Source: Catellatospora citrea
GTDB lineage: Bacteria; Actinomycetota; Actinomycetes; Mycobacteriales; Micromonosporaceae
Direction: 5' to 3'
Assembly: GCF_003610235.1 (NCBI RefSeq)
Contig: NZ_RAPR01000001.1
Span: 2,418,001 to 2,482,000, forward strand
DNA: 64,000 bases
In this document: piece by piece, positions 1 to 64,000 of the stretch
Layout of the letters: every line of letters begins with the position of its first letter
How positions within the stretch are numbered: the stretch's first letter is position 1
Translations under genes and position numbers: made by a program
The notes under the pieces: generated by a model
The model's input: only the letters and a program-made list of their open reading frames with translations
What the model was told of the DNA's origin: nothing
The model's database searches: none

Positions 1-1257
1 GTGGCCGGTGAAGCCCTCCGACTGCGGGATGCCGTCGGCGTCCAGGCGGGTCAGGCCCGCGACACCGGCCAGCAGCAGCACCGCGGTGCCGATCCAGACC
101 AGCCGGGCCCGGCGACCGACCAGCGCGGAGACCTTCGCCCAGATGCCCTGCTGCTCGACGGGCGCGGAGTCGAACTTCGGCCGCACGGGCCAGAACGCCG
201 CCCGGCCGAGCAGGGCCAGGATCGCCGGGAGCAGGGTCAGCGAGACGGCCAGGCTGCTGGCGATGCCGATCGCGCCGACCGGGCCGAGGCCCTTGTTCGA
301 GGCTAGGTCGGACACGAGCAGGCAGAGCAGGCCCAGGATGACCGTGGCGCCACTGGCCAGGATCGGCTCGAACGAGGCGCGCAGCGCGACCCGCATCGCG
401 TCGTACCGGCTCTCGGTGTGCCGTAGTTCCTCGCGGAAGCGGGACACCAGCAGCATCGCGTAGTCGGTGGCCGCGCCCAGCACCAGCACGTCGAGGATGG
501 CCTGGCTCTGCCCGGAGACCGTGATGACCTCCTCCTTGGCCAGCAGGTAGACCACGCCGTTGGCCAGCGCGAACGCCAGGCCCGCGCCGAAGAGCACGAC
601 CACGGGCAGGATCGGGCTGCGATACACGATCAGCAGGATGATCAGAATGATGCCGACGGTGACGCCGAGCAGCAGGCCGTCGATGGAGCCGAAGACCTCC
701 ATCATGTCGGTGAGGATGCCGCCCAGGCCGCCGACGTGCGCGTTCAGCCCGTCGGGCAGGCCCGTGTGGTCCCGGATCCAGGTCACGTCGGTCATGTTCT
801 TCTGCGCGTCGGTCTCCGTGAACAGCACGGTGACCTGGGCCGCCTTGCCGTCGTCGGAGTAGCGCGGCAGCAGCGGCACGTCGGCGAGCCGGCTGCCCAG
901 CTCGCGCTTGAGCGTGGCCAGCTGCTCGGTGATGACCGTCTTGTCCGCCTCGGTCAGCCCGCTGTCGCGGCCGTAGACCAGCTGCGCGGGCACCACGTCG
1001 AGCCCGGCGAACTTCTTGCTCAGGTCGAGGACGACCGTCGCCTCGGCGCTCTCCGGCAGGAAGGAGGCGTTGTCGTTCTTCTGGACCTCGGCGGTCTTGC
1101 TCGCGAAGCCGCCCATGGCCCCGCCCACGACCAGCCAGACCACGAGCCCGATCGCCGGCAGCAGCCAGCGCAGGCGGCGCGGCCGCGGTGGCGCGGCGAC
1201 CTCGGTCTCCTGCCCCGGTTCGCCCCGGAGCTCCTTCTTCTCCCGCGTCGCCGTCAT
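1..1257 (-). CDS. MMPL/RND-family exporter, partial
   Basis: Amino-terminal 419 codons of an MMPL-type inner-membrane exporter; the gene runs off the left edge, so the carboxy-terminal half is absent. The ATG at 1257 opens a basic, proline-rich cytoplasmic tail, then a membrane helix at about residues 31-51, an extracytoplasmic loop to about 190, and a block of helices to about 345. The family signature is the segment GAATDYAMLLVSRFREEL near residue 260; a further helix lies near 390-410. MMPL proteins export lipids, peptides or drugs by proton motive force; the substrate cannot be read here. The promoter region carries a perfect 18-bp palindrome at 1306-1323, suggesting repressor control. 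Divergent from lipB. Confidence 0.9.
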   Translation of the reverse strand, partial: MTATREKKELRGEPGQETEVAAPPRPRRLRWLLPAIGLVVWLVVGGAMGGFASKTAEVQKNDNASFLPESAEATVVLDLSKKFAGLDVVPAQLVYGRDSGLTEADKTVITEQLATLKRELGSRLADVPLLPRYSDDGKAAQVTVLFTETDAQKNMTDVTWIRDHTGLPDGLNAHVGGLGGILTDMMEVFGSIDGLLLGVTVGIILIILLIVYRSPILPVVVLFGAGLAFALANGVVYLLAKEEVITVSGQSQAILDVLVLGAATDYAMLLVSRFREELRHTESRYDAMRVALRASFEPILASGATVILGLLCLLVSDLASNKGLGPVGAIGIASSLAVSLTLLPAILALLGRAAFWPVRPKFDSAPVEQQGIWAKVSALVGRRARLVWIGTAVLLLAGVAGLTRLDADGIPQSEGFTGH

Positions 1258-1305
1258 CGCGAGGCGTCCTTCCTGCTCAGCAAGGTTGGCACAAGGTGAC
1301 ACTAT

Positions 1306-1323
1306 TTGTGAAAGCTTTCACAA
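1306..1323. promoter_or_regulatory. Palindromic operator upstream of MMPL gene
   Basis: Perfect 18-bp palindrome TTGTGAAAGCTTTCACAA, 49 bp upstream of the MMPL start and about 107 bp upstream of lipB. On the minus strand a TAGTGT box follows within a few bases, so the palindrome would overlap the promoter. It looks like a site for a dimeric repressor of TetR or similar type; the regulator is not in the window. Confidence 0.6.
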
Positions 1324-1416
1324 GCTCGCGCACACGATACCGATCCCGAGCCGGGCACGCATTCACGGGTACGGGTGACGCCGAGCACCTTCACTGGCCA
1401 GCCACGCGGGCGCGAG

Positions 1417-1422
1417 TAGCCT
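1417..1422 (+). promoter_or_regulatory. -10 box of lipB (leaderless)
   Basis: TAGCCT lies 7 nt before the lipB GTG, the spacing that puts the transcription start on or next to the start codon. No Shine-Dalgarno sequence is present. Confidence 0.6.
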
Positions 1423-1429
1423 GAGCGAC

Positions 1430-2092
1430 GTGACCAGCATCGTCTCGCCGGCACTCGCGGTGCGCCGCGCCGGCACCGTCGAGTATCAGACCGCCTGGGA
1501 CGAGCAGCGCCGCCTGCACGCCGGCGTCGTCGAGGGCAGCGAGCCGAACACCGTGCTGCTGCTGGAGCACCCGAGCGTGTACACCGCCGGCAAGCTCACC
1601 GAGCCCTGGGAGCGCCCGTTCGACGGCACCCCGGTGGTGGACGTGGACCGCGGCGGCAAGATCACCTGGCACGGGCCGGGGCAGCTCGTCGGCTACCCGA
1701 TCATCGAGCTGCCGGTGCAGCGCGGCGGGCTGGCCGACGTGGTCGCACACGTGCGGCGTACCGAGCAGATGCTCATCGACGTCTGCGCCGAGCTGGGCGT
1801 CGCCACCACCCGGATCAAGGGCAACAACCGCTCCGGCGTATGGGTGCGCGAGGACGACCGCGGCCCGGACCGCAAGGTCGCCGCGATCGGCATCCGGGTC
1901 GCCCGCAACGTCTCGCTGCACGGCTTCGCGCTCAACTGCAACCCCGACATGACGTGGTTCGACCGGATCGTGCCCTGCGGCATCACCGACGCCTCGGTCA
2001 CCTCCCTCAGCGCCGAACTGGGCCGCGAGGTCACCATCGACGAGGTCCTCCCCATCGTCGAACGCCACCTCCCGACCCTCCTCGCCGTCTGA
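1430..2092 (+). CDS. lipB: Octanoyl-[ACP]:protein N-octanoyltransferase
   Basis: 220-aa LipB, first enzyme of lipoate assembly: moves octanoyl from acyl carrier protein to the lipoyl-domain lysine of 2-oxo-acid dehydrogenases and GcvH in the cytoplasm. Family segments are clear: HPSVYTAGK, the glycine-rich [16 protein letters not shown] block, and the catalytic dyad Lys149 (RKVAAIG) and Cys183 (IVPCGITD), 34 residues apart as I recall for the M. tuberculosis enzyme. The GTG start is chosen because a TAGCCT box lies 7 nt upstream and no ribosome-binding site exists, so the message is probably leaderless. lipA, which inserts the sulphurs, lies about 4.4 kb downstream after a block on the other strand. 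Confidence 0.95.
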
Positions 2093-2113
2093 CCCGACGC
2101 GCGCACCCGTTCC

Positions 2114-2177
2114 CCAACTCTTAAAGAGTTGCGCCTTCAGGCTGTCCCCATGAGCGCATGTCTTTAAGAGTTGCGGC
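2114..2177. repeat. Intergenic palindromic repeat, family B copy 1
   Basis: Two neighbouring hairpins between convergent lipB and the M48 gene. The first is CAACTCTTAAAGAGTTG (2115-2131); the second, around CTTTAAGAGTTGCGG (2162-2176), repeats the same arm inverted. A closely matching element with the same conserved middle stretch (GCGCCNTCAGG) sits at 37657-37724. It may serve as a bidirectional terminator, but its sequence conservation marks it as a dispersed repeat. Confidence 0.7.
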
Positions 2178-2200
2178 GGGGACGCCGCCGAGGGTGGGTC

Positions 2201-4123
2201 TCAGGCCGGGAGGGCGGTCAGGGGCGGGAGGGGGCAGTGGAGCATGCCGCAGATGGTGCGGGTCAGTTCCTGCTCGGCGACGGTCATGGTGCCGTCCTCG
2301 GAGATGACCGCGACCACGGCTTGGATGAGGAGCGACTTGTCCTGCGGGGCGAGGCCGTCGAGCATGGGCCAGGCGGCGTCCAGGGCCAGCACGCCGTGCT
2401 GCGGGGCGGTCATCGGCACGGGCTGTCCGGGCAGGATCATCGCCAGGCCGACGTGGTACGCGTGCTCGGCTGACGCCTCGTCGGGGTGGCCGCTCCGGGC
2501 CAGCACCGCGAGCAGTGACGCGATCGCGTTGCGGCAGGCCGGGACGCTTCGCGAGCGGACCGGCCAGGGTGGGGAGTCGTAGGTCGCCTCGTACAGGTCG
2601 CGGTGCAGCAGCCGGGACAGGGCGTACTCGAAGACGCTGACCCGGCCGTCGGCCCTGGTCAGGGTGTCGATGGTGCCGAGCAGCTCCTGCCTGGTCGAGG
2701 CGGGGTGGGCGCGCAGCGCCGGGAAGCACAGCTGGGCCAGGGGCAGCCGGAGCAGCGGGTGCAGGCCCGCGAGCCGGCCCGCGGCGGCGACGGTGTCCGC
2801 GGCGACGGCCTCGCCGTGCCGGTCGCGCAGCGCCGCGAGCTGGCTGTCGGCCACCTCCGGCCGCTCCGACAGCAGCAGGCCGAACACCAGGGCGGGTGCG
2901 GTGTCGCCGCGCCGGGCGCGGGCTAGGATCTCGGGTGGGAAGCGCTCCAGGATGGACTCCGCCCGGTGGTACGCGGGCTGCTGCGGCGCGCCGACCGAGG
3001 CGGCGACCGCGTCGGGGCGTACCGCCATCCGGGTGTCGTGGCCCGGCAGCGCGCCGCCCTCCTCGGCCAGGGCCAGGCCCATCGCGGCGTCCTCGGCCAG
3101 CCCCGACGGCGGCGCGGCGCGCCACTTCTGCGCCAGCACGGCGAGCTGCGCCGGGTCGAAGTCCGGTTCGAGGGCCCGGATGCGGTCGGCCAGCGGCGGG
3201 TGGGTGGCGAACAGCGAGCGCAGCCGGGCCTCGCCGAACAGCATGTGGCCGACCTCGTCGATCTTCGGGGTGGACAGGCGGGACCCGGCCTCCAGGCCGC
3301 CGATCTTCTTCAGCGCGCCGGCGAGGCCGGAGGTTTGCCGGGTGAACTGCACCGCCGACGCGTCGGCCAGATACTCCCGCTGGCGCGACACCGACGCCTG
3401 GATCAGCCGCCCCGCGAACACGCCGATCGACCCGGCCACGATCAGCGCGATGCCGATCAGCGGCAGCGGGTTGCTGCCCTGGTTGTCGCGGCGCTCGCGG
3501 CCGCCGCCGAACGCGCCCGCGTACAGGAAGGTGCGGCCGACGATGGCAAGGAACAGGATGCCGAACAGCAGCCCGATCAGCCGGATGTTGATCCGCATGT
3601 CGCCGTTGAGCACGTGGCTGAACTCGTGCGCGATGACGCCCTGCAGCTCGTCGCGGTTGAGCCGGTCCAGCGCGCCGCGGGTGACCGCGACCGCCGCGTC
3701 CGCCGGGGACCAGCCCGCCGCGAACGCGTTGATGCCGGGCTCGTCCTCCAGCACGTACACCTCGGGCACCGGCACCCCCGAGGCGAGCGCGATCTCCTCG
3801 ACCACGTTGCGCAGCCGGCGCAGCCGCAGGTCGGTGGTGTCCTCCGGGACTAGCACCCCGCCCAGGTCGCGGGCCACCTTGCCGCCGCCCGCGCGCAGCC
3901 CGATGGTGCGGAACAGCGACGCCAGCAGGATCGACCCGCCGGTCAGCACCGCGGTCCAGAACATCAGCCAGGCCAGCTCGGCGGCCGGGGCCTCGAACGC
4001 GCCCAGCGCCCACGCGACCGCGAGGCAGACCACCGCCACGATGGCGAGCACGGCCAGCACGTAGAGCAGGATCAGGCGGAACGACATCCGCTTGACCTGC
4101 CGCTGGCGCTCGAAGAAGTCCAT
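2201..4123 (-). CDS. M48-family membrane metallopeptidase (HtpX-like)
   Basis: 640-aa membrane zinc protease. Two helices occupy about residues 14-40 and 50-72; the zincin motif HEFSH is at 166-170 (His166, Glu167, His170), followed by two more helices (about 180-200 and 220-245) and the segment REYLADASA supplying the likely third zinc ligand. This is HtpX-like topology, but the protein is more than twice HtpX length: the carboxy-terminal ~330 residues are a helical, Ala/Leu/Pro-rich cytoplasmic extension of unknown function. It starts 11 nt after lemA ends, so the two probably form an operon; M48 and LemA genes are often neighbours. Likely role in membrane-protein quality control (inference). 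Confidence 0.9.
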   Translation of the reverse strand: MDFFERQRQVKRMSFRLILLYVLAVLAIVAVVCLAVAWALGAFEAPAAELAWLMFWTAVLTGGSILLASLFRTIGLRAGGGKVARDLGGVLVPEDTTDLRLRRLRNVVEEIALASGVPVPEVYVLEDEPGINAFAAGWSPADAAVAVTRGALDRLNRDELQGVIAHEFSHVLNGDMRINIRLIGLLFGILFLAIVGRTFLYAGAFGGGRERRDNQGSNPLPLIGIALIVAGSIGVFAGRLIQASVSRQREYLADASAVQFTRQTSGLAGALKKIGGLEAGSRLSTPKIDEVGHMLFGEARLRSLFATHPPLADRIRALEPDFDPAQLAVLAQKWRAAPPSGLAEDAAMGLALAEEGGALPGHDTRMAVRPDAVAASVGAPQQPAYHRAESILERFPPEILARARRGDTAPALVFGLLLSERPEVADSQLAALRDRHGEAVAADTVAAAGRLAGLHPLLRLPLAQLCFPALRAHPASTRQELLGTIDTLTRADGRVSVFEYALSRLLHRDLYEATYDSPPWPVRSRSVPACRNAIASLLAVLARSGHPDEASAEHAYHVGLAMILPGQPVPMTAPQHGVLALDAAWPMLDGLAPQDKSLLIQAVVAVISEDGTMTVAEQELTRTICGMLHCPLPPLTALPA

Positions 4124-4134
4124 CGCCGCGGCGG

Positions 4135-4731
4135 TCAGAACTGCACGCGCGGGGCTTCGCGCTTGCCCGGGTCGTCGATCTCCAGCAGCGCGGCCTTGTG
4201 GAAGCCGAACGGCCCCGCCAGCACGCTGCCCGGGAACGTCTCGCGCTTGTTGTTGTACGCGAGCACCGCGTCGTTGTAGCCCTGCCGCGCGAAGGCGACC
4301 CGGTTCTCGGTGGAGGTCAGCTCCTCCGAGAGCTGCATCATGTTCTGGTTGGCCTTGAGGTCCGGATAGGCCTCCGACACCGCGAACAGCCGGCCCAGCG
4401 CCTGGGTGAGCCCGTTCTCGGCGCCGCTCAGGCCCTGCATGGCCGCCGGATCACCCGGGTTGCGGGCCGCGTTGGCCTGCGCGGTCATCGCCGCGGTCCG
4501 CGCCGCGGTCACCGCCTCCAGGGTCTCGCGCTCGTGCTTGAGGTAGCCCTTCGCCGTCTCGACCAGGTTCGGGATCAGATCGTGGCGGCGGGTGAGCTGC
4601 ACGTCGATCTGCGCGAACGCGTTCTGGTAGCCGTTGCGCGAGCGCACCAGGCCGTTGTAGAGCGACGCCACCCAGGCCACGATCACCACTGCGATGATCA
4701 CCAGGCAGATCAGCCCGATCAGGAACTCCAT
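4135..4731 (-). CDS. lemA: LemA family protein
   Basis: 198-aa LemA protein: one amino-terminal membrane helix (about residues 3-25) followed by a mostly helical domain with the family blocks YNGLVRSRN, RRHDLIPNLVETAKGY and the late FPGSVLAGPFGF. The biochemical role of LemA is not established. The ATG is preceded by a weak GAGG. First gene of a pair with the downstream M48 peptidase (11 nt gap). A 21-bp perfect inverted repeat of family A lies just upstream, between this gene and the end of aspS. Confidence 0.92.
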   Translation of the reverse strand: MEFLIGLICLVIIAVVIVAWVASLYNGLVRSRNGYQNAFAQIDVQLTRRHDLIPNLVETAKGYLKHERETLEAVTAARTAAMTAQANAARNPGDPAAMQGLSGAENGLTQALGRLFAVSEAYPDLKANQNMMQLSEELTSTENRVAFARQGYNDAVLAYNNKRETFPGSVLAGPFGFHKAALLEIDDPGKREAPRVQF

Positions 4732-4760
4732 GCCCTCACCGTGCCACCCGAGCATCCGTT

Positions 4761-4825
4761 TTGCCTGGCAATCGGGCGTATCTTGATTGCTCATACGCCC
4801 GATTGCCAGGCAAGTCGGTCGATCA
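4761..4825. repeat. Intergenic palindromic repeat, family A copy 1
   Basis: Perfect 21-bp inverted repeat (arms 4761-4781 and 4793-4813; arm begins TTGCCTGGCAATCGGGCGTA) with an 11-nt loop, followed by GTCGGTCGATCAA. It shares the core GCGTATCTTG and the end GGCAAGTCGGNCGATCA with copies at 10142, 45078 (inverted) and 60379. Lies between aspS and lemA, which both point left. Confidence 0.75.
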
Positions 4826-4827
4826 AG

Positions 4828-4861
4828 CGCCGCGCGACCCGGTGTGGTGGGCCGCGCGGCG
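4828..4861 (-). terminator. GC-rich hairpin after aspS
   Basis: CGCCGCGCG and CGCGCGGCG arms with an added CCC/GGG pair, immediately downstream of the aspS stop codon on the minus strand. There is no T-tract, so termination is inferred from position and stability. Confidence 0.45.
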
Positions 4862-4871
4862 GGTCCAGGGG

Positions 4872-6149
4872 TTACGGCGTGACGCGGTGCAGGTCGCGCG
4901 GGTAAGCGGTGACCTCGCGGATGTTCTGCGCCCCGGTGATGCGGGCGACGAAGCGCTCCAGGCCGATCGCGAACCCGCCGTGCGGCGGCATGCCGTGGCG
5001 GAACGCCTGCAGGTAGGGCTCGTACGGCTCGGCGCTCTCCCCGCGCGCGGCCAGCGCGGCGAGGTAGTCGCTGTGGCGGTGCAGCCGCTGCCCGCCGGTG
5101 ACCAGCTCCAGGCCCCGGAACAGCAGGTCGAAGCTGTTCGACCAGCGCTCGTCGCCGGGCTGCGGGTGGGTGTAGAAGGGCCGCTTCGCCATCGGGTATC
5201 CGGTGACGAAGACGAAGTCGCTGCCGTGCTCGCGCCTGGCCCACTCCCCGATCGCCCGCTCGTGGGCCGGGGCGAGGTCGGGCTCGTCCGCCGGCGCACC
5301 GGCGATCTTGAGCGCCTCGCTGAAGTGCAGCGCAGGGATCTCGGCCGGCACCTCGGGCAGGGCCAGGTCCTGCACCGCCGCGCCGAGCGCGCTGACCCGG
5401 GCGACCATGGCCGCGACGGTCTCCCGCAGCACCGCCATCACGTCGCGGTGGTCGCCGATGAAGCCCAACTCGGCGTCGAGGGAGGTGTACTGGGCCAGGT
5501 GCCGGGTGGTGTCGCTGGGCTCGGCCCGGAACACCGGCCCCACCTCGTACACCCGCTCGAACACGCCGACCAGCTGCTGCTTGTAGAACTGCGGCGACTG
5601 GGCCAGGTAGGCCGGGCGGCCGAAGTAGTCCAGCGCGAAGACGTTCGCCCCGGACTCGGTCGCCGTTGCGACGATCTTGGGGGTATGGATCTCGGTGAAG
5701 CCGAGCCCGTCGAGTCCCGCCCGGAACCCGGCGGCCGCCGCGGCGCTGATCCGCAGCGCGCGGGCCCGGGACGGGTGGCGCAGCGACAGCGGGGCGTGGT
5801 CCAGCTGGGTGGGCAGGGTCGGCGTCAGCACCGGCCGGTACAGGTCGAACGGCGTCGGCTGGGCGGGCTCGCCGAGCAGGCGTACCACCGGCTCGGTCAG
5901 CTCCGCCCCGCCGGGCGCGGCCGGGTTCGCGGTGACCAGGCCCTCGACGGCGACCACGGTCTCCTCGGGCAGCGTCTCCAGGTGGGCCCGCAGTTCCGGC
6001 TCGGTGACCACGACCTGGCTGAGCCCGGACGCGTCGCGCACGATGAGGAAGGAGACCGCTTTGAGCAGCCGGCGGCGATGGATCCAGCCGGCGATGGTGA
6101 TCCGTGCGCCCACATGGCGGGGCAGCTCGACGGAAAGGATGCGTTGCAT
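4872..6149 (-). CDS. aspS: Archaeal-type aspartyl-tRNA synthetase, probably non-discriminating
   Basis: 425-aa class IIb synthetase of the short archaeal type, without the GAD insertion of standard bacterial AspRS. An OB-fold anticodon domain (about 1-100) precedes a catalytic core with motif 2 around FRAEPSDTTRHL and motif 3 GGFAIGLERF. It attaches aspartate to tRNA-Asp and perhaps tRNA-Asn; misacylated Asp-tRNA-Asn would be amidated by GatCAB. His24 (GWIHRR) and Pro78 (NPAAP) align with the positions that, as I recall, separate non-discriminating (His/Pro) from discriminating (Trp/Lys) archaeal enzymes. The leader carries a T-box. SD GGAGG lies 9 nt before the ATG. A standard AspRS probably exists elsewhere, making this a second, regulated copy. 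Confidence 0.88.
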   Translation of the reverse strand: MQRILSVELPRHVGARITIAGWIHRRRLLKAVSFLIVRDASGLSQVVVTEPELRAHLETLPEETVVAVEGLVTANPAAPGGAELTEPVVRLLGEPAQPTPFDLYRPVLTPTLPTQLDHAPLSLRHPSRARALRISAAAAAGFRAGLDGLGFTEIHTPKIVATATESGANVFALDYFGRPAYLAQSPQFYKQQLVGVFERVYEVGPVFRAEPSDTTRHLAQYTSLDAELGFIGDHRDVMAVLRETVAAMVARVSALGAAVQDLALPEVPAEIPALHFSEALKIAGAPADEPDLAPAHERAIGEWARREHGSDFVFVTGYPMAKRPFYTHPQPGDERWSNSFDLLFRGLELVTGGQRLHRHSDYLAALAARGESAEPYEPYLQAFRHGMPPHGGFAIGLERFVARITGAQNIREVTAYPRDLHRVTP

Positions 6150-6349
6150 GGTGGGTTACCTCCGGGTTCTTCCGCAACGCCATCCCCAAAGGGGTGTGGG
6201 CGGTTTGGGAACCCGCGGTGCCACCACACCTTCACCCGGATGATCCGGGCCTCTACCAGCGCGTGAGCGGAGCCACACGGGCGGCGTCGCGCCTGCCCGA
6301 CCCGGGCGTCACTCCGGTGATTCGCTCCGTCACTTGCTGTTGAGCGGAG
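6150..6349 (-). promoter_or_regulatory. T-box riboswitch (translational) upstream of aspS
   Basis: On the minus strand the leader contains the T-box sequence TGGCACCGCGG (6213-6223), flanked by perfect arms GGTGTGG (6224-6230) and CCACACC (6193-6199) that form the antisequestrator. The competing helix pairs ACC-CGGGTTC of the T-box (6209-6219) with GAACCCG-GGT over the aspS Shine-Dalgarno (6159-6169), hiding GGAGG. There is no terminator T-tract, so control is translational. A short Stem I candidate lies at 6312-6349 (arms CTCCG/CGGAG, inner GTGA/TCAC). UGGC requires a tRNA ending GCCA (discriminator G73), which fits Asp and Asn tRNAs. A TACAGT box at about 6350 is a possible -10. The specifier codon is not assigned. 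Confidence 0.82.
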
Positions 6350-6449
6350 ACTGTAGACCATGATCGGGAGCCGCGCAGCCCGTTTTTTCCGGGCGCGTCG
6401 GGGCTGAGACGTCCGTTACCCAGCAGAAGATCAAGGCCGTTTCGACGCG

Positions 6450-6455
6450 TACGCT
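6450..6455 (+). promoter_or_regulatory. -10 box of lipA (leaderless)
   Basis: TACGCT, 7 nt before the lipA ATG, with no Shine-Dalgarno sequence between them. Confidence 0.55.
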
Positions 6456-6462
6456 GGCGGGC

Positions 6463-7398
6463 ATGACCATCGTCGCTCCCGAGGGCCGGCGCCTGCTGCG
6501 CGTCGAGGCCCGCAACGCCGAGACCCCCATCGAGCGTAAGCCTGAGTGGATCAAGGTCAAGGCGAAGATGGGTCCGGAGTTCACCCAGCTCAGCTCACTG
6601 GTGAAGCGGGAAGGCCTGCACACCGTGTGCCAGGAGGCCGGCTGCCCCAACATCTACGAGTGCTGGGAAGACCGCGAGGCGACCTTCCTCATCGGCGGCG
6701 ACCAGTGCACCCGGCGCTGCGACTTCTGCCAGATCGACACCGGCAAGCCGGCCGAGTTCGACGCGGACGAGCCCCGCCGGGTCGGCGAGTCCGTCGCCAC
6801 CATGGGCCTGAAGTACGCGACCGTGACCGGCGTCGCCCGCGACGACCTGCCCGACGGCGGCGCCTGGCTGTACGCCGAGACGGTCCGCCAGATCCACGCC
6901 CTGGTCCCCGGCTGCGGTGTCGAGCTGCTGATCCCCGACTTCAACGCCGTCCCGGAGCAGCTCGCCGAGGTCTTCTCGGCCGCGCCCGAGGTGCTGGCGC
7001 ACAACGTCGAGACGGTGCCGCGCATCTTCAAGCGCATCCGCCCCGGCTTCCGCTACGACCGCTCCCTCGGCGTGATCACCCAGGCCCGCAAGGCCGGGCT
7101 GGTCACCAAGTCGAACCTGATCCTGGGCATGGGCGAGGAGCGCGCGGAGATCTCGCAGGCGCTGCGCGACCTGCACGAGGCCGGCTGCGAGCTGATCACC
7201 ATCACGCAGTACCTGCGCCCCACGCCGCGCCACCACCCCGTCGAGCGCTGGGTGAAGCCCGAGGAGTTCGTCGAGCTGCGCGAGGAGGCCGAGGAGATCG
7301 GCTTCGCCGGCGTGATGAGCGGTCCCCTGGTGCGTTCGTCATACCGGGCCGGTCGCTTGTATCGTCAGGCACTCGACGCGCGCACCGCCGCCGCCTGA
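6463..7398 (+). CDS. lipA: Lipoyl synthase
   Basis: 311-aa radical-SAM lipoyl synthase, which inserts two sulphur atoms into protein-bound octanoyl chains. Both iron-sulphur clusters are visible: the auxiliary cluster Cys56, Cys61, Cys67 ([12 protein letters not shown]) and the radical-SAM cluster Cys82, Cys86, Cys89 (CTRRCDFC). The carboxy-terminal [10 protein letters not shown] carries the conserved serine that ligates the auxiliary cluster. The ATG is 7 nt after a TACGCT box with no SD, so probably leaderless. Works directly after LipB; DUF4191 follows on the same strand, a frequent actinobacterial neighbour. Confidence 0.97.
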
Positions 7399-7432
7399 AA
7401 GCCCCACCGTCACCCAATCTAGGATCTCGTCT

Positions 7433-8125
7433 ATGGCAAAGGCCGAAGAAAAGGTCTCCTTCTTCCAGCGGTTGAAGCAGATCGGCATGGTGTTCAAGTT
7501 CACCGCCAAGCAGGACAAGTGGTTCACGCCCCTGGTGGCGGCCGCTGTCGTGCTGCCGCTGGCCCTCACCGTCGTGGCGGTGCTGCTGGGCTGGGGCTGG
7601 ATCTGGATCCCGCTGGGCATCCTGACCGCGCTGCTGGCGGTGCTCATCGTGCTCAACCTGCGGTCGAACACCGCGATGATGAACATGATGGAGGGCCAGC
7701 CCGGCGCGGCCGGCCAGCTCGTCGAGCAGATGCGCGGTGACTGGCGGGTCAAGCAGGCCGTTTCGGCGACCACCCAGTTCGACGTGGTGCACCTGGTCAT
7801 CGGCAAGCCCGGCGTCATCCTGCTCGCCGAGGGCAACCCGGCGCGGCTCAAGCCGCTGCTCGGCGAGCAGAAGCGCCGCCTGAGCAAGGTCATCGGCGAC
7901 GCCCCGCTGTACGACTACATCATCGGCACCGAAGAGGGTCAGCTGTCCATCCGCAAGCTCCGGATGACGCTGATGCGCCTGCCCGGCGTCCTCAAGGGCA
8001 AGGACGTCAACGCCCTGGACCGGGCCCTGACCGCCCTCAACGCCCGCCCCCAGATGCCCCGCGGCCAGCTCCCCAAGGAGTTCCGCCCCCCGCGCATGCC
8101 CCGCGGCGGCGGCCGCCAGCGCTGA
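7433..8125 (+). CDS. DUF4191 membrane protein
   Basis: 230-aa protein of the DUF4191 family, typically found beside lipA in actinobacteria; function unknown. Two adjacent membrane helices (about residues 34-75, with a short turn) separate a basic cytoplasmic amino terminus from a soluble ~150-residue domain containing QFDVVHLVIGKPGVILLAEG. The tail is Pro/Arg/Gly-rich. It has its own leaderless promoter (TAGGAT, 7 nt before the ATG) and ends just before a family C palindromic repeat. Confidence 0.88.
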   Translation: MAKAEEKVSFFQRLKQIGMVFKFTAKQDKWFTPLVAAAVVLPLALTVVAVLLGWGWIWIPLGILTALLAVLIVLNLRSNTAMMNMMEGQPGAAGQLVEQMRGDWRVKQAVSATTQFDVVHLVIGKPGVILLAEGNPARLKPLLGEQKRRLSKVIGDAPLYDYIIGTEEGQLSIRKLRMTLMRLPGVLKGKDVNALDRALTALNARPQMPRGQLPKEFRPPRMPRGGGRQR

Positions 8126-8130
8126 GCCCA

Positions 8131-8184
8131 AAGGAAGGGCACCTTCTTAACGCTATGCGTTGTAGAAGGTGCCCTTCTTAACGC
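8131..8184 (+). repeat. Intergenic palindromic repeat, family C copy 1
   Basis: Inverted repeat with 14-bp perfect arms GAAGGGCACCTTCT (8134-8147) and AGAAGGTGCCCTTC (8164-8177); each is followed by TTAACGC. Starts 6 nt after the DUF4191 stop codon. The copy at 31485-31540 has the same arms and also directly follows a stop codon, in the same orientation relative to its gene, so it probably acts as a terminator. Confidence 0.75.
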
Positions 8185-8210
8185 GCTAATTAATCGAGAA
8201 TCATAAGATC

Positions 8211-8240
8211 CAGTAGGAATATTGCAGTAGACTCCTACTG
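8211..8240 (+). promoter_or_regulatory. Operator upstream of ArsR-type regulator
   Basis: Inverted repeat CAGTAGGA (8211-8218) and TCCTACTG (8233-8240), with a third partial direct copy CAGTAG at 8225-8230. It ends 8 bp before the GTG of the regulator gene, where repression of the regulator/MFS operon would be expected. Confidence 0.65.
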
Positions 8241-8248
8241 AATCTAGC

Positions 8249-8833
8249 GTGATGCGCGTGGAGATGAGACGCATCACCGATCCCGAGGTCCTCAAGGGCC
8301 TCGCCCAGCCGATCCGGCAGAAGCTCTACCGCCTGCTCGCCCAGTTCGGCCCCGCGACCGGCGCGACCCTGTCCAAGCGCCTGGGCACCGACCCGGGCCA
8401 GACCAGCTACCACCTGCGCGAGCTGGCCAAGGCCGGCTTCGTCGAGGACGCCCCCGAGCTGGCTCGGGACCGCCGCGAACGCTGGTGGCGCGCCGTACCC
8501 GGTTCCACCGGCTGGTCCTCGCTCGACTTCCCCACCCCCGAAGGCCAGGCGATCGCCTCCGCCGCCAAGGCCCAGGTCGTCATCGACGAGTTCGAACGAG
8601 TGCGCGGTTACGAGCAGTCCCGCGACACCTGGAGCGACCAGTGGCAGGTCGCCGCCACGAGCAGCGACTCCTTCCTGCGGCTGACGCCGTCCGAGCTCAC
8701 CGAGCTGACCGGCGAGCTGCACGAGGTGCTCGTCCGCTGGAAGCAGCGGAGCAACGAGCGCGCCGCCCGGTCGGACGACACCGACCGCGAACACGTCTTC
8801 CTCTTCTTCCACGCCTTCCCGGAGCGCCCCTGA
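8249..8833 (+). CDS. ArsR-type winged-helix regulator
   Basis: 194-aa transcriptional regulator. Residues ~8-80 form a winged helix-turn-helix of the ArsR/HTH_20 kind: ITDPEVLKGLAQPIRQKLYR, then recognition-helix region DPGQTSYHLRELAKAGFVED. The carboxy-terminal half (about 100-194) has no clear metal-binding motif and may be a ligand domain. It may start at GTG 8249 or the adjacent ATG 8252. Its stop codon overlaps the start of the MFS gene (TGATG), so the two are translationally coupled and the regulator very likely controls that exporter through the repeat at 8211-8240. Confidence 0.88.
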   Translation: MMRVEMRRITDPEVLKGLAQPIRQKLYRLLAQFGPATGATLSKRLGTDPGQTSYHLRELAKAGFVEDAPELARDRRERWWRAVPGSTGWSSLDFPTPEGQAIASAAKAQVVIDEFERVRGYEQSRDTWSDQWQVAATSSDSFLRLTPSELTELTGELHEVLVRWKQRSNERAARSDDTDREHVFLFFHAFPERP

Positions 8834-10119
8834 TGACCACGGCCACCCTGGCTCCCCCGCGGCACACCCCGACCGTCGTTCCCGCCCACCGGCAGCCCGC
8901 CTTCCTGCGCTACCTCGGCGGGCAGGCCATCTCGATCCTCGGCGACCAGGTCTGGTACGTCGCGCTGTCCTTCAGCGCCGTCCAGCTCGCCTCCCCCGGC
9001 ACGGCGGGCGTCGTGCTCGCCGTCTCCGCCCTGCCGCGGCTGGTGCTGCTGCTGTTCGGCGGCGCGATCGTCGACCGGTACGGCCCGCGCCGCCTCATGA
9101 TCGGCAGCGACCTGGCCCGCGGCGCGATCGCGCTGGTCACCGCTGCGGTGGCGCTGGCGCAGCCGAGCGTCGCCCTGCTGGTCGTGGTGGCGCTGGCGTT
9201 CGGGCTGGCCGACGCCCTGTTCCTGCCCGCGGCCGGCGCGATGCTGCCGCGGCTGCTGTCCCCCGCCCAGCTCACCGGCGGACTCGCCATGTCCGGGCTG
9301 ACCGCCCGGCTCGCACTGACCTTCGGCGCGCCCCTGGGCGGACTGCTGCTGCCGGTCGGCGGGCTCCCGCTGGCCTGCCTGGTCAACGCGGCGACGTTCG
9401 CGGTGTCGGTGCTCGCCCTGTGGTCGGTGCGCCCGGCCGCGCCCACCGGCGGACCCGCCGAGGCGGTTCCCGCGGCGGCCCGTACCTCGATCGGCGTGGC
9501 GGTGCGCGAGGGTCTGCGCTACCTCGCCGGGCATCCGCTGCTACGGGCGGTGACGCTGGTCGGCCTGCTGGTCAACCTCGGTGCGGTCGGTCCGCTCAAC
9601 GTGGGCCTGGCGCTGGTGGCCGACGAGCGCGGCTGGGGCGCGGGCGGGATCGGTGTGATGCTCGCCGGCTTCGGCGCGGGTTCGGTCGCCGGAAACCTGC
9701 TGATGCTGCGGTGGCGTCCGGCGGGACGGCTCGGCGTGATCGTGGCGTGCTGCGCGGTGGTGCAGTGCGGCGCGCTGTTCGCGATCGCCGTCGCCCCGCT
9801 CCCGGCCTGGGCCTTCGTCGCCACCGCGGTCGGCGGGCTGGCGGGCGGACCGCAGGCCGTGCTGCTGAGCGGCCTGACGCACACGTACACCGCCGACTCG
9901 CACCGGGGCCGGGTGGCCTCGATCAACAATCTGGCGAGCCTGGGCGTGACGCCCTTGGCGATGGCCGTCATGGGTGTCGCTGCGGCCCGCCTGGGCACGG
10001 TCACCGCGTTCGCCGCCAGCGCCGCCCTGATCCTCGTCGCCGCCGCGATGTGTGTGGCGATCCCCGTCCTCCGCCGCGCCCGCCTGGCCGAGCCCTCGTC
10101 ACCGACACCCACGCGGTGA
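8833..10119 (+). CDS. MFS transporter (EntS/MFS_3-like)
   Basis: 428-aa major-facilitator exporter with about 12 predicted helices. The loop 2-3 signature region reads GGAIVDRYGPRRLMIGSDL, and the second-half equivalent falls near residues 290-305. It most resembles EntS/MFS_3-type efflux carriers for siderophores or drugs; the substrate is unknown. The ATG overlaps the regulator's stop codon by one base (TGATG). The gene is followed by a family A palindrome and the convergent RDD gene. Confidence 0.9.
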   Translation: MTTATLAPPRHTPTVVPAHRQPAFLRYLGGQAISILGDQVWYVALSFSAVQLASPGTAGVVLAVSALPRLVLLLFGGAIVDRYGPRRLMIGSDLARGAIALVTAAVALAQPSVALLVVVALAFGLADALFLPAAGAMLPRLLSPAQLTGGLAMSGLTARLALTFGAPLGGLLLPVGGLPLACLVNAATFAVSVLALWSVRPAAPTGGPAEAVPAAARTSIGVAVREGLRYLAGHPLLRAVTLVGLLVNLGAVGPLNVGLALVADERGWGAGGIGVMLAGFGAGSVAGNLLMLRWRPAGRLGVIVACCAVVQCGALFAIAVAPLPAWAFVATAVGGLAGGPQAVLLSGLTHTYTADSHRGRVASINNLASLGVTPLAMAVMGVAAARLGTVTAFAASAALILVAAAMCVAIPVLRRARLAEPSSPTPTR

Positions 10120-10141
10120 GCCGGGCCGCCACCCTTGCCGT

Positions 10142-10222
10142 CATGATCGTTCGACTTGCCCGGCACCTGTGCGTATCTTGAGCCCGCATTCGCCCACCTG
10201 CCTGGCAAGTCGGACGATCATG
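10142..10222. repeat. Intergenic palindromic repeat, family A copy 2
   Basis: Imperfect ~24-bp inverted repeat bounded by CATGATCGT (10142) and ACGATCATG (10222), with inner parts CGACTTGCCCGGCACCTG and CACCTGCCTGGCAAGTCG. The middle holds GCGTATCTTG. Lies between the convergent MFS and RDD genes. Confidence 0.75.
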
Positions 10223-10324
10223 GACCAGGCCGGGCCGCGCGGACGTGACCGGGGCCGGGGCCGGGGCCGGTGGGGCGGGCCGGCGGAGCGCGGGCGTGCG
10301 GGGCGGGGCGGGGCGGGGCGAAGG

Positions 10325-10690
10325 TCAGGCGGCGGGGCGGATCATGGTGCCGGCGACGCGGTCGTGCAGGCCGCGGCGTTCGCCGTCCATGATCAGGGCG
10401 GGGATGACCAGGGCGAGCAGGGTGCCCCGGAGGGCTCCCTTGAGGGGGCCGACCGGCTGACCCGAGTCGACGCCGAGGCAGGTAATCTTCGTCACGCGCA
10501 TGCCGGGCGTCTGCCCGAAGAACCCGACGAAGACGGCGTAAACGGCGATCAGCACCACCGGAGCCGCCCAGCCGTCCCGCATCGGGTCCGCGAAGACACC
10601 GGCTGCCAGGACGCACAGCATCCAGTCGAGCAGCAGCGCCCCGAACCTACGGGCCAGGGAGGGTACGGCAGGCAGGGATGCGTCGGTCAC
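10325..10690 (-). CDS. RDD family membrane protein
   Basis: 121-aa small membrane protein of the RDD family, with three hydrophobic segments (about 14-36, 41-61, 83-105). The defining residues fall in ARRFGALLLDW (Arg, Asp) at the start and in the late segment RRGLHDRVAGT. RDD proteins are poorly characterised; some move ions or regulate transport. It is divergent from glnA, a common actinobacterial arrangement; the shared 260-bp region holds the GlnR box. Confidence 0.85.
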   Translation of the reverse strand: MTDASLPAVPSLARRFGALLLDWMLCVLAAGVFADPMRDGWAAPVVLIAVYAVFVGFFGQTPGMRVTKITCLGVDSGQPVGPLKGALRGTLLALVIPALIMDGERRGLHDRVAGTMIRPAA

Positions 10691-10769
10691 CCGCCGAGCG
10701 TACCGTCCGCTCTGCCGTACCGGCCGGGTGAGCCGTCCGGGCAGCCCTTGAGCCCGGTTTACCGGTGAC

Positions 10770-10796
10770 GTAACACGGCGGAAACAAAGCTGACAC
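10770..10796 (+). promoter_or_regulatory. GlnR box upstream of glnA
   Basis: GTAAC (10770-10774), 6 nt, GAAAC (10781-10785), 6 nt, GACAC (10792-10796): this matches the GTnAC-n6-GAAAC arrangement of actinobacterial GlnR sites. It lies about 155-180 bp upstream of the glnA start. A further GTGAC touches it on the left (10765-10769). Confidence 0.75.
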
Positions 10797-10949
10797 GGCC
10801 GGGCAACGCCACAGTTCTAGCGTCGCCAGCAGCCAATGGCCACCCGACGCAGCGCAGCGCCGTCGGCCGCGTCTCCCGAGGTCAGCCCAGGAGATGTGCT
10901 GAAGTGGGGGCCGGGAGCTCCCGCAGACCATCCGTGCCAGGAGGACGTG

Positions 10950-12383
10950 TTGTTCGCCAATTCCGAGGAACTGCTTCGGTACCTCAAGGACGAAGACGTC
11001 AAGTTCGTCGACGTCCGCTTCTGTGACCTGCCCGGCGTGATGCAGTTCTTCACCGTGCCGGTGCAGTCGTTCGATGCGAGCGTCTTCACCGACGGGCTCG
11101 CCTTCGACGGCTCGTCCATCCGCGGCTTCCAGCAGATCCACGAGTCGGACATGCTGCTGCTGCCGGACGTGACCACCGCGTTCATCGACCCGTTCCGCAT
11201 CCAGAAGACCCTGGCGCTGAACTTCTTCATCCACGACCCGTTCACGCGTGAGGCCTACTCCCGTGACCCGCGGAACGTGGCCAAGAAGGCCGAGGCGTAC
11301 CTGGCCGCCAGCGGCATCGCGGACACCGCGTACTTCGGCGCCGAGGCGGAGTTCTACATCTTCGACTCGATCCGCTACGCGACCCAGCCGAACCAGGCGT
11401 TCTACCACATCGACTCGGTCGAGGGCGCGTGGAACACCGGCGCCGCGACCAACAGCGACGGCAGCGCCAACCGCGGTTACAAGCCCGGCTACAAGGGCGG
11501 CTACTTCCCCGTCGCGCCGACCGACCACTACGCCGACCTGCGCGACACCATGGTGACCAACCTGGTGGACCTCGGCTTCACGGTCGAGCGCGGTCACCAC
11601 GAGGTGGGCACCGCCGGCCAGGCCGAGATCAACTACAAGTTCTCGACGCTGCTGGCCTCCGGCGACCAGATGCAGCTGTTCAAGTACGTCATCAAGAACA
11701 CCGCCTGGCACGCGGGCAAGACCGCGACGTTCATGCCGAAGCCGCTGTTCGGCGACAACGGCTCCGGCATGCACACCCACCAGAGCCTCTGGCTGGGCGG
11801 CGAGCCGCTGTTCTACGACGAGACCGGCTACGCCGGCCTGTCGGACACGGCCCGCTGGTACATCGGCGGTCTGCTGCACCACGCGCCGTCGCTGCTGGCC
11901 TTCACCAACCCGTCGATCAACTCGTACCGCCGGCTGGTGCCGGGCTTCGAGGCGCCGGTCAACCTGGTGTACTCGCAGCGCAACCGCTCGGCCTGCACCC
12001 GTATCCCGGTCACCGGCACGAACGCGAAGGCCAAGCGCATCGAGTTCCGCTGCCCCGACCCGTCGTCGAACCCGTACCTGGCGTTCTCGGCGATGCTGAT
12101 GGCCGGTCTCGACGGTATCCGCAACAAGATCGAGCCCCCGGCTCCGATCGACAAGGACCTCTACGACCTGCCGCCGGAGGAGGTCGCCAACGTCACCCAG
12201 GTGCCGGGCTCCCTCTCCGACGTGCTCACGGCGCTGGAGAAGGACAACGACTACCTGCAGGCCGGTGGCGTCTTCACCAGCGACCTGATCGAGACCTGGG
12301 TCGACTACAAGCGGTCCAACGAGATCGACCCGGTCCGCCTGCGTCCGACCCCGCACGAGTTCCAGATGTACTTCGACTGCTGA
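10950..12383 (+). CDS. glnA: Glutamine synthetase type I
   Basis: 477-aa class I glutamine synthetase (glutamate + NH3 + ATP to glutamine), dodecameric and cytoplasmic. Visible are the beta-grasp start [17 protein letters not shown], the ATP/glutamate blocks [10 protein letters not shown] and [12 protein letters not shown], and the adenylylation site Tyr405 in [10 protein letters not shown], target of GlnE encoded at 23157-26132. I place the start at TTG 10950: AGGAGG (10939-10944) lies 5 nt upstream and the protein then begins MFANSEELL, like Streptomyces GlnA; the overlapping GTG 10947 would be too close. A GlnR box is upstream and a strong terminator follows. Confidence 0.96.
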
Positions 12384-12394
12384 GTCCGCTCGGT

Positions 12395-12437
12395 GGTACG
12401 GAAAAGGCCCCGCCGAAGGCGGGGCCTTTTCCGTACC
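12395..12437. terminator. Bidirectional terminator after glnA
   Basis: Perfect 20-bp stem beginning GGTACGGAAAAGGCCCCGCC (12395-12414) with a 3-nt loop; the arms contain AAAA and TTTT runs so that it can work in both directions. It separates convergent glnA and the holin-like gene. The ~140 bp from here to 12579 show no further gene or site. Confidence 0.85.
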
Positions 12438-12578
12438 CGGGCCCGGGTACGGTGCGGGGCGGAGATCGCCGTTCCCGGTCAGAACCTGTGGTCAAACCGC
12501 AGATCTCGGCACTGGACAGCGATCTCTACCGCAACCCGACCGAGAGACGCGGGCCGGGCAGTCGGCGCGAGCCGGTGG

Positions 12579-13019
12579 TCAGGCAGCCGCGGCGGGGGCC
12601 GGGGCCGCTGCGGCGGGGGCCGGAGCGGGGTCCGCCGGAGCGGGGGCCGCGGGAGCTGCGGCCACGGGAGCTGCGGCGGCGGGTTCGGTGGCCGCGGTGG
12701 CGGCGGCGACGGCAGGGGCGAGCACCGGGCTGGCGGCGGCTGCGGCGACGAGGGCCGTGGCGGCGGCGGCCGGTGCGGCGGTGAGCACGCTCGGGCTGTT
12801 GGCCGCGCCGATCGGTCCGGAACCGACCGACATCAGCACCGACAGCAGCGCGGCGCTGAAGGCCAGCGACAGCGCGCCGCGCCAGTCGATGGCGGCGACG
12901 TCGACGCCCACCGCGCCGCTGACCTGACCGACGCCGAACGCGGCGATCAGGGCCTGCACGAAGGTCTTGATGGCACGCTCGGCACTGGCGATCCAGAACA
13001 TCTTGTTCAACAGGTACAT
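12579..13019 (-). CDS. Holin-like protein with Ala/Pro-rich tail
   Basis: 146-aa small membrane protein. The first ~75 residues resemble r1t-type phage holins: MYLLNKMFWIASAERAIKTF, a helix around LIAAFGVGQVSGAVGV, an acidic turn (VDVAAIDW), then helix ALSLAFSAALLSVLMSVGSG and the ending NSPSV. The rest (~80-146) is low-complexity Ala/Pro, including a hydrophobic stretch. The ATG at 13019 is chosen for the SD AGGAGA 7 nt upstream. There is no endolysin or other phage gene nearby; its divergent neighbour encodes a large secreted zincin-like protein. Either a domesticated phage holin or a housekeeping holin-like protein. Confidence 0.72.
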   Translation of the reverse strand: MYLLNKMFWIASAERAIKTFVQALIAAFGVGQVSGAVGVDVAAIDWRGALSLAFSAALLSVLMSVGSGPIGAANSPSVLTAAPAAAATALVAAAAASPVLAPAVAAATAATEPAAAAPVAAAPAAPAPADPAPAPAAAAPAPAAAA

Positions 13020-13142
13020 CGGAGTTCTCCTGGAATGAGGGGGCACGCCCGGAAGGCGCTCACGAGCTTAGATGGCATTCGCCCTTGTCACCTATCCGCT
13101 TCCCGACCGACCACATGGGCGCGAGGGCCTATCGTGTGCCGC

Positions 13143-16100
13143 ATGGCGCACCCCCTCCGCCGCGCGCTGCTCACCGCGGCCGCGTTCGTCTGTGTACTCC
13201 TGCCCGCGACACCCGCCCGAGCGACCGGCGACCTGGCGGTGACCGTACGCGGCGATGATCCACTCGCGACGGTGCTGGTGCTGGCCAACCGCGGTGACGC
13301 GCCGTGCCAGGTGGTGACCTCGACCTACGGCACGCTCGCGGTGACCCGGCTGGAGCAGGACGGCGTCGCCGTCACGCCGTTGCCGATGGAGACCTCGTTC
13401 GAGGAGTCGCTGGAGACGGTGCTGGCCAAGCGCCTGCACACCCTGGAGCCGGGTGCGGAGGTCGAGGTGCCGCTGCGCGCCATCCCGATCGGACCGACCG
13501 GGCACGCCATCGAGATCGTCACGTGGTCGGCCGGTGCGGGCGCCTTCGGCTCGCTGTACCCGGTGAAGCAGGGGACGCCGCTGCGCCTGGAGTTCACCTA
13601 CGCGGTGCCGATCGTGCCGGAGAGCGGCCCGGCCGCCTGCGCCCCGCTGGCCGGCGCGGGTGTCACCGCCGAAGCGGACGACGCGGGCCGCCCCTGGTGG
13701 CACTGGGCGGTTCTCGCCGGGGTGGGCGTGATCCTGACCCTGGTGGCCGTGTTCCTCCTGCTCCTGCCGAACCGGCGCAAGCGCCGCCGCGCAGCCGCCG
13801 CGCCGGGCGGGGAGTCCGGCAGCACGAGGTCTGGTGGAGCCGCCGGGGTCGGCGGGGCGGTCGTGCTGGCGCTGCTGGTGGCGCTCGGTGCGGTGGCGGT
13901 GCCGGCGCGACCGGCGCACGCGGAGATCATCGTGACCGACCCGGAGCTGGCCGCCGCCTGGGCCGCCTGCAGCGCGGTCCTGCACGGGCCCGGCGGCGAC
14001 CCGGCGGGCATCCTGCCCGCGCTGGAGGCGCCCGGGGTGACCGTCAGCATCATCCGGGCGCAGCCCGGCGACACGCACGAGGGCGCGCTGGACCGCAACA
14101 ACATCCTGGTCTTCTGGGACACCGAGGACCGCCACGCCTACTACGGCACCGGCGGCAACGCCGACCCGTGCGACGCGCTCTACCACGAGTTCCACCACGC
14201 CCACCAGCACCACCAGGGCACGTACAGCCGGGAGGACTGCGCGGGCAGCGGCATCCCGACGACCGAGGTGATGGCGACGCGGGCGCAGAACCAGCTCCGG
14301 GAGGCACTGGGCCGCCCGGCGCGCAGCCACTACGGCGACCGCGCGCTGCCCAGCGGCGACTGCACCGCTCCCCCACCGCCGCCGGCCTGCACGGGCGCGG
14401 GTTGCGGGCACAGCACCGGCGACCCGCACCTGCGCACGATCGACGGCCTGCGTTACGACTTCCAGGCCGCGGGCGAGTTCGTCGCGGTGCGCGACACCTC
14501 CGGGGCGTACGAGATCCAGGTCCGCCAGGAGCCCGTGCCCGGCTCGCGCGTCGTCGCGGTGAACTCCGCGGTCGCCGCGAAGGTCGACGGCGACCGGGTC
14601 GAGGCCCGGATGACCACCGCGGGGGTGGAGTTGCTGGTGGCGGGCGTGGCGACCGGCCCCGCCCCGGCGGAGTTGGCGGCCCCGCGGCAGCTGCCCGGCG
14701 GCGGCGAGGTCCGCACGGTTGCGAGCGGCGACGTGGAGGTGCGCTGGAAGGACGGCTCCCGCCTGGTGATCGACCCGATCGGCATCTGGGGGCTGGCGCT
14801 GTCGGTCGAGCCCGCGCAGGCGTACGCCGGAAAGCTCGAAGGCCTGCTCGGCGACTTCAACGGCAAGTCCGACGACGACGTGCGCCCCCGTGGCGGGCAG
14901 CCGCTCGGCGCGCAGCCGACGTTCGCCGCGCTGTATCCGGGATACGCCGACAGCTGGCGCATCGACGCCGCGTCGTCGCTGTTCACCTACGCCGACGGCA
15001 AGAACACCGACAGCTACGTCGACCGGGCCTTCCCGGAGCAGGACGCGGCCACGGCCGAGCTGCCGAACCGGGCGTCGGCGGAGGCGATCTGCCGCGGGCT
15101 CGGCGTCTCCGACCCGGTCGTGCTGGCGGGCTGCGTGCTGGACGTGGCGCTGACCGGCCAGCCCGACTTCGCCGTCGCGGCCAAGGCGGGCCAGGTCTTC
15201 GCCGGCGGCGCGGACCTGGGCGGGCAGACCTGGACGGTGCGCGTGGACACCGCGGGCGCGGTCGCGAAGGCCGAGTTCGCGGGCACGAAGGGGCAGAAGG
15301 TGTTCGTCGACGTGCCCGCCACGACCCTGCCGAACCAGTGCGGCGGCCTGGACCTGCTCGGCCCGGACGGCAAGCAGGTGGCCAACGGCTGCGTCATCAA
15401 CGGCGCGGGCTACATCGACGGCACGGTGCTGCCGGAGACCGGCACGTACGCCATCGTGGTGGACCCGAGCGGCGACGCCACCGGCGAGGCGCGGCTGCGC
15501 CTGCTGAGCATCGAGGACCAGCAGGAACCGATCACCCTGGACGGCTCGGAGCTGACCGCGCGCCTGCCCAAGCCGGGCACGGTGGCCCGGTTCACGTTCA
15601 CCGCGACGGCCGGGCAGAAGGTGTTCGTGGACGTGCCGGCCACGAACCTGCCGAGCCAGTGCGGCGGCCTGGATCTGCTCGGCCCGGACGGCAAGCAGGT
15701 GACCACCGGCTGCGTCATCAACGGCAGCGGCTACATCGACGGCTTCACGCTGCCGGACAGCGGCTCCTACACGGTGGTCGTGGACCCGCGGGACAAGAGC
15801 GTCGGCGAGGCGAAGGTGAAGGTGAGCCTCGCCGTGGACCAGCCGCTCGAACTGCCCGTGGACGGCGCCGCGGTCACCGCGCGCATCGCGCAGCCGGGCG
15901 CGGTCAGCGTGCTGACCTTCACCGGCCGGGCCGGGCAGCGGGTGTTCGTCGAGGTGCCGAGCACGGACCTGCCGAGCCAGTGCGGCGGGCTGGAGCTGCA
16001 CGGCCCGGACGGCGCCGTGGTCGAGTCCGGGTGCGTGATCAACGGCAAGGGCGGGCTGCGGGAGGAGGGCACCGTGCTGCCGTCGACCGGGACATATCAG

Positions 16101-16160
16101 CTCATCGTGGATCCGAACGACCGGGCGACCGGAACGGCTCAGCTAAGACTGCGCACCTGA
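13143..16160 (+). CDS. Secreted multidomain protein: M91-like zincin, VWD and three PPC-like repeats
   Basis: 1005-aa exported protein. Residues 1-25 form a signal peptide; a beta-rich domain follows to ~180, a membrane helix at ~185-207 with a basic stop (NRRKRRR), then a second signal-like helix at ~234-260 ending PAHAE. Next come a putative zincin with HEFHH (His348, Glu349, His352) and downstream Glu375 in TTEVMATRAQNQLR, an arrangement like NleD/M91 peptidases; a VWD-type domain beginning GDPHLRTIDG at 426; and three repeats (~695-1005) sharing LPxQCGGLxLxGPDG and GCVING. The two signal-like helices suggest fusion of two secreted proteins or a hairpin anchor. Leaderless promoter TATCGT. 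Peptidase activity is inferred. Confidence 0.8.
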   Translation: MAHPLRRALLTAAAFVCVLLPATPARATGDLAVTVRGDDPLATVLVLANRGDAPCQVVTSTYGTLAVTRLEQDGVAVTPLPMETSFEESLETVLAKRLHTLEPGAEVEVPLRAIPIGPTGHAIEIVTWSAGAGAFGSLYPVKQGTPLRLEFTYAVPIVPESGPAACAPLAGAGVTAEADDAGRPWWHWAVLAGVGVILTLVAVFLLLLPNRRKRRRAAAAPGGESGSTRSGGAAGVGGAVVLALLVALGAVAVPARPAHAEIIVTDPELAAAWAACSAVLHGPGGDPAGILPALEAPGVTVSIIRAQPGDTHEGALDRNNILVFWDTEDRHAYYGTGGNADPCDALYHEFHHAHQHHQGTYSREDCAGSGIPTTEVMATRAQNQLREALGRPARSHYGDRALPSGDCTAPPPPPACTGAGCGHSTGDPHLRTIDGLRYDFQAAGEFVAVRDTSGAYEIQVRQEPVPGSRVVAVNSAVAAKVDGDRVEARMTTAGVELLVAGVATGPAPAELAAPRQLPGGGEVRTVASGDVEVRWKDGSRLVIDPIGIWGLALSVEPAQAYAGKLEGLLGDFNGKSDDDVRPRGGQPLGAQPTFAALYPGYADSWRIDAASSLFTYADGKNTDSYVDRAFPEQDAATAELPNRASAEAICRGLGVSDPVVLAGCVLDVALTGQPDFAVAAKAGQVFAGGADLGGQTWTVRVDTAGAVAKAEFAGTKGQKVFVDVPATTLPNQCGGLDLLGPDGKQVANGCVINGAGYIDGTVLPETGTYAIVVDPSGDATGEARLRLLSIEDQQEPITLDGSELTARLPKPGTVARFTFTATAGQKVFVDVPATNLPSQCGGLDLLGPDGKQVTTGCVINGSGYIDGFTLPDSGSYTVVVDPRDKSVGEAKVKVSLAVDQPLELPVDGAAVTARIAQPGAVSVLTFTGRAGQRVFVEVPSTDLPSQCGGLELHGPDGAVVESGCVINGKGGLREEGTVLPSTGTYQLIVDPNDRATGTAQLRLRT

Positions 16161-16223
16161 CCAGCAAAGTCTGTGTTACCTGGTGGTAACGCGGGTCACA
16201 ACATGTGCGTAGACTCCGCCAAC

Positions 16224-18770
16224 GTGAAACCCCCACGCCTTTGGCTCCGCCGCCTGCGTACCACCGCATTCTGGCTGCTCGGCGTCGTGACGGTGCTGGC
16301 CGTCGTCGTCGCCGGGCTGACCGTCTGGTCGGTGCGCCGCGCCCTGCCGACCCTCGACGGTGAGCTCACCCTGACCGGGCTCGGCGCGCCGGTGACCGTG
16401 CGCCGCGACGCGCACGGCATCCCCCAGATCTACGCGAAGACCAGCGACGACATGTATCGCGCCCAGGGCTTCGTGCACGCCCAGGACCGGTTCTGGGAGA
16501 TGGACTTCCGCCGTCACGTCACGGCCGGGCGCGTCTCCGAGCTGTTCGGGCAGTCCCAGCTGGAGACGGACAAGTACCTGCGCACCATGGGCTGGCGCCG
16601 GGTCGCCGAGCAGGAGGTGGCGCTGCTGACGCCGGAGTCCCGCAAGGGGCTGGAGGCGTACGCCGAGGGCGTCAACGCGTGGCTGGCCGCCAACACCGAC
16701 ACCGAGGGCGACGGGTTCGCCGCGTCGGGGGCGCTGAGCCTGGAGTACGGCATCCTCGGCCTGCAGAACTCCGACTACGTCATCGAGCGCTGGACTCCCG
16801 TGGACAGCCTCGCCTGGCTCAAGGCGATGGCCTGGGACCTGCGCGGCAACATGGAGGCCGAGATCCGCCGCGCCGCGCTGGCCGCCGAGGGCCTGAGCAA
16901 GGAGCAGGTGGACCAGCTCTACCCGGCGTACCCGATCGACCGCAACCTGCCGATCGTCACCGGCGGCGCGATCGTGAACGGCGCGTTCGACGCCAAGGCG
17001 ACCGCCCCGGTCACGCCGGTGGCCCCGCCGACGACGCCGACCACGGCGCTGGCCGCGGACGGCCTCAACGACATGGCCGACGCGCTGGCCGCGCTGCCGG
17101 GCCTGATGGGCAACGCCGACGGCGACGGCATCGGCTCCAACTCGTGGGTGATCAGCGGCAAGCTGACCGCCACCGGCAAGCCGATCCTCGCCAACGACCC
17201 GCACCTGAGCCCGAGCCAGCCCGGCATCTGGTACCAGATGGGCCTGCACTGCGAGTGCGGCTCCGACGTCGCCGGCTTCACCTTCTCCGGCGTGCCCGGC
17301 GTCGTCATCGGCCACAACGCGAACATCGCCTGGGGCTTCACCAACCTCGACCCCGACGTCATCGACATGTACCTGGAGCAGGTCGAGGGCGACAAGGTGA
17401 AGGTCGGCGAGGGCTGGGAGCCGCTGGCCTCGCGCCAGGAGGTGCTCAAGGTCGCCGGGGGCGAGGACGTCACCATCACGGTGCGCACCAGCAAGCACGG
17501 GCCGCTGCTGTCGGACGCCAGCGAGAGCCTGAAGAAGCTCGGCGGGCAGTACGCGATCGCGATGCGCTGGACCGCGCTCGACCCGGGCCGCACCGGCGAC
17601 GCCGTGTTCGCCATCAACAAGGCCGCCAACTGGGACGAGTTCCGCGCCGCCGCCGCGCTGTTCGAGGTGCCCGCGCAGAACATCGTCTACGCGGACGTGG
17701 CGGGCAACATCGGCTACCAGTCGCCGGGCCGCATCCCGGTGCGCGGCAAGGGCGACGGCAAGTGGTTCGCGCCCGGCTGGGACCCGGCGTACGACTGGAC
17801 GGGCTTCATCCCGTTCAACGAGCTGCCCAACGTGCTCAACCCCGAGCGCGGCTACGTGGTGACCGCCAACCAGGCCGTCATCGGCGACCAGTACCAGCAG
17901 CACCTGACCGACGACTGGAGCTACGGCTACCGCAGCCAGCGCATCTACGACATGATCGGCGCCGCGGGCGCGAAGATCACGCTCGACGACGTGCAGAAGC
18001 AGCAGTTCGACAACCGCAACGGCTTCGCCCCGGCGCTGATCCCGGCCCTGCAGAAGGCGCCGCGGCAGGCCCCGTCGCAGGTCGAGAAGAACGCCGACGC
18101 GCTGCTCGTCGACTGGGACTTCCAGCAGGGCGAGGACTCCGCGGCCGCGGCCTACTACAACGCGGTCTGGAAGAACCTGCTCGGCCTCACCTTCGACGAG
18201 CTGGGCTCCGACTACGCCGCCGACGGCGGGGACCGCTGGTTCGAGGTCGTCCGCGGGCTGCTGAACTCCCCGGACGACAAGTGGTGGGACAACAAGGGCA
18301 CTCCTGCCGTGGAGAAGCGGGACGACATGCTGGCCCAGGCCATGTCGGCGGCGGTGAAGGAGCTGTCCGAGGCGCAGGGCGAGGACCCGAAGCAGTGGCG
18401 CTGGGGCGACATGCACACCCTCACCCCGACCCACGCGACGTTCGGCGAGTCCGGCATCGGCCCGATCGAGTGGCTGTTCAACCGGGACACCGTCGGCGTC
18501 TCCGGCGGCGACGCGATCGTCAACGCCACCGGCTGGAGCGCCGGGCAGGGATACGAGGTCGACGCGGTGCCGTCCATGCGCATGATCGTGAACATGGCGG
18601 ACCTGGACGACTCGCGCTGGATCCAGCTGACCGGCAACTCCGGCCACGCGTTCCACGACAACTACGCCGACCAGTTCGAGCTGTGGCGTACCGGCCAGAC
18701 CCTGCCGTTCCGCTTCGCCAAGGCGACCATCGAGAAGGAGTCCACGCAGACCCAGACCCTCAAGCCGTAG
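16224..18770 (+). CDS. Penicillin acylase family (Ntn hydrolase) protein
   Basis: 848-aa member of the penicillin/AHL acylase family (peptidase S45). An amino-terminal helix (about 10-35) exports or anchors it. The alpha chain carries the family block RAQGFVHAQDRFWEMDF; the beta chain would begin at Ser305 within GIGSNSWVISG after autocatalytic cleavage, with the usual NDPHLS nearby. Such enzymes cleave amide bonds of beta-lactams, N-acyl-homoserine lactones or acyl-peptides; the substrate is not predictable. I choose GTG 16224 because a TAGACT box lies 8 nt upstream and no SD is present; ATG 16203 is an in-frame alternative. A terminator follows. Confidence 0.9.
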   Translation: MKPPRLWLRRLRTTAFWLLGVVTVLAVVVAGLTVWSVRRALPTLDGELTLTGLGAPVTVRRDAHGIPQIYAKTSDDMYRAQGFVHAQDRFWEMDFRRHVTAGRVSELFGQSQLETDKYLRTMGWRRVAEQEVALLTPESRKGLEAYAEGVNAWLAANTDTEGDGFAASGALSLEYGILGLQNSDYVIERWTPVDSLAWLKAMAWDLRGNMEAEIRRAALAAEGLSKEQVDQLYPAYPIDRNLPIVTGGAIVNGAFDAKATAPVTPVAPPTTPTTALAADGLNDMADALAALPGLMGNADGDGIGSNSWVISGKLTATGKPILANDPHLSPSQPGIWYQMGLHCECGSDVAGFTFSGVPGVVIGHNANIAWGFTNLDPDVIDMYLEQVEGDKVKVGEGWEPLASRQEVLKVAGGEDVTITVRTSKHGPLLSDASESLKKLGGQYAIAMRWTALDPGRTGDAVFAINKAANWDEFRAAAALFEVPAQNIVYADVAGNIGYQSPGRIPVRGKGDGKWFAPGWDPAYDWTGFIPFNELPNVLNPERGYVVTANQAVIGDQYQQHLTDDWSYGYRSQRIYDMIGAAGAKITLDDVQKQQFDNRNGFAPALIPALQKAPRQAPSQVEKNADALLVDWDFQQGEDSAAAAYYNAVWKNLLGLTFDELGSDYAADGGDRWFEVVRGLLNSPDDKWWDNKGTPAVEKRDDMLAQAMSAAVKELSEAQGEDPKQWRWGDMHTLTPTHATFGESGIGPIEWLFNRDTVGVSGGDAIVNATGWSAGQGYEVDAVPSMRMIVNMADLDDSRWIQLTGNSGHAFHDNYADQFELWRTGQTLPFRFAKATIEKESTQTQTLKP

Positions 18771-18781
18771 GGTCGGTCAGC

Positions 18782-18832
18782 GAAAGGGGGCGCCTCCACA
18801 CCGGAGATCGGTGGGGAGGCGCCCCTTCTTTC
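18782..18832 (+). terminator. Rho-independent terminator after the acylase gene
   Basis: Arms GGGGCGCCTCC (18787-18797) and GGAGGCGCCCC (18815-18825), with CACC/GGTG extending the loop end, followed by TTCTTT. It lies between the convergent acylase and hydrolase genes. Confidence 0.85.
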
Positions 18833-18886
18833 GTCGCGCCGGCCGGCCCGCCCCGTGCCGGGCCGGACGGCGCGACCGTCGGCAGG

Positions 18887-20302
18887 TCAGGGCAGCAGCA
18901 GGCCCAGGGAGAGGGCGAACGGCACGAGCAGCAGGCCGCCGGCCGTGGTGACCGCCAGCCGCAGCCGGTCGCGGCCCTGCGCCGAGCGCAGCGCGGCCAC
19001 GGCCCAGGCGGTGCACAGCAGGGCGAGCACGGTCACCACCCGCAGCACCAGCCAGGCCAGGGGCTGGCCGAACAGGAACGCCTCGGTCTGCTTGCCGGAG
19101 GTGGCCACCGTCATGATCGGGTACGCCACCCCGCCGACCAGGGCGATCAGCCCGGTCAGCACCAGCCAGCGCGCCGGGCGGGCTCCCGCGGGCCGACCGC
19201 GACCGCCCCGCAGCCGCCGCACCAGCGCCCCGACCGGCCAGCTGAGCAGCGCCAGCGCGATCACCGCGAACGCGGCCCACCACAGCGGGCCCACCCCGGA
19301 CACCGGGATGCTGTCGCTGCCCTGCGCGGGCAGCGCGTCGGCCGCGGAGGCGGGCAGCCGTCCGCCGGTCACCTGGGCGATCCAGTCGGTCATCAGCGTG
19401 CCGTAGCCGGGCAGCAGCTCACCCATGGCAAAGCCGTTGATCGTCGGGCCGCCGACGCGGTCGTAGCCGTCGGTGGTGACCCGGCCCGCGTGCGCGCCGT
19501 GCGGCAGGATCCGGATCGTGACGCTGGGGCTGGCGGTCAGCTCGCGGCGGAAGACCTCCGCGCTCTCCCGCGGCGGCACCTGCGTGTCCAGCTCACCCCA
19601 CAGCGCCAGCACCGGCTGGCGGATCGCCCGCAGCGCGGGCACCGGGTCGTACGCCGCCTGCGGGAACCCGTCCGTCGCGACGGCCAGGCCCATGCCGGTG
19701 CCGACGATCGCGTCCACGGTCGACGGCGTCACCCCGGCCCGGGTGATCCGGTTGATCAGGTTCCAGGCCTGGGTACGCGCCGGCGGCAGCCCCGGTGCAC
19801 CGATGGTGACCAGGAACTTCGCCTCCGCCGAGCGGGACGCGGCCAGCGGCGCGATCCAGCCGCCCTCGCTGAGCCCCCACAGCCCGGTGCGCGCCGGGTC
19901 GACGTCGGGCAGCGCCGCCACCGCCCGCACCCCGGCCACGGCGTCGTCGGCCAGCGCCGAGTAGTCGCGGTGGGTCTTCGTGTAGTCGGCCCGCTTGTCG
20001 TAGATCAGCGTGACCAGCCCGGCCCGCGCGAACACCTCGGCCTCCTGGCCCAACTCCTCGCGCGGGCCCGCGCCGGAGCCGTGCACCAGCACGATCGCCG
20101 GGTGGCGCACCGCCGGGTCGAGGTCGGCCCGGCGCACCACCGAGCCGTGCAGTTCGGTGCCGCCGTTGCGGAAGGTCAGGTCGGTGGCGGTCAGCCCGGT
20201 GGGCGGGGTGTACGGGGTGGCGGCGGTCTCTGCCGCGGCGGGTGACGTGCCGGCCAGTGCCAGCAGGACCGCGCCGAAGGCGGTGATCAGTGATTTCCTC
20301 AT
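18887..20302 (-). CDS. Exported alpha/beta hydrolase with C-terminal membrane domain
   Basis: 471-aa protein: a signal peptide (MRKSLITAFGAVLLALAG), an alpha/beta-hydrolase domain with oxyanion motif VHGSG and nucleophile elbow GLSEGG, then four predicted helices in the last ~140 residues. The catalytic domain would face outside, tethered by its own carboxy-terminal membrane domain. Esterase or peptidase activity is likely; the substrate is unknown. The start at 20302 follows GAGGA. It lies 77 nt after a response-regulator gene on the same strand, so it may belong to the two-component operon; a perfect palindrome separates them. Confidence 0.82.
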   Translation of the reverse strand: MRKSLITAFGAVLLALAGTSPAAAETAATPYTPPTGLTATDLTFRNGGTELHGSVVRRADLDPAVRHPAIVLVHGSGAGPREELGQEAEVFARAGLVTLIYDKRADYTKTHRDYSALADDAVAGVRAVAALPDVDPARTGLWGLSEGGWIAPLAASRSAEAKFLVTIGAPGLPPARTQAWNLINRITRAGVTPSTVDAIVGTGMGLAVATDGFPQAAYDPVPALRAIRQPVLALWGELDTQVPPRESAEVFRRELTASPSVTIRILPHGAHAGRVTTDGYDRVGGPTINGFAMGELLPGYGTLMTDWIAQVTGGRLPASAADALPAQGSDSIPVSGVGPLWWAAFAVIALALLSWPVGALVRRLRGGRGRPAGARPARWLVLTGLIALVGGVAYPIMTVATSGKQTEAFLFGQPLAWLVLRVVTVLALLCTAWAVAALRSAQGRDRLRLAVTTAGGLLLVPFALSLGLLLP

Positions 20303-20361
20303 GTCCACGATCCTCGGGAAATCCGAGGCCGTGGACATCGCCGACGAGAGCGGTCCAGGCC

Positions 20362-20379
20362 CTCCCTCGCGCGAGGGAG
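20362..20379. promoter_or_regulatory. Palindrome between response regulator and hydrolase genes
   Basis: Perfect 18-bp palindrome CTCCCTCGCGCGAGGGAG abutting the response-regulator stop codon and 60 bp upstream of the hydrolase start. It could be a terminator stem or the binding site of the adjacent LuxR-type regulator. Confidence 0.45.
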
Positions 20380-21039
20380 TCACTCGCCGGGACGGATGAG
20401 TCCCGACTCGTACGCGGCGATCACGGCCTGCGCCCGGTCGCGCAGCCCGAGCTTGCCCAGCACGCTGCTGACGTGCGTCTTCACCGTGTGCTCGCTGACG
20501 AACAGGGCCGCCGCCAGCTCTGGATTGGACAACCCCCGGCCGAGCAGCACCAGCACCTCGTGCTCGCGCTCGGTCAGCCGGGCCAGTTCCGCGGACGGGG
20601 CCGGCGCGGCCCGCCCGCCCGAACGCACCACGTCGTCGATGAGGCGGCGGGTCACCGCGGGCGCGAGCAGCGCCTGCCCGGCCGTGACCACCCGCACCGC
20701 GTGCACCAGGTCGTCCCGGCGTACGTCCTTGAGCAGGAAACCGCTGGCCCCGGCGCGCAGCGCGGCGAACACGTGCTCGTCGGAGCCGAACGTGGTCAGC
20801 ATGACCACCTTGGTCGGCCCGGCCGCGCAGATGCGCCGGGCCGCCTCGATGCCGTCCATGACCGGCATCCGGATGTCCAGCAGCGCCACGGCGGGGGCGT
20901 GCCGCGCCACCGCCCGGACCGCCTCCGCGCCGTCGGCGGCCTCGGCGACCACCTCGATGTCCGGCTGCGCAGACAGGATCATCGCGAACCCCGACCGCAC
21001 CAGCTCCTGGTCGTCGGCGACCACCACGGTGATGGTCAC
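20380..21039 (-). CDS. NarL/FixJ-family response regulator
   Basis: 219-aa two-component response regulator. The receiver domain (about 1-120) has the acidic pair Asp9-Asp10 and the phospho-acceptor Asp55 in VALLDIRMPVMDG; the LuxR-type helix-turn-helix (about 150-215) contains LTEREHEVLVLLGRGLSNPELA. It follows the histidine kinase gene by 31 nt and is surely its partner. The downstream hydrolase gene is a possible target. Confidence 0.93.
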   Translation of the reverse strand: MTITVVVADDQELVRSGFAMILSAQPDIEVVAEAADGAEAVRAVARHAPAVALLDIRMPVMDGIEAARRICAAGPTKVVMLTTFGSDEHVFAALRAGASGFLLKDVRRDDLVHAVRVVTAGQALLAPAVTRRLIDDVVRSGGRAAPAPSAELARLTEREHEVLVLLGRGLSNPELAAALFVSEHTVKTHVSSVLGKLGLRDRAQAVIAAYESGLIRPGE

Positions 21040-21070
21040 GGCCGCGCCTCCCGGACGCCGGTCTGCCCGC

Positions 21071-22165
21071 TCACGCGAACACCGCCGTCACGCGGAATCC
21101 GCCGACGGGGTCCGGCCCGAACTCGACGGTGCCGCCCGCGGCGGCGACCCGCTCGCCGAGGCCGACCAGCCCGTTGCCCGGCGTGACCGGGGCGGCGCCC
21201 CGGCCGTCGTCGGCGACGCTCACCCGGGTGCCGTGCTCGCCCCAGGTGAGCGACACCCGGGCGGAGGTCGCCGCGGCGTGCCGGACCACGTTTGTCAGCG
21301 CCTCCTGGACCACCCGGTACACCGCGAGCTGGACGTCCGGCGCGAGCGGACGCGCCTGCCCGTGCTCGGTGTAGGTCACGTCGAGGCCGTCGTGGCGGGT
21401 GCCGCGGACCAGCTCGGGCAGGTCGGCCAGGCCCGGTTGCGGGGTCAGCGCCGACTCGCGCAGCCCGCCCACGGCGGCGCGCAGCTGGGCCATGGCGCTG
21501 CGCCCGGCGTCGGAGATCGCGTCGAACGCGGCCTCGGCGCGGGCCGGGTCGCGCCGGGCGATCGCGCCGCCCGCCTCGGCCTGCACCACCATCAGGCTGA
21601 ACGCGTGGCCGAGGATGTCGTGCAGGTCGCGGGCGATCCGGGTGCGCTCGCGCTCGGCGGCCAGCTGCGCGGCCTGGACGTGCTCACGGGCGGCGGCCTC
21701 GCGCCGGGTGCGGGCCAGGGTGCCCAGCATGTACGCCGCCGACCACGTCGCCATCTCGCGGACCGCGGTGTTCACCGACTGGATGATCGACAGCATGCCG
21801 GCGGCGGTGACGATCAGCACCACCAGCCGCTGCCGGGGCGGGGACTGGTAGGCCACCGCGTAGAAGCACACCAGCGGGCCGTACCAGATGGGCTGGGCGG
21901 GGCCGGTGCCCGCGATCGCGTACGCGGCGATGCCGACGGCGGTGAGCAGCAGCGCGTACGTCGGCTGCCAGCGGCGCAGCAGCACGGGCAGCGAGGTCAG
22001 CAGCACCGGCCAGTAGTCGGCGAACGTCCACGGGGGATCCCCGCCGAACCGGCGGGTGAAGAAGTAGGGCGCGGACTGCGCGGCCAGCACGAGCAGGGTC
22101 AGCCCGATGTCCACCGACCAGGCCCGGCGGGACAGGTCGGCGGGCCGCGCCATCCCCCACGTCAC
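21071..22165 (-). CDS. Two-component sensor histidine kinase (HisKA_3)
   Basis: 364-aa membrane sensor kinase. Four or more helices fill residues ~15-150, with no large extracellular sensor loop, so the signal is probably sensed in the membrane. The HisKA_3 box ERTRIARDLHDILGHAFSL carries the phospho-accepting His182; the ATP-binding domain shows LTNVVRHAAA and NGLVGLGERV. GTG start, 8 nt after TAGGCT, with no SD. Co-transcribed with the response regulator downstream. Confidence 0.92.
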   Translation of the reverse strand: MTWGMARPADLSRRAWSVDIGLTLLVLAAQSAPYFFTRRFGGDPPWTFADYWPVLLTSLPVLLRRWQPTYALLLTAVGIAAYAIAGTGPAQPIWYGPLVCFYAVAYQSPPRQRLVVLIVTAAGMLSIIQSVNTAVREMATWSAAYMLGTLARTRREAAAREHVQAAQLAAERERTRIARDLHDILGHAFSLMVVQAEAGGAIARRDPARAEAAFDAISDAGRSAMAQLRAAVGGLRESALTPQPGLADLPELVRGTRHDGLDVTYTEHGQARPLAPDVQLAVYRVVQEALTNVVRHAAATSARVSLTWGEHGTRVSVADDGRGAAPVTPGNGLVGLGERVAAAGGTVEFGPDPVGGFRVTAVFA

Positions 22166-22268
22166 GGTGAGCCAGCCTAGGCCACCGCGGCCCGACGCGT
22201 ACGCCCGTGGCCGTCCGGGGTGGACGGCGGGGGGCCGGACCGCTCCGGCCGCGACGGGTGGCGCGGGG

Positions 22269-23054
22269 TCAGGCGGCGGCCGGGGTGAGCGAGACGATGA
22301 TGCAGGGCGCGCCCAGCGAGATGCCGGTGTCCACGGCCATGGCCAGGCCGTCGGCGTAGGTGACCGGGCCGCGCACGGCGGACGGGGCGACGCCGAAGGT
22401 CTCCGGGATGGTGGAGTGGCCGTGCACGATCTGCCGCCCGCCGAGGGTGTCCAGCAGCAGGCGGGCGTTGGCGACGCCGTCGTTGTGCTCCAGGAACTCG
22501 AAGCGGCGGAACAGCAGCCGGGTGTTGCGCCCGAAGGTCCGCTCGTCGTGCTCGTGCATGATGGTGCGCACCGCGGCGTTGATCCCGTCGATGGTCGGCC
22601 CGAACTCCAGGTAGGCCAGGGTGTCGGCGTGCAGCAGCAGGTGGTCGTCGACCAGCGCCACCGCGGGCAGGTCGGCCAGCCAGGCCGCCCGCTGCTCGTC
22701 CAGCGCCTCGAGGTCGTGCTCCTGGCCGCCGTTGAGCGCCCACACCTGCACGATGGTGCGCACCTCGGTCACCGGCGACTCGGGGACGAAGCGGCTGCCG
22801 TACAGCAGCATGTCGTGGTTGCCGATGACACAGCCGACCTCGCCGCCGGCCGCGGCCGCCTCGCCCTGCAGCCGCCGGATCAGGTCGATCACGCCGATGC
22901 CGTCCGGGCCGCGGTCGGTCAGGTCGCCGAGGAACCACAGCCGCGCGTCGCCGCCGGTCCAGGCGCCCTGCGCGTCGAGCAGGCCGGTCACCCGCAGCGC
23001 CTGGGTCAGCGGCACGAGATGGCCGTGCACGTCGCCGACCACGTAGAGCGTCAC
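22269..23054 (-). CDS. Metallophosphoesterase (calcineurin-like)
   Basis: 261-aa cytoplasmic phosphoesterase of the PPP/diadenosine-tetraphosphatase-like group. All metal motifs are present: GDVHGH at the amino terminus, LGDLTDRGPDG, GNHD and the late HGHS. There is no signal peptide. The substrate is unknown; Ap4A hydrolysis or protein dephosphorylation are options. GTG start, 6 nt after TAGGGT. About 100 bp with no visible gene separate it from glnE upstream. Confidence 0.88.
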   Translation of the reverse strand: MTLYVVGDVHGHLVPLTQALRVTGLLDAQGAWTGGDARLWFLGDLTDRGPDGIGVIDLIRRLQGEAAAAGGEVGCVIGNHDMLLYGSRFVPESPVTEVRTIVQVWALNGGQEHDLEALDEQRAAWLADLPAVALVDDHLLLHADTLAYLEFGPTIDGINAAVRTIMHEHDERTFGRNTRLLFRRFEFLEHNDGVANARLLLDTLGGRQIVHGHSTIPETFGVAPSAVRGPVTYADGLAMAVDTGISLGAPCIIVSLTPAAA

Positions 23055-23156
23055 GCGATCACCCTACGACATGACCATGAAAGCTCCCTGGGCGCGCCGA
23101 CACCCAGCGCGCCATACCCACGCAGGGCTGACCCCCGCTCTGCCGTCCGCCGCCGG

Positions 23157-26132
23157 TCACACCAGGAACAGCCGCTCCACAGCCGCGCGCGCCCGGCGGG
23201 TGACCTTGAGGTACTCGTCCAGGAACTCCCCCGGATCGCCGCCGCCCAGCAGGCGCGCCACCCCGGCCAGCTCGACGCCGTGCCGGGGCAGCTGGTCCAC
23301 GGCCCGGCCGCGGATCAGCGTCAGCGCGTTGCGCACCCGCGAGCACAGCGTCCACGCCGTGGCCAGCACCTCGGCGTCCTCGACCGACACGATCCCGGCC
23401 GCGTGGGCGGCCGCGAGCGCGTCGAGGGTACGCGTGGACCGCAGCCCCGCCACCTCGTGCCCGTGCCGCAGTTGCCACAGCTGCACCGTCCACTCGACGT
23501 CGGCGATGCCGCCCCGGCCCAGCTTGGTATGGGTGAGCGGGTCCGCGCCGCGGGGCAGCCGCTCGTTCTCCACCCGCGCCTTGATCCGGCGGATCTCGAC
23601 GATCTGCTCGCGGCGCAGCCCGTCGACCGGGTAGCGCACCGGGTCGACCAGCGCGATGAACTCGGCGGCCAGCGCGGCGTCCCCGGCGACGGGCCGGGCC
23701 CGCAGCAGCGCCTGCGCCTCCCACACCTGCGACCAGGTGGCGTAGTAGCGCTGGTAGGCGGCGAGGCTGCGCACCAGCGGACCCTGCCGGCCCTCGGGGC
23801 GCAGGTCGGCGTCGATGCCCAGCGGCGGATCGGGGGCGGGCGCGGACAGCAGCGTGCGCAGCTGCTCGGCGATCGCCAGCGCGACACCGTTGGCGGCGTC
23901 GTCCTTCATGCCGGGGGCGGGCTGGTACACGAACAGCACGTCGGCGTCGCTGGGGTAGCTCGTCTCGGCCCCGCCCAGCCGGCCCATGCCGATCACGGAG
24001 AAGCGCAGCTCGTCCGGCGCGCCCGCGGCCTGCCGGGCCACCGCCAGCGCCGCCGCGATGGTCGCGTCGGTGAGATCGGCCAGCCCCTGCCCCACCTCGG
24101 TGATGCCGACCGGTTTCGCCGGGGCCAGCTCGCCCGCGCCGGAGAGCAGGTCGGCGCTGCCGATGCGGAACAGCTCGCGTCGGCGCATCGCCCGCACCGC
24201 GGCCACCGCCGCGCGCGGGTCGGCGTGCCGTCCGGCGGCCGCGGCCGTGCCGTCCAGCAGCGACTGCCGGGTGCGCAGGGCGAGTTCGGTGTCGTCGGCC
24301 AGCAGCCGCAGCGCCTCCGGGTCGCGCGAGAGCAGGTCGGTCAGGTAGCGCGAGCTGTCCAGCACCCGGGCCAGCCGCAGCGCCACCGGTCCCTCGTCGC
24401 GCAGCAGGCGCAGATACCAGGGCGTGGTGCCGAGCGTGTCGGACACCTGCCGGTAGGCCAGCAGCCCGGCGTCGGGGTTGGGCGCGTCGGCGAACTCGGC
24501 CAGCAGCACCGGCAGCAGGGTGCGCTGGATCGCCGCGGTGCGCGACACCCCCGAGGTCAGCGCCTCGATGTGCCGCAGCGCGCCCGCCGGGTCGGCGTAC
24601 CCGAGCAGCTCCAGGCGCTTGCGGGCGGCGTCGGCGCGCAGCGACAGTCCGTCGGCGGGCACCTTGGCCACGGCTGCCAGCAGGGGCCGGTAGAGCAGCT
24701 TGGCGTGCAGGCGGCGCACCTCGGCGGCGTGGGTGACCCAGTCGGCGCGGAACGCCGCGATCGGGTCCAGGCCGCCGCCCTCCCGGCCCCGGCCGGTGCC
24801 CAGCGACGGCTCCTCGCGCTTGTAGTTCATGGCCCGCGCCAGCCAGCGCAGCGCCAGGGTGCCCGCCTGGCCGTCGTCGGCGGGCACGGTGTGCGTACGC
24901 CGCAGCCGCTGCAGTTGCAGCCGGTGCTCCACGTTGCGCAGGAACCGGTATGCCGCGCTGAGCGCCTCCCCGTCCCCACGACCCACGTAACCACCCGTGA
25001 CCAGGGAACGCAGCGCGTTGAGGGTGTTGCCCGAACGCAGTGTCTCGTCGCCGCGGCCGTGCACGAGCTGCAAGAGCTGCACCGCGAACTCGATGTCGCG
25101 CAGCCCGCCCGGCCCGCGTTTGATCTCCCGCTCGATCTCGGCGCGCGGGATCTGGTCGATGATGCGCCGCCGCATCGCACGCACGTCCTCGACCGCCTCC
25201 GGCCGCTCCGCGGCGTGCCAGATGAGCGGCTGCAACGCGGCCAGCCACGCCTTGCCGACTCCCGCGTCCCCGGCCACCGGGCGCGCCTTGAGCAGCGCCT
25301 GGAACTCCCAGGTGCGGGCCCAGCGCTGGTAGTAGACGAGGTGGCTGGCCAAGGTGCGCACCAGCGGCCCGCGACCGCCCTCCGGCCGCAGCGCGGCGTC
25401 CACCGGCCAGGCCACGTGGCCGCAGATCTCCATCAGCGCCGCCGCGACGGTCGTGCCCGCGGCGAGGTCCTCGTCCTCGGCCGCGACGAAGATGACGTCC
25501 ACGTCCGAGACGTAGTTCAGCTCGTCGCCGCCGCACTTGCCCATCGCGATGACGGCCAGCCGCGGCCGCTGGTCGCCGACCCGCCCCAGCGCGATCCGGT
25601 ACGCCGCCCGCAGCGTCGCGTCGGCCAGCGCGGTCACCTCGGCCATCGTCGTCTCGACGTCGACCCCGTCGGCGAGGTCGGCCGCCGCGATGCGCAGCAG
25701 CCCGCGCTGGTAACCGGCGCGCAGCGACGGCACGTCGGCCAGCCCGCTGTGCACCTCGTAGCGCGGCGGCACGGTGTGCGTCAGCACCTGCCACTGGCCC
25801 GCCTGCGCGGCGATCTGGTCGCCCAGCGCCGACGACGCCCCCAGCACGGTGATCAGCCGGATGCGCAGATCCTCGTCGGCTCCGAGCCGCTCCAGCACAC
25901 CCTTGTCGGCACCCCTGTCCCGCTCGGCGATGCGGTGCAGCTGGCGCAGTGCCAGGTCGGGGTCGGCGGCGCGGCCGAGCTGCTCCAGGATGAGCGCGCT
26001 CTCCTCGTCGACCGGCCGCTGCGCGACCGCGTCCCACAGGCTCAGCCCGGTCGCACCGAGCAGCACCGCCGGGTCGGGGCCGGTCGCCGACAGCGTGAAG
26101 CCGTACCGTGCCAACCGCCCGATTCCCGCCAT
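23157..26132 (-). CDS. glnE: Glutamine synthetase adenylyltransferase/deadenylase
   Basis: 991-aa bifunctional enzyme that adenylylates and deadenylylates glutamine synthetase at its conserved tyrosine (Tyr405 of the GlnA encoded in this window). Two nucleotidyltransferase domains carry matching motifs: AMGKCGGDELNYVSDVDV at 197-213 and GMGRLGGAETSYPSDADV at about 712-729, each followed by a GlnD/PII-uridylyl-transferase-like helical domain. ATG start, 6 nt after TAACCT, with no SD. In actinobacteria glnE usually lies near glnA, as here. Confidence 0.96.
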   Translation of the reverse strand: MAGIGRLARYGFTLSATGPDPAVLLGATGLSLWDAVAQRPVDEESALILEQLGRAADPDLALRQLHRIAERDRGADKGVLERLGADEDLRIRLITVLGASSALGDQIAAQAGQWQVLTHTVPPRYEVHSGLADVPSLRAGYQRGLLRIAAADLADGVDVETTMAEVTALADATLRAAYRIALGRVGDQRPRLAVIAMGKCGGDELNYVSDVDVIFVAAEDEDLAAGTTVAAALMEICGHVAWPVDAALRPEGGRGPLVRTLASHLVYYQRWARTWEFQALLKARPVAGDAGVGKAWLAALQPLIWHAAERPEAVEDVRAMRRRIIDQIPRAEIEREIKRGPGGLRDIEFAVQLLQLVHGRGDETLRSGNTLNALRSLVTGGYVGRGDGEALSAAYRFLRNVEHRLQLQRLRRTHTVPADDGQAGTLALRWLARAMNYKREEPSLGTGRGREGGGLDPIAAFRADWVTHAAEVRRLHAKLLYRPLLAAVAKVPADGLSLRADAARKRLELLGYADPAGALRHIEALTSGVSRTAAIQRTLLPVLLAEFADAPNPDAGLLAYRQVSDTLGTTPWYLRLLRDEGPVALRLARVLDSSRYLTDLLSRDPEALRLLADDTELALRTRQSLLDGTAAAAGRHADPRAAVAAVRAMRRRELFRIGSADLLSGAGELAPAKPVGITEVGQGLADLTDATIAAALAVARQAAGAPDELRFSVIGMGRLGGAETSYPSDADVLFVYQPAPGMKDDAANGVALAIAEQLRTLLSAPAPDPPLGIDADLRPEGRQGPLVRSLAAYQRYYATWSQVWEAQALLRARPVAGDAALAAEFIALVDPVRYPVDGLRREQIVEIRRIKARVENERLPRGADPLTHTKLGRGGIADVEWTVQLWQLRHGHEVAGLRSTRTLDALAAAHAAGIVSVEDAEVLATAWTLCSRVRNALTLIRGRAVDQLPRHGVELAGVARLLGGGDPGEFLDEYLKVTRRARAAVERLFLV

Positions 26133-26180
26133 CCGCTCAGGTTATCGGCGTGCACGCGGCCGCAGAAGCCACGGCACGGC

Positions 26181-26942
26181 TCAGCTCAGCAGCGGCAGCT
26201 CCCGGCGGCCCGCCTCGGGCAGCGTGCCCAGGGCGAGTTCGGCGAAGCGGCGGGCGAACGGCTGCCACACCTCGGCCACGTCGTCCTGGGTGGCCTCGAC
26301 CCCGGCGATCAGCCCGTCGGGCTGCCAGCCCTGCTCGGTCATCCAGTCCCGGTTGTTCTCCACCCAGCCCGCGAACATGTCGACGTCGCACTCGATGTGG
26401 AACTGGGTGCCCCAGGCCCGGTCACCGACCCGGAACGCCTGGTGGGGATAGCGCGGAGAGGCGGCCAGCAGGGTCGCCCCGAGCGGCAGCTCGGTGATCT
26501 CGTCGAAGTGGTACTGGATCACGTCGGGCGCGAACGGCACCGCCCACCACAGCGGGTCGGACTCGGCCTTGTCGCGGCGCGCGATCAGGCGCGCGCCGAT
26601 CTCGGGGCCGCTGGTGGAGCGCTCGACGGTGCCGCCGTGCGCCTGGGCCAGCAGCTGCCCGCCGAGGCAGATCGCCAGCGTCGGCACCCGGTTCTTGACC
26701 GCCTTGCGCAGCAGCGACTCCAGCTTCGGGAACCAGGGCGCGCCCGGCACCCCGTCCTTGGGGAAGGCGTCCTGCTCCCCGCCCATGACCACGAACGCCG
26801 CGTACCCCTCAAGATCGTCGGGGAGCGCGTCGCCCGCGTGCGGGCGCAGCACGGACAGCTCCAGCCCGGCCTCGGTCAGCCAGCCGCCGAGTCGGCGCAG
26901 GTCGTCGGTCGGGTCGTTCTCGATCACCAGTGCGGTCGCCAC
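26181..26942 (-). CDS. Class I glutamine amidotransferase-like protein
   Basis: 253-aa stand-alone glutamine amidotransferase domain. The nucleophile Cys sits in AICLGGQLLA, and the His-x-Glu pair in GTQFHIECD. These residues predict hydrolysis of glutamine or a gamma-glutamyl compound; GMP-synthase-like proteins of this length often act on gamma-glutamyl amines, but no substrate gene is adjacent. The GTG start 7 nt after TAACCT is preferred over longer upstream frames. Lies just upstream of glnE on the same strand (48-nt gap). Confidence 0.88.
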   Translation of the reverse strand: MATALVIENDPTDDLRRLGGWLTEAGLELSVLRPHAGDALPDDLEGYAAFVVMGGEQDAFPKDGVPGAPWFPKLESLLRKAVKNRVPTLAICLGGQLLAQAHGGTVERSTSGPEIGARLIARRDKAESDPLWWAVPFAPDVIQYHFDEITELPLGATLLAASPRYPHQAFRVGDRAWGTQFHIECDVDMFAGWVENNRDWMTEQGWQPDGLIAGVEATQDDVAEVWQPFARRFAELALGTLPEAGRRELPLLS

Positions 26943-27001
26943 GCTGACGAGGTTAGCCCGCCCCCGGCGCCGCCGGTCAGCGGCCCGGAGCAGGGCACCG
27001 C

Positions 27002-27289
27002 TCAGCCGGCGGCGGTCGGACCCGGCCGGCCGAACGGCTCGGGCGGCAGCGCGGGCGGTGCGGGACGCTCCCAGTCCGCGTCGGCCCGGCCGAACTCCAG
27101 CCGGGTGGACAGCTCCAGCACCAAGCCGGTGCCATGGTGGCCCGCGAGGCCGCAGGCGATCATCACGGCGATCGCGATCGGCCACCGCACCCACCAGTAC
27201 GGCCTCGGGCGCACGTCGTGCACCAGCTGCGTCATCGCCTCGCCGCGGCCGGCGACGAGGTCGTTCACCATGTCATCGGATCTGGTCAC
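27002..27289 (-). CDS. Small membrane protein of unknown function
   Basis: 95-aa protein not recognised. One hydrophobic helix (PIAIAVMIACGLAGHHG, about residues 38-54) lies between a soluble amino terminus and a Pro-rich carboxy tail. The GTG start overlaps the stop codon of the preceding gene (GTGA), so it is translationally coupled to it. Confidence 0.65.
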   Translation of the reverse strand: MTRSDDMVNDLVAGRGEAMTQLVHDVRPRPYWWVRWPIAIAVMIACGLAGHHGTGLVLELSTRLEFGRADADWERPAPPALPPEPFGRPGPTAAG

Positions 27290-27864
27290 AGTCTCGCCAG
27301 CACTTCCCGCGCCGCCAGCACGGCCGCCTCCAGCACCCGTTCGGGGGTGACCATCGTGTTGCGATACACCACATGCACCAGGCGGGCGCCGACCCGGACG
27401 GTGACGTAGACGGATCCGGTGGGGCTCAGCTCGCGCCAGTAGCCGGCCTCGTCCCCGAGACCGTCGAGCAGCCGCCGCTCGCGGTTGAGCACGAACGAGC
27501 CGACGAACCGGTCACGTGCGAGCGCCACCGGATCGTTCCCGGCCGCGCGGCCCATGTTGATCACGCCCACCGCGAGCGAGACGTCCTGATCGGCACGTTC
27601 CACGACACACCAGGTCGACAGTTCAGCGTCCCGCCGATCGGTCTCCTGGGTCGCGACGCCGTGGCCCGGCACGACCAAGTCGACCAGTTCCGGACGCAGC
27701 AGCGGACAGACCTGCCCCGGGACCGGCGGCATGACCTGCACCGATCCGGCCCGAAGATAGGCCGTGTAGCCGCCGGCGAGCACGCCGCAGAGCGCGATGC
27801 CCGCAGCCGTCCGAAGATGCCTGCGCCACCAGGTCTTCCGCCGGTTCTCCCCGCTCCCGTTCAC
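27286..27864 (-). CDS. Membrane-anchored protein of unknown function
   Basis: 192-aa protein with a basic amino terminus, one membrane helix (about residues 18-37) and a ~150-residue extracytoplasmic domain. Two cysteines (in GQVCPLLRP and STWCVVE) could form a disulphide, and the layout recalls DUF3558-type lipoproteins though it lacks a lipobox. Coupled to the following 95-aa membrane protein by a 4-nt overlap; they may act together in the envelope. Function unknown. Confidence 0.72.
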   Translation of the reverse strand: MNGSGENRRKTWWRRHLRTAAGIALCGVLAGGYTAYLRAGSVQVMPPVPGQVCPLLRPELVDLVVPGHGVATQETDRRDAELSTWCVVERADQDVSLAVGVINMGRAAGNDPVALARDRFVGSFVLNRERRLLDGLGDEAGYWRELSPTGSVYVTVRVGARLVHVVYRNTMVTPERVLEAAVLAAREVLARL

Positions 27865-27941
27865 GGGCGTGATGGTAGGCGACAGCCACCAGCGCGTCAG
27901 GCCCGTCGGATGGCCGCCGCGACGGTGGAGCCGCAGGCGCC

Positions 27942-28577
27942 TCAGGCTCGGCGGGCGGCCGCCTTATTAATCTTGCTGCGGAGCGCTCGACGTGCCACCG
28001 GGCCCAGTTCCTCGACGACCTCCAACAGCGCGCCGAGCTGTTCCAGCGCCGCCATCGCGCGTTCCGCCCCCGGCCGGTCGACGCCCTCGTAGAGCTCCAG
28101 CCCGACGAACGAGGCCGAGATCGCCGCGGCCAGTCCGGGCACGTCGGCCATCTCGGCGAACGGCGAGCCCGCCAGGACCCGGCGCAGCACGGACTCGATC
28201 TCCGCGGTCCACATGCCCAGTGTCTCGGCGGTCACCCGGGCCAGCTTCTCGTCGTGCTGCGCGCCGGCCAGCATCTGCGCCAGCACCGCGACGTTGCCCA
28301 GGTCGCGTTCCTCCTCGTGCAGCGCGCGGCCGACCTCGAGCAGCTCGCGCAGCGAGCCCACGGTCGCGAACCGCTCCCGGTATGCCGCGACGCGTTCGCC
28401 GGTCGCCGCCGTGCACGCCGCCACCAGCAGGTCGTCCACGCTGCCGAAGTGGTAGAAGACGAGCGCCTGGTTGACCCCTGCCTGACCGGCGATGTTGCGC
28501 GCCGAGACGCCCGCGATCCCCTGCTTGCGCAGGGTCTCCATGGCCCCGTCGAGCAACCGCTGCTTCGTGTCGGACAT
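27942..28577 (-). CDS. TetR family regulator
   Basis: 211-aa TetR-type repressor. Helix-turn-helix at about 9-55: TLRKQGIAGVSARNIAGQAG followed by VNQALVFYHFGSVDDLL. The remainder is a helical ligand domain with no recognised ligand. I start at MSDTKQRLLDG (28577); the frame stays open for 73 codons upstream but that part is not TetR-like and crosses a strong hairpin. A 17-bp palindrome lies 29-45 bp upstream and two further TetR-style operators lie ~225-270 bp upstream, suggesting autoregulation. The target gene is not evident. Confidence 0.9.
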   Translation of the reverse strand: MSDTKQRLLDGAMETLRKQGIAGVSARNIAGQAGVNQALVFYHFGSVDDLLVAACTAATGERVAAYRERFATVGSLRELLEVGRALHEEERDLGNVAVLAQMLAGAQHDEKLARVTAETLGMWTAEIESVLRRVLAGSPFAEMADVPGLAAAISASFVGLELYEGVDRPGAERAMAALEQLGALLEVVEELGPVARRALRSKINKAAARRA

Positions 28578-28605
28578 GCCGCTCCCTCGATACCCGGGCC
28601 CTGCG

Positions 28606-28622
28606 CGTGTGTCAGACACACG
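28606..28622. promoter_or_regulatory. Palindromic site near TetR start
   Basis: CGTGTGTCAGACACACG, 8-bp perfect arms around one base, 29 bp upstream of the TetR start codon. Possible operator in the leader region. Confidence 0.5.
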
Positions 28623-28626
28623 TATG

Positions 28627-28674
28627 CGGGCGGTGCCGGCCACCCCCCGTTGCCAATGTGGCCGGCACCGCCCG
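28627..28674. terminator. Strong hairpin in the TetR leader region
   Basis: 17-bp perfect stem CGGGCGGTGCCGGCCAC (28627-28643) and its complement (28658-28674) with a 14-nt loop. It lies between the end of the EEP-family gene and the TetR start, both on the minus strand. No T-tract; it could terminate read-through or act in the TetR leader. Confidence 0.5.
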
Positions 28675-28800
28675 TACTGTCGCGTCCCCGACTGGCGGGA
28701 CGGGCAGACTTTCTCGCACCGGTCTGACAAAACAGTTGCCGCTGCGTTCGGCAGTGTCGGGTCAGGACGGTTCTCCGGGAACACGGCCCGCGCCACAGAT

Positions 28801-28849
28801 TTGAGCGGTCGGTCAATCGCCAGCCTAGCAGGCTTGAGCGTCCGCTCAA
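28801..28849 (-). promoter_or_regulatory. Paired TetR-type operators around a promoter
   Basis: Two 16-bp sites with the same half-site: TTGAGCGGTCGGTCAA (28801-28816, imperfect) and TTGAGCGTCCGCTCAA (28834-28849, perfect). Between them, on the minus strand, is TAGGCT, a -10-like box. A repressor bound to both would block a leftward promoter running toward the TetR gene. Confidence 0.6.
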
Positions 28850-28862
28850 ACAGTGGCGGAGC

Positions 28863-29819
28863 CTAGGGCAGGACCAGCTCGGCGTACACCGGCCGGTGAT
28901 CGCTGCGCGGCAGCTCCAGCACCTGGAAGTCCATGACGCCCACCCGCCTGTCGGCCAGCACCCGGTCCAGCGTCACCGGCGGGATCGTGTCCCCGTCGTA
29001 CGGCCCCCAGGTGCCGGACAGGCCCCGCCCCAGCACGTCGGCCGCGTCCCGGTAACCGGAGTCGATCAGGTCGCGCAGCAGGTGGTGGTCGAGGGTGGCG
29101 TTGAAGTCGCCGAGCAGCACCCGCACCGGCCCCTGCGGCGTGGCCCGCGGCTGGCCCTCGAAGCCGCGTTTCCACAGCGGCGTCACGAAGTCGGCCCAGG
29201 GCGCCAGCGGATGCGCCGACTCGACCAGCACGCTGCCCGCGCCCGGCACCGAGACCTCGGCGTGGGCCTGCCGGAAGCCGCCCGGGTTGACCCGCACCCC
29301 GGCGTCGCGCAGCGGATGCCGCGACAGCAGCGCCGAGCCCTCCACCCCGGGCACCGCGTAGTCCGCCCGGTACGGCAGCTCGTCGCGCATGCCCGCCGCG
29401 TCCGCCGCGGCCAGGAAGTCCGGGGTCACCTCCTGCAGCGCCAGCACGTCCACCCGGTGTGTCCGCACGAGGTCGACCAGCTCGGCCGCCCCCGCCGAAC
29501 CCACCAGCACGTTCGCGCTCATCACCCGCAGCGTCGCGCCCGCCGCCCCGGCTGTCGGATCGCCGTCGGCGAACCAGCGCGGCAGCACCACCGCGGCCAG
29601 CGCCACGGCGGTCACCGCGGCCAGCGCGGCGGCCGCCCAGCGCCGCCACACCAGCAGAGCCGCCAGCGGCACCAGGCAACCGGCGGCGACGTACGGGGTG
29701 AACGCCATCAGCTGCGCCATCGGGTAGCTGTCGTCCCAGCCGGCGATCCGGAACACGGCCCACACCGCCGCCGGCAGCGCCAGAATCCACGGCAGCGCGG
29801 ACAGAAGGAACCGTTTCAT
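28863..29819 (-). CDS. Endonuclease/exonuclease/phosphatase-family membrane protein
   Basis: 318-aa protein: two or three amino-terminal helices (about 5-25, 36-60, 62-80), then an EEP domain from ~95 with MSANVLVG, LALQEVTPDF, LLGDFNAT and the final RSDHRPVYAEL. The metal and catalytic residues (Asn, Glu, Asp-Asn, Asp-His) are present, and the catalytic domain is probably extracellular. Such actinobacterial proteins are annotated endonuclease/exonuclease/phosphatase; whether the substrate is DNA or a phosphodiester lipid is unknown. The start at MKRFLLSALPW is chosen to give a normal signal anchor; an upstream ATG/TTG pair would add 10 residues. Confidence 0.85.
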   Translation of the reverse strand: MKRFLLSALPWILALPAAVWAVFRIAGWDDSYPMAQLMAFTPYVAAGCLVPLAALLVWRRWAAAALAAVTAVALAAVVLPRWFADGDPTAGAAGATLRVMSANVLVGSAGAAELVDLVRTHRVDVLALQEVTPDFLAAADAAGMRDELPYRADYAVPGVEGSALLSRHPLRDAGVRVNPGGFRQAHAEVSVPGAGSVLVESAHPLAPWADFVTPLWKRGFEGQPRATPQGPVRVLLGDFNATLDHHLLRDLIDSGYRDAADVLGRGLSGTWGPYDGDTIPPVTLDRVLADRRVGVMDFQVLELPRSDHRPVYAELVLP

Positions 29820-29900
29820 GCACGGGATGCTATACGTTTTCATGGTCAACTAGGTGTTTGCTTTGTGAAGGTTCCGTGGACGGCGTTAGGCTCTGCGGCC

Positions 29901-30836
29901 ATGACCGCCACGCTGCACCCCGCGACCCTCCGGCCCGGCGACACGGTCGCGCTGGTCTCGCCCTCGGGACCGGTCCCCGCCGAGCGCGTCGAGGCCGCGG
30001 TGTCCGTGCTCACCGGCTGGGGCCTGGCGCCTCGCGTCTACCCGCATGTGCTGGCCCGGCACGGCTACTTCGGCGGCACCGACGACCAGCGCCTCGGCGA
30101 CCTCAACGACGCGCTCGGCGACCCGCAGGTCCGGGCCGTGCTCTGCACCCGGGGCGGCTACGGCGCGCAGCGCATCACCGACCGCGTCGACCTCGACGCC
30201 GTACGCCGGGACCCGAAGCTGGTCATGGGCTTCTCCGACATCACCGCGCTGCACCTGGCGCTGTGGCGCGGCGCGCGGCTGGCCACCGTGCACGGGCCGG
30301 TCGCGGCGCAGTTCGACAAGGGCGCGGACTCCCCGACCGCACTCGGCGCGCGCCACGCGCTGATGAGCGGGGAGCCCGTGGTCGTCGCCGCCGACCCCGC
30401 CGAGGACACCCACCGGGTGCGCACCACCGGCCACGCCGAGGGCACCCTGCTCGGCGGCAACCTGTCGCTGCTGGTCAGCACCCTGGGTACGCCGCACCTG
30501 CCGGACCTGGCGGGCGCGATCCTGCTCATCGAGGACGTCGGCGAGTACCCGTACCGCGTCGACCGGATGCTCACCCACCTGCGCCGCAGCGGCGCGCTCG
30601 ACCAGGTCGCGGGCATCGCCGTCGGCCAGTTCACCGACTGCGCGGACGCCTGGCCGGTCACCATCGCCGACGTGCTCACCGATCGCCTGCTCGACCTGGG
30701 CCTGCCAGTCCTGGGCGGCCTGCCCATCGGCCACGGCGCCCAACACACCGCCGTCCCCCTGGGCACCCGCGCCGTCCTCGACGCCGACGCCGCCACCCTC
30801 ACCGTCGCCCCCGCCACCACCCCTTCCGCTGGTTGA
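29901..30836 (+). CDS. LD-carboxypeptidase (peptidase S66)
   Basis: 311-aa muramoyl-tetrapeptide LD-carboxypeptidase, which trims the terminal D-Ala of peptidoglycan tetrapeptides during recycling; cytoplasmic, without signal peptide. The family motifs are TRGGYGAQRI, the Ser nucleophile in GFSDITALH, GGNLSLL, the Glu in LIEDVGEYPYRVDRML, and the His near GLPIGHGAQHTAVPLG. Leaderless promoter TAGGCT 8 nt before the ATG. Its stop codon lies inside the first arm of a long inverted repeat. Confidence 0.93.
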   Translation: MTATLHPATLRPGDTVALVSPSGPVPAERVEAAVSVLTGWGLAPRVYPHVLARHGYFGGTDDQRLGDLNDALGDPQVRAVLCTRGGYGAQRITDRVDLDAVRRDPKLVMGFSDITALHLALWRGARLATVHGPVAAQFDKGADSPTALGARHALMSGEPVVVAADPAEDTHRVRTTGHAEGTLLGGNLSLLVSTLGTPHLPDLAGAILLIEDVGEYPYRVDRMLTHLRRSGALDQVAGIAVGQFTDCADAWPVTIADVLTDRLLDLGLPVLGGLPIGHGAQHTAVPLGTRAVLDADAATLTVAPATTPSAG

Positions 30837-30892
30837 TCATGAACTTATGGCACGGTTCGGCGGCGTGCCGGTGCCACAACTTCATGATCAAC
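30832..30892. terminator. Long inverted repeat overlapping the LD-carboxypeptidase stop codon
   Basis: 22-bp arms with two mismatches: GTTGATCATGAACTTATGGC... (30832-30853) and GTGCCACAACTTCATGATCA... (30871-30892), loop 17 nt. Lies between convergent genes; probably terminates both. Confidence 0.65.
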
Positions 30893-30915
30893 TAGGCGGG
30901 GTGGGCAGGTGCGCG

Positions 30916-31368
30916 TTATGCGTTGGCCAGCGTGGCGGTGATGACGATGCCGACGATCAGGCTGGCCGGGACGCCCGCGACCCAGCCGATGAGGATGCCC
31001 GAGCCCTTGCCGCCGTCCTTGCCGATGATGCCGCCGATGCCGGTGACCAGGGCGACGATCCCCAGGATGAACTGCGCGAAGACGCCGACCACGACGAACA
31101 CGTAGGCATGGCCGCCGTCGGACATCGGGCCGGATCCGGTCCGCTGCCCGAAGACCAGCCCGGCGAGCAGGCCCGCGAGCATGGTCAGCGCGTGCGCGCC
31201 CAGCATCGTGAAGATGCCCCGCCATACCAGCCTGGCCTCGACCTGCCGCCGGGGCGGCGGCGGAGCGTCCAGTGAGGGGTCGGACCAGGCGGCGACGGCG
31301 GGCGCGGCCGGGGCGGATGCCGCAGGCGGGGCGGGCGGGGTCGGTGCCCGGTAGGGGTTGTCGCTCAC
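30916..31368 (-). CDS. Membrane protein with Pro-rich amino terminus
   Basis: 150-aa unrecognised membrane protein. Residues 1-48 are Ala/Pro-rich and cytoplasmic; three helices follow (about 56-78, 88-113, 123-147), with two Gly-rich turns (GIGGIIGKDGGKGSG). The layout recalls small actinobacterial DUF4190-type proteins. The GTG start has SD GGAGG 7 nt upstream. Function unknown. Confidence 0.72.
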   Translation of the reverse strand: MSDNPYRAPTPPAPPAASAPAAPAVAAWSDPSLDAPPPPRRQVEARLVWRGIFTMLGAHALTMLAGLLAGLVFGQRTGSGPMSDGGHAYVFVVVGVFAQFILGIVALVTGIGGIIGKDGGKGSGILIGWVAGVPASLIVGIVITATLANA

Positions 31369-31484
31369 GGGGGTGCCTCCAGGTCGAACGGGCCGGGCCC
31401 GGCAGAGGTGCGTGCCGCGCAGCCTACCGCCGCCCCGCGACCGCGGCCCTCCCCCGACCCGCCACCCTCCGCACCTCCTGGCGA

Positions 31485-31540
31485 GCGTTAAGAAGGGCAC
31501 CTTCCTATACGGAAAACGATAAGAAGGTGCCCTTCCTTTG
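31485..31540 (-). repeat. Intergenic palindromic repeat, family C copy 2
   Basis: Arms GAAGGGCACCTTC (31492-31504) and GAAGGTGCCCTTC (31523-31535). Read on the minus strand it begins AAAGGAAGGGCACCTTCTTA directly after the stop codon of the M15 peptidase gene and ends TTCTTAACGC, the same as copy 1 at 8131. Confidence 0.75.
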
Positions 31541-32290
31541 CTAGAAGCACTGGGAGGCGGACCAGAGGGTGCCGCTGCGGGCGTCGGTGTGGATGTGGTC
31601 GGAGTGGTCGGGGTAGCCGGGGCCGAGGATGCCGGTGAAGCCGTGGTAGCGGGCCTGCTTGCCGATGGTGCACAGGGAGTGGGGGCCGGAGCCGAGGTCG
31701 GCGGCGTCACCGTAGAGGTGACGGCTGCCGGAGACGCCGCCGGCGGCGTTGTTGCAGGCGGTGCTGCGGAAGCCGGAGGTGACGCGGAGGGCCTGGTCGC
31801 CGAGGGCGTGGCGCAGGGCCTCCAGGCGCCACATCGCGCGTAGCGCGTTGGACTTGGCGGTGGCGGCCGAGACCGCGCCGCCGGCCCAGGTGGTGTTGCA
31901 CTTGTTCAGCTCGGCGTAGCTGAAGTGGATCGGCGTGCAGTCGTCGTCCTGCAGGGAGTAGATCTTGCTGAAGGTCTGCGGGCCGGCGATGCCGTCCGCG
32001 CCGAGACCGTACGCCTGCTGGAAGCGGATCACCGCGTCGCGGGTCTCCGCGCCGAAGACGCCGTCGATGCCGATGGTGTTGTTGTAGCCCGGCCAGCCCG
32101 CGACGCGGATCTGCAGTTGCCGGACGTCCTCACCGGACATGCCCGAGGACAGCGAGCGGCCCCAGGTGTAGCAGCCGTCGGCGTATGCCGGGGACGCGCC
32201 GACGGTGATGGCGGCCACTGATCCGATGGCCGCCATCACCAGCACGGTGAACGCCCGGGTGAGGGCGTTGCGGGGGAAACGTCGAGACAT
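31541..32290 (-). CDS. Secreted zinc D-Ala-D-Ala carboxypeptidase (M15A) with peptidoglycan-binding domain
   Basis: 249-aa exported peptidase like the Streptomyces albus G zinc DD-carboxypeptidase. Signal peptide 1-37 (ending SPAYADG), a peptidoglycan-binding domain at ~48-112 (EDVRQLQ, IDGVFGAETRDAVIRFQ), then the M15A catalytic domain at ~118-249. Probable zinc ligands are His191 and Asp198 in SRHLYGDAADL and His234 in DHIHTDAR. It trims or cross-cuts peptidoglycan outside the cell. The start at 32290 gives a proper signal peptide. The upstream region is unusually AT-rich. Confidence 0.92.
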   Translation of the reverse strand: MSRRFPRNALTRAFTVLVMAAIGSVAAITVGASPAYADGCYTWGRSLSSGMSGEDVRQLQIRVAGWPGYNNTIGIDGVFGAETRDAVIRFQQAYGLGADGIAGPQTFSKIYSLQDDDCTPIHFSYAELNKCNTTWAGGAVSAATAKSNALRAMWRLEALRHALGDQALRVTSGFRSTACNNAAGGVSGSRHLYGDAADLGSGPHSLCTIGKQARYHGFTGILGPGYPDHSDHIHTDARSGTLWSASQCF

Positions 32291-32346
32291 GCCAGGCACT
32301 GTGCCAACCATGACCATCGATGTCAAGAGTTTACATATCTTGCAGT

Positions 32347-32358
32347 TACTACGTAGTA
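32347..32358. promoter_or_regulatory. Palindrome in AT-rich gap upstream of M15 gene
   Basis: TACTACGTAGTA, a 12-bp perfect palindrome inside a 40-bp AT-rich patch (32318-32360) that also holds TTGACA on the minus strand. It lies 57 bp upstream of the M15 gene and just downstream of the hydrolase gene. Confidence 0.35.
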
Positions 32359-32386
32359 TCCTTCCGCAAAATCGGGCCGGATCCCG

Positions 32387-34429
32387 TCACGGGACGGGCA
32401 CCGTGGCGACCAGGTTCGCCCCGCCTGAGCTGCCGGTGAGCGTCGCGACACCACCCGGCGTGTAGTCGTCGTAGGACACGTTCACCGTGGCCTGCAGCGT
32501 GCCTGGGCCGTACACCTGCAAGGCGGCGGTGACGTGGCCGGTGGTCCGGTTCCAGGTCAACGATCCGTCGACGCGCACGTCGGTGGTCCAGTAGACGCTG
32601 TTGACGTTGCCGGTGTAGACGTCCGGGCCGCCGCTGAACTGCACCACCCCGCCACGCAGCTCGGAGACCTTGTTGAGCGGCACGTACCACCAGTTCCAGA
32701 TCGCGTCGCCGACCACCGAGGCGCCGACGGCGGCGAGCCGCCGGGCGTCCGCGCCCGCCGCGTTGCCCGTCCCGGCCGTGGCCGGCGTCGCCTGCGCCAG
32801 CGTCATCGGGAACGCGCCGGGCGTGTGCACCTCCGGCATGTTCGCCGCGCAGGAGGCGTTCATCGCCGTCAGCCCGGCCGGGTTGCCGATGAAGGTGTGC
32901 ACCAGGCCTTCGGCGCAGCCGACGAAGTCGAGCATCGCCGAGACGTGGTACATGTTCCCGACCTGGATCCACCGGGCGGAGCTGCCCAGCTGCTGGGCCA
33001 CGCGCTGGCCCTCGGCGGGCGAGGTCAGCGAGTCGAGCTCGCCGGAGAGCACCAGCACCGGCAGCGTCGCCGGGGCCAGCGGCGGGCTCGTGGTGATGGG
33101 GGCGTCGTCGACGACCGGGGCCGGCCACTTCAGGCAGGCGTCGAACTCCTCTGCCGGGCTGGCCACCCACTCGTCCACCGTGAACGGAGCGAACATGCCG
33201 CTCGGCAACGCGGCGACCGCCGCGTGGTACTGCGCCAGCCGCTGCGCGGTCGTGCCGCTGTAGGAGAAGGCCTGCGGGTAGTCGTTGCAGGAGTTCGCGA
33301 CGTACAGCCCGCTGGAGAACTCGGACACCGCGCCCCCGTCGCCGTACCAGAGGGAGCGGGCGGCCAGCCGCTGGATCGGCAGCCGGTCCCCGCGGTCGAG
33401 GTAGGCGCGGATCGCCGGGTCCAGCTCCCGGTAGACGCCGTTGTCCCAGCCCGCGGCCTGGACCAGCATGACCATCGCGGCCACGTCGATGGTGACGGTG
33501 ACGTTCTTGCCGCTCACGTCCTTGACCACGCCGGTGAACGGCGCGGCGCGGACCGCGTTCACCATGCTGGTGATCCGGGCCCAGGACGAGCCGGGAGCCG
33601 CGGCGGCGCAAGCAGCGGCCCGGGCGCAGACCTTGTCGAAGGCGGTGCGCGCGGTCGCGATCACGTCCGGGTAGAACGGATCCGCGCCCAGCACCGGGTA
33701 CGCCGCGTCAAGGGTCACCGAGCGCAGCTTCGCCGCGTACCGGGCGGTGAAGACCTGGCCGAAGTAGGTGCCGTAGGAGTCGCCGTAGAGGTCGACCTTC
33801 CCGGTGCCGAGCCGGTCGAGCAACAGCGCGACGTCGCGGGCGGCGTTGGCGGTGGTGTACAGCTCGGCCCCGCGCACGTAGCTGCCGTCCGCACGGCGGC
33901 GGGTCGTGTTGAGCTGGGCGCCGCAGGCGCCGACGGCGTCGATGTACGCCTGATTCCCGTCGGCGATCTTCCAGCCCTGCACCGGCGCGCAGGTGACCGG
34001 ATCGGACTTGCCGGTGCCGCGCAGGTCGACGATCAGCACGTTGCGGGTCTGCGTCAGCGGGCCGAGCATCTTCAGGTAGTCGTCGCGGTAGTCGGTGGAG
34101 CCGTAGCCGGGCCCGCCCTGCACGGTGAGCACCGTGCCCGCCGCGGACCCGCCGGTGGCCGGGTACCACTCGAAGTAGACGCCGTGCGTGCCCGCGGCCG
34201 GGTCGGCGTGGTCGAAAGGCAACTGCGCCTTCAGGCACCAGGCCAGGGTGGAGGTCTGGCAGGGCGGCAGGGTGAGCGAGCCGACCTGCACGGACGGGCG
34301 CGGGGCGGCCTGCGCGCCCGCGGCGGGCACGGTGAGCGCCGCCGCCGCGAACAGCAGCGCGGCCAGGACTCTGATGGCGGACCGGGGCGGAGTGGCCGCC
34401 GCTGAAACTGACTGGGGGCTCAGTGACAT
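32387..34429 (-). CDS. Secreted alpha/beta hydrolase, tripeptidyl aminopeptidase-like (S33)
   Basis: 680-aa exported serine hydrolase. Signal peptide at ~18-42 (ending AGAQAAP). The hydrolase fold shows oxyanion motif QGGPGYGS, VDLRGTGKSDP, nucleophile Ser in YGDSYGTY, Asp in SGELDSLTSP and His in NMYHVSAM. This is the layout of actinomycete tripeptidyl aminopeptidases and related proline iminopeptidases. Some 130 residues after the catalytic His form a beta-rich carboxy domain, longer than the usual ~500-540 residues of the family. Start uncertain: ATG 34429 or 34438. Likely peptide scavenging outside the cell. Confidence 0.85.
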   Translation of the reverse strand: MSLSPQSVSAAATPPRSAIRVLAALLFAAAALTVPAAGAQAAPRPSVQVGSLTLPPCQTSTLAWCLKAQLPFDHADPAAGTHGVYFEWYPATGGSAAGTVLTVQGGPGYGSTDYRDDYLKMLGPLTQTRNVLIVDLRGTGKSDPVTCAPVQGWKIADGNQAYIDAVGACGAQLNTTRRRADGSYVRGAELYTTANAARDVALLLDRLGTGKVDLYGDSYGTYFGQVFTARYAAKLRSVTLDAAYPVLGADPFYPDVIATARTAFDKVCARAAACAAAAPGSSWARITSMVNAVRAAPFTGVVKDVSGKNVTVTIDVAAMVMLVQAAGWDNGVYRELDPAIRAYLDRGDRLPIQRLAARSLWYGDGGAVSEFSSGLYVANSCNDYPQAFSYSGTTAQRLAQYHAAVAALPSGMFAPFTVDEWVASPAEEFDACLKWPAPVVDDAPITTSPPLAPATLPVLVLSGELDSLTSPAEGQRVAQQLGSSARWIQVGNMYHVSAMLDFVGCAEGLVHTFIGNPAGLTAMNASCAANMPEVHTPGAFPMTLAQATPATAGTGNAAGADARRLAAVGASVVGDAIWNWWYVPLNKVSELRGGVVQFSGGPDVYTGNVNSVYWTTDVRVDGSLTWNRTTGHVTAALQVYGPGTLQATVNVSYDDYTPGGVATLTGSSGGANLVATVPVP

Positions 34430-34541
34430 GGGCCACATGGTGCGATGGCGAACCGTGACCGTCAATACTCAGACTGGTCGATCAGTCAGTCACGGGCGAC
34501 GACGCGGCGGCTGCTCCGGCAGCCGCCGCGTCGTCGCGCGA

Positions 34542-36137
34542 TCAGCGTCGCGAGCGCACCTTGCGGTCCCCGCCCGCGGCGGCGACGCCGTACGCCAGCG
34601 CGTCGACCAGCGCCCGCCAGCTCGCCTCCACCACGTTCTCGTGCACGCCGACCGTGGTCCAGTCACGACCGTCGGTGTCCACCGTCTCCACCAGCACCCG
34701 CGTCACCGCGTCGGTGCCGTGCGAGCCGGCCAGGATGCGCACCTTGTAGTCGGCCAGTTCCAGCCCGGTCAGCTGCGGGAAGTGCCGCTCCAGCGCCTGG
34801 CGCAGGGCCTGGTCGAGCGCGTTGACCGGGCCGTTGCCCTCCGCCGTGGCGATCACCCGTTCGCCGCGCACCCGCAGCTTGACGGTCGCCTCGCTGACCA
34901 CCGCGCCGTCCTCGCGGTGCTCGACGATCACCCGGTACGACTCCAGCGTGAACGGGGTCGTCTGCTCGCCCAGGGACTGGCGCACCAGCAGCTCGAAGGA
35001 CGCGTCGGCGGCCTCGAAGGACCAGCCCGCCGCCTCCAGCTCCTTCACCCGGTGCGTCACCTTGGACAGCGTGTCCGGAAGGCCGGCCAGGTCCAGACCG
35101 AGCTCGCGGCTCTTGAGCTCGATGCTGGCCCGGCCGGCCATCTCGGTGACGAGGATCGTCATGTCGTTGCCGACCACGGCCGGGTCCACGTGGTTGTAGA
35201 GGGCCGGGTCGACTTTGATCGCGCTCGCGTGCAGCCCCGCCTTGTGGGCGAACGCTGCGGACCCGACGTAGGCCTGGTGGGAGTCGGGTGCGATGTTGGC
35301 GATCTCGGCGATGGCGTGCGAGACGTGCGCCATCTGTTCCAGGCACCCGTCCGGTAGGACGGTCATGCCCAGCTTGAGCTGCAGGTTCGCCACGACGGCG
35401 AAGATGTCGGCGTTGCCGGGGCGCTCCCCGTAGCCGTTCGCGGTGCCCTGCACGTGGCGTACGCCCGCCTCCACCGCGGCGATGGTGTTGGCGACGGCGC
35501 ACGCGGTGTCGTTCTGCGCGTGCATGCCGAACGACTCCGGCGAGACGCCCAGCCGCTCGACGAGTTCGGCGATGGCCTTGCTGACCTGCGAGGGCAGCAT
35601 GCCGCCGTTGGTGTCGCAGAGCACCACCCGCTCGGCGCCCGCGTCCAGCGCGGTGCGCACCACCGACGCGGTGTACTCGGGGTCGAAGCGGAAGCCGTCG
35701 AAGAAGTGCTCGCAGTCGACGAAGACCCGGCGGCCGTGGGCGCGCAGGTGGTTCACGCTGTCGGCGACCATGGCGAGGTTCTCCTCGCGGGTGGTGCGCA
35801 GCGCGCGCTCGACGTGGCGCACGTCGGACTTGGCGACCAGGCACACCACCGGCGTCTGCGCGGCGAGCAGGCCGGCGAGCTGCGCGTCGTCGGCCGCCGC
35901 GACCCCCGCCTTGCGGGTCGAGCCGAACGCCACCAGCAGCGCGTTCTGCAGCTCCAGTTCGGTTCTGGCCCGTTCGAAGAACTCGGTGTCCTTGGGCACC
36001 GCGCCCGGCCACCCGCCCTCGATGAACCCGACCCCGAACTGATCGAGCAGGCGCGCCACCGCGAGTTTGTCGGCTACCGAGTAGGTGATGCCCTCGCGCT
36101 GGGCGCCGTCGCGCAGCGTGGTGTCGAAGATCTGCAT
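34542..36137 (-). CDS. cimA: Citramalate synthase
   Basis: 531-aa DRE-TIM metallolyase of the CimA/LeuA family that condenses acetyl-CoA with pyruvate to citramalate, first step of the threonine-independent isoleucine route. The amino terminus has FDTTLRDGAQREG; later blocks are CDTNGG, HAQNDTACAVAN and GTANGYGERPGNAD, the last typical of CimA. A carboxy-terminal LeuA regulatory domain (~385-531) suggests feedback by a branched-chain amino acid. SD AGGAGG lies 9 nt before the ATG. The ~180-nt leader encodes an Ile/Leu/Val-rich peptide and a terminator, indicating attenuation. Confidence 0.92.
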   Translation of the reverse strand: MQIFDTTLRDGAQREGITYSVADKLAVARLLDQFGVGFIEGGWPGAVPKDTEFFERARTELELQNALLVAFGSTRKAGVAAADDAQLAGLLAAQTPVVCLVAKSDVRHVERALRTTREENLAMVADSVNHLRAHGRRVFVDCEHFFDGFRFDPEYTASVVRTALDAGAERVVLCDTNGGMLPSQVSKAIAELVERLGVSPESFGMHAQNDTACAVANTIAAVEAGVRHVQGTANGYGERPGNADIFAVVANLQLKLGMTVLPDGCLEQMAHVSHAIAEIANIAPDSHQAYVGSAAFAHKAGLHASAIKVDPALYNHVDPAVVGNDMTILVTEMAGRASIELKSRELGLDLAGLPDTLSKVTHRVKELEAAGWSFEAADASFELLVRQSLGEQTTPFTLESYRVIVEHREDGAVVSEATVKLRVRGERVIATAEGNGPVNALDQALRQALERHFPQLTGLELADYKVRILAGSHGTDAVTRVLVETVDTDGRDWTTVGVHENVVEASWRALVDALAYGVAAAGGDRKVRSRR

Positions 36138-36200
36138 GTCGTGTGACCTCCTGTGTGGGCGCCCGCCTGTCGGGCGCCGACGTGAGAACCGGGAAGCGGT

Positions 36201-36236
36201 GCAAAACAAAAGACCCCCCGCGGTCGCGGGAGGTCT
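36201..36236 (-). terminator. Attenuator terminator in the cimA leader
   Basis: On the minus strand AGACCTCCCGCG pairs with CGCGGGGGGTCT (one T-G wobble) and is followed by TTTTGTTTTG. It lies 43 nt downstream of the leader-peptide stop codon and 64 nt upstream of cimA. A smaller hairpin CCTGG-gcaa-CCAGG (about 36252-36265) between the two is a candidate alternative structure. Confidence 0.82.
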
Positions 36237-36279
36237 GCGCGTCGGCGAGGGGCCTGGTTGCCCAGGTGCGGCCGGCGCG

Positions 36280-36312
36280 CTAGGTGCCAATAATCAGTAC
36301 GAGGCGGATCAC
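36280..36312 (-). CDS. Branched-chain leader peptide of cimA
   Basis: Ten-codon frame GTG-ATC-CGC-CTC-GTA-CTG-ATT-ATT-GGC-ACC-TAG, encoding MIRLVLIIGT. Six of nine residues after the start are Ile, Leu or Val, including tandem ATT codons, which are rare in this GC-rich genome. Placed 43 nt before an intrinsic terminator in the cimA leader, it fits ribosome-mediated attenuation: stalling when charged branched-chain tRNAs are scarce would favour antitermination. No strong SD is visible. Confidence 0.75.
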   Translation of the reverse strand: MIRLVLIIGT

Positions 36313-36535
36313 GCTCAGTAGCGTCCCACTTCTGCGGCCCTCAGACCAGCAGGCTCCCGCATGTCGGGAAGGCGTGTCGCCATACCCGCAACGGATCATG
36401 TCGATGACCTGCGCGATGGGGCACGGCGACGGCCCCGTGGCGGTCGCCACAATGTCATGATCCGGTAATCGCCGCGTCGCAACGCCCTGCCTAATCTTGA
36501 ACGGCTCAAGAAAGACCGCTCAGGAGGTACCTGCT

Positions 36536-37090
36536 TTGCTCACCGTCGGCGACCACTTCCCCGCCTACGAACTCACCGCGTGCGTCTCGCTGGACGCCGA
36601 CAAGGCGTTCGAGACGATCACCAACAAGACCTACGAGGGCAAGTGGCGGGTGCTTTTCTCCTGGCCCAAGGACTTCACCTTCGTATGTCCCACCGAGATC
36701 GCCGAGTTCGGCCGGCTGAACGACGAGTTCGCCGACCGTGACGCGCAGGTGCTGGGCTGGTCGGTCGACAACGAGTTCGTGCACCACGCGTGGCGCAAGA
36801 ACCACCCCGACCTGCGCGAGCTGCCCTTCCCGATGCTGGCCGACGTCAAGCGCGAGCTCACCGAGGCCGCCGGCGTGCTCGGCGAGGACGGCGTGCCGCA
36901 GCGCGCGACGTTCATCGTCGACCCGAACAACGAGATCCAGTTCGTGATGGTCACCGCCGGTTCGGTCGGCCGCAACGTCGCCGAGGTGCTGCGCGTGCTC
37001 GACGCCCTGCAGACCGACGAGCTGTGCCCGTGCAACTGGAACAAGGGCGGCGAGACCCTCGACGCCGGCAAGCTGCTGGCCGCCGCCTGA
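36536..37090 (+). CDS. ahpC: Alkyl hydroperoxide reductase, AhpC peroxiredoxin
   Basis: 184-aa typical 2-Cys peroxiredoxin that reduces H2O2, organic peroxides and peroxynitrite. Peroxidatic Cys51 lies in FTFVCPTEIAEF; resolving cysteines Cys164 and Cys166 in ELCPCNW resemble mycobacterial AhpC, which uses AhpD as electron donor. The start is TTG 36536, 8 nt after AGGAGG (36522-36527), giving MLTVGDHFPAY; no better start exists. The next gene, ahpD, overlaps by one base (TGATG). The 398-bp gap to divergent cimA contains the cimA leader and a CGGATCATG/CATGATCCG inverted pair at 36392 and 36464. Confidence 0.95.
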   Translation: MLTVGDHFPAYELTACVSLDADKAFETITNKTYEGKWRVLFSWPKDFTFVCPTEIAEFGRLNDEFADRDAQVLGWSVDNEFVHHAWRKNHPDLRELPFPMLADVKRELTEAAGVLGEDGVPQRATFIVDPNNEIQFVMVTAGSVGRNVAEVLRVLDALQTDELCPCNWNKGGETLDAGKLLAAA

Positions 37091-37623
37091 TGGGCCTCGA
37101 CGCGATCAAGGCGGCGCTGCCGGCGTACGCCCGCGACACCAAGCTCAACCTCGGCACCGTGCTCGGCACCTCGCCGCTGACCGCGCAGCAGCTCTGGGGC
37201 ACCGCTCTGGCCTGCGCGTTCGCCGCCCGCAACGCGTTCGTGCTGCGGGAGATCGCGGCCGAGGCGGCCGACCACCTCAAGCCGGAGGCGATCGAAGCGG
37301 CCAAGGGCGCGGCGTCGATCATGGCGATGAACAACGTCTACTACCGGTCCAAGCACCTGATCGGCGACGACGCCTACCAGTCGCTGCCGGCCCGGCTGCG
37401 CATGCAGATCATCGGCAACCCGGGCGTCGACAAGGCCGACTTCGAACTGTGGAGCCTGGCCGTCTCGGCCATCACCGGCTGCGGCGTCTGCCTGGAGTCG
37501 CACGAGAAGACCCTGATCGGCACCGGCATCGGCCGCGAGGCCGTCCATGAGGCCCTGCGCATCGCCGCCGTCGTCCACGCCGCCGCCGTCACCCTCGACG
37601 CCGAGTCCGCCCTGACGGCCTGA
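37090..37623 (+). CDS. ahpD: Alkylhydroperoxidase AhpD
   Basis: 177-aa AhpD, the thiol reductant of AhpC, linking it to lipoamide-type electron donors (in mycobacteria via dihydrolipoamide). The active site is intact: Cys131 and Cys134 in GCGVCLESHEK with His138, matching Cys130/Cys133/His137 of the M. tuberculosis protein. Translationally coupled to ahpC through a TGATG overlap. Lipoyl-synthesis genes and a possible 2-oxo-acid dehydrogenase E1 also occur in the window. Confidence 0.95.
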   Translation: MGLDAIKAALPAYARDTKLNLGTVLGTSPLTAQQLWGTALACAFAARNAFVLREIAAEAADHLKPEAIEAAKGAASIMAMNNVYYRSKHLIGDDAYQSLPARLRMQIIGNPGVDKADFELWSLAVSAITGCGVCLESHEKTLIGTGIGREAVHEALRIAAVVHAAAVTLDAESALTA

Positions 37624-37656
37624 CGCCCTGCCGACCCGGCCCGACCCACCCCACCT

Positions 37657-37724
37657 GGCGCAACTCTTAAAGAGTCGCGCCATCAGGGCGGCACTGAGGC
37701 CGCAACGCTTTAAGAGTTGCGGCA
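37657..37724. repeat. Intergenic palindromic repeat, family B copy 2
   Basis: Two tandem hairpins after ahpD: GCGCAACTCTTAAAGAGTCG (37658-37677) and, centred on CTTTAAG, arms GCCGCAAC/GTTGCGGC (37699-37723). The stretch AACTCTTAAAGAGT...GCGCCATCAGG aligns with copy 1 at 2114. Confidence 0.7.
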
Positions 37725-37745
37725 AGAAGGCATTACCCCGGAAGG

Positions 37746-37773
37746 AGCCCGGCGGGAGACGTCCCGCCGGGCT
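37746..37773 (+). terminator. Terminator after ahpCD
   Basis: AGCCCGGCGGGA and TCCCGCCGGGCT arms (12 bp, perfect) with loop GACG, followed by TTCC. It ends the ahpC-ahpD operon. Confidence 0.75.
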
Positions 37774-37836
37774 TTCCGCATGTCAGGGTGAGGGCCGCCA
37801 CTCGACGTTAGTTGAACGGTCAAGTATTATTGGGTC

Positions 37837-38625
37837 ATGAGCATCCGTATGCCCGCGCTCTACCTCAGCCACGGCGCTCCGCCGCTGGCCGACGACCCGC
37901 TGTGGACCCGGCAGCTGGCGGACTGGTCGAGCGACCTGCCCCGGCCCACCGCGATCCTGGTCGTCTCCGCGCACTGGGAGAACGCCCCGCTGGCGATCGG
38001 CGCGACCACCACGGTGCCGCTCTACTACGACTTCGGCGGCTTCGCCCAGCACTACTACGAGGTGAAGTACCCGGCGCCCGGCGCGCCCGAGCTGGCCGCG
38101 AAGGTGCGCGCGCTGCTGCGCAGCCCCGAGACGCCGGTGACCGACGTCCCCGACCGCGGCCTGGACCACGGCGCCTACGTGCCGCTGGTGGAGATGTTCC
38201 CCGAGGCCGACGTGCCGGTGCTGCAGATCTCCATGCCCACGCTGGACCCGCAGCGGCTGCTGGAGCTCGGCCGCAGGCTCGCGCCGCTGCGCGACGAGGG
38301 CGTGCTCATCATCGGCTCGGGTTTCTTCACCCACAACCTGCGCGCCGCGATGCCGTACATGCACCTGGGCTTCGACGCGCCGGTGCAGGGCTGGTCGGCG
38401 GAGTTCGACGACTGGGGCCGGCAGGCGCTGGACGCCGGCGACGTCGACGGGCTGCTCGACTTCCTGCACAAGGCCCCGTCGGGCGCGATGGCGCACCCGC
38501 GCACCGAGCACTTCGCGCCGCTGTTCGTCACCCTGGGCGCGGGCGAGGACGACCTGGCCTCGCAGCGCACCGTCATCGACGGCTTCTGGATGGGCCTGGC
38601 CAAACGTTCCGTCCAACTCGGCTGA
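37837..38625 (+). CDS. LigB-type extradiol dioxygenase (DODA-like)
   Basis: 262-aa protein of the class III extradiol dioxygenase family, closest in layout to YgiD/4,5-DOPA dioxygenase. Metal-binding histidines are in YLSHGAPPL near residue 12, VVSAHWEN near 46, the region LDHGAYVPL near 110, and SGFFTHNLR near 165. It would open catechol-type rings; the natural substrate is unknown. Probably leaderless: TATTAT lies 6 nt before the ATG. The motif TTGAACGGTCAA, an imperfect palindrome, overlaps the promoter, suggesting a repressor. Confidence 0.88.
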   Translation: MSIRMPALYLSHGAPPLADDPLWTRQLADWSSDLPRPTAILVVSAHWENAPLAIGATTTVPLYYDFGGFAQHYYEVKYPAPGAPELAAKVRALLRSPETPVTDVPDRGLDHGAYVPLVEMFPEADVPVLQISMPTLDPQRLLELGRRLAPLRDEGVLIIGSGFFTHNLRAAMPYMHLGFDAPVQGWSAEFDDWGRQALDAGDVDGLLDFLHKAPSGAMAHPRTEHFAPLFVTLGAGEDDLASQRTVIDGFWMGLAKRSVQLG

Positions 38626-38689
38626 CCTACTTGCTGATGTGACGCGGTCGCTCTACACCGAGTGACGTGACCTTGATTACGGTATCGGG

Positions 38690-39439
38690 GTGACCACCAC
38701 GCCGATCGAGCGCAGCATCGCCTTCGCCGCCGTCTTCAACTTCCGCGACCTCGGTGGTCTGACCACCACCGACGGCCGCGCCGTACGCCGGCGCACGGTG
38801 TATCGGTCCGACACGCTCAGCCGGCTCGGCGCCGAGGACCGCGACGCGTTCACGGCGCTCGGCATCCGCACCGTGATCGACCTGCGCCGGCCCGCCGAGG
38901 TCGCCTCGATGGGCCGGGTGCCGGAGTGGACGCAGGTGGTGTGGCGGCACAACCACCTCGAGCACCCGAACTGGGACCACTCCACCTACACCGCGGAGAT
39001 CGGCGTCCCGCGCTGGCTGGCCGAGCGCTACCTGGAGCTGGCCCACCACGGCAAGGCCGACATCGCCCGGGTGGTCGGCATGCTCACCGACGACGACCAC
39101 GGCCCGACGGTGGTGCACTGCGTGGCCGGCAAGGACCGCACCGGCCTGATCGTGGCGCTGACCCTGGACCTGCTGGGCGTGCCCGACGACCAGATCGCGG
39201 CCGACTACGCGCTGACCGAGCGCAGCGCGCCGCTGTTCACCCAGTGGGTGCGCACCGCGTTCCCGGACGAGAACCAGCTGACCCCGCCGCCGTTCTACAC
39301 GCACACCCCGGCCGAGGCCATGCTGATGACCCTGCACGGGCTGCGCCACCGGCACGGCTCGGTGACCGAATACCTGGTCGGCGCGGGCCTGCACCGCGAC
39401 CGGGTGGCCCGGCTGCGCGAACGGCTGCTGGAAGCGTGA
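38690..39439 (+). CDS. Tyrosine/serine protein phosphatase, first of tandem pair
   Basis: 249-aa phosphatase of the Cys-dependent type (Y_phosphatase3, like PtpB of M. tuberculosis). The P-loop HCVAGKDRTG carries the nucleophilic Cys and Arg; FNFRDLGGL marks the family amino terminus and VIDLRRPAEV the following strand. Substrate may be phosphoproteins or phosphoinositides. GTG start, 6 nt after TACGGT. Its stop codon overlaps the start of a paralogous gene. Confidence 0.92.
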   Translation: MTTTPIERSIAFAAVFNFRDLGGLTTTDGRAVRRRTVYRSDTLSRLGAEDRDAFTALGIRTVIDLRRPAEVASMGRVPEWTQVVWRHNHLEHPNWDHSTYTAEIGVPRWLAERYLELAHHGKADIARVVGMLTDDDHGPTVVHCVAGKDRTGLIVALTLDLLGVPDDQIAADYALTERSAPLFTQWVRTAFPDENQLTPPPFYTHTPAEAMLMTLHGLRHRHGSVTEYLVGAGLHRDRVARLRERLLEA

Positions 39440-40227
39440 GCGGCCGGAGCGAGCCGGCGTCCGCGCACCCCGCCGCCGACGAGCGCGGCGGGCGGGTGGA
39501 GTCGTCGCGGCTGGTGGACTTCGCGAGTCCGCTGTTCAACTTCCGGGACGTGGGCGGCCTGGCCACCACGGACGGGGGCGAGGTGCGCCGGGGCGTGCTG
39601 TTCCGCTCCGACACGCTGACCGCGCTGGGCGAGGCCGACCGCGAGCGGTTCGCGCAGCTCGGCGTACACACCGTGATCGACCTGCGGCACCCGGTGGAGC
39701 TGGAGCGCCACGGCCGCGCCCCGGCCTGGTGCTGCGAGGACTGGCACAACGTGCCGCTGAACAACCCGGTGTGGCGGGCCGAGGACTACTCGCCCGAGGC
39801 GGGCGTGGTGGCGTTCCTGCTGGCGCGCTACCACGAGACCGCCGAGCACGCGGCTGCCGACATCGCCCGGGCGGTCGAGCTGATCGCGACCGCCGAGGGG
39901 CCGACCGTGGTGCACTGCTGGGGCGGGCGCGACCGCACCGGTGTGGTGATCGCGCTGGTGCTGGAGCTCGCCGGGGTGTCCGATGCCGACATCGCCGCCG
40001 ACTACGAGCTGACCGAGCAGGGCATGGCGCGCTACCTGGACTGGCAGCGGCAGCACCGCCCGGACAAGGGCCCGCTGCAGCCCTACCTGGCGAGCACGCC
40101 GGCCGAGGTGATGCGCACCTTCCTGGCCCAGCTGCGCGATCGGCACGGCTCGGTGCGGGCCTACCTGACCGGGTCCGGCCTGGCCGAAGAGGACATCGAC
40201 GCGCTGCGGTCGAGGTTGCGCGAGTAG
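39436..40227 (+). CDS. Tyrosine/serine protein phosphatase, second of tandem pair
   Basis: 263-aa paralogue of the preceding protein, with the same layout (FNFRDVGGL, VIDLRHPVEL, P-loop HCWGGRDRTG) plus a ~30-residue polar amino-terminal extension. The P-loop is intact although the lysine after the glycine pair is replaced by arginine. GTG start overlaps the previous stop codon (GTGA), so the pair is coupled. Divergence between the copies suggests different substrates. Confidence 0.9.
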   Translation: MSGRSEPASAHPAADERGGRVESSRLVDFASPLFNFRDVGGLATTDGGEVRRGVLFRSDTLTALGEADRERFAQLGVHTVIDLRHPVELERHGRAPAWCCEDWHNVPLNNPVWRAEDYSPEAGVVAFLLARYHETAEHAAADIARAVELIATAEGPTVVHCWGGRDRTGVVIALVLELAGVSDADIAADYELTEQGMARYLDWQRQHRPDKGPLQPYLASTPAEVMRTFLAQLRDRHGSVRAYLTGSGLAEEDIDALRSRLRE

Positions 40228-40303
40228 CAGCCGTGAGGTGACCTCTGCGTTATCGACGAGTGCCATGATGTGACGGAATTTCATCGGGGAGGAGCCGTTC
40301 ACC

Positions 40304-41029
40304 ATGCACATCGGAACGCGAGCGTTGCTGGCCGTGGCCACCGCCGTCGCCGTGGCCACACTGGCCGGTTGCGGAGGCGACATCGGCGGCGACTCCATGC
40401 AGCAGCCGTCCCCCGGCCAGGTGGCGCCCGGGACGGGCACCTTCAAGGACATCGACACGGCGGCCCGGGAGCTGGTCACCCGCCAGGCGTACTGGCAGGC
40501 GCCCGCCGTGCTCGACGTCGAGCGGACGCAGCGGATCGGGCTGGCGGTCGGCGAGGGCGAGAAGCTCACCCAGAAGATCAACGCGATGTTGGCGGGCACC
40601 AAGCCCACGGCCCTCGGGCGGTTGGAGGTCGGGCCCACGGTCAAGGCGACGCTGCGCGGCAACACCGAGGACGTGGAGATCACGCCGTCGGAGTCGGTCA
40701 ACGCCACCACCGGCAGCGACGTGCAGATGCTGTGGACCTGGCTGGTGCACCCCAAGCATCCGACCGACGACCTGCTGCTCACCGCCTACCTGGAGGTGCC
40801 GCTGAGCAACGGGCACGTCATCACGCACGAGGTCGCGCTGTCGGTGCAGGTGCGCCGCACCATGGCGTACACCGTGTGGCAGGTCATCACCCACTGGGGC
40901 ACCTGGTCGGCCGTGGTCACCAGCATCATCGGCGTGGTGAGCTGGCTGCTGCGCCGCCGCAGGAAGAAGAAGGGCGCCGCGCAGCAGGAGGAGGCGCCCG
41001 AGCCTTCGGTGGCCAATGTGGCCGTCTGA
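40304..41029 (+). CDS. Lipoprotein with carboxy-terminal membrane helix
   Basis: 241-aa unrecognised exported protein. A lipobox (VATLAGCGG, Cys at about 23) indicates lipid attachment; the domain to ~190 is soluble, and a second anchor helix at ~205-222 (GTWSAVVTSIIGVVSWLL) is followed by RRRRKKK. A protein tethered at both ends is unusual. SD GGGGAGGAG is present upstream of the ATG. Function unknown. Confidence 0.75.
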   Translation: MHIGTRALLAVATAVAVATLAGCGGDIGGDSMQQPSPGQVAPGTGTFKDIDTAARELVTRQAYWQAPAVLDVERTQRIGLAVGEGEKLTQKINAMLAGTKPTALGRLEVGPTVKATLRGNTEDVEITPSESVNATTGSDVQMLWTWLVHPKHPTDDLLLTAYLEVPLSNGHVITHEVALSVQVRRTMAYTVWQVITHWGTWSAVVTSIIGVVSWLLRRRRKKKGAAQQEEAPEPSVANVAV

Positions 41030-41153
41030 CGGCCCGGCCGCCCACTCCGGCGAGCGGATGAAGAAATCTTCGGACAACTAGGGTCTGGCGAAAGTTAACT
41101 TCAACGGCGATAGTGGCGGGTGAATGTCCATCCCCCACTTCCGCGGAGTACCC

Positions 41154-42494
41154 ATGGCCAGATCACGCCTGCGGGCGGCCGTCGTCGCCGGCCTCACCGC
41201 GCTCAGCCTCGCGGCGCTGTCCGCCGCCGCCGGCGCGCCCGCCGCGGCCGCGCCGCCCACGCACGACGAGCAGGTCACGTTCCAGGAGTGGTCCCGTTAC
41301 CCCGACTGGCGGCAGGGCACCCACCAGGGCACCCTGGCCATCCCCGGCGTGCGCACCGGGATCACCATGCTGCTGCCGGCCGGCAAGAGGGACTACGCCG
41401 ACCCGTACACCGGCGTCACCAAGAGCTGGAACTACTCCACCTGGACCTCCCCGGTGACCGAGGTCGGCTTCGACGCCACCGAGCTGGTCGCCTCCTGGAA
41501 CGCCGAGACCCCGGCGGGCACCTGGATCCAGGTCGAGATGCAGGGCACCTACAACACCGGGGGGCAGACCCCCTGGTACACGATGGGCCGCTGGGCCTCC
41601 GGCGACACCGACATCAAGCGCACCACGGTCAACCGGCAGGGCGACCCGTGGTCCACGATCTGGACCGACACCTTCTCCATCGACGACGCCGCCAACGGCG
41701 TGCTGCTGCACGCCTACCAGCTGCGCCTGACCCTGTACCGGGCACCGGGCCAGTGGCGCTCGCCTCGGGTCTGGATGCTCGGCGCGATGAGCTCCTTCGT
41801 GCCCGACCGGTTCACCGTCACCCCGAGCGCGGGCGGCATCGCCTGGGGCACCGAGCTGGCCGTGCCGCGGTTCTCCCAGAACATCCACACCGGGGAGTAC
41901 CCGGAGTACGACGGCGGCGGCGAGGCCTGGTGCTCGCCCACGTCCACCGCGATGGTCGTGCAGTACTACGGCCGCGGTCCGTCGGCGCAGGACACCGCCT
42001 GGGTCGACCCGTCGTACGCCGACCCGCAGGTCGACCACGCGGCCCGGATGACGTACGACTACGCCTACGAGGGCGCGGGCAACTGGCCGTTCAACACCGC
42101 GTACGCCGCGTCGTTCCCGGGCCTGGACGCCAAGGTGACCCGGCTGCACTCGCTCGACGAGGCGGAGCGGTTCATCAAGGCCGGCATCCCGGTGATCACC
42201 AGCCAGTCCTTCCTCTCCGAGGAACTGGACGGCGCGGGCTACGGCACGTCCGGGCACCTGTTCGTCATCGTCGGCTTCACCGCCGAGGGCGACGTGATCA
42301 TCAACGACCCGGCGTCGTCGAGCAACGACGCGGTGCGCAACGTCTACCCGCGCGAGCAGTTCGAGCAGATCTGGCTGCGCACCAAGCGCTACCGCGCGAA
42401 CGGCACGGTGGCCTCGGGCTCGGGTGGCATCGCCTACCTGATCAAGCCGTGGTGGAAGCCGTGGCCGGTGGTCCCGGGCTCCACGAACTGGTGA
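41154..42494 (+). CDS. Secreted C39-family peptidase
   Basis: 446-aa exported papain-fold protein of the peptidase C39-like group. Signal peptide 1-30 (ending PAAAAPP). A beta-rich domain occupies ~35-225; the catalytic domain has Cys260 in GEAWCSPTSTAM, His368 in GHLFVIVGF and the Asp in IINDPAS. Unlike bacteriocin-exporter C39 domains it is free-standing. Substrate unknown. ATG 41154 is chosen for GGAG 5 nt upstream; an in-frame ATG at 41124 would put 10 residues before the signal peptide. Confidence 0.88.
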   Translation: MARSRLRAAVVAGLTALSLAALSAAAGAPAAAAPPTHDEQVTFQEWSRYPDWRQGTHQGTLAIPGVRTGITMLLPAGKRDYADPYTGVTKSWNYSTWTSPVTEVGFDATELVASWNAETPAGTWIQVEMQGTYNTGGQTPWYTMGRWASGDTDIKRTTVNRQGDPWSTIWTDTFSIDDAANGVLLHAYQLRLTLYRAPGQWRSPRVWMLGAMSSFVPDRFTVTPSAGGIAWGTELAVPRFSQNIHTGEYPEYDGGGEAWCSPTSTAMVVQYYGRGPSAQDTAWVDPSYADPQVDHAARMTYDYAYEGAGNWPFNTAYAASFPGLDAKVTRLHSLDEAERFIKAGIPVITSQSFLSEELDGAGYGTSGHLFVIVGFTAEGDVIINDPASSSNDAVRNVYPREQFEQIWLRTKRYRANGTVASGSGGIAYLIKPWWKPWPVVPGSTNW

Positions 42495-42500
42495 CCTGAC

Positions 42501-42538
42501 GACCCGGGTGCGCCCCCGCCGCGGGGCGCACCCGGGTC
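42501..42538. terminator. Terminator between C39 peptidase and VOC genes
   Basis: Perfect 16-bp stem GACCCGGGTGCGCCCC (42501-42516) and GGGGCGCACCCGGGTC (42523-42538) with a 6-nt loop, between convergent genes. Confidence 0.75.
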
Positions 42539-42565
42539 ACCGCCGGATGCCGGACCGGCGCCCGG

Positions 42566-43324
42566 TCACAGCCGGGTGTCCAGGATCGCGTCGGACAGCG
42601 CGATCACCCCGAACGTGCCGCCCTGCGGGTCGGCCAGCAGCGCGTAGTGCCCCACCGGCAGGTCCAGCGGCCCGCTCAGCACCGTGCCGCCGAGCTCCAG
42701 GCAGCGCGCGATCGTGGCGGCGCAGTCCTCGATCTCGAAGGTGACCCGCCAGTGCGCGGGGGTGCCGGCCGGGTAGCGCTCGTCCATCACGGACAGCCCG
42801 CCGACCGTGCGGCTGTCGACGAACCACTCGATGTGGTCGACGCCTTCGGCGATCTCGCTCTTGCGCTCGGACCAGTTGAACGCCTTGCCGTAGAAGGCCA
42901 CCGCGGTGGCCTCGTCCCAGGTCACGACCTCGGTCCAGCACATCGAGGCGGGCTCAGCCGCCACCTCGGCGCCGCCGGACGTGCCCCGCTGCCACAGCCC
43001 GAAGACCGCGCCGGCGGAGTCGGCGACCAGGGCGGCGCGGCCGCGCGGGCCGCGGTCGTGGGCCGGCACGAGCACCCTTCCACCGGCGTCGAGCACCGCC
43101 GCCACGCCGTCCTCGGCGGCCACCGCCGACACGTAGCACAACCAGGTCGACGGCCGGCCCGGCTCGGCCGGGAGCAGGCCCGCGACCGCGCGGCCGTCGA
43201 GCGCGAAAACCTCGCCCGGCGTCCATCCGAACAGCCCGCTGTAGAACGCCGCCGCACCGGCCGGGTCCGCGGTCACGTACTCCGCCCAGCACGGGGTGGC
43301 GGGCGCGTATCCCCTCACTCGCAT
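42566..43324 (-). CDS. VOC family protein (two glyoxalase-like domains)
   Basis: 252-aa protein with two vicinal-oxygen-chelate modules (about 1-120 and 130-250); each begins with a W(A/T)E-type strand (PCWAEYVTADP, MCWTEVVTWDE) and includes an AAFYSGLFGWT / VAFYGKAFNWS segment. Such tandem-VOC proteins of actinomycetes are often annotated glyoxalase/bleomycin-resistance or hydroxylase; no activity can be assigned. The ATG 43324 follows TAAGGT by 7 nt with no SD, so probably leaderless. Confidence 0.87.
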   Translation of the reverse strand: MRVRGYAPATPCWAEYVTADPAGAAAFYSGLFGWTPGEVFALDGRAVAGLLPAEPGRPSTWLCYVSAVAAEDGVAAVLDAGGRVLVPAHDRGPRGRAALVADSAGAVFGLWQRGTSGGAEVAAEPASMCWTEVVTWDEATAVAFYGKAFNWSERKSEIAEGVDHIEWFVDSRTVGGLSVMDERYPAGTPAHWRVTFEIEDCAATIARCLELGGTVLSGPLDLPVGHYALLADPQGGTFGVIALSDAILDTRL

Positions 43325-43462
43325 GCCCGCCACCTTAGGGCCATCCGTGGTTCACGGCGACCTCTGCGCGTGCCGTCCGACCCGCTCCGTTCGGCTGGCC
43401 GGACAGGCGATCCGGGCAGCCGGGGCAGTGCGCACGGGCCGATCGCGCGCGATGATGGCGCC

Positions 43463-44098
43463 ATGCTCCAGGATCGGTCCCTGCTCGCGGGGTGCAACAC
43501 GGCACTCAACGAGTCCGACGTGGTGGGCCTGCGGGTGAACTGGCCCGGCCGCACGGTGCGCCTGCTGCTGCACGTGCTCGCGCTGCCCGAACGCGGGCCG
43601 GTCGACTCCGACACCCGCCGGGCCCTGGTGTTCACCGGCGTCTGCCTGATGCGGGTGCTGCTGCGCGCGGACCGCTCCCTGAGCCGCGACTACGGCCACG
43701 CGATCGAGCTGACCGACGCCGACGCCGCGGACGCGTTCCTCGCCTCGGTCGGCTGGTCGAACCCGATGTACGGGTGGAGCTTCCTCGACGACCCCGAACT
43801 CACCCGCGACTGGCCCGCCACGGTGAGCCTGGTCCTGGCCGAGACCGGCCCGGCCACCCACTCCATGTACTGGTTCAGCGAGTGCGGCCGCCAGGAGCCC
43901 GGCGGCGACGCGGCCTACTGCATCGAAGGCGACATCCACTTCGAGCGCTTGGAGGTCGAGCGCGCCGACGGCTCCCCGGTGCCCCTGACCTCGTTCGCCG
44001 CCGACGGCCGCCGCTGGTGGGACGCTTTCCGCTCCGGCGACCCCCGCGTCTCCCCCACCGCCCAGCAAACCCAACCCCCCTCCCCCGCCTGGACGTGA
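43463..44098 (+). CDS. Conserved hypothetical protein
   Basis: 211-aa soluble protein that I do not recognise. It has a beta-strand-rich first half (ESDVVGLRVNWPGRTVRLLLHVLAL), several Trp and Asp residues, and a Pro/Thr/Gln tail. No signal peptide, helix-turn-helix or nucleotide motif. The ATG at 43463 is the first plausible start. Confidence 0.6.
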   Translation: MLQDRSLLAGCNTALNESDVVGLRVNWPGRTVRLLLHVLALPERGPVDSDTRRALVFTGVCLMRVLLRADRSLSRDYGHAIELTDADAADAFLASVGWSNPMYGWSFLDDPELTRDWPATVSLVLAETGPATHSMYWFSECGRQEPGGDAAYCIEGDIHFERLEVERADGSPVPLTSFAADGRRWWDAFRSGDPRVSPTAQQTQPPSPAWT

Positions 44099-44128
44099 GC
44101 ATCGGGTGTCGGCCGTCGGGGGCGGGCG

Positions 44129-44956
44129 TCAGACCGTCGCGGCGGCGGCGCGGGCCATGGCGTCGCGGTAGATCGGGCCGTGCAGGAAGCGGTCCGGCAG
44201 GGCGCGCATGGTCAGGCGCAGCGCGCGGACCGAGACCGACGCGGACAGGTCGGTGGTGGGCAGGCCCAGCATGCCGTAGATGCGGCGGGCCCAGCCCGGT
44301 TGCAGCGAGAACGCGGTCGCGGCCAGCCCGGTGTAGACCAGCCGGGCCGGGGTCAGCCCGAGGTGCCACGGCAGCGGCGGCGCCATCAGGAAGAACAGCG
44401 TGTCCAGGGCCTCCCGGGTCAGCGACAGCTCCGGGCGCATCCGCCGGTAGTAGGCGGCGACCTCGGCCGCCGTGCCCGGCACCGACGCCGGGTCCAGCCC
44501 GACCAGCGCGGCGGCCCGGCGCTGCTCGGTGTAGTACCCGTCGACGTCGGCGTCGCTCAGCTCCAGGCCCGCCCGGCGGGCCGTGCTCACGAACGACTCC
44601 ACCTCGGTGACGTGCACCCAGCGCAGCAGCTCGGGCTCGTCGATGCGGTACGTCTGGCCGGTGTGCCGGTCCACCGCCCGCATGCGGGCGTGCACGCCCC
44701 GGATCCGCCGCCCCGCGGCGCGGGCCTGCGCGGTGGTGCCGAACATGACGGTGCCGACGTAGTCCGCGGTGCGCATCAGCCGGCCCCACGGCTCGACCTT
44801 GTAGCTGGAGTTCTGCACCACCCCGGCGATCGCCCGGGGATGCAGCGCCTGCAGGAACAGCGAGCGCACCCCGGCGACCCAGAGCACCGGCTCGCCGTGC
44901 ACCCGCCAGGTCGTCGACCCTGGCCCGAACAGTCCGAGGTCGCTGGCATCGTCCAT
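44129..44956 (-). CDS. Oxygenase MpaB-family protein (DUF2236)
   Basis: 275-aa member of the DUF2236/MpaB/Lcp-like family, heme-dependent oxygenases related to latex-clearing protein. Family features are the early LWVAGVRSLFLQALHPRAIAGV block with the conserved His, the central RIRGVHARMRAVD and VHVTEVESFV containing the second histidine. Binding of b-type heme and oxidative cleavage are inferred from the family only. The start at MDDASDLG (44956) lacks a clear SD. Confidence 0.87.
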   Translation of the reverse strand: MDDASDLGLFGPGSTTWRVHGEPVLWVAGVRSLFLQALHPRAIAGVVQNSSYKVEPWGRLMRTADYVGTVMFGTTAQARAAGRRIRGVHARMRAVDRHTGQTYRIDEPELLRWVHVTEVESFVSTARRAGLELSDADVDGYYTEQRRAAALVGLDPASVPGTAAEVAAYYRRMRPELSLTREALDTLFFLMAPPLPWHLGLTPARLVYTGLAATAFSLQPGWARRIYGMLGLPTTDLSASVSVRALRLTMRALPDRFLHGPIYRDAMARAAAATV

Positions 44957-45077
44957 GCGTTCCAGCGTGCCATGCCCGCTGACCCGCCGGAACACCGTCG
45001 CGTCGGTCCGGCGCGCCCCGCGCGGGCTTCGACCCCTAATCATCCGGTATGCCCGGGTCGGCCGCCGTTCCCCGGAA

Positions 45078-45152
45078 GATCGCTCGACTTGCCCGGCACC
45101 TGGGCGAAAGGCGGTTCAAGATACGCACCTGTGCCGGGCAAGTCGAGCGATC
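45078..45152. repeat. Intergenic palindromic repeat, family A copy 3 (inverted)
   Basis: 22-bp perfect arms beginning GATCGCTCGACTTGCCCGGC (45078-45099) and ending AAGTCGAGCGATC (45152). The interior is the reverse complement of the interiors of copies 2 and 4 (TTCAAGATACGC here against GCGTATCTTG there), so the element lies in the opposite orientation. Between the minus-strand MpaB and amylase genes. Confidence 0.78.
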
Positions 45153-45190
45153 AAGGGCGAGGGCCGCAGCGCGAGCCGCGCGCCCCGCGG

Positions 45191-46630
45191 CTAGCTGATC
45201 TTCGCGTTGAGGTGGATGGCGATGGCGTCGTGGGCCGCGACGTTGGCCGCGAACCAGCCCGCGGCGTCCACCGTGATCACGGGACCGGTGCAGGCGGCGC
45301 CGCTCTTCTCCCCGTGGATCACGTCGCAGTACCGGCCCGCGGGCAGGTTGGTCTGGTACGAGCGCCCGTTGACCGCCCCGTCCTCGTCGTTGATCGTGAG
45401 GTACCCCTTGCCGTTGCGCCCGAACGCGATGTGGTTGCTGCCGTTGTCGTACCAGTTGACGACGGTGGTGCCCTTGACCGCGTTGTGGAAGCCGACCATG
45501 TTCGCGATGACCTGCCAGCGGTGCTCGCAGCGCCAGCCGCCCGAGAAGCACGTCGCGTTGTTCGTCTTGCCGTTGGCGTCCGACGGCGGCCCCTGGTCCT
45601 TGTTGCTGAACTCGTAGCTGCTCATCACCGTCGGCGAACCGTAGGGCCAGGCCAGCATGAACGCGTTGGCCAGCGCGTAGACGCCGTTGTCCTGGTAGGT
45701 CAGGATGTCGCCGCCCTCACGCTGGGTGTCGTGGTTGTCGACGAACACGGCCGCCTTGGCCGTGGCGAGGTGCCCCCACGGCTCACCGAAGTTCTTCAGG
45801 TAGGCCAGCTTCTCGTGCCGGAACACCCGCCCCAGGTCCTTGCCGTAGCGGAACTCGTGCACGTCGCCGTTGCCGGTGTACTCCGTCGGCTGCACCGGCT
45901 CGCCCGCGCCGTAGATGACCTCCTGCACGTGGTACACCGAGCGGGACAGCTTGCCCTTGATCGCGGCGATGTCGGCTGCGGGCATGTGCTTGCTGGCGTC
46001 CCAGCGGAACCCGTCGACCCCGAGGGTGAGCAGGTCGTTGAGATAACCCGCGAGCTTCGTGCGGACGTAGTCGCTCTCGGTCTTCAGGTCGGCGAGGTTG
46101 ACCAGCTCGCAGTTCTGCACCTCGTAGCGGTCGCCGTAGTTGACGATGTCGTCGTTGCCGTTGCGGCCGCAGTGGTGGAAGTCCTGCGTCTGGTAGATGC
46201 CCGGATAGGTGTACAAGGTGTAGGTCGAGCCGGCCCAGCCGGTGCCCGAGCCGACACCGGTCATGTGGTTGACCACCGCGTCGACGATGACCTTCACGCC
46301 CGCGTTGTGGCAGGTGGTGACCATCGACTGGAACTGGGCGCGGGTGCCCTTGCGGGACTCGACCCGGTAGCTGACCGGCTGGTACGCGACCCACCACTGC
46401 TGGCCGCGCGCGTGCTCCTGGGGCGGGGACACCTGCACGTAGCCGTAGCCGCGCGGGCCGAGGAAGTTAGTGCACTCGGCCGCGACCGAGGGCCAGTTCC
46501 ACTCGAAGAGCTGGACGATGACGTCGTTGCTGCCCGAGGGGGCTGCGGCCGCGGGGGCGGCGGCCGGGATCGGCAGCGTGGCGGCGAGGACCGCCGCCAG
46601 CGCCAGGGGGAGAAGTCTGCGTCGTTGCAT
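45191..46630 (-). CDS. Secreted alpha-amylase (GH13)
   Basis: 479-aa exported alpha-amylase (endo-1,4-glucan hydrolase). Signal peptide 1-30 (ending PAAAAPS). GH13 regions are all present: DAVVNHMTG (I), GFRWDASKHM with the nucleophile Asp (II), the Glu of QEVIYG (III) and FVDNHDTQ (IV). The length suits a catalytic barrel plus the carboxy-terminal beta-sandwich, without an extra starch-binding domain. The start follows GGAG by 8 nt. The upstream region has repeated GTTTCA/TGAAAC and TTGCGGCAA motifs, candidates for sugar-responsive LacI-type control. Confidence 0.95.
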   Translation of the reverse strand: MQRRRLLPLALAAVLAATLPIPAAAPAAAAPSGSNDVIVQLFEWNWPSVAAECTNFLGPRGYGYVQVSPPQEHARGQQWWVAYQPVSYRVESRKGTRAQFQSMVTTCHNAGVKVIVDAVVNHMTGVGSGTGWAGSTYTLYTYPGIYQTQDFHHCGRNGNDDIVNYGDRYEVQNCELVNLADLKTESDYVRTKLAGYLNDLLTLGVDGFRWDASKHMPAADIAAIKGKLSRSVYHVQEVIYGAGEPVQPTEYTGNGDVHEFRYGKDLGRVFRHEKLAYLKNFGEPWGHLATAKAAVFVDNHDTQREGGDILTYQDNGVYALANAFMLAWPYGSPTVMSSYEFSNKDQGPPSDANGKTNNATCFSGGWRCEHRWQVIANMVGFHNAVKGTTVVNWYDNGSNHIAFGRNGKGYLTINDEDGAVNGRSYQTNLPAGRYCDVIHGEKSGAACTGPVITVDAAGWFAANVAAHDAIAIHLNAKIS

Positions 46631-46690
46631 GAGGACACTCCGGACGTACGAGGGGACGGATCGTCGCGCAGCGGTGCATGGAGCAGGCGG

Positions 46691-46739
46691 ATGAAACCGC
46701 ATTGAAACCTTGCGGCAATATTCACAAGAAGTTTCAATG
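46691..46739 (-). promoter_or_regulatory. Repeated motifs upstream of amylase gene
   Basis: TGAAAC occurs at 46692 and 46703 and its complement GTTTCA at 46731; TTGCGGCAA (46710-46718), an odd palindrome, lies between. The region is 60-110 bp upstream of the start and AT-richer than its surroundings. Possible operators for a maltose-type LacI regulator. Confidence 0.4.
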
Positions 46740-46806
46740 AAGTCAACGAATCCCGGAAGGATCGGCACGACCGCTCACGCAAGATCTTCCAACCAGGAGC
46801 GGTGCC

Positions 46807-47739
46807 TCAGCCGAGCAGACGGGCGGCGGAAGCCAGATATTCACGGCCCTCGTCAGGGGCGCCGTGCCGGATCATGTAGAGGCCCGACGACACGCGTTCG
46901 GTGAAGCCCCACTCCCAGATCGCCTGCTCGTCCACGCCGGTCGCCGCGGCCAGGCGCGCGCAGTAGCCCCGCACCAGTCCGACCGGGTCCGCCGCCGCCA
47001 GCACCTCGTCCGTCCAGCCGCGCACCGCCACGCCCAGGTCGTAGGCCGGATCGCAGAGGAAGCCGTCCGGGTCGATGAAGACATGGCCCGACTCCGCGCC
47101 GGGCCGGGGCGACAGCACCGCGAGCGCGTTGTCCGGGTGCGGATCGCCGTGGCAGACCACGCTGCGGTCCAGGTCGAACGCGGCCGCGCGGCGGCGCGCG
47201 TAGCCGACGGCCCGCTCGACGACCGCGGCCGGGCAGGGCTCCCCGGTCTCCGGCCACAGCTCGACGATCAGCTCGGCGAGCGTGCTGGCCTTGTCCGTGC
47301 CTGGCGGAACGGCCGCGTCCGGCGGCCGGGGCACGAGCCAGGCCTGCCGCAGCGTCGCGGCGAGCACGTCCAGCACGTGCTCCGGCGACGGCGCGGTGCT
47401 GCCCAGGGCCGGGCCGAGCGGTTCCAGCAGCGCGGCGTCACGTTCCGGATCGTGGGCGTACAGCCGGACGTAACCGTGCCCGTCCGCGGCCGCGATGGTG
47501 CGCACCTGCCCCGCGAAGCCGTCCCCGGGCGGCGCGAGCCGCAGCACCGCCTCGGTGCCGTCGGCCCTGGCCACGCGCAGCACCAGCGCCGCCGACCCGC
47601 CGTCCAGCGCCGCGCCGGGCGTCAGCGACCAGTCGGCGCACACCTGCGCCAGCCGCTCCGGCAGCTTCGCCAGCCAGTCGCGGCCCGGCACACCCTTGCT
47701 CAGCGCGGTGCGCCGCATCCGGTCGGGAAACTCGATCAC
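46807..47739 (-). CDS. Aminoglycoside phosphotransferase family, APH(6)-like
   Basis: 310-aa kinase-fold protein of the aminoglycoside/hydroxyurea kinase group that includes streptomycin 6-phosphotransferase. Catalytic loop VVCHGDPHPDN and metal motif IDPDGFLCDPAYDLG are intact; the amino-terminal RLAQVCADWSLTPGAALDGG is typical. It could inactivate an aminoglycoside or phosphorylate a cell metabolite; there is no adjacent antibiotic biosynthesis gene. Start GTG 47739 is tentative. Divergent from the 169-aa exported protein. Confidence 0.85.
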   Translation of the reverse strand: MIEFPDRMRRTALSKGVPGRDWLAKLPERLAQVCADWSLTPGAALDGGSAALVLRVARADGTEAVLRLAPPGDGFAGQVRTIAAADGHGYVRLYAHDPERDAALLEPLGPALGSTAPSPEHVLDVLAATLRQAWLVPRPPDAAVPPGTDKASTLAELIVELWPETGEPCPAAVVERAVGYARRRAAAFDLDRSVVCHGDPHPDNALAVLSPRPGAESGHVFIDPDGFLCDPAYDLGVAVRGWTDEVLAAADPVGLVRGYCARLAAATGVDEQAIWEWGFTERVSSGLYMIRHGAPDEGREYLASAARLLG

Positions 47740-47928
47740 GGCCCCACGATCCCATCCGCCGAGCGGCTCGACCAGCGGATTTCCCTCGGCTGCCCGGTGC
47801 GCCCGCCGACGCGGCGCCCGAGTGGCGAAGGGCTCCGTCGTGGGCCCGGCATCCCGGCCGGTATCGGATCCGTTACGAAAGATGCGTACGGCACGCGGCA
47901 CGTGGCCTTCGCTGGCTACCGTCCCGCC

Positions 47929-48438
47929 ATGATCTCGCTCGGCCCGGTCACCCGTGTCAGAACCCTCGTCCTCGGCTTCTTCGCCATCGCCGTCGCCGCC
48001 TCCGTCGGGGCCGGTGTCCTGCTGCAGGGTCCGGCCACCGCCTCCGCGGGCACCTATGACGGCCACGTCACGTTCGACATGCCGGCGGACTGGGTGGCCG
48101 AAGGCTGTGCCACGCCGGAGCCCGGCTGCGTGCGCGTGGCCCCGCCCGGAACCCCGGTCCACACCGGCGTGTTCGTGGTCGTCGTGCCGAGGGACGCTTC
48201 CGACCTGCCCGTCTCCCCCGAGATGCGACACGTCGACGCGCCGGGGATCGAGTCGCTCACGGTGGACGGCCGGCAGGCCACCCGCATCGAGCGCGGCGGG
48301 ACCGTCGCCGCGGACCTGCTGACGGTGCAGCTGGACGAGGCCGGGAGCATGGCCATGGTCAGGTGCGGGGGCGACCCGGAGATCGTCGCCACCGGCTGCG
48401 ACGTCGTCATGGACTCCCTCGAGATCACCTGGCCATGA
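47929..48438 (+). CDS. Small exported protein of unknown function
   Basis: 169-aa protein with an amino-terminal signal or anchor helix (about 8-35) and a ~130-residue extracytoplasmic domain with four cysteines (EGCATPEPGCV; VRCGGD; TGCDVV) that could form two disulphides. TACCGT lies 6 nt before the ATG. Not recognised. Confidence 0.7.
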   Translation: MISLGPVTRVRTLVLGFFAIAVAASVGAGVLLQGPATASAGTYDGHVTFDMPADWVAEGCATPEPGCVRVAPPGTPVHTGVFVVVVPRDASDLPVSPEMRHVDAPGIESLTVDGRQATRIERGGTVAADLLTVQLDEAGSMAMVRCGGDPEIVATGCDVVMDSLEITWP

Positions 48439-48478
48439 TCAGCGCGGTACCGGGCACCGGCGGAGGTTAGGCTCAGCC

Positions 48479-49240
48479 ATGCTCGCGCGCGCCTGGGGAA
48501 TGGCCAGATCTCTCGTGATGTACCACGGCATTCCCGGCCGCCACCGGCGGATGCGCCGCTTCTACGGGCAGTTCCTCGGTCCGGGCGACCTGGCCTTCGA
48601 CGTCGGCGCGCACGTCGGCAGCCGGGTGCGCCCGTGGCGGCGGCTCGGCGCGCGGGTGCTCGCGATCGAGCCGCAGCCCGACTGCCTGCGCGTGCTGCGC
48701 CTGTTCTTCGGACGCGACCCGGGCGTGACCATCCTGCCCACCGCCGTCGGCGCGCGGCCGGGCACGGCCTCGCTCGCGCTGTCCTCGGCCACCCCGACGG
48801 TGTCCTCGCTGTCGCACGAGTGGATCGAGTCGGTGACCGCGGCCGACGAGCGCTTCGCCGAGGTCCGCTGGGACCGCTCGGTCGAGGTCGAGGTGGTCAC
48901 CCTGGACGATCTCATCGCGACGCACGGCGAACCGGCCTTCTGCAAGATCGACGTCGAGGGCTTCGAGGCGGACGTGCTGCGCGGGCTGTCCCGGCCGCTG
49001 CGCGCGCTGTCCTTCGAGTACCTGCCGTTCGCCCACGACGCCGCCCTCACCACACTGGACCTGGTCGAACAGCTCGGTGAGCGCGCGGCCGGCTACGAGT
49101 ACAACTACGCGCCCGTGGAGACCATGCGTTTCGCGAGCGCGCAGTGGCTCGACGCGACAGGCCTGGTGCAACTGCTGGAGGAGCGCTTCCGCGCGCTCGG
49201 CCGCTCCGGCGACGTCTACGCCCGCGCCCGCTCGCTGTAG
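48479..49240 (+). CDS. FkbM family methyltransferase
   Basis: 253-aa SAM-dependent methyltransferase of the FkbM family, O-methylating sugars, lipids or polyketides. SAM-binding motif FDVGAHVGSRVRPW (a Gly-Ser variant of DxGAnxG), acidic strand end AIEPQPD, and the family's KIDVEGFEADVLRGL. Leaderless: TAGGCT 5 nt before the ATG. Its 3' end overlaps the convergent phosphatidyltransferase gene by 25 bp. Its position beside a glycosyltransferase/pterin-like cluster suggests it modifies that product (inference). Confidence 0.9.
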   Translation: MLARAWGMARSLVMYHGIPGRHRRMRRFYGQFLGPGDLAFDVGAHVGSRVRPWRRLGARVLAIEPQPDCLRVLRLFFGRDPGVTILPTAVGARPGTASLALSSATPTVSSLSHEWIESVTAADERFAEVRWDRSVEVEVVTLDDLIATHGEPAFCKIDVEGFEADVLRGLSRPLRALSFEYLPFAHDAALTTLDLVEQLGERAAGYEYNYAPVETMRFASAQWLDATGLVQLLEERFRALGRSGDVYARARSL

Positions 49241-49956
49241 CCCTCCACCCGGGCCGGGCGGCTCGCCGGAAGCCGTCGCCGCCACAGGAAGATCACGTCG
49301 CGGCCGAAGGACTCGGTGAGCAGGGCCAGCGCGCCCACCAGCGCGACGACGGCCACCGGCCGGGGCAGCACGTCCGCGGCGGCGGTCACCAGGACGATGC
49401 CCTGGATCGCGGCCACCACCTTGCGCCAGTACCGCGGGAACAGCTGCCCGCGCAGCCACGGCAGCACCCAGGTCGCGACGACGTACACGTAGCGCATCGC
49501 GCCGATCGCCAGCACCCACAGCCCCGCGGCCGGGGCGACGTAGCAGCTCAGCACGAGGATGAGGAACGCGTCGACCTCCATGTCGAACCGCGCGCCGAAC
49601 GCCGACGCGGTGGCCGTGCGCCGCGCGACCTTGCCGTCGACCGCGTCCAGCACCAGCGCCACGACCGTGATCCCGACCAGCACCGGCACCGGCACGTCAC
49701 CGGCGAAGGAGGCCGCGGTCAGCGCGGTGACACAGCCGACGAGCGCGGCCCGGGTCTGGGTGACCAGGTCGGCGGGTCCGAACGCGACCAGCCCGGCGGT
49801 GTGCATCGCCCGGGTCAGCAGCACGCACGAGCCGAGCGCGTACACGGTCCCCGCGGCCCGTCCGGCGGGGCCGAGGCCGACCGCCGCCGACAGCAGCGCG
49901 AGCATGGCGAACTGGAGCAACAGCCCGATCACCGGGCCCGGTCTCACCGGCGGCAC
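49216..49956 (-). CDS. CDP-alcohol phosphatidyltransferase
   Basis: 246-aa integral membrane enzyme with six or so helices. The CDP-alcohol motif DG-x2-AR-x8-G-x3-D-x3-D is complete in VDGKVARRTATASAFGARFD plus MEVDA. It transfers a phosphatidyl group, or a related phospho-group, from a CDP-linked donor to an alcohol. GTG 49956 is chosen for GGAGG 4 nt upstream. Divergent from the 50001-56626 operon with a 44-bp gap, so promoters overlap; it is probably functionally linked to that cluster. Confidence 0.88.
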   Translation of the reverse strand: MPPVRPGPVIGLLLQFAMLALLSAAVGLGPAGRAAGTVYALGSCVLLTRAMHTAGLVAFGPADLVTQTRAALVGCVTALTAASFAGDVPVPVLVGITVVALVLDAVDGKVARRTATASAFGARFDMEVDAFLILVLSCYVAPAAGLWVLAIGAMRYVYVVATWVLPWLRGQLFPRYWRKVVAAIQGIVLVTAAADVLPRPVAVVALVGALALLTESFGRDVIFLWRRRLPASRPARVEGYSERARA

Positions 49957-50000
49957 CGTACCTCCGTTAGGTTCGACCTTGATCCGAGGAGAGGAAGCCG

Positions 50001-50981
50001 ATGGCATCCTACGCGCGTGCGTTCTGGACGGCCGCGCCCGGCGCGGGCGAGATCCGCCCCGTGGCGCTGCCCGATCCGGGCCCCGGCGAGGTGCTGGTGC
50101 GCACCGTCCACTCCGGCGTGAGCCGGGGCACCGAGACGCTGGTCTTCCGCGGCGAGGTCCCGCCCGGCCAGTACGCCGTGATGCGCGCACCCTTCCAGGA
50201 GGGCGACTTCCCGGGACCGGTCAAGTACGGCTACCTCAACGTCGGCGTCGTCGAGCAGGGCCCGCCGGACCTGCTCGGACGCACCGTGTTCTGCCTGTAC
50301 CCGCACCAGACCCGTTTCGTCGTCCCGGCGGGCGCGGTGGTGCCGGTGCCCGACGGCGTGCCCGCGCGGCGTGCCGTGCTCGCGGGCACCGTGGAGACCG
50401 CGGTCAACGCGCTGTGGGACGGCCCGCCGCTGGTCGGCGACCGGATCGCGGTGCTCGGTGCGGGCATGGTCGGCTGCTGCGTCGCGGCGCTGCTGGCCCG
50501 CTTTCCCGGGGTGTCGGTGCAGCTGGTGGACACGAATCCGGAGCGGGCGACGGTCGCGGCCGCGCTCGGCGTCGCGTTCGCCTCGCCCGAGGCCGCCCAC
50601 GGTGACTGCGACCTGGTCTTCCACGCCTCCGCCAGCGGCCCCGGCCTGCAGCGTGCCCTGGACCTGCTCGCCCCGGAGGGCACCGTCGTCGAGCTGAGCT
50701 GGTACGGCGACCGCGCGGTGCACCTGTCCCTGGGCGGGGCCTTCCACTCCGGACGGCTGACCGTCCGCGGCAGCCAGGTCGGCACGGTCTCCCCGGCCCG
50801 CGCCGCGCGCCGCTCCTACGCCGACCGGCTCGCGATCGCCCTGGACCTGCTGCGCGACCCGGCCTTCGACGCGCTGCTGTCCGGCGAGTCGAGCTTCGAC
50901 CGGCTGCCCGAGGTGCTGGCCGGCCTCGCCGACGGCAGCCTGCCCGCCCTGTGCCACACCATCAGCTACGACGGAGAGTGA
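50001..50981 (+). CDS. Medium-chain dehydrogenase/reductase without zinc site
   Basis: 326-aa MDR-superfamily oxidoreductase. GroES-like domain at ~1-115 and 290-326; Rossmann motif [10 protein letters not shown] at about 151-160 with acidic VDTNPER for NAD(P) binding. The usual zinc cysteine/histidine pattern is missing ([10 protein letters not shown] where a Cys-Gly-Ser/Thr-Asp would be), resembling BchC-like and quinone-type members. ATG preceded by GAGGAGAGGAAG. First gene of an apparently single transcript to 56626. Substrate unknown; presumably an alcohol of the cluster's product. Confidence 0.85.
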
Positions 50982-50986
50982 CCCCC

Positions 50987-51385
50987 ATGTTCAGCGTGAC
51001 GGTCCGCGACCACATGATGATCGCCCACAGTTTCCGGGGCGAGGTCTTCGGCCCGGCGCAGCGCCTGCACGGCGCGACGTTCGTGGTCGACGCGACGTTC
51101 AAGCGTGCCGAGCTCGACCCCGACGACATCGTGGTCGACATCGCCGCCGCGTCGCAGGAGCTCAACGCCGTCGTCGGCGCGCTGAACCTGCGCAACCTCG
51201 ACGACGACCCCGCGTTCGCGGGCGTGAACACCACGACCGAGAAGCTCGCCCAGGTCATCGCGGACCGGCTGGCGGCCCGGGTGCACGCGGGCGCGTTCGG
51301 CGAGAACGCGCGCGGACTGGCCGGGATCGCGGTGACGCTGCACGAGTCGCACATCGCCTGGGCCAGCTACGAGCGGCCCCTGTGA
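50987..51385 (+). CDS. Divergent PTPS/QueD-family protein lacking active-site residues
   Basis: 132-aa tunnelling-fold protein related to 6-pyruvoyl-tetrahydropterin and 6-carboxy-tetrahydropterin synthases. It keeps IAHSF (His14), RLHG (His28), NLDDDPAF and the Glu of NTTTEKLAQ and [13 protein letters not shown]. But the third zinc histidine of RLHGH is Ala30, and the position of the catalytic Cys four residues before His28 is Ala24. It may therefore bind a pterin or pyrimidine without the classical reaction. The ATG lies 5 nt after the previous stop codon with GGAGAG upstream. Confidence 0.8.
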
Positions 51386-51450
51386 GCACCGTCCACGTCG
51401 CCGGACCGCGCGACCGGCGCCCGGCCGGCGGGTGAGCACCGTCCACGTCG
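51382..51450 (+). repeat. 19-nt direct repeat duplicating the glycosyltransferase start
   Basis: GTGAGCACCGTCCACGTCG occurs at 51382-51400, overlapping the PTPS stop codon, and again at 51432-51450 as the start of the glycosyltransferase gene. From the first copy a 17-codon frame ([17 protein letters not shown]) ends at a TGA that overlaps the second GTG. A small local duplication seems to have produced a decoy start and coupling mini-frame. Confidence 0.75.
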
Positions 51451-52487
51451 TCCTGCCGGGCGCGGTCGACGACCCGGCCGCGCCCAGCGGCGGCAACGTC
51501 TACGACCGGCGCGTCTGCGACGGCTTGGCCGCGTCCGGGTGGACGGTGCACGAGCACCCCGTGCCCGGCGCGTGGCCCGCGCCCGGCCCGGCCGACCTCG
51601 CCCGGCTGGCCGGGCTGCTGGCGGCGCTGCCCGACGACGCGGTCGTGCTGCTCGACGGACTCGTCACCGTCGGCGCGCCGGACGTGCTCGCCGCGGGCAC
51701 GCCCCGGCTGCGGCCGGTCGTGCTCGCGCACATGCTGTTCGGCGACGACGATCCGGGCCTGCGGCCCGGCGAGGCCCGGGTGCTGCGGGCGGCGGCCGCC
51801 GTCGTCACCACCAGCCGGTGGTGCCGCGAGCGCGCCATCGAGGCGTACGCCCTGCCGCCCGCGCACGTCCACGCCGCCCCGCCCGGCGTCGACCCCGCGC
51901 CCCTCGCCCCCGGCTCACCGGCCGGGAACCGGCTGCTCTGCGTCGCCGCGCTCGCCCCGCACAAGGGCCACCACCTGCTTCTCGACGCCCTGGACACGCT
52001 CACCGGGTTACCCTGGAGCTGCACCTTCGTCGGCTCGCCCGACCGCGACCCGGCGTACGCGGCACGGCTGCGGGAACACGCGGTCGCCGACCGGATCACC
52101 TTCGCCGGTGTGCGCACGGGTGCGGGATTGGCCGCCGCGTACAGCGTCGCGGACCTGCTCGTGCTGCCCTCACGCGGGGAGAGCTATGGCATGGTCGTCA
52201 CCGAAGCGCTGGCCCGGGGTATCCCGGTGCTGGCCTGCGACGTGCAGGGGCTGCCCGAAGCGCTGGGCGCGGCCCCGGACGGCAACCTGCCCGGCCTGCT
52301 CGTCGCGCCCGACAGCGCGGCGCTCGCCGACGCCCTGCGCCGCTGGCTCACCGAACCGGACCTGCGCGACCGGCTGCGGGCCGCGGCCCGCGCGCGGCGC
52401 GCTCACCTCACCGGCTGGACCCGCACCGCGGACGAGGTCGGCGCGGTGCTCTCCCGGGTGGCGCAGCCTGGTCCGCTGGCCCGATGA
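51432..52487 (+). CDS. Glycosyltransferase family 4
   Basis: 351-aa GT-B glycosyltransferase. Amino-terminal acceptor domain begins VHVVLPGAVDDPAAPSGGN; the carboxy-terminal donor domain has LLCVAALAPHKGHHLLLDAL and the E-x7-E motif in SRGESYGMVVTEALARG typical of GT4. Cytoplasmic, probably using a nucleotide sugar. The GTG start is coupled to the preceding mini-frame by GTGA overlap. Lies between a PTPS-like gene and a YbhN-like membrane gene. Confidence 0.9.
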   Translation: MSTVHVVLPGAVDDPAAPSGGNVYDRRVCDGLAASGWTVHEHPVPGAWPAPGPADLARLAGLLAALPDDAVVLLDGLVTVGAPDVLAAGTPRLRPVVLAHMLFGDDDPGLRPGEARVLRAAAAVVTTSRWCRERAIEAYALPPAHVHAAPPGVDPAPLAPGSPAGNRLLCVAALAPHKGHHLLLDALDTLTGLPWSCTFVGSPDRDPAYAARLREHAVADRITFAGVRTGAGLAAAYSVADLLVLPSRGESYGMVVTEALARGIPVLACDVQGLPEALGAAPDGNLPGLLVAPDSAALADALRRWLTEPDLRDRLRAAARARRAHLTGWTRTADEVGAVLSRVAQPGPLAR

Positions 52488-52566
52488 CGGCGCTGTGTGT
52501 ATAAATCCACAGACACGCGGGGACGGTACCTCTAGGAAGGATGAAGAGTCTGGACAGGAGGTCGCG

Positions 52567-53535
52567 TTGCACCGTGCCGTGACAGGGGTCCGCCTGCCGC
52601 CTTCGGGCCGCGCCGCGGGTCGCCTCGGGGCCTGGGCGCGCGCCGCCGCCGGGCTGCTCATCCTCGCGCTGCTCGTGTGGCAGGTGGGCACCGGACCGTT
52701 CCTCGACGGCGTACGCCTGGTCGACCGGCCCGCGCTGCTGGCCGCGCTCGGCCTCGGCGCGCTGAGCACGGTGTGCTGCGCCTGGCGGTGGAGCCTGGTC
52801 GCCGAGGGCCTCGGCGTGCGGCTGCCGCTGGGCCGGGCCGTCAAGGCGTACTACCGCTCCCTGTTCCTCAACACGACGCTGCCCGGCGGTGTGGTCGGCG
52901 ACGTGCACCGCGCCGTGCGGCACGGCCTGGACATCAGCGACGTCCGGCTCGCCGTGCGGGCCGTGGTGCTGGAACGCGCCATCGGGCTGACCGTGCAGAT
53001 CACCGCCTCGCTGCTGCTGCTGCTCGTGCTGCCGTCCCCGGTCCGGGACCGCATGCCGGTGATCGTCGCGGCCGTCGCCGCGACCGGGCTGGCCGTCGCG
53101 CTGGGCGTGCGGGCGGTGGCCCGCGGCCGGTCCGCCCGCTGGGCGACGGCGCTGCGGTCGGCGTACACCGATGTCCGGGAGGTGCTGCTCACCCGCCGCC
53201 GCTGGGTCGGCATCGGGCTGGCCTCCGCGGTCGTCGTGACCGGACAGCTCGTCATGTTCGTGATAGCCGCCCGCACGGCGGGCTCGGACGCGCCGGTGAC
53301 CCTGCTGGTGCCGCTGACGCAGCTGGCCCTGCTGGCCATGGCGCTGCCGCTGAACATCGCCGGCTGGGGCCCCCGCGAAGGCGTCGCGGCCTGGGCGTTC
53401 GCCGCCGCCGGCATGACCTCCACGCAGGGCGTCGCCGCCGCCGTCACCTACGGCGTGCTGGGCCTGGTCGCCGCGCTGCCCGGCGCCGCCGTCCTGCTGG
53501 CACGCACCAGGAGTCGGAGTGGACAGCATGCGTGA
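52567..53535 (+). CDS. YbhN/LPG-synthase-TM-like membrane protein
   Basis: 322-aa integral membrane protein of the UPF0104/lysylphosphatidylglycerol-synthase transmembrane family, with about eight helices and the family segment FLNTTLPGGVVGDVHRA. It lacks the catalytic GNAT-like domain of MprF; such proteins are suspected lipid-linked-substrate flippases. I choose TTG 52567, with AGGAGG 5 nt upstream. The 79-nt gap before it holds a TATAAAT box and a 13-residue upstream frame (ATG 52541 to TGA 52582) overlapping the start. Confidence 0.82.
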   Translation: MHRAVTGVRLPPSGRAAGRLGAWARAAAGLLILALLVWQVGTGPFLDGVRLVDRPALLAALGLGALSTVCCAWRWSLVAEGLGVRLPLGRAVKAYYRSLFLNTTLPGGVVGDVHRAVRHGLDISDVRLAVRAVVLERAIGLTVQITASLLLLLVLPSPVRDRMPVIVAAVAATGLAVALGVRAVARGRSARWATALRSAYTDVREVLLTRRRWVGIGLASAVVVTGQLVMFVIAARTAGSDAPVTLLVPLTQLALLAMALPLNIAGWGPREGVAAWAFAAAGMTSTQGVAAAVTYGVLGLVAALPGAAVLLARTRSRSGQHA

Positions 53536-54235
53536 GCGCCCGTACGTCCTGCTCAGTTGCAGCATGTCGATCGACGGCTACCTCGACGGCGCGACCGACG
53601 AGCGGCTGCTGCTGTCGAACGCGGCGGACTTCGACCGGGTCGACGCGGTCCGCGCCTCGTGCGACGCGATCCTGGTCGGCGCGCGCACGGTGCGCCGCGA
53701 CAACCCGCGCCTGATGGTGCGCACGCAGGCCCGGCGCGACGCCCGGACGGCCCGCGGCGTGCCCGAGTGCCCGATCAAGGTGACCGTCACCGAGAAGGCC
53801 AGGCTGGACCCCGACGCCGCGTTCTTCACCGCCGGCGACGCGGAGAAGATCGTCTACTGCGCCAGCCCGCGGGTCGAGCACGCCCGCGCCCAGCTCGGCG
53901 GCGTGGCGACCGTGGTCGACGGCGGCATGCCCGTGGACCTGCGCCAGGTCACCGAGGACCTGTACGACCGGGGCGTGTGCCGGCTGATGGTCGAGGGCGG
54001 CGGCACCATCCACACCCAGTTCCTGACCGCCGACCTCGCCGACGAGCTGCACCTGGTGGTGGCCCCGTTCTTCGTCGGCGACTCGCGGGCGAGCCGCTTC
54101 GTCAACGACGGGGACTTCCCGTGGAACCCTGGACGGCGCGCGAAACTGGCCGACGTCCGGCAGATCGGGGACGTGGTGCTGCTGCGGTACGCGCTGTCGC
54201 CCCGGTTCGACAGCGCCGACCAGGAAGAACGGTGA
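53528..54235 (+). CDS. RibD-C-type pyrimidine reductase
   Basis: 235-aa stand-alone reductase of the RibD carboxy-terminal/dihydrofolate-reductase-like family. Motifs: LLSCSMSIDGYLDG, ILVGARTVRRDNP, and the NADPH loop MVEGGGTIHTQFL. Without a deaminase domain it resembles fungal Rib7 and archaeal ArfC, which reduce the ribosyl side chain of the GTP cyclohydrolase II product before deamination. The gene overlaps the previous one by 8 nt and is followed with a GTGA overlap by GTP cyclohydrolase II, so these steps are probably consecutive. ATG 53528 or GTG 53519 may be the start. Confidence 0.88.
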   Translation: MRERPYVLLSCSMSIDGYLDGATDERLLLSNAADFDRVDAVRASCDAILVGARTVRRDNPRLMVRTQARRDARTARGVPECPIKVTVTEKARLDPDAAFFTAGDAEKIVYCASPRVEHARAQLGGVATVVDGGMPVDLRQVTEDLYDRGVCRLMVEGGGTIHTQFLTADLADELHLVVAPFFVGDSRASRFVNDGDFPWNPGRRAKLADVRQIGDVVLLRYALSPRFDSADQEER

Positions 54236-54885
54236 CCGGCATGCTGCCCCTGGCCACGGTGCGCACCCAGGTCCAGGTGCCGTTGCGGTTCCCCGACGGC
54301 TACACCACCATGGCCCGGGTCGTCACCTTCACCGGGCTGGCCGACGGCCGCGAGCACCTGGCGCTCGGGCTCGGCGACCACGCCACGACCCTGCGGCGCG
54401 ACGCCGACGACCTGCCCGTCCCGCTGGTGCGCCCGCACAGCGAGTGCCTGACCGGGGACGTGTTCGGCAGCCAGCGCTGCGACTGCGGCCCGCAGCTGCG
54501 CGAGGCCGCCGAACGCATCACCGTCGCCGGCGGGTTCCTGCTCTACCTGCGGCAGGAGGGGCGCGGCATCGGCCTGTACGCCAAGATGGAGGCGTATGCG
54601 CTGCAGGACACCGGCCTGGACACCTACGAGGCGAACGTCGCCCTCGGCCACGACGAGGACGCGCGCGACTACACGGTCGCCGCGCAGATGCTGCGCGCCC
54701 TCGACGTGTCCCGGGTCGCGCTGCTGTCCAACAACCCCGACAAGGCCGAGCAGCTCGCCCGGCTGGGGGTCGCGGTGACCGAGCGCGTGCCCACCGCGGT
54801 GCACCTGTCCCCCGCCAACGCCGGCTACCTGGCCACCAAGGCCCGCCACGCCGCGCACACCCTCCAGCTCCGCCCGGCCCGCTGA
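54232..54885 (+). CDS. ribA: GTP cyclohydrolase II
   Basis: 217-aa stand-alone GCH II, converting GTP to 2,5-diamino-6-ribosylamino-4(3H)-pyrimidinone 5'-phosphate, formate and pyrophosphate. Zinc ligands Cys72, Cys83 and Cys85 lie in HSECLTGDVFGSQRCDCG; RQEGRGIGL binds the triphosphate; Tyr122 (EAYALQD) aligns with E. coli Tyr105, so the normal product rather than the formyl intermediate is expected. GTG 54232 is chosen because it overlaps the previous stop and AGGAAG is well spaced. Not in a riboflavin operon: no ribB, ribH, ribE or deaminase is nearby. Confidence 0.93.
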   Translation: MTGMLPLATVRTQVQVPLRFPDGYTTMARVVTFTGLADGREHLALGLGDHATTLRRDADDLPVPLVRPHSECLTGDVFGSQRCDCGPQLREAAERITVAGGFLLYLRQEGRGIGLYAKMEAYALQDTGLDTYEANVALGHDEDARDYTVAAQMLRALDVSRVALLSNNPDKAEQLARLGVAVTERVPTAVHLSPANAGYLATKARHAAHTLQLRPAR

Positions 54886-54886
54886 C

Positions 54887-56626
54887 ATGCTCGACGCGAG
54901 CCGCCCGGCCGAAGAGTCCATCGACCCTGCCAAGGCCACGCCCGTGCCCCCCGGCAGCGAGCCGCAGCCGCTGAGCCGGACCTCAGACCCGGCGCAGGAT
55001 CCGGAGTCGGCGCATGCCGCGCCTTCGCTGCCGCCGGGCCGGGTGCGCCGCGTGCTGCTCGGGCTGGCGATCCTGCTCCTCGCGGTGCTGCTGGTCGTGC
55101 CGAACGAACTCGGCCGGCTCGCCCCCGCGGCGTTCCTGCGCATCCCGGTGGACGGCCTGGTCGCCGTCGCGCTGGCGGTCCTGCTGCCGACCCGGTTCCG
55201 GCGCGTCGCCGTGCCGGTGACCGGCGTCCTGCTCGGCCTGCTCATCATCCTGAAGATCATCAGTCTCGGCTTCTCCGCGGTGCTCGACCGCCCCTTCCAT
55301 CCCGTGCTCGACTGGCCGTTCGTGGTCGCCGGAGCGGACTACCTGCGCCAGTCCAGCGGCTCCGCCGCCATGTGGGCCGCCGTCGCGGGCGCGCTGCTGC
55401 TCGCCCTCGGCGTGCTGCTGCTGGTCGTGGCCGCCTACCGGCACGCCACCCGGCTCTCGCTGCGCCACCGCACCGGCACCACCCGCACCGTGGCCGCGCT
55501 CGCCGCCGCCTGGACCGCGTGCGCCCTGGCCGGGGTCCAGCTGGCGCCCGGCGTGCCGGTGGCCGCGCGCGACTCCTACGACCAGGTGATCCAGGTGCGG
55601 GCGGGCGCCCAGGACGAGCGGGTGTTCGGCGCCCTGCTGTCCGCCGACGCGTACCGCGACGCCCCCGCCGGGGACCTGCTGACCGCGCTGCGCGGCAAGG
55701 ACGTCATCGTCGCCTTCGTGGAGAGCTACGGCAAGGTCGCGCTCGCCGACCCCGAACTGTCCTCGCAGGTCGCACCCGCCCTCGAGGCCGGCAACGCCCG
55801 GCTGCGCGCCGCCGGGTACACCGCGCGCAGCGCCTGGCTCACCTCGCCGACCACCGGCGGCGGCAGCTGGCTGGCCCAGTCCACGCTGCTGTCCGGCCTG
55901 TGGATCGACAACCAGCAGCGCTACCAGACCATGATGGCCAGCGACCGGTTCACCCTGCCCGCCGCGTTCGGCCGGGCCGGCTGGCGCACCGTCGCCGTCA
56001 TGCCCGCCACCACCACCCCGTGGCCCGAGGGCGCGGTCTACGGCTACGACCAGCTCTACACCGCGCCCGACCTCGGCTACCAGGGACCGCGCTACAGCTT
56101 CGCGACCATGCCCGACCAGTACACCCTGCACACCTTCCAGCAGCGCGAACGCGCACCCGGCCACCTGCCGCTGATGGCGGTCATCCCGCTGATCTCCAGC
56201 CACTCGCCCTGGGAGCCCGTGCCGAAGATGCTGCCCTGGGACACCGTCGGCGACGGCTCCGTGTACGACACCGCCGCCGGCTCCGACGACCCCGCCGAGA
56301 TCGTCGAGAAACGCGACCGCGACCGGGTCCGCCACGCCTACCGCAACGCGATCACGTACTCGGTGAACACGCTGGTCTCCTACGTGGAGACGTACGGCGG
56401 CGACGACCTCGTGCTGGTGTTCCTCGGCGATCACCAGCCCTCGCCGTCGGTCTCCGGCCAGCACGCCAGCCGCGACGCGCCGATCACCGTGGTCGCCCGC
56501 GACCCCGCGGTCCTCGACCGGATCACCTCCTGGAACTGGCAGGACGGACTCCACCCCGGCCCCGACGCCCCCGTCTGGCGCATGGACGCCTTCCGGGACC
56601 GGTTCCTCTCCGCGTACGCCCGCTGA
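54887..56626 (+). CDS. LTA-synthase-like sulfatase membrane protein
   Basis: 579-aa membrane protein of the alkaline-phosphatase superfamily. After a ~50-residue polar, Pro-rich cytoplasmic tail come five helices (about 56-75, 80-100, 105-125, 160-185, 195-215), then an extracytoplasmic sulfatase-fold domain from ~265 with VESYGK, a probable nucleophile Thr in LTSPTTGGGSW and the metal motif FLGDHQPS. Relatives transfer phosphoglycerol or phosphoethanolamine to envelope glycans. Begins 1 nt after the ribA stop codon and closes the operon, pointing to an envelope destination for its product. Confidence 0.85.
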   Translation: MLDASRPAEESIDPAKATPVPPGSEPQPLSRTSDPAQDPESAHAAPSLPPGRVRRVLLGLAILLLAVLLVVPNELGRLAPAAFLRIPVDGLVAVALAVLLPTRFRRVAVPVTGVLLGLLIILKIISLGFSAVLDRPFHPVLDWPFVVAGADYLRQSSGSAAMWAAVAGALLLALGVLLLVVAAYRHATRLSLRHRTGTTRTVAALAAAWTACALAGVQLAPGVPVAARDSYDQVIQVRAGAQDERVFGALLSADAYRDAPAGDLLTALRGKDVIVAFVESYGKVALADPELSSQVAPALEAGNARLRAAGYTARSAWLTSPTTGGGSWLAQSTLLSGLWIDNQQRYQTMMASDRFTLPAAFGRAGWRTVAVMPATTTPWPEGAVYGYDQLYTAPDLGYQGPRYSFATMPDQYTLHTFQQRERAPGHLPLMAVIPLISSHSPWEPVPKMLPWDTVGDGSVYDTAAGSDDPAEIVEKRDRDRVRHAYRNAITYSVNTLVSYVETYGGDDLVLVFLGDHQPSPSVSGQHASRDAPITVVARDPAVLDRITSWNWQDGLHPGPDAPVWRMDAFRDRFLSAYAR

Positions 56627-56786
56627 TCTGCCACCCTGCCTGCAGTTTCGGGAAAGTGCGGCAATCGGCGGCTGCGACTCCGATGAGGCGGGCTCGGCCG
56701 ACCGTTCGGACGGATGTCGATACGGCGCGGAACGTCAGTCGGTTTGCTGATAGCGCGCTGAACGCCGATCCGCTCCACTACAGATC

Positions 56787-57389
56787 ATGCTGCGTCGTGC
56801 CTGCCTCGCTCTGCTCGCCGTCACCGTCCTCGCCGGTTGCGGCGACGACGAACCCACCCCGGCCACCTCCGTGCCGAGCGCGCAGCCGAGCGTGTCCGCG
56901 GAAGCCTCCCCCAGTGCAGGGGTGAGCCCGACACCGTCGCCGTCCCCCGCGATCAACTTCACTGTCGACGGCGCCGGCCCGTACACGATCGGCGCGAACC
57001 TGGAGGCCCTGAAGTCCGGCGGGGTGCTCGACAAGATCGCCACTGGTGCGGAGACCTGCCCGGCGAACACCACCGCCACCGGCACCGACGTCTGGAAGGA
57101 CATCCAGCTGCAGTTCCGCCCGGACGGCGTGCTCTACCTGGTGGTCAACCGGTCCAAGACGATCCCGACGCCGTCCGGCGCCCGCCTCGGCATGACCCTC
57201 GCCGCGGTCTCCTCGATCTACGGCAGCCTCGGCAAGGAACTGAACGGCGGCGCGGCGTACCTGGTCACCACCACGTCCGGGCGCGGCATCCTGTTCGACC
57301 TCGACCAGAACAAGAAGGTCTTCGCCATGATCGCCGGCGACGCCGCCTACCTGAAGTCCAGCTACGAGGGCGGCACCGACTTCTGCTGA
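56787..57389 (+). CDS. Putative lipoprotein
   Basis: 200-aa lipoprotein: signal peptide with lipobox TVLAGCGDD (Cys at 18), a Ser/Pro/Thr-rich linker to ~52, then a soluble domain to 200 with two cysteines (ETCPAN and the final C). Not recognised beyond that. The 160-bp region upstream holds no gene; TACAGAT lies just before the ATG. Confidence 0.72.
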   Translation: MLRRACLALLAVTVLAGCGDDEPTPATSVPSAQPSVSAEASPSAGVSPTPSPSPAINFTVDGAGPYTIGANLEALKSGGVLDKIATGAETCPANTTATGTDVWKDIQLQFRPDGVLYLVVNRSKTIPTPSGARLGMTLAAVSSIYGSLGKELNGGAAYLVTTTSGRGILFDLDQNKKVFAMIAGDAAYLKSSYEGGTDFC

Positions 57390-57440
57390 CCCCCGAGGCA
57401 ACCGCCTGCCCCACCCAACCCGTCCATACCCGAAGATCTT

Positions 57441-57475
57441 CCGGTCCCGCCTCGGCACTGCCGAGGCGGGACCGG
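57441..57475. terminator. Hairpin terminator
   Basis: 15-bp perfect stem CCGGTCCCGCCTCGG (57441-57455) and its complement (57461-57475), loop CACTG, followed by TTCCC; between the lipoprotein and PIG-L genes. Confidence 0.7.
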
Positions 57476-57504
57476 TTCCCGTCAGAACCTAAGAGAGGGC
57501 CGAC

Positions 57505-58320
57505 GTGAGACGTCGCACACTCCTTGCCGGCGCCGCCATCGGGGTGGCCGCGGTCACCTATCAGGCTGCCCGAGCCGACGCGGCGACCGCCCCCGCACTG
57601 TTCGTGGCCGCTCACCCCGATGACGAGACCCTGGCGATGTCGACCGCGATCGCCGAGCACGTCGCCGCGGGCCAGGCGGTGCACGTCCTGCTCCTCACCG
57701 ACGGCGAGGGCTCGGGAACTCTCAAAATCCTCAACGGCACGACGGTCAGCACATGGTGGGGCAACCGGCACGTGCCGGCCGCCGAGGGCTACGCCCCGTT
57801 CACCCCCGCGACGCTCGGGGCCGCGCGGGTCGTCGAGGCGGAGACCGCGCTGCGGAGCCTGTCCGCGGGCCTGCCGGGCACCCTGACCGTGCACCGGGCG
57901 GGCCTGCCCGACGGCCAGATCACGTCGGCGACGGCGCAGGCCGCGATCGTCGCCGTGGCAGACGAGATCGCACCGGGCGGGACCGTACGGCTCAAGGGCC
58001 ACTCGCCGCTCGTCGACAACCACCCCGACCACCTCGCGGCAGGGCAGGCGATAGTCGCGCTGGCCACCGCGAACCCGGCCCGGTTCGCCGACCGCAGGCA
58101 CTACATCCTGCCCGCGTACTGGACCGACGCACGCCTTTCCCAGGTCACCGAGTCGTGGGACAACCCGACCGACGCCGCGATCTCCGCCCGGGTACGCGCC
58201 GCGGTGCGGTCCTACGGCGCCTGGTCCCCGTCGCTGGGCGCGTACGCGATCGGCTACCACTCGGTCGCGACGATGCTCGACCAGCTCATAGCGACCCCGA
58301 GGTGCCTCATGCACCCCTGA
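57505..58320 (+). CDS. Exported PIG-L family deacetylase
   Basis: 271-aa zinc-dependent N-deacetylase of the PIG-L/LmbE family. The signal MRRRTLLAGAAIGVAA has a Tat-like arginine cluster. Zinc motif AHPDDE is at about 36-41, and the later His-x-x-His is in DNHPDHLAAG. Cytoplasmic relatives act in mycothiol and GPI synthesis; exported ones probably deacetylate cell-wall or extracellular glycans. GTG start after GAGAGAGGGC. Confidence 0.87.
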   Translation: MRRRTLLAGAAIGVAAVTYQAARADAATAPALFVAAHPDDETLAMSTAIAEHVAAGQAVHVLLLTDGEGSGTLKILNGTTVSTWWGNRHVPAAEGYAPFTPATLGAARVVEAETALRSLSAGLPGTLTVHRAGLPDGQITSATAQAAIVAVADEIAPGGTVRLKGHSPLVDNHPDHLAAGQAIVALATANPARFADRRHYILPAYWTDARLSQVTESWDNPTDAAISARVRAAVRSYGAWSPSLGAYAIGYHSVATMLDQLIATPRCLMHP

Positions 58321-58432
58321 CCAGGCTCGGCACGGGGGTGCCCGCCACCGCGACGACGAATCGGGGCGACCGTCACCGCCGACCGGCGCGAGAAGGCCGC
58401 CACCCGCTGTGGGATGGCGGCCGGTCTGCCGT

Positions 58433-58711
58433 TCAGGCCTCGGCGAGGTACGCCTCGGCGAGCGCCCTGACCGTGTCGCACGGGTATCTGAGCGGAGCGG
58501 TGTGCATCGTCCAGCGCTCGTCGGTGCCGTCCCAGATCAGCTCGCGCTGCGGCACTGCGTAGCAGGTCGAGCAGTTACGACCGTCGCTCTGGTGCAGATC
58601 CAGGATCTTGCGGTGTGCCGCGCCGAACGGCCCCGTGTCGGCCGCGACTGCGGCGTGCAACTCATTGATCTGCAGCGGGGCGTGCGGCCGCTGCTCGGGA
58701 AGGCCCGTCAT
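58433..58711 (-). CDS. Small conserved hypothetical protein
   Basis: 92-aa soluble protein with two cysteines in GRNCSTCYAVP and one in YPCDTV; the CxxC could bind zinc. The start at 58711 (MTGLPEQ) has GGAG 4 nt upstream; the frame extends further but without a better start. A TGA of another frame overlaps this ATG, suggesting coupling to a small upstream gene (see 58821-58955). Function unknown. Confidence 0.6.
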   Translation of the reverse strand: MTGLPEQRPHAPLQINELHAAVAADTGPFGAAHRKILDLHQSDGRNCSTCYAVPQRELIWDGTDERWTMHTAPLRYPCDTVRALAEAYLAEA

Positions 58712-58820
58712 GCGCTCCATCCTCTCTCGTACTCCGGTTGTCGCCGGGACGAGGGCGATAGGGTCGCTCTCGTCCGGTCCGCTGCTGCGGCAACCGCACG
58801 CGCCGCAACCGCTGCCGACA

Positions 58821-58955
58821 TCATCGGCAACAACAGGTCCAGAACCTGCCGGCCACGCAGGTCGTGGAGGCAACTGACGTTGTCGGGTTTCGTCGCATCT
58901 CGGACTTCTTCAGGTCGAGGTCGTCGAGTTCGATGCGGCCGACAGGACGGGACAT
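58821..58955 (-). CDS. Possible small Cys-rich peptide or frameshifted small gene
   Basis: 44-codon frame MSRPVGRIELDDLDLKKSEM followed by a Thr/Ser/Cys-rich tail ending FWTCCCR. The first 20 codons have the genome's high third-position GC; the remainder does not. The -1 frame from about codon 16 stays coding-like and ends at a TGA overlapping the ATG at 58711, so a single-base indel or frameshift in a ~82-codon gene is an alternative. No SD; it begins 6 bp after the hairpin following tRNA-Val. Confidence 0.35.
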   Translation of the reverse strand: MSRPVGRIELDDLDLKKSEMRRNPTTSVASTTCVAGRFWTCCCR

Positions 58956-58960
58956 GCAGA

Positions 58961-58986
58961 GGGACCAGGGCATTGACCCTGGTCCC
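58961..58986 (-). terminator. Hairpin after tRNA-Val
   Basis: GGGACCAGGG and CCCTGGTCCC (10 bp, perfect) with loop of 6, starting 2 nt after the tRNA 3' end on the minus strand. No T-tract. Confidence 0.55.
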
Positions 58987-58988
58987 GG

Positions 58989-59063
58989 TGGTGGGCGTGG
59001 CAGGGTTCGAACCTGCGACCCTCCGCTTGTAAGGCGGATGCTCTCCCGCTGAGCTACACGCCC
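58989..59063 (-). tRNA. tRNA-Val(UAC)
   Basis: Complete cloverleaf on the minus strand: acceptor GGGCGTG pairing with CACGCCC, D-arm AGCTCAGCGGGAGAGC, anticodon stem CCGC/GCGG around loop CTTACAA (anticodon TAC, reading GUA), T-arm with GGTTCGAACC, discriminator A and encoded CCA. A TAGGAT box (59093-59098) about 30 nt upstream is the likely promoter. Confidence 0.95.
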
Positions 59064-59190
59064 GCGCGGCCTGTGCCGACACGAACCGGCACATCCTACC
59101 TGACCGGCGACCCCGCCCTCGCGGGACTTATCCACCCGCCGTGATCACGCCCCGGCCCCGACGGACCGGGAACGCGATCATGAAACAGGC

Positions 59191-59649
59191 TCAGAGCGCC
59201 CCGAGCGCCTTGCGCCAGGCGTCCTGGTCGCGGGCCTCACCGGGCAGGTTCATCTCGGCGTATCGGACGACGCCCGCCTTGTCGATGACGAACGTCCCCC
59301 GGTTGGCGAACCCCCGCTCGTCGTTGAAGACGCCGTACGCCTGGGCCACGCCGCCGTGCGGCCAGAAGTCGGCCAGCAGCGGGAACTCGTAGCCCTGCTC
59401 GGTGGCCCACACCTTGTGCGCGAACACCGAGTCGACGCTGATCGACAGCACCTGGGTGCCCTCGTTGGCGAAGTCGTTGAGGTTGTCGCGGATCTCGCAC
59501 AGCTCGCCCTCGCAGGTGCGGGTGAAGGCGAGCGGGTAGAAGACCAGCAGCACGTTCTTGTCACCCCGGAAGTCGGACAGCCTGACTTCCTGGTTGTTCT
59601 GGTCCTTCAGCAGGAAATCGGGCGCCTGTGCGCCGGCCTCGATCGGCAT
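59191..59649 (-). CDS. ahpE: Peroxiredoxin AhpE
   Basis: 152-aa peroxiredoxin of the AhpE group, reducing peroxides and peroxynitrite. Peroxidatic Cys46 is in YPLAFTRTCEGEL; the following DFWPHGGVAQAYGVFN is characteristic. Unlike mycobacterial AhpE, which is described as 1-Cys, a second cysteine (Cys51) lies five residues on, the spacing of the Bcp/PrxQ resolving cysteine, so an intramolecular disulphide is possible. Adjacent to DUF3052 upstream, a common actinobacterial pairing. Confidence 0.92.
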   Translation of the reverse strand: MPIEAGAQAPDFLLKDQNNQEVRLSDFRGDKNVLLVFYPLAFTRTCEGELCEIRDNLNDFANEGTQVLSISVDSVFAHKVWATEQGYEFPLLADFWPHGGVAQAYGVFNDERGFANRGTFVIDKAGVVRYAEMNLPGEARDQDAWRKALGAL

Positions 59650-59746
59650 GATGATCCGCCCCCACGCTCGGTGAAGGTTCCATGGTCGCAGGGATGCCTG
59701 GCGGCCTGCCGGTCGGGGCAGGCCGCTCGTCGTCCGCGGCGGGAGC

Positions 59747-60190
59747 TCAGCGCTTGGGCGCGCGCGCCGCCTTCGGGGCCACCAGCCGCGCCGCGCTCCA
59801 GTCCTTGCCGGCGCTGAGGGTGGAAGTCTGGGTAAGTCCGGCGGTGGGTGCCGCCTCGCTGATCTCGCTGGGCTCGACGTGCCCGGGCCGACCCGACTTG
59901 GGGGTCAGCAGCCACACCACGCCGCTCTCGGCGAGCGGGGCGATGGAGTCGACGAGCAGGTCGACCAGGTCACCATCGTCCTCGCGGTACCACACCAGGA
60001 CCGCGTCGACGACCTCGTCGGTGTCCTCGTCCACCAGATCTGATCCGCATGCGTCGGCCAGGGCGTCACGGAGCTCGAAGTCGACGTCGTCGTCGTACCC
60101 CATCTCCATGACCACCATGTCCGGCTCGATGCCGAACCGGTCCGCCAGGCTGCGTACGCCCTCGGCGGCCTGACCAGCGGTCGCGCTCAC
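59747..60190 (-). CDS. DUF3052 family protein
   Basis: 147-aa soluble acidic protein of the actinobacterial DUF3052 family, often encoded beside ahpE; function unknown. Family blocks are GYDDDVDFELRDAL, VLVWYREDDGDLVDLLVD and GVVWLLTPKSGR. The tail is basic (APKAARAPKR). The GTG start has GAGGAGG about 9 nt upstream. Confidence 0.87.
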   Translation of the reverse strand: MSATAGQAAEGVRSLADRFGIEPDMVVMEMGYDDDVDFELRDALADACGSDLVDEDTDEVVDAVLVWYREDDGDLVDLLVDSIAPLAESGVVWLLTPKSGRPGHVEPSEISEAAPTAGLTQTSTLSAGKDWSAARLVAPKAARAPKR

Positions 60191-60378
60191 TGTCTTGTGC
60201 CTCCTCTTCGTTTTCCGGACACCCGCAGTTCGCTGCGGGATCACTCGATTATTGTCGTCGGCGTCACAGCCGACTGCGGGTAGTCCACACAGTTCTAGCG
60301 CCCAGCGCAAGTGGCGGCCTCGGCGGGTCGCCAAAAACGCGGTTCAGGCGCTTCCGGGAGCGGCGCGGGACCGCATCC

Positions 60379-60463
60379 GATCAAGGTCATCCGACTTGCC
60401 GGGCACCTGTGCGTATCTTGGACCGCCTTTCGCCCACCTGCCTGGCAAGTCGAGCGATCTTGG
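60379..60463. repeat. Intergenic palindromic repeat, family A copy 4
   Basis: Imperfect inverted repeat with CGACTTGCCGGGCACCTG on the left and CACCTGCCTGGCAAGTCG on the right, bounded by GATCAAG and GATCTTGG. The middle reads GCGTATCTTGGACCGCCTTT, the same orientation as copy 2. Lies between two minus-strand genes. Confidence 0.75.
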
Positions 60464-60512
60464 CCGATCGCGCCCGCGACGCGCGCGCCGGGGCGCGGGC
60501 GGTCGGCGGGGT

Positions 60513-62825
<2,313 letters not shown>

Positions 62826-62938
62826 GCTGCACAGCATTACCCAGAGGTGCCAGGGGCGACCACCCGGATCGGTGATCGGACACGCCACACCACCTTGCAA
62901 GATGGACGATTTATCCAGATTTACCCATAATCTGCGTC

Positions 62939-63865
62939 ATGGCTCACCGGTCCCCCCGCGCCCGTCGTCTTCTGCTCGCCGCCGCAGGTCTGGGCCTGCT
63001 GGCCGCGCTCGCGCCCCAGCAGCCCGCCGCGCTGGCCGCGGCCGCGCCCGCCGCCGCGGAGGAGCCCGCGGTGCTGGTCGGCGCGGGCGACATCGGCAGC
63101 TGCCTCAGCGACGGCGACGAGGCCACGGCGAAGCTGCTCGACCGGATCCCGGGCACCGTGTTCACCCTCGGCGACAACGCGTACGTGGCCGGCACCGCCG
63201 AGCAGTTCCAGAAGTGCTACGAGCCCTACTGGGGCCGCCACAAGGACCGCACCCGCCCGGCCATCGGCAACCACGACATGCGCACCGACAACGGCGGGCC
63301 GTACTACGACTACTTCGGCGAGGCCGCGGGCGAGAAGGGCAAGGGCTGGTACTCGTACGAGTTGAACGGGTGGCAGGTCCTGGTCCTCAACTCCACCTGC
63401 GACCTCGTCGACTGCGAGGATGACTCCGAGCAGGCCGAATGGCTGCGCGAGGAGCTGGAGTCATCCCACGCCAAGTGCACCGTCGCGATGTGGCACCACC
63501 CGCTGTTCACCTCCGGCTGGAAGCACGGCGCCGACCCTCGCGTGAAGCCCTTCTTCCAGCTCCTCTACGACCACGGCGTCGAACTCGTCCTCAACGGCCA
63601 CAACCACCACTACGAGCGCTTCGCCCCGCAGACCCCCGACGGCGAGCTCGACAAGGTCTCCGGCGTACGCCAGTTCACCGTCGGCACCGGCGGCGGCGGC
63701 CTCAACGGCTTCAGCAAGGACAACATCGCCGCCAACTCCCGCGCCCGCAACGCCGACACCTTCGGCGTCCTAAAACTCTCCCTCTACCAGGACTCCTACA
63801 CCTGGAAATTCGTCTCCCCCGCCACCAGCACCTTCCAGGACCAGGGCGCCGACACCTGCCACTAA
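62939..63865 (+). CDS. Secreted metallophosphoesterase
   Basis: 308-aa exported phosphoesterase of the calcineurin-like/purple acid phosphatase group. Signal peptide ~1-40 (ending PAAAEEP). Metal motifs: GAGDIGSC, TLGDNAY, AIGNHDMR, MWHHPLF and LNGHNHHYERFAP. Probably releases phosphate outside the cell. Leaderless promoter TAATCT 5 nt before the ATG. Divergent from the fused E1 gene. Confidence 0.92.
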   Translation: MAHRSPRARRLLLAAAGLGLLAALAPQQPAALAAAAPAAAEEPAVLVGAGDIGSCLSDGDEATAKLLDRIPGTVFTLGDNAYVAGTAEQFQKCYEPYWGRHKDRTRPAIGNHDMRTDNGGPYYDYFGEAAGEKGKGWYSYELNGWQVLVLNSTCDLVDCEDDSEQAEWLREELESSHAKCTVAMWHHPLFTSGWKHGADPRVKPFFQLLYDHGVELVLNGHNHHYERFAPQTPDGELDKVSGVRQFTVGTGGGGLNGFSKDNIAANSRARNADTFGVLKLSLYQDSYTWKFVSPATSTFQDQGADTCH

Positions 63866-63877
63866 CACCCCTGCCCT

Positions 63878-63984
63878 CCACCCACCAAGATCGCGACGAT
63901 CTTGCGTGAACTGTTAGGGATATGCCCGATACGGGCGTGTCATCCCCACAGCCCGCGCAAGATCGTCGCGATCTTGGTGGGTGG
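63878..63984. repeat. 29-bp perfect inverted repeat at the window's right edge
   Basis: Arms 63878-63906 (begins CCACCCACCAAGATCGCGAC) and 63956-63984 are exact complements over 29 bp, enclosing 49 bp that themselves hold ATGCCCG/CGGGCGT. Each arm contains a shorter GATCGCGACGATC palindrome. Starts 13 bp after the phosphoesterase stop codon; whether a second gene converges here is beyond the window. Confidence 0.8.
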
Positions 63985-64000
63985 GGTGGGATCAGTCGCG

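Follow-up and report, generated by a model that had tools for sequence, protein, structure and literature searches.

A gene cluster of a Catellatospora-like actinomycete, present in many other actinobacteria as well, seems to draw early vitamin B2 intermediates, the first ones of the route, off into a sugar-linked, probably exported, pterin-like compound. It lies in the window, as we call the whole 64,000-nucleotide stretch of DNA analysed here, and we consider it reasonably likely that it encodes a dedicated pathway leaving riboflavin synthesis before deamination. In the proposed scheme, GTP cyclohydrolase II (GCH II) would convert GTP into 2,5-diamino-6-ribosylamino-4(3H)-pyrimidinone 5'-phosphate (DARoPP), a step that in the Streptomyces-type variant would be split between a GCH II that keeps the formyl group and a deformylase of the creatininase family, and the RibD_C reductase would turn the ribosyl chain into a ribityl chain without deamination. 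An NAD-dependent MDR dehydrogenase would then oxidise a side-chain hydroxyl, and a PTPS-like protein would grip the 2-amino-4-oxo edge via a conserved Glu and handle the oxidised intermediate, probably as its ring closes or as it rearranges to give a pterin. The GT4 glycosyltransferase would glycosylate this compound and, in most relatives, a methyltransferase would methylate it; in the class Actinomycetes, YbhN would export the glycoside, and the CDP-alcohol transferase and LTA-synthase-like pair may add (glycero)phosphate or lipid. Comparative evidence suggests the GCH II and RibD_C steps, and family chemistry, by analogy, the MDR/PTPS, GT4/methyltransferase and export/lipid steps. Our best guess for the product is a glycoside derived from a pyrimidine or a pterin and, in Actinomycetes, exported; we know of no product, assay or mutant of the cluster.

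If true, bacteria would have a pathway that splits off the riboflavin route ahead of deamination. Its existence would account for the three GCH II genes kept in this genome and in each of the five Streptomyces-type genomes of our first sample, and for the pairing in S. coelicolor of a GCH II that reportedly stops at the formylated product with a PTPS homologue that is no PTPS. The pattern also predicts substrates for several orphan enzymes, and the product should be findable as a GTP-labelled, probably glycosylated compound.

Layout and conservation of the gene set

Pfam matches recovered all nine genes that the sequence-only reading had listed (Table 1), and the tight packing of the seven-gene run is real when the junctions are read from the sequence: RibD_C overlaps YbhN by 8 bases and GCH II by GTGA, GCH II and the sulfatase gene are 1 base apart, and GT4 and YbhN 79 bases. 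GT4 starts 46 bases past the PTPS stop because an imperfect 31-nt repeat lies in that junction. Searches with Pfam and NCBIfam found no RibD deaminase, RibH or riboflavin synthase among the cluster genes, so this is not a riboflavin operon; the earlier reading, too, had listed no other riboflavin gene. A separate rib locus lies 5.1 Mb off on the same contig, at 7.586-7.589 Mb, with RibBA matched by profile and RibD and riboflavin synthase identified by reading translations.

Table 1. The seven-gene run (50001-56626) and the two genes beside it, in window positions
Gene product	Position	Strand	Pfam match and remarks
FkbM methyltransferase	48479-49240	+	PF05050
CDP-alcohol phosphatidyltransferase	49216 to ~49932, start uncertain	-	PF01066; divergent from run
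MDR dehydrogenase, BchC-like	50001-50981	+	PF00107; BchC match below cut-off
PTPS-like T-fold protein, SCO6650 orthologue	50990-51385	+	PF01242
GT4 glycosyltransferase	51432-52487	+	PF00534, PF13692, PF13439
YbhN-like / LPG_synthase_TM membrane protein, possible flippase	52567-53535	+	PF03706
RibD_C reductase without deaminase domain	53528-54235	+	PF01872
GTP cyclohydrolase II (GCH II)	54232-54885	+	PF00925
LTA-synthase-like membrane sulfatase-fold protein	54887-56626	+	PF00884, weak match

Its conservation sets this group of genes apart from a chance neighbourhood. A PTPS-like gene and GT4 lie close by in 36 of the 38 MDR loci drawn from 296 Actinomycetota genomes, MDR adjoins the PTPS-like gene in 143/145 loci, and GT4 is near the core in 147 of the 152 loci that carry MDR or PTPS. 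The earlier reading had named a lack of conservation outside close relatives as evidence against itself; the gene set is in fact conserved far beyond them. The conserved cluster comprises MDR, the PTPS-like gene, GT4, RibD_C, usually a methyltransferase, and GCH II; the methyltransferase, usual in relatives, is missing from the window cluster. Streptomyces-type loci carry MDR, PTPS, GT4, methyltransferase, YbhN, creatininase and a Met-type GCH II, and the genus counted as Streptomyces is so named from the near-identity of its PTPS-like protein with SCO6650 (E 2.4e-80 at locus L115). In the deeper lineages, 28 loci keep MDR, PTPS, GT4 and RibD_C without YbhN, CDP-alcohol transferase or LTA-synthase-like genes. 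Against this pattern, one genome (G008, locus L120) has MDR and PTPS, yet no RibD_C in it passed the cut-offs applied. The FkbM gene, which that reading had placed with the cluster, is indeed present beside the run, but it was rejected as a member, being found near the cluster in only 3/178 loci, all of them Catellatospora (the window, L034 and L035).

GTP cyclohydrolase II and the RibD_C reductase

In GCH II, the Cys residues of SEC...RCDC are zinc ligands and a switch Tyr takes part in deformylation; with Met or Leu at the switch position, the reaction stops at the formylated product. The window enzyme, whose best solved relative is E. coli RibA (2bz0, E 3.1e-43), has the zinc Cys residues and a Tyr (EAYALQ) aligned to Tyr105 of 2bz0, as in the deformylating type. 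Another Tyr, in LLYLRQ, shows no variation and is not the switch position. A creatininase-family gene accompanies 44/44 Met/Leu GCH II loci and 0/72 Tyr loci, a pattern that may represent only one or two events because all Met/Leu GCH II fall in a single clade; its Fisher p value carries no correction for phylogeny. This creatininase matches PF02633 with E 2.4e-63 and the ArfB model with only 1.8e-9, and of the two models the mycofactocin one, MftE, fits it better than ArfB does, both below cut-off. The cluster GCH II as a whole derives from at least three lineages. In the deep family f18, 18/19 loci have no GCH II alongside, and therefore RibBA would have to supply DARoPP.

The RibD_C protein of the window is archaeal/Rib7-like. 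Among NCBIfam models it matches TIGR01508 best, at 143 bits and thus below the cut-off of 186.45, and its nearest solved structures are 5xv5 and 6p8c. Lys151 of BsRibG is given as the residue favouring the deaminated substrate in PMC3631187. The window protein has Ser at this position and, with no deaminase domain, would be of Rib7 type, and the housekeeping RibD of its own genome and that of two f18 genomes have Lys. Because of this difference, the route probably runs via undeaminated 2,5-diamino-6-ribitylaminopyrimidinone. A residue other than Lys occupies the position in 91/98 cluster RibD_C read, and Ser in 7/7 distant Streptomyces-type orthologues. GCH II and RibD_C are fused in one lineage, which holds all of the 7/98 Lys-bearing proteins, so that the residue argument against deamination fails there.

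Nearly all PTPS-positive Streptomyces-type genomes (40/41) have one of two dedicated RibD_C types, the window orthologue in 32 and a distant in-cluster type in 8, with both together in none; among PTPS-negative genomes of this type, the RibD_C orthologue also occurs in 12/60. Most Met/Leu loci (34/44) have no nearby RibD_C and depend on one elsewhere. GCH II and RibD_C belong to the cluster because of the creatininase split, this RibD_C pattern and the fusion, and the deaminase-free module put forward in the sequence-only reading gains support from the fusion, the complementarity and the selectivity residue. One could instead regard the two as surplus genes of riboflavin or F420 synthesis that happen to adjoin a glycosylation cluster unrelated to them, given that both families are common housekeeping ones, that a GCH II match was present somewhere in 38/38 MDR-positive genomes, and that 20/80 scanned loci, some of them on short contigs, have relatives of the window GCH II with no MDR, PTPS, GT4 or YbhN near. 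The separate recruitments of GCH II, the fusion, the distribution of RibD_C, the selectivity residue and the creatininase split (44/44 against 0/72) speak against spare genes and leave this account very improbable.

A close chemical precedent for the dedicated pathway is the archaeal and fungal branch of riboflavin synthesis (ArfA/ArfB, Rib7), in which, as in the case of BrbF, reduction precedes deamination and a creatininase-family enzyme deformylates, according to three papers (PMC9478397, PMC3631187, PMC13028884). The first of these describes BrbF as a bacterial enzyme, annotated as a creatininase, that yields DARoPP by removing the formyl group of the intermediate (PMC9478397). Such chemistry would match that of the cluster, which however has no deaminase, lumazine synthase or riboflavin synthase and has MDR, the PTPS-like protein and GT4 instead.

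The PTPS-like protein, the MDR dehydrogenase and possible routes to a pterin

Enzymes of the PTPS family have a Cys-Asp-His catalytic triad, three zinc His and a Glu that anchors the pterin. In the proteins aligned here the T-fold and the anchor Glu (77/77) are kept, at positions that agree with the alignment to solved PTPS; the triad and the full zinc site are not, with Ala at the Cys position in 76/77 (one gap), Asp kept in 1/77, His in 0/77, and the third zinc His replaced by Ala in 61/77 and kept in 15/77. Canonical PTPS or QueD activity was rejected with the loss of the triad. A pyrimidine or pterin substrate, as the earlier reading had it, fits the protein.

The window protein is an orthologue of S. 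coelicolor SCO6650 (PDB 3d7j, E 2.3e-65), which a 2008 report is said to have found to be without zinc and without PTPS activity. SCO6655, which we take to be the Met-type GCH II of S. coelicolor, would lie in the same cluster, judging from the gene numbers, and reportedly makes a formylated product, according to Spoonamore in 2006. Compared with the S. coelicolor region, the window has a Tyr-type GCH II and an in-cluster RibD_C, and has neither creatininase nor methyltransferase. The earlier statement that no described product was known fits the open-licence literature searched, where we found no paper describing the cluster or its product; of the matching S. coelicolor region, SCO6650 has been solved and SCO6655 has reportedly been worked on.

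In the 7-deazapurine (queuosine-type) pathway, a PTPS-family protein likewise acts on a GTP-derived pterin. The present genome has GCH I, QueC, PTPS and radical SAM genes at another locus (L160), and the cluster protein differs in having no PTPS triad. Cyanobacterial pterin glycosides (cyanopterin, BH4-glucoside) also come from a pterin pathway ending in a glycosyltransferase, and cyanopterin carries an O-methylated sugar (PMC3546692). Those glycosides need GCH I, and BH4 or 6-hydroxymethylpterin is glycosylated, whereas the cluster uses GCH II and RibD_C.

In 135/135 sequences of the MDR protein, residue 177, where the second Rossmann strand ends, is acidic. No Cys is invariant among these 135, so the Cys/His/Cys-or-Glu set of a catalytic zinc is not seen, and a metal may sit on E45/H102/E132. 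The folds nearest to the AF2 model of the MDR protein (mean pLDDT 82) include threonine, sorbitol, xylitol and butanediol dehydrogenases, and an NAD-dependent secondary-alcohol dehydrogenase is the probable identity.

One specific form of the pathway, a tentative and rather unlikely one in our estimate, is a GCH I-independent pterin route, which would be a second way to the pterin ring. Here GCH II would open GTP, RibD_C would reduce C1' of the ribose, MDR would oxidise the C2' hydroxyl, and the 5-amino group would close on the C2' ketone with help from the triad-less PTPS-like protein, giving 7,8-dihydroneopterin phosphate, which would then be glycosylated, methylated and exported. Reduction followed by oxidation would be a detour to the net outcome that GCH I reaches by its Amadori rearrangement. 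FolB adjoins the cluster in 19/19 f18 loci and thus hints at a dihydroneopterin link, but the evidence is weak and may be plain synteny, since this is the sole FolB in 18/19 of those genomes and further unrelated neighbours are conserved as well. Replacement of FolE as a general role was rejected, with a GCH I match in 35/38 MDR-positive genomes; of the other three, G100 has only an isolated MDR without the cluster, while G242 and G270 are 68% and 82% complete, respectively.

The same GCH II and RibD_C evidence would also serve an 8-ribityl pteridine, formed from the diamino-ribityl pyrimidinone and an outside dicarbonyl (compare lumazine synthase with the uracil), then glycosylated and exported, with the PTPS-like protein binding the pteridine and MDR acting as a double-bond reductase. 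Quinone/enoyl-type reductases do belong to the MDR superfamily and turn up among the weaker matches, both by sequence and by fold. Such reductases usually take NADPH, however, and residue 177 suggests NAD; moreover, no lumazine-synthase family turned up among the part of the neighbours run through Pfam. We hold this alternative to be unlikely.

Export and envelope genes

For the dedicated pathway, YbhN, the CDP-alcohol transferase and the LTA-synthase-like protein seem to be accessories of a core able to function on its own, because they are linked to it in the class Actinomycetes and none of the 28 deeper loci has them. YbhN is present in 62/63 Tyr-type, 43/44 Met/Leu-type and 0/28 deeper loci. 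The CDP-alcohol transferase already reaches 61/63 Tyr-type loci from 45 bits, with eight loci at only 50-70 bits, so a threshold of at least 100 bits was used, at which it is near the core in 97 of the 107 Tyr- and Met/Leu-type loci (54/63 and 43/44) and in 0/28 deeper ones.

These counts bear on another possibility, that the real product is an envelope lipid or a polymer of teichoic type: the CDP-alcohol transferase would work with the LTA-synthase-like protein to assemble a phosphodiester glycolipid bearing the ribityl-pyrimidine as head group or cap. Besides the frequent presence of the transferase, the two domains share one ORF in 20 loci of other genera, including one duplicate, both Pfam domains being confirmed at L112. 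Neither gene, nor YbhN, occurs in the deeper loci, however, and a strong sulfatase match was obtained in just 34/63 Tyr-type and 5/44 Met/Leu-type loci, which makes a polymer quite unlikely. The attachment to a lipid or the envelope proposed in the sequence-only reading would depend on these three genes.

The polymer reading also draws on the window translation, in which what we take to be the signature motif of CDP-alcohol transferases can be read, and on conserved residues of the sulfatase fold. A sequence search for a solved relative of the LTA-synthase-like protein gave none; in the LTA synthase family a membrane N-terminus is joined to a sulfatase-fold domain with a catalytic Thr and metal ligands, and E279, S280, D515 and H516 are kept in 41/41 aligned relatives and T322 in 40/41.

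The gene set and its conservation

The sequence-only reading had described a run of seven genes and a divergent CDP-alcohol phosphatidyltransferase gene preceding it, and all of these are encoded in the window as claimed. It had also counted an FkbM methyltransferase as a cluster partner, a proposal that we drop since this gene adjoins the cluster in only 3 of 178 compared loci, all from Catellatospora. Among the best 80 of 487 relatives, the closest named ones of the window GCH II are from Catellatospora (97 and 95% identity), which points to a Catellatospora-like actinomycete as the owner of this DNA. Three GCH II matches were found in the window's genome: the cluster copy, one within the RibBA of a rib locus 5.1 Mb off, where translations read as RibD and riboflavin synthase also lie, and one without cluster genes nearby. 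Of the two GTGA starts of the glycosyltransferase GT4, the second is probably used, because the first overlaps the PTPS stop and is out of frame with GT4.

Coordinates of the features in the window and in its genome
Feature	Position	Content
Seven-gene run	window 50001-56626	MDR, PTPS-like, GT4, YbhN-like, RibD_C, GCH II, LTA-synthase-like
PTPS-GT4 junction	window 51382-51462	Imperfect 31-nt direct repeat, spacing 50, duplicating the GTGA start
Phosphotransferase	window 46807-47739	Resembles APH(6)/hydroxyurea kinases (PF04655, PF01636)
Second pterin-type locus (L160)	own genome 3144000-3163900	GCH I, QueC, PTPS, radical SAM, reverse-transcriptase domain, RibD_C paralogue (58% to the window's RibD_C; Lys at the selectivity position)

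Besides the window, the 178 loci comprise the best 80 of 487 relatives that a GCH II scan gave in named genomes, and 97 loci that surround matches of the dehydrogenase (MDR) or PTPS; L046 and L219 duplicate each other. The gene set proved conserved, with MDR, PTPS and GT4 together in 144 of the 178 loci; MDR or PTPS was matched in 152, and in 143 of 145 loci these two lie on the same strand less than 400 bases apart. At the scan loci, again the best 80 of 487, MDR or PTPS occurs in 54, and none of MDR, PTPS, GT4 and YbhN in 20, some of them contig-cut. An even draw of 296 Actinomycetota genomes gave MDR (E up to 1e-20) in 38, with PTPS and GT4 nearby in 36, RibD_C in 30 and GCH II in 16; in the two genomes beyond those 36 (G100 and G009) the MDR gene stands alone. 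Of 101 genomes in genus g8, taken as Streptomyces, 41 encode the PTPS-like protein, as do 29 of 197 class genomes. Second PTPS-like copies occur at L210 (G314) and L216 (G376), with no MDR or other cluster gene in the fetched stretch.

Gene counts per cluster version in 151 loci (duplicate excluded; CDP-alcohol transferase counted from at least 100 bits)
Version	Loci	MDR	PTPS	GT4	RibD_C	GCH II	YbhN	CDP-alcohol transferase	Methyltransferase	Sulfatase	Other
Tyr type	63	60	63	63	63	63	62	54	52	34	
Met/Leu type (genus g8, family f84)	44	44	44	44	10, all <150 bits	44	43	43	44	5	creatininase 44
Deep family f18	19	19	19	19	19	1	0	0	17, another kind	0	FolB 19
Fused type (families f9, f15, f20)	9	9	9	9	9	8			none of two kinds searched		
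Partial/other, many contig-cut	16										

These counts thus make RibD_C, MDR, PTPS and GT4 the shared core, joined in most cases by a methyltransferase and GCH II. The methyltransferase is absent from the window and certain other genera, and membrane genes were seen in loci of class Actinomycetes only. In the fused type, GCH II and RibD_C domains form a single ORF, as Pfam matches in L132 and L133 confirm. The FolB gene neighbouring the f18 clusters (L122, L129 and 17 others) is the genome's only FolB in 18 of 19 genomes, which could be plain synteny or a genuine pterin link.

Two forms of GCH II

Spoonamore reportedly found in 2006 that the residue at the position of E. coli Tyr105 tells deformylating GCH II apart from SCO6655, whose reaction ends with the formylated product. 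Of 116 readable loci, 72 have Tyr at this position, 43 have Met and one has Leu, and a creatininase-family gene lies near all 44 Met/Leu loci versus 0 of the 72 Tyr loci (one a duplicate). The creatininase-annotated BrbF of Sinorhizobium deformylates exactly this formylated intermediate, according to passages of PMC9478397. The natural reading is that the Tyr version uses one enzyme and the Met/Leu version two, both leading to 2,5-diamino-6-ribosylamino-4(3H)-pyrimidinone 5'-phosphate (DARoPP). The MftE model outscores the ArfB model on the creatininase, below cut-off for both.

In a tree of 87 rows, which includes 20 of the 44 Met/Leu loci and in which some rows labelled solo are contig-cut loci, the Met/Leu GCH II make up a single group next to RibBA and the fused type (97/87), so the Met/Leu-creatininase pattern may go back to one origin that was retained through rearrangement; g8 and f84 differ in gene order. 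In this tree the cluster GCH II trace back to at least three lineages, solo-type (the window), Met/Leu and fused, and the long-branched one of L127 occupies a fourth place.

RibD_C and a probable reduction without deamination

The predicted pathway appears to need RibD_C. Among the 101 g8 genomes, the PTPS-like gene occurs in 41, a RibD_C orthologous to that of the window (E up to 1e-35) in 44 and the two together in 32; 12 of the 60 PTPS-negative genomes also carry the orthologue (32/9/12/48; Fisher p = 1.1e-8, which ignores phylogeny). Only in G377 (L215) does the orthologue adjoin the PTPS-like gene; the other 31 of the 32 have it at another place in the genome. Nine PTPS-positive genomes lack it, and eight of these are precisely the genomes with a more distant in-cluster RibD_C beside the creatininase (in L187 Pfam assigns it to PF01872); the ninth, G296, has a completeness of 79% and its cluster is cut. 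Both kinds were never seen together, although 5 of the 32 have a cut or rearranged locus (L192, L193, L208, L213, L215). Ten further Met/Leu-type or f84 genomes agree: seven have the orthologue, G538 and G547 only the in-cluster RibD_C, and a stop interrupts the orthologue match in G554. The exception is G008 (L120), with an MDR-PTPS pair, a weak GT4 match and no GCH II nearby, whose genome gave no RibD_C match at the cut-offs used and thus departs from the pattern.

Passages of PMC3631187 relate that Lys in bacterial RibD (BsRibG Lys151) favours the deaminated substrate, that this position is Thr in fungi and Asn in archaea, and that T35K in yeast Rib7 shifted the preference. The window RibD_C has Ser here, and its best NCBIfam match, below cut-off, is the archaeal 2,5-diamino reductase. 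The residue could be read by motif in 98 of 105 core-near RibD_C, giving 82 Ser, 9 Gln (all in-cluster RibD_C of the Met/Leu type) and 7 Lys (all fused type); the distant g8 orthologues have Ser in all 7 read, and the housekeeping RibD of the own genome and two of f18 have Lys. The Lys of the fused lineage speaks against a uniform rule of no deamination.

A table in PMC2853524 places SCO6655 and SCO2687 among S. coelicolor genes with expression opposing predicted flux, as would suit a function apart from the primary supply of riboflavin. Another GCH II, which we infer to be SCO2687, is found no more than about 1.5 kb from the RibD_C orthologue in the two g8 loci examined (L162, L163).

A predicted pterin route and its possible envelope link

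The window's PTPS-like protein matches SCO6650 (3d7j, labelled uncharacterised; E 2.3e-65). Of 77 relatives, 76 have Ala and one a gap at the position of the catalytic Cys; a single one keeps the catalytic Asp and none keeps the catalytic His. Where PTPS has its third zinc His, 61 have Ala and 15 His, and the pterin-anchor Glu is present in all 77. This pattern fits a putative binder of the 2-amino-4-oxo edge that has lost PTPS chemistry. No Cys is invariant in the MDR, which carries in 135 of 135 sequences an acidic residue at a position where such a residue usually selects NAD. Threonine, sorbitol, xylitol and butanediol dehydrogenases are among its top 10 fold matches, from a structure model whose weak stretches lie around residues 61-80 and 231-270.

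GCH II and RibD_C would yield a ribityl diaminopyrimidinone phosphate, whose side chain the NAD-dependent, polyol-type MDR would oxidise, followed by ring closure; we suggest these last steps because a polyol-type MDR adjoins a pterin-binding T-fold protein. In the boldest reading, oxidation at C2' and closure by the 5-amino group may give 7,8-dihydroneopterin phosphate, with the very ring that arises in GCH I via an Amadori rearrangement. Since 35 of the 38 MDR-positive genomes have GCH I, the route would serve a separate product, not folate. Pterins with an attached and methylated sugar are described for cyanobacteria in a part of PMC3546692.

The genes for the CDP-alcohol transferase and the LTA-synthase-like protein frequently neighbour each other and form a single ORF in 20 loci (one a duplicate), L074, L091 and L112 among them, so that they probably act together. 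A lipid or polymer anchor for the cluster product is possible. Among three single-ORF proteins run, Pfam finds both domains in L112 only.
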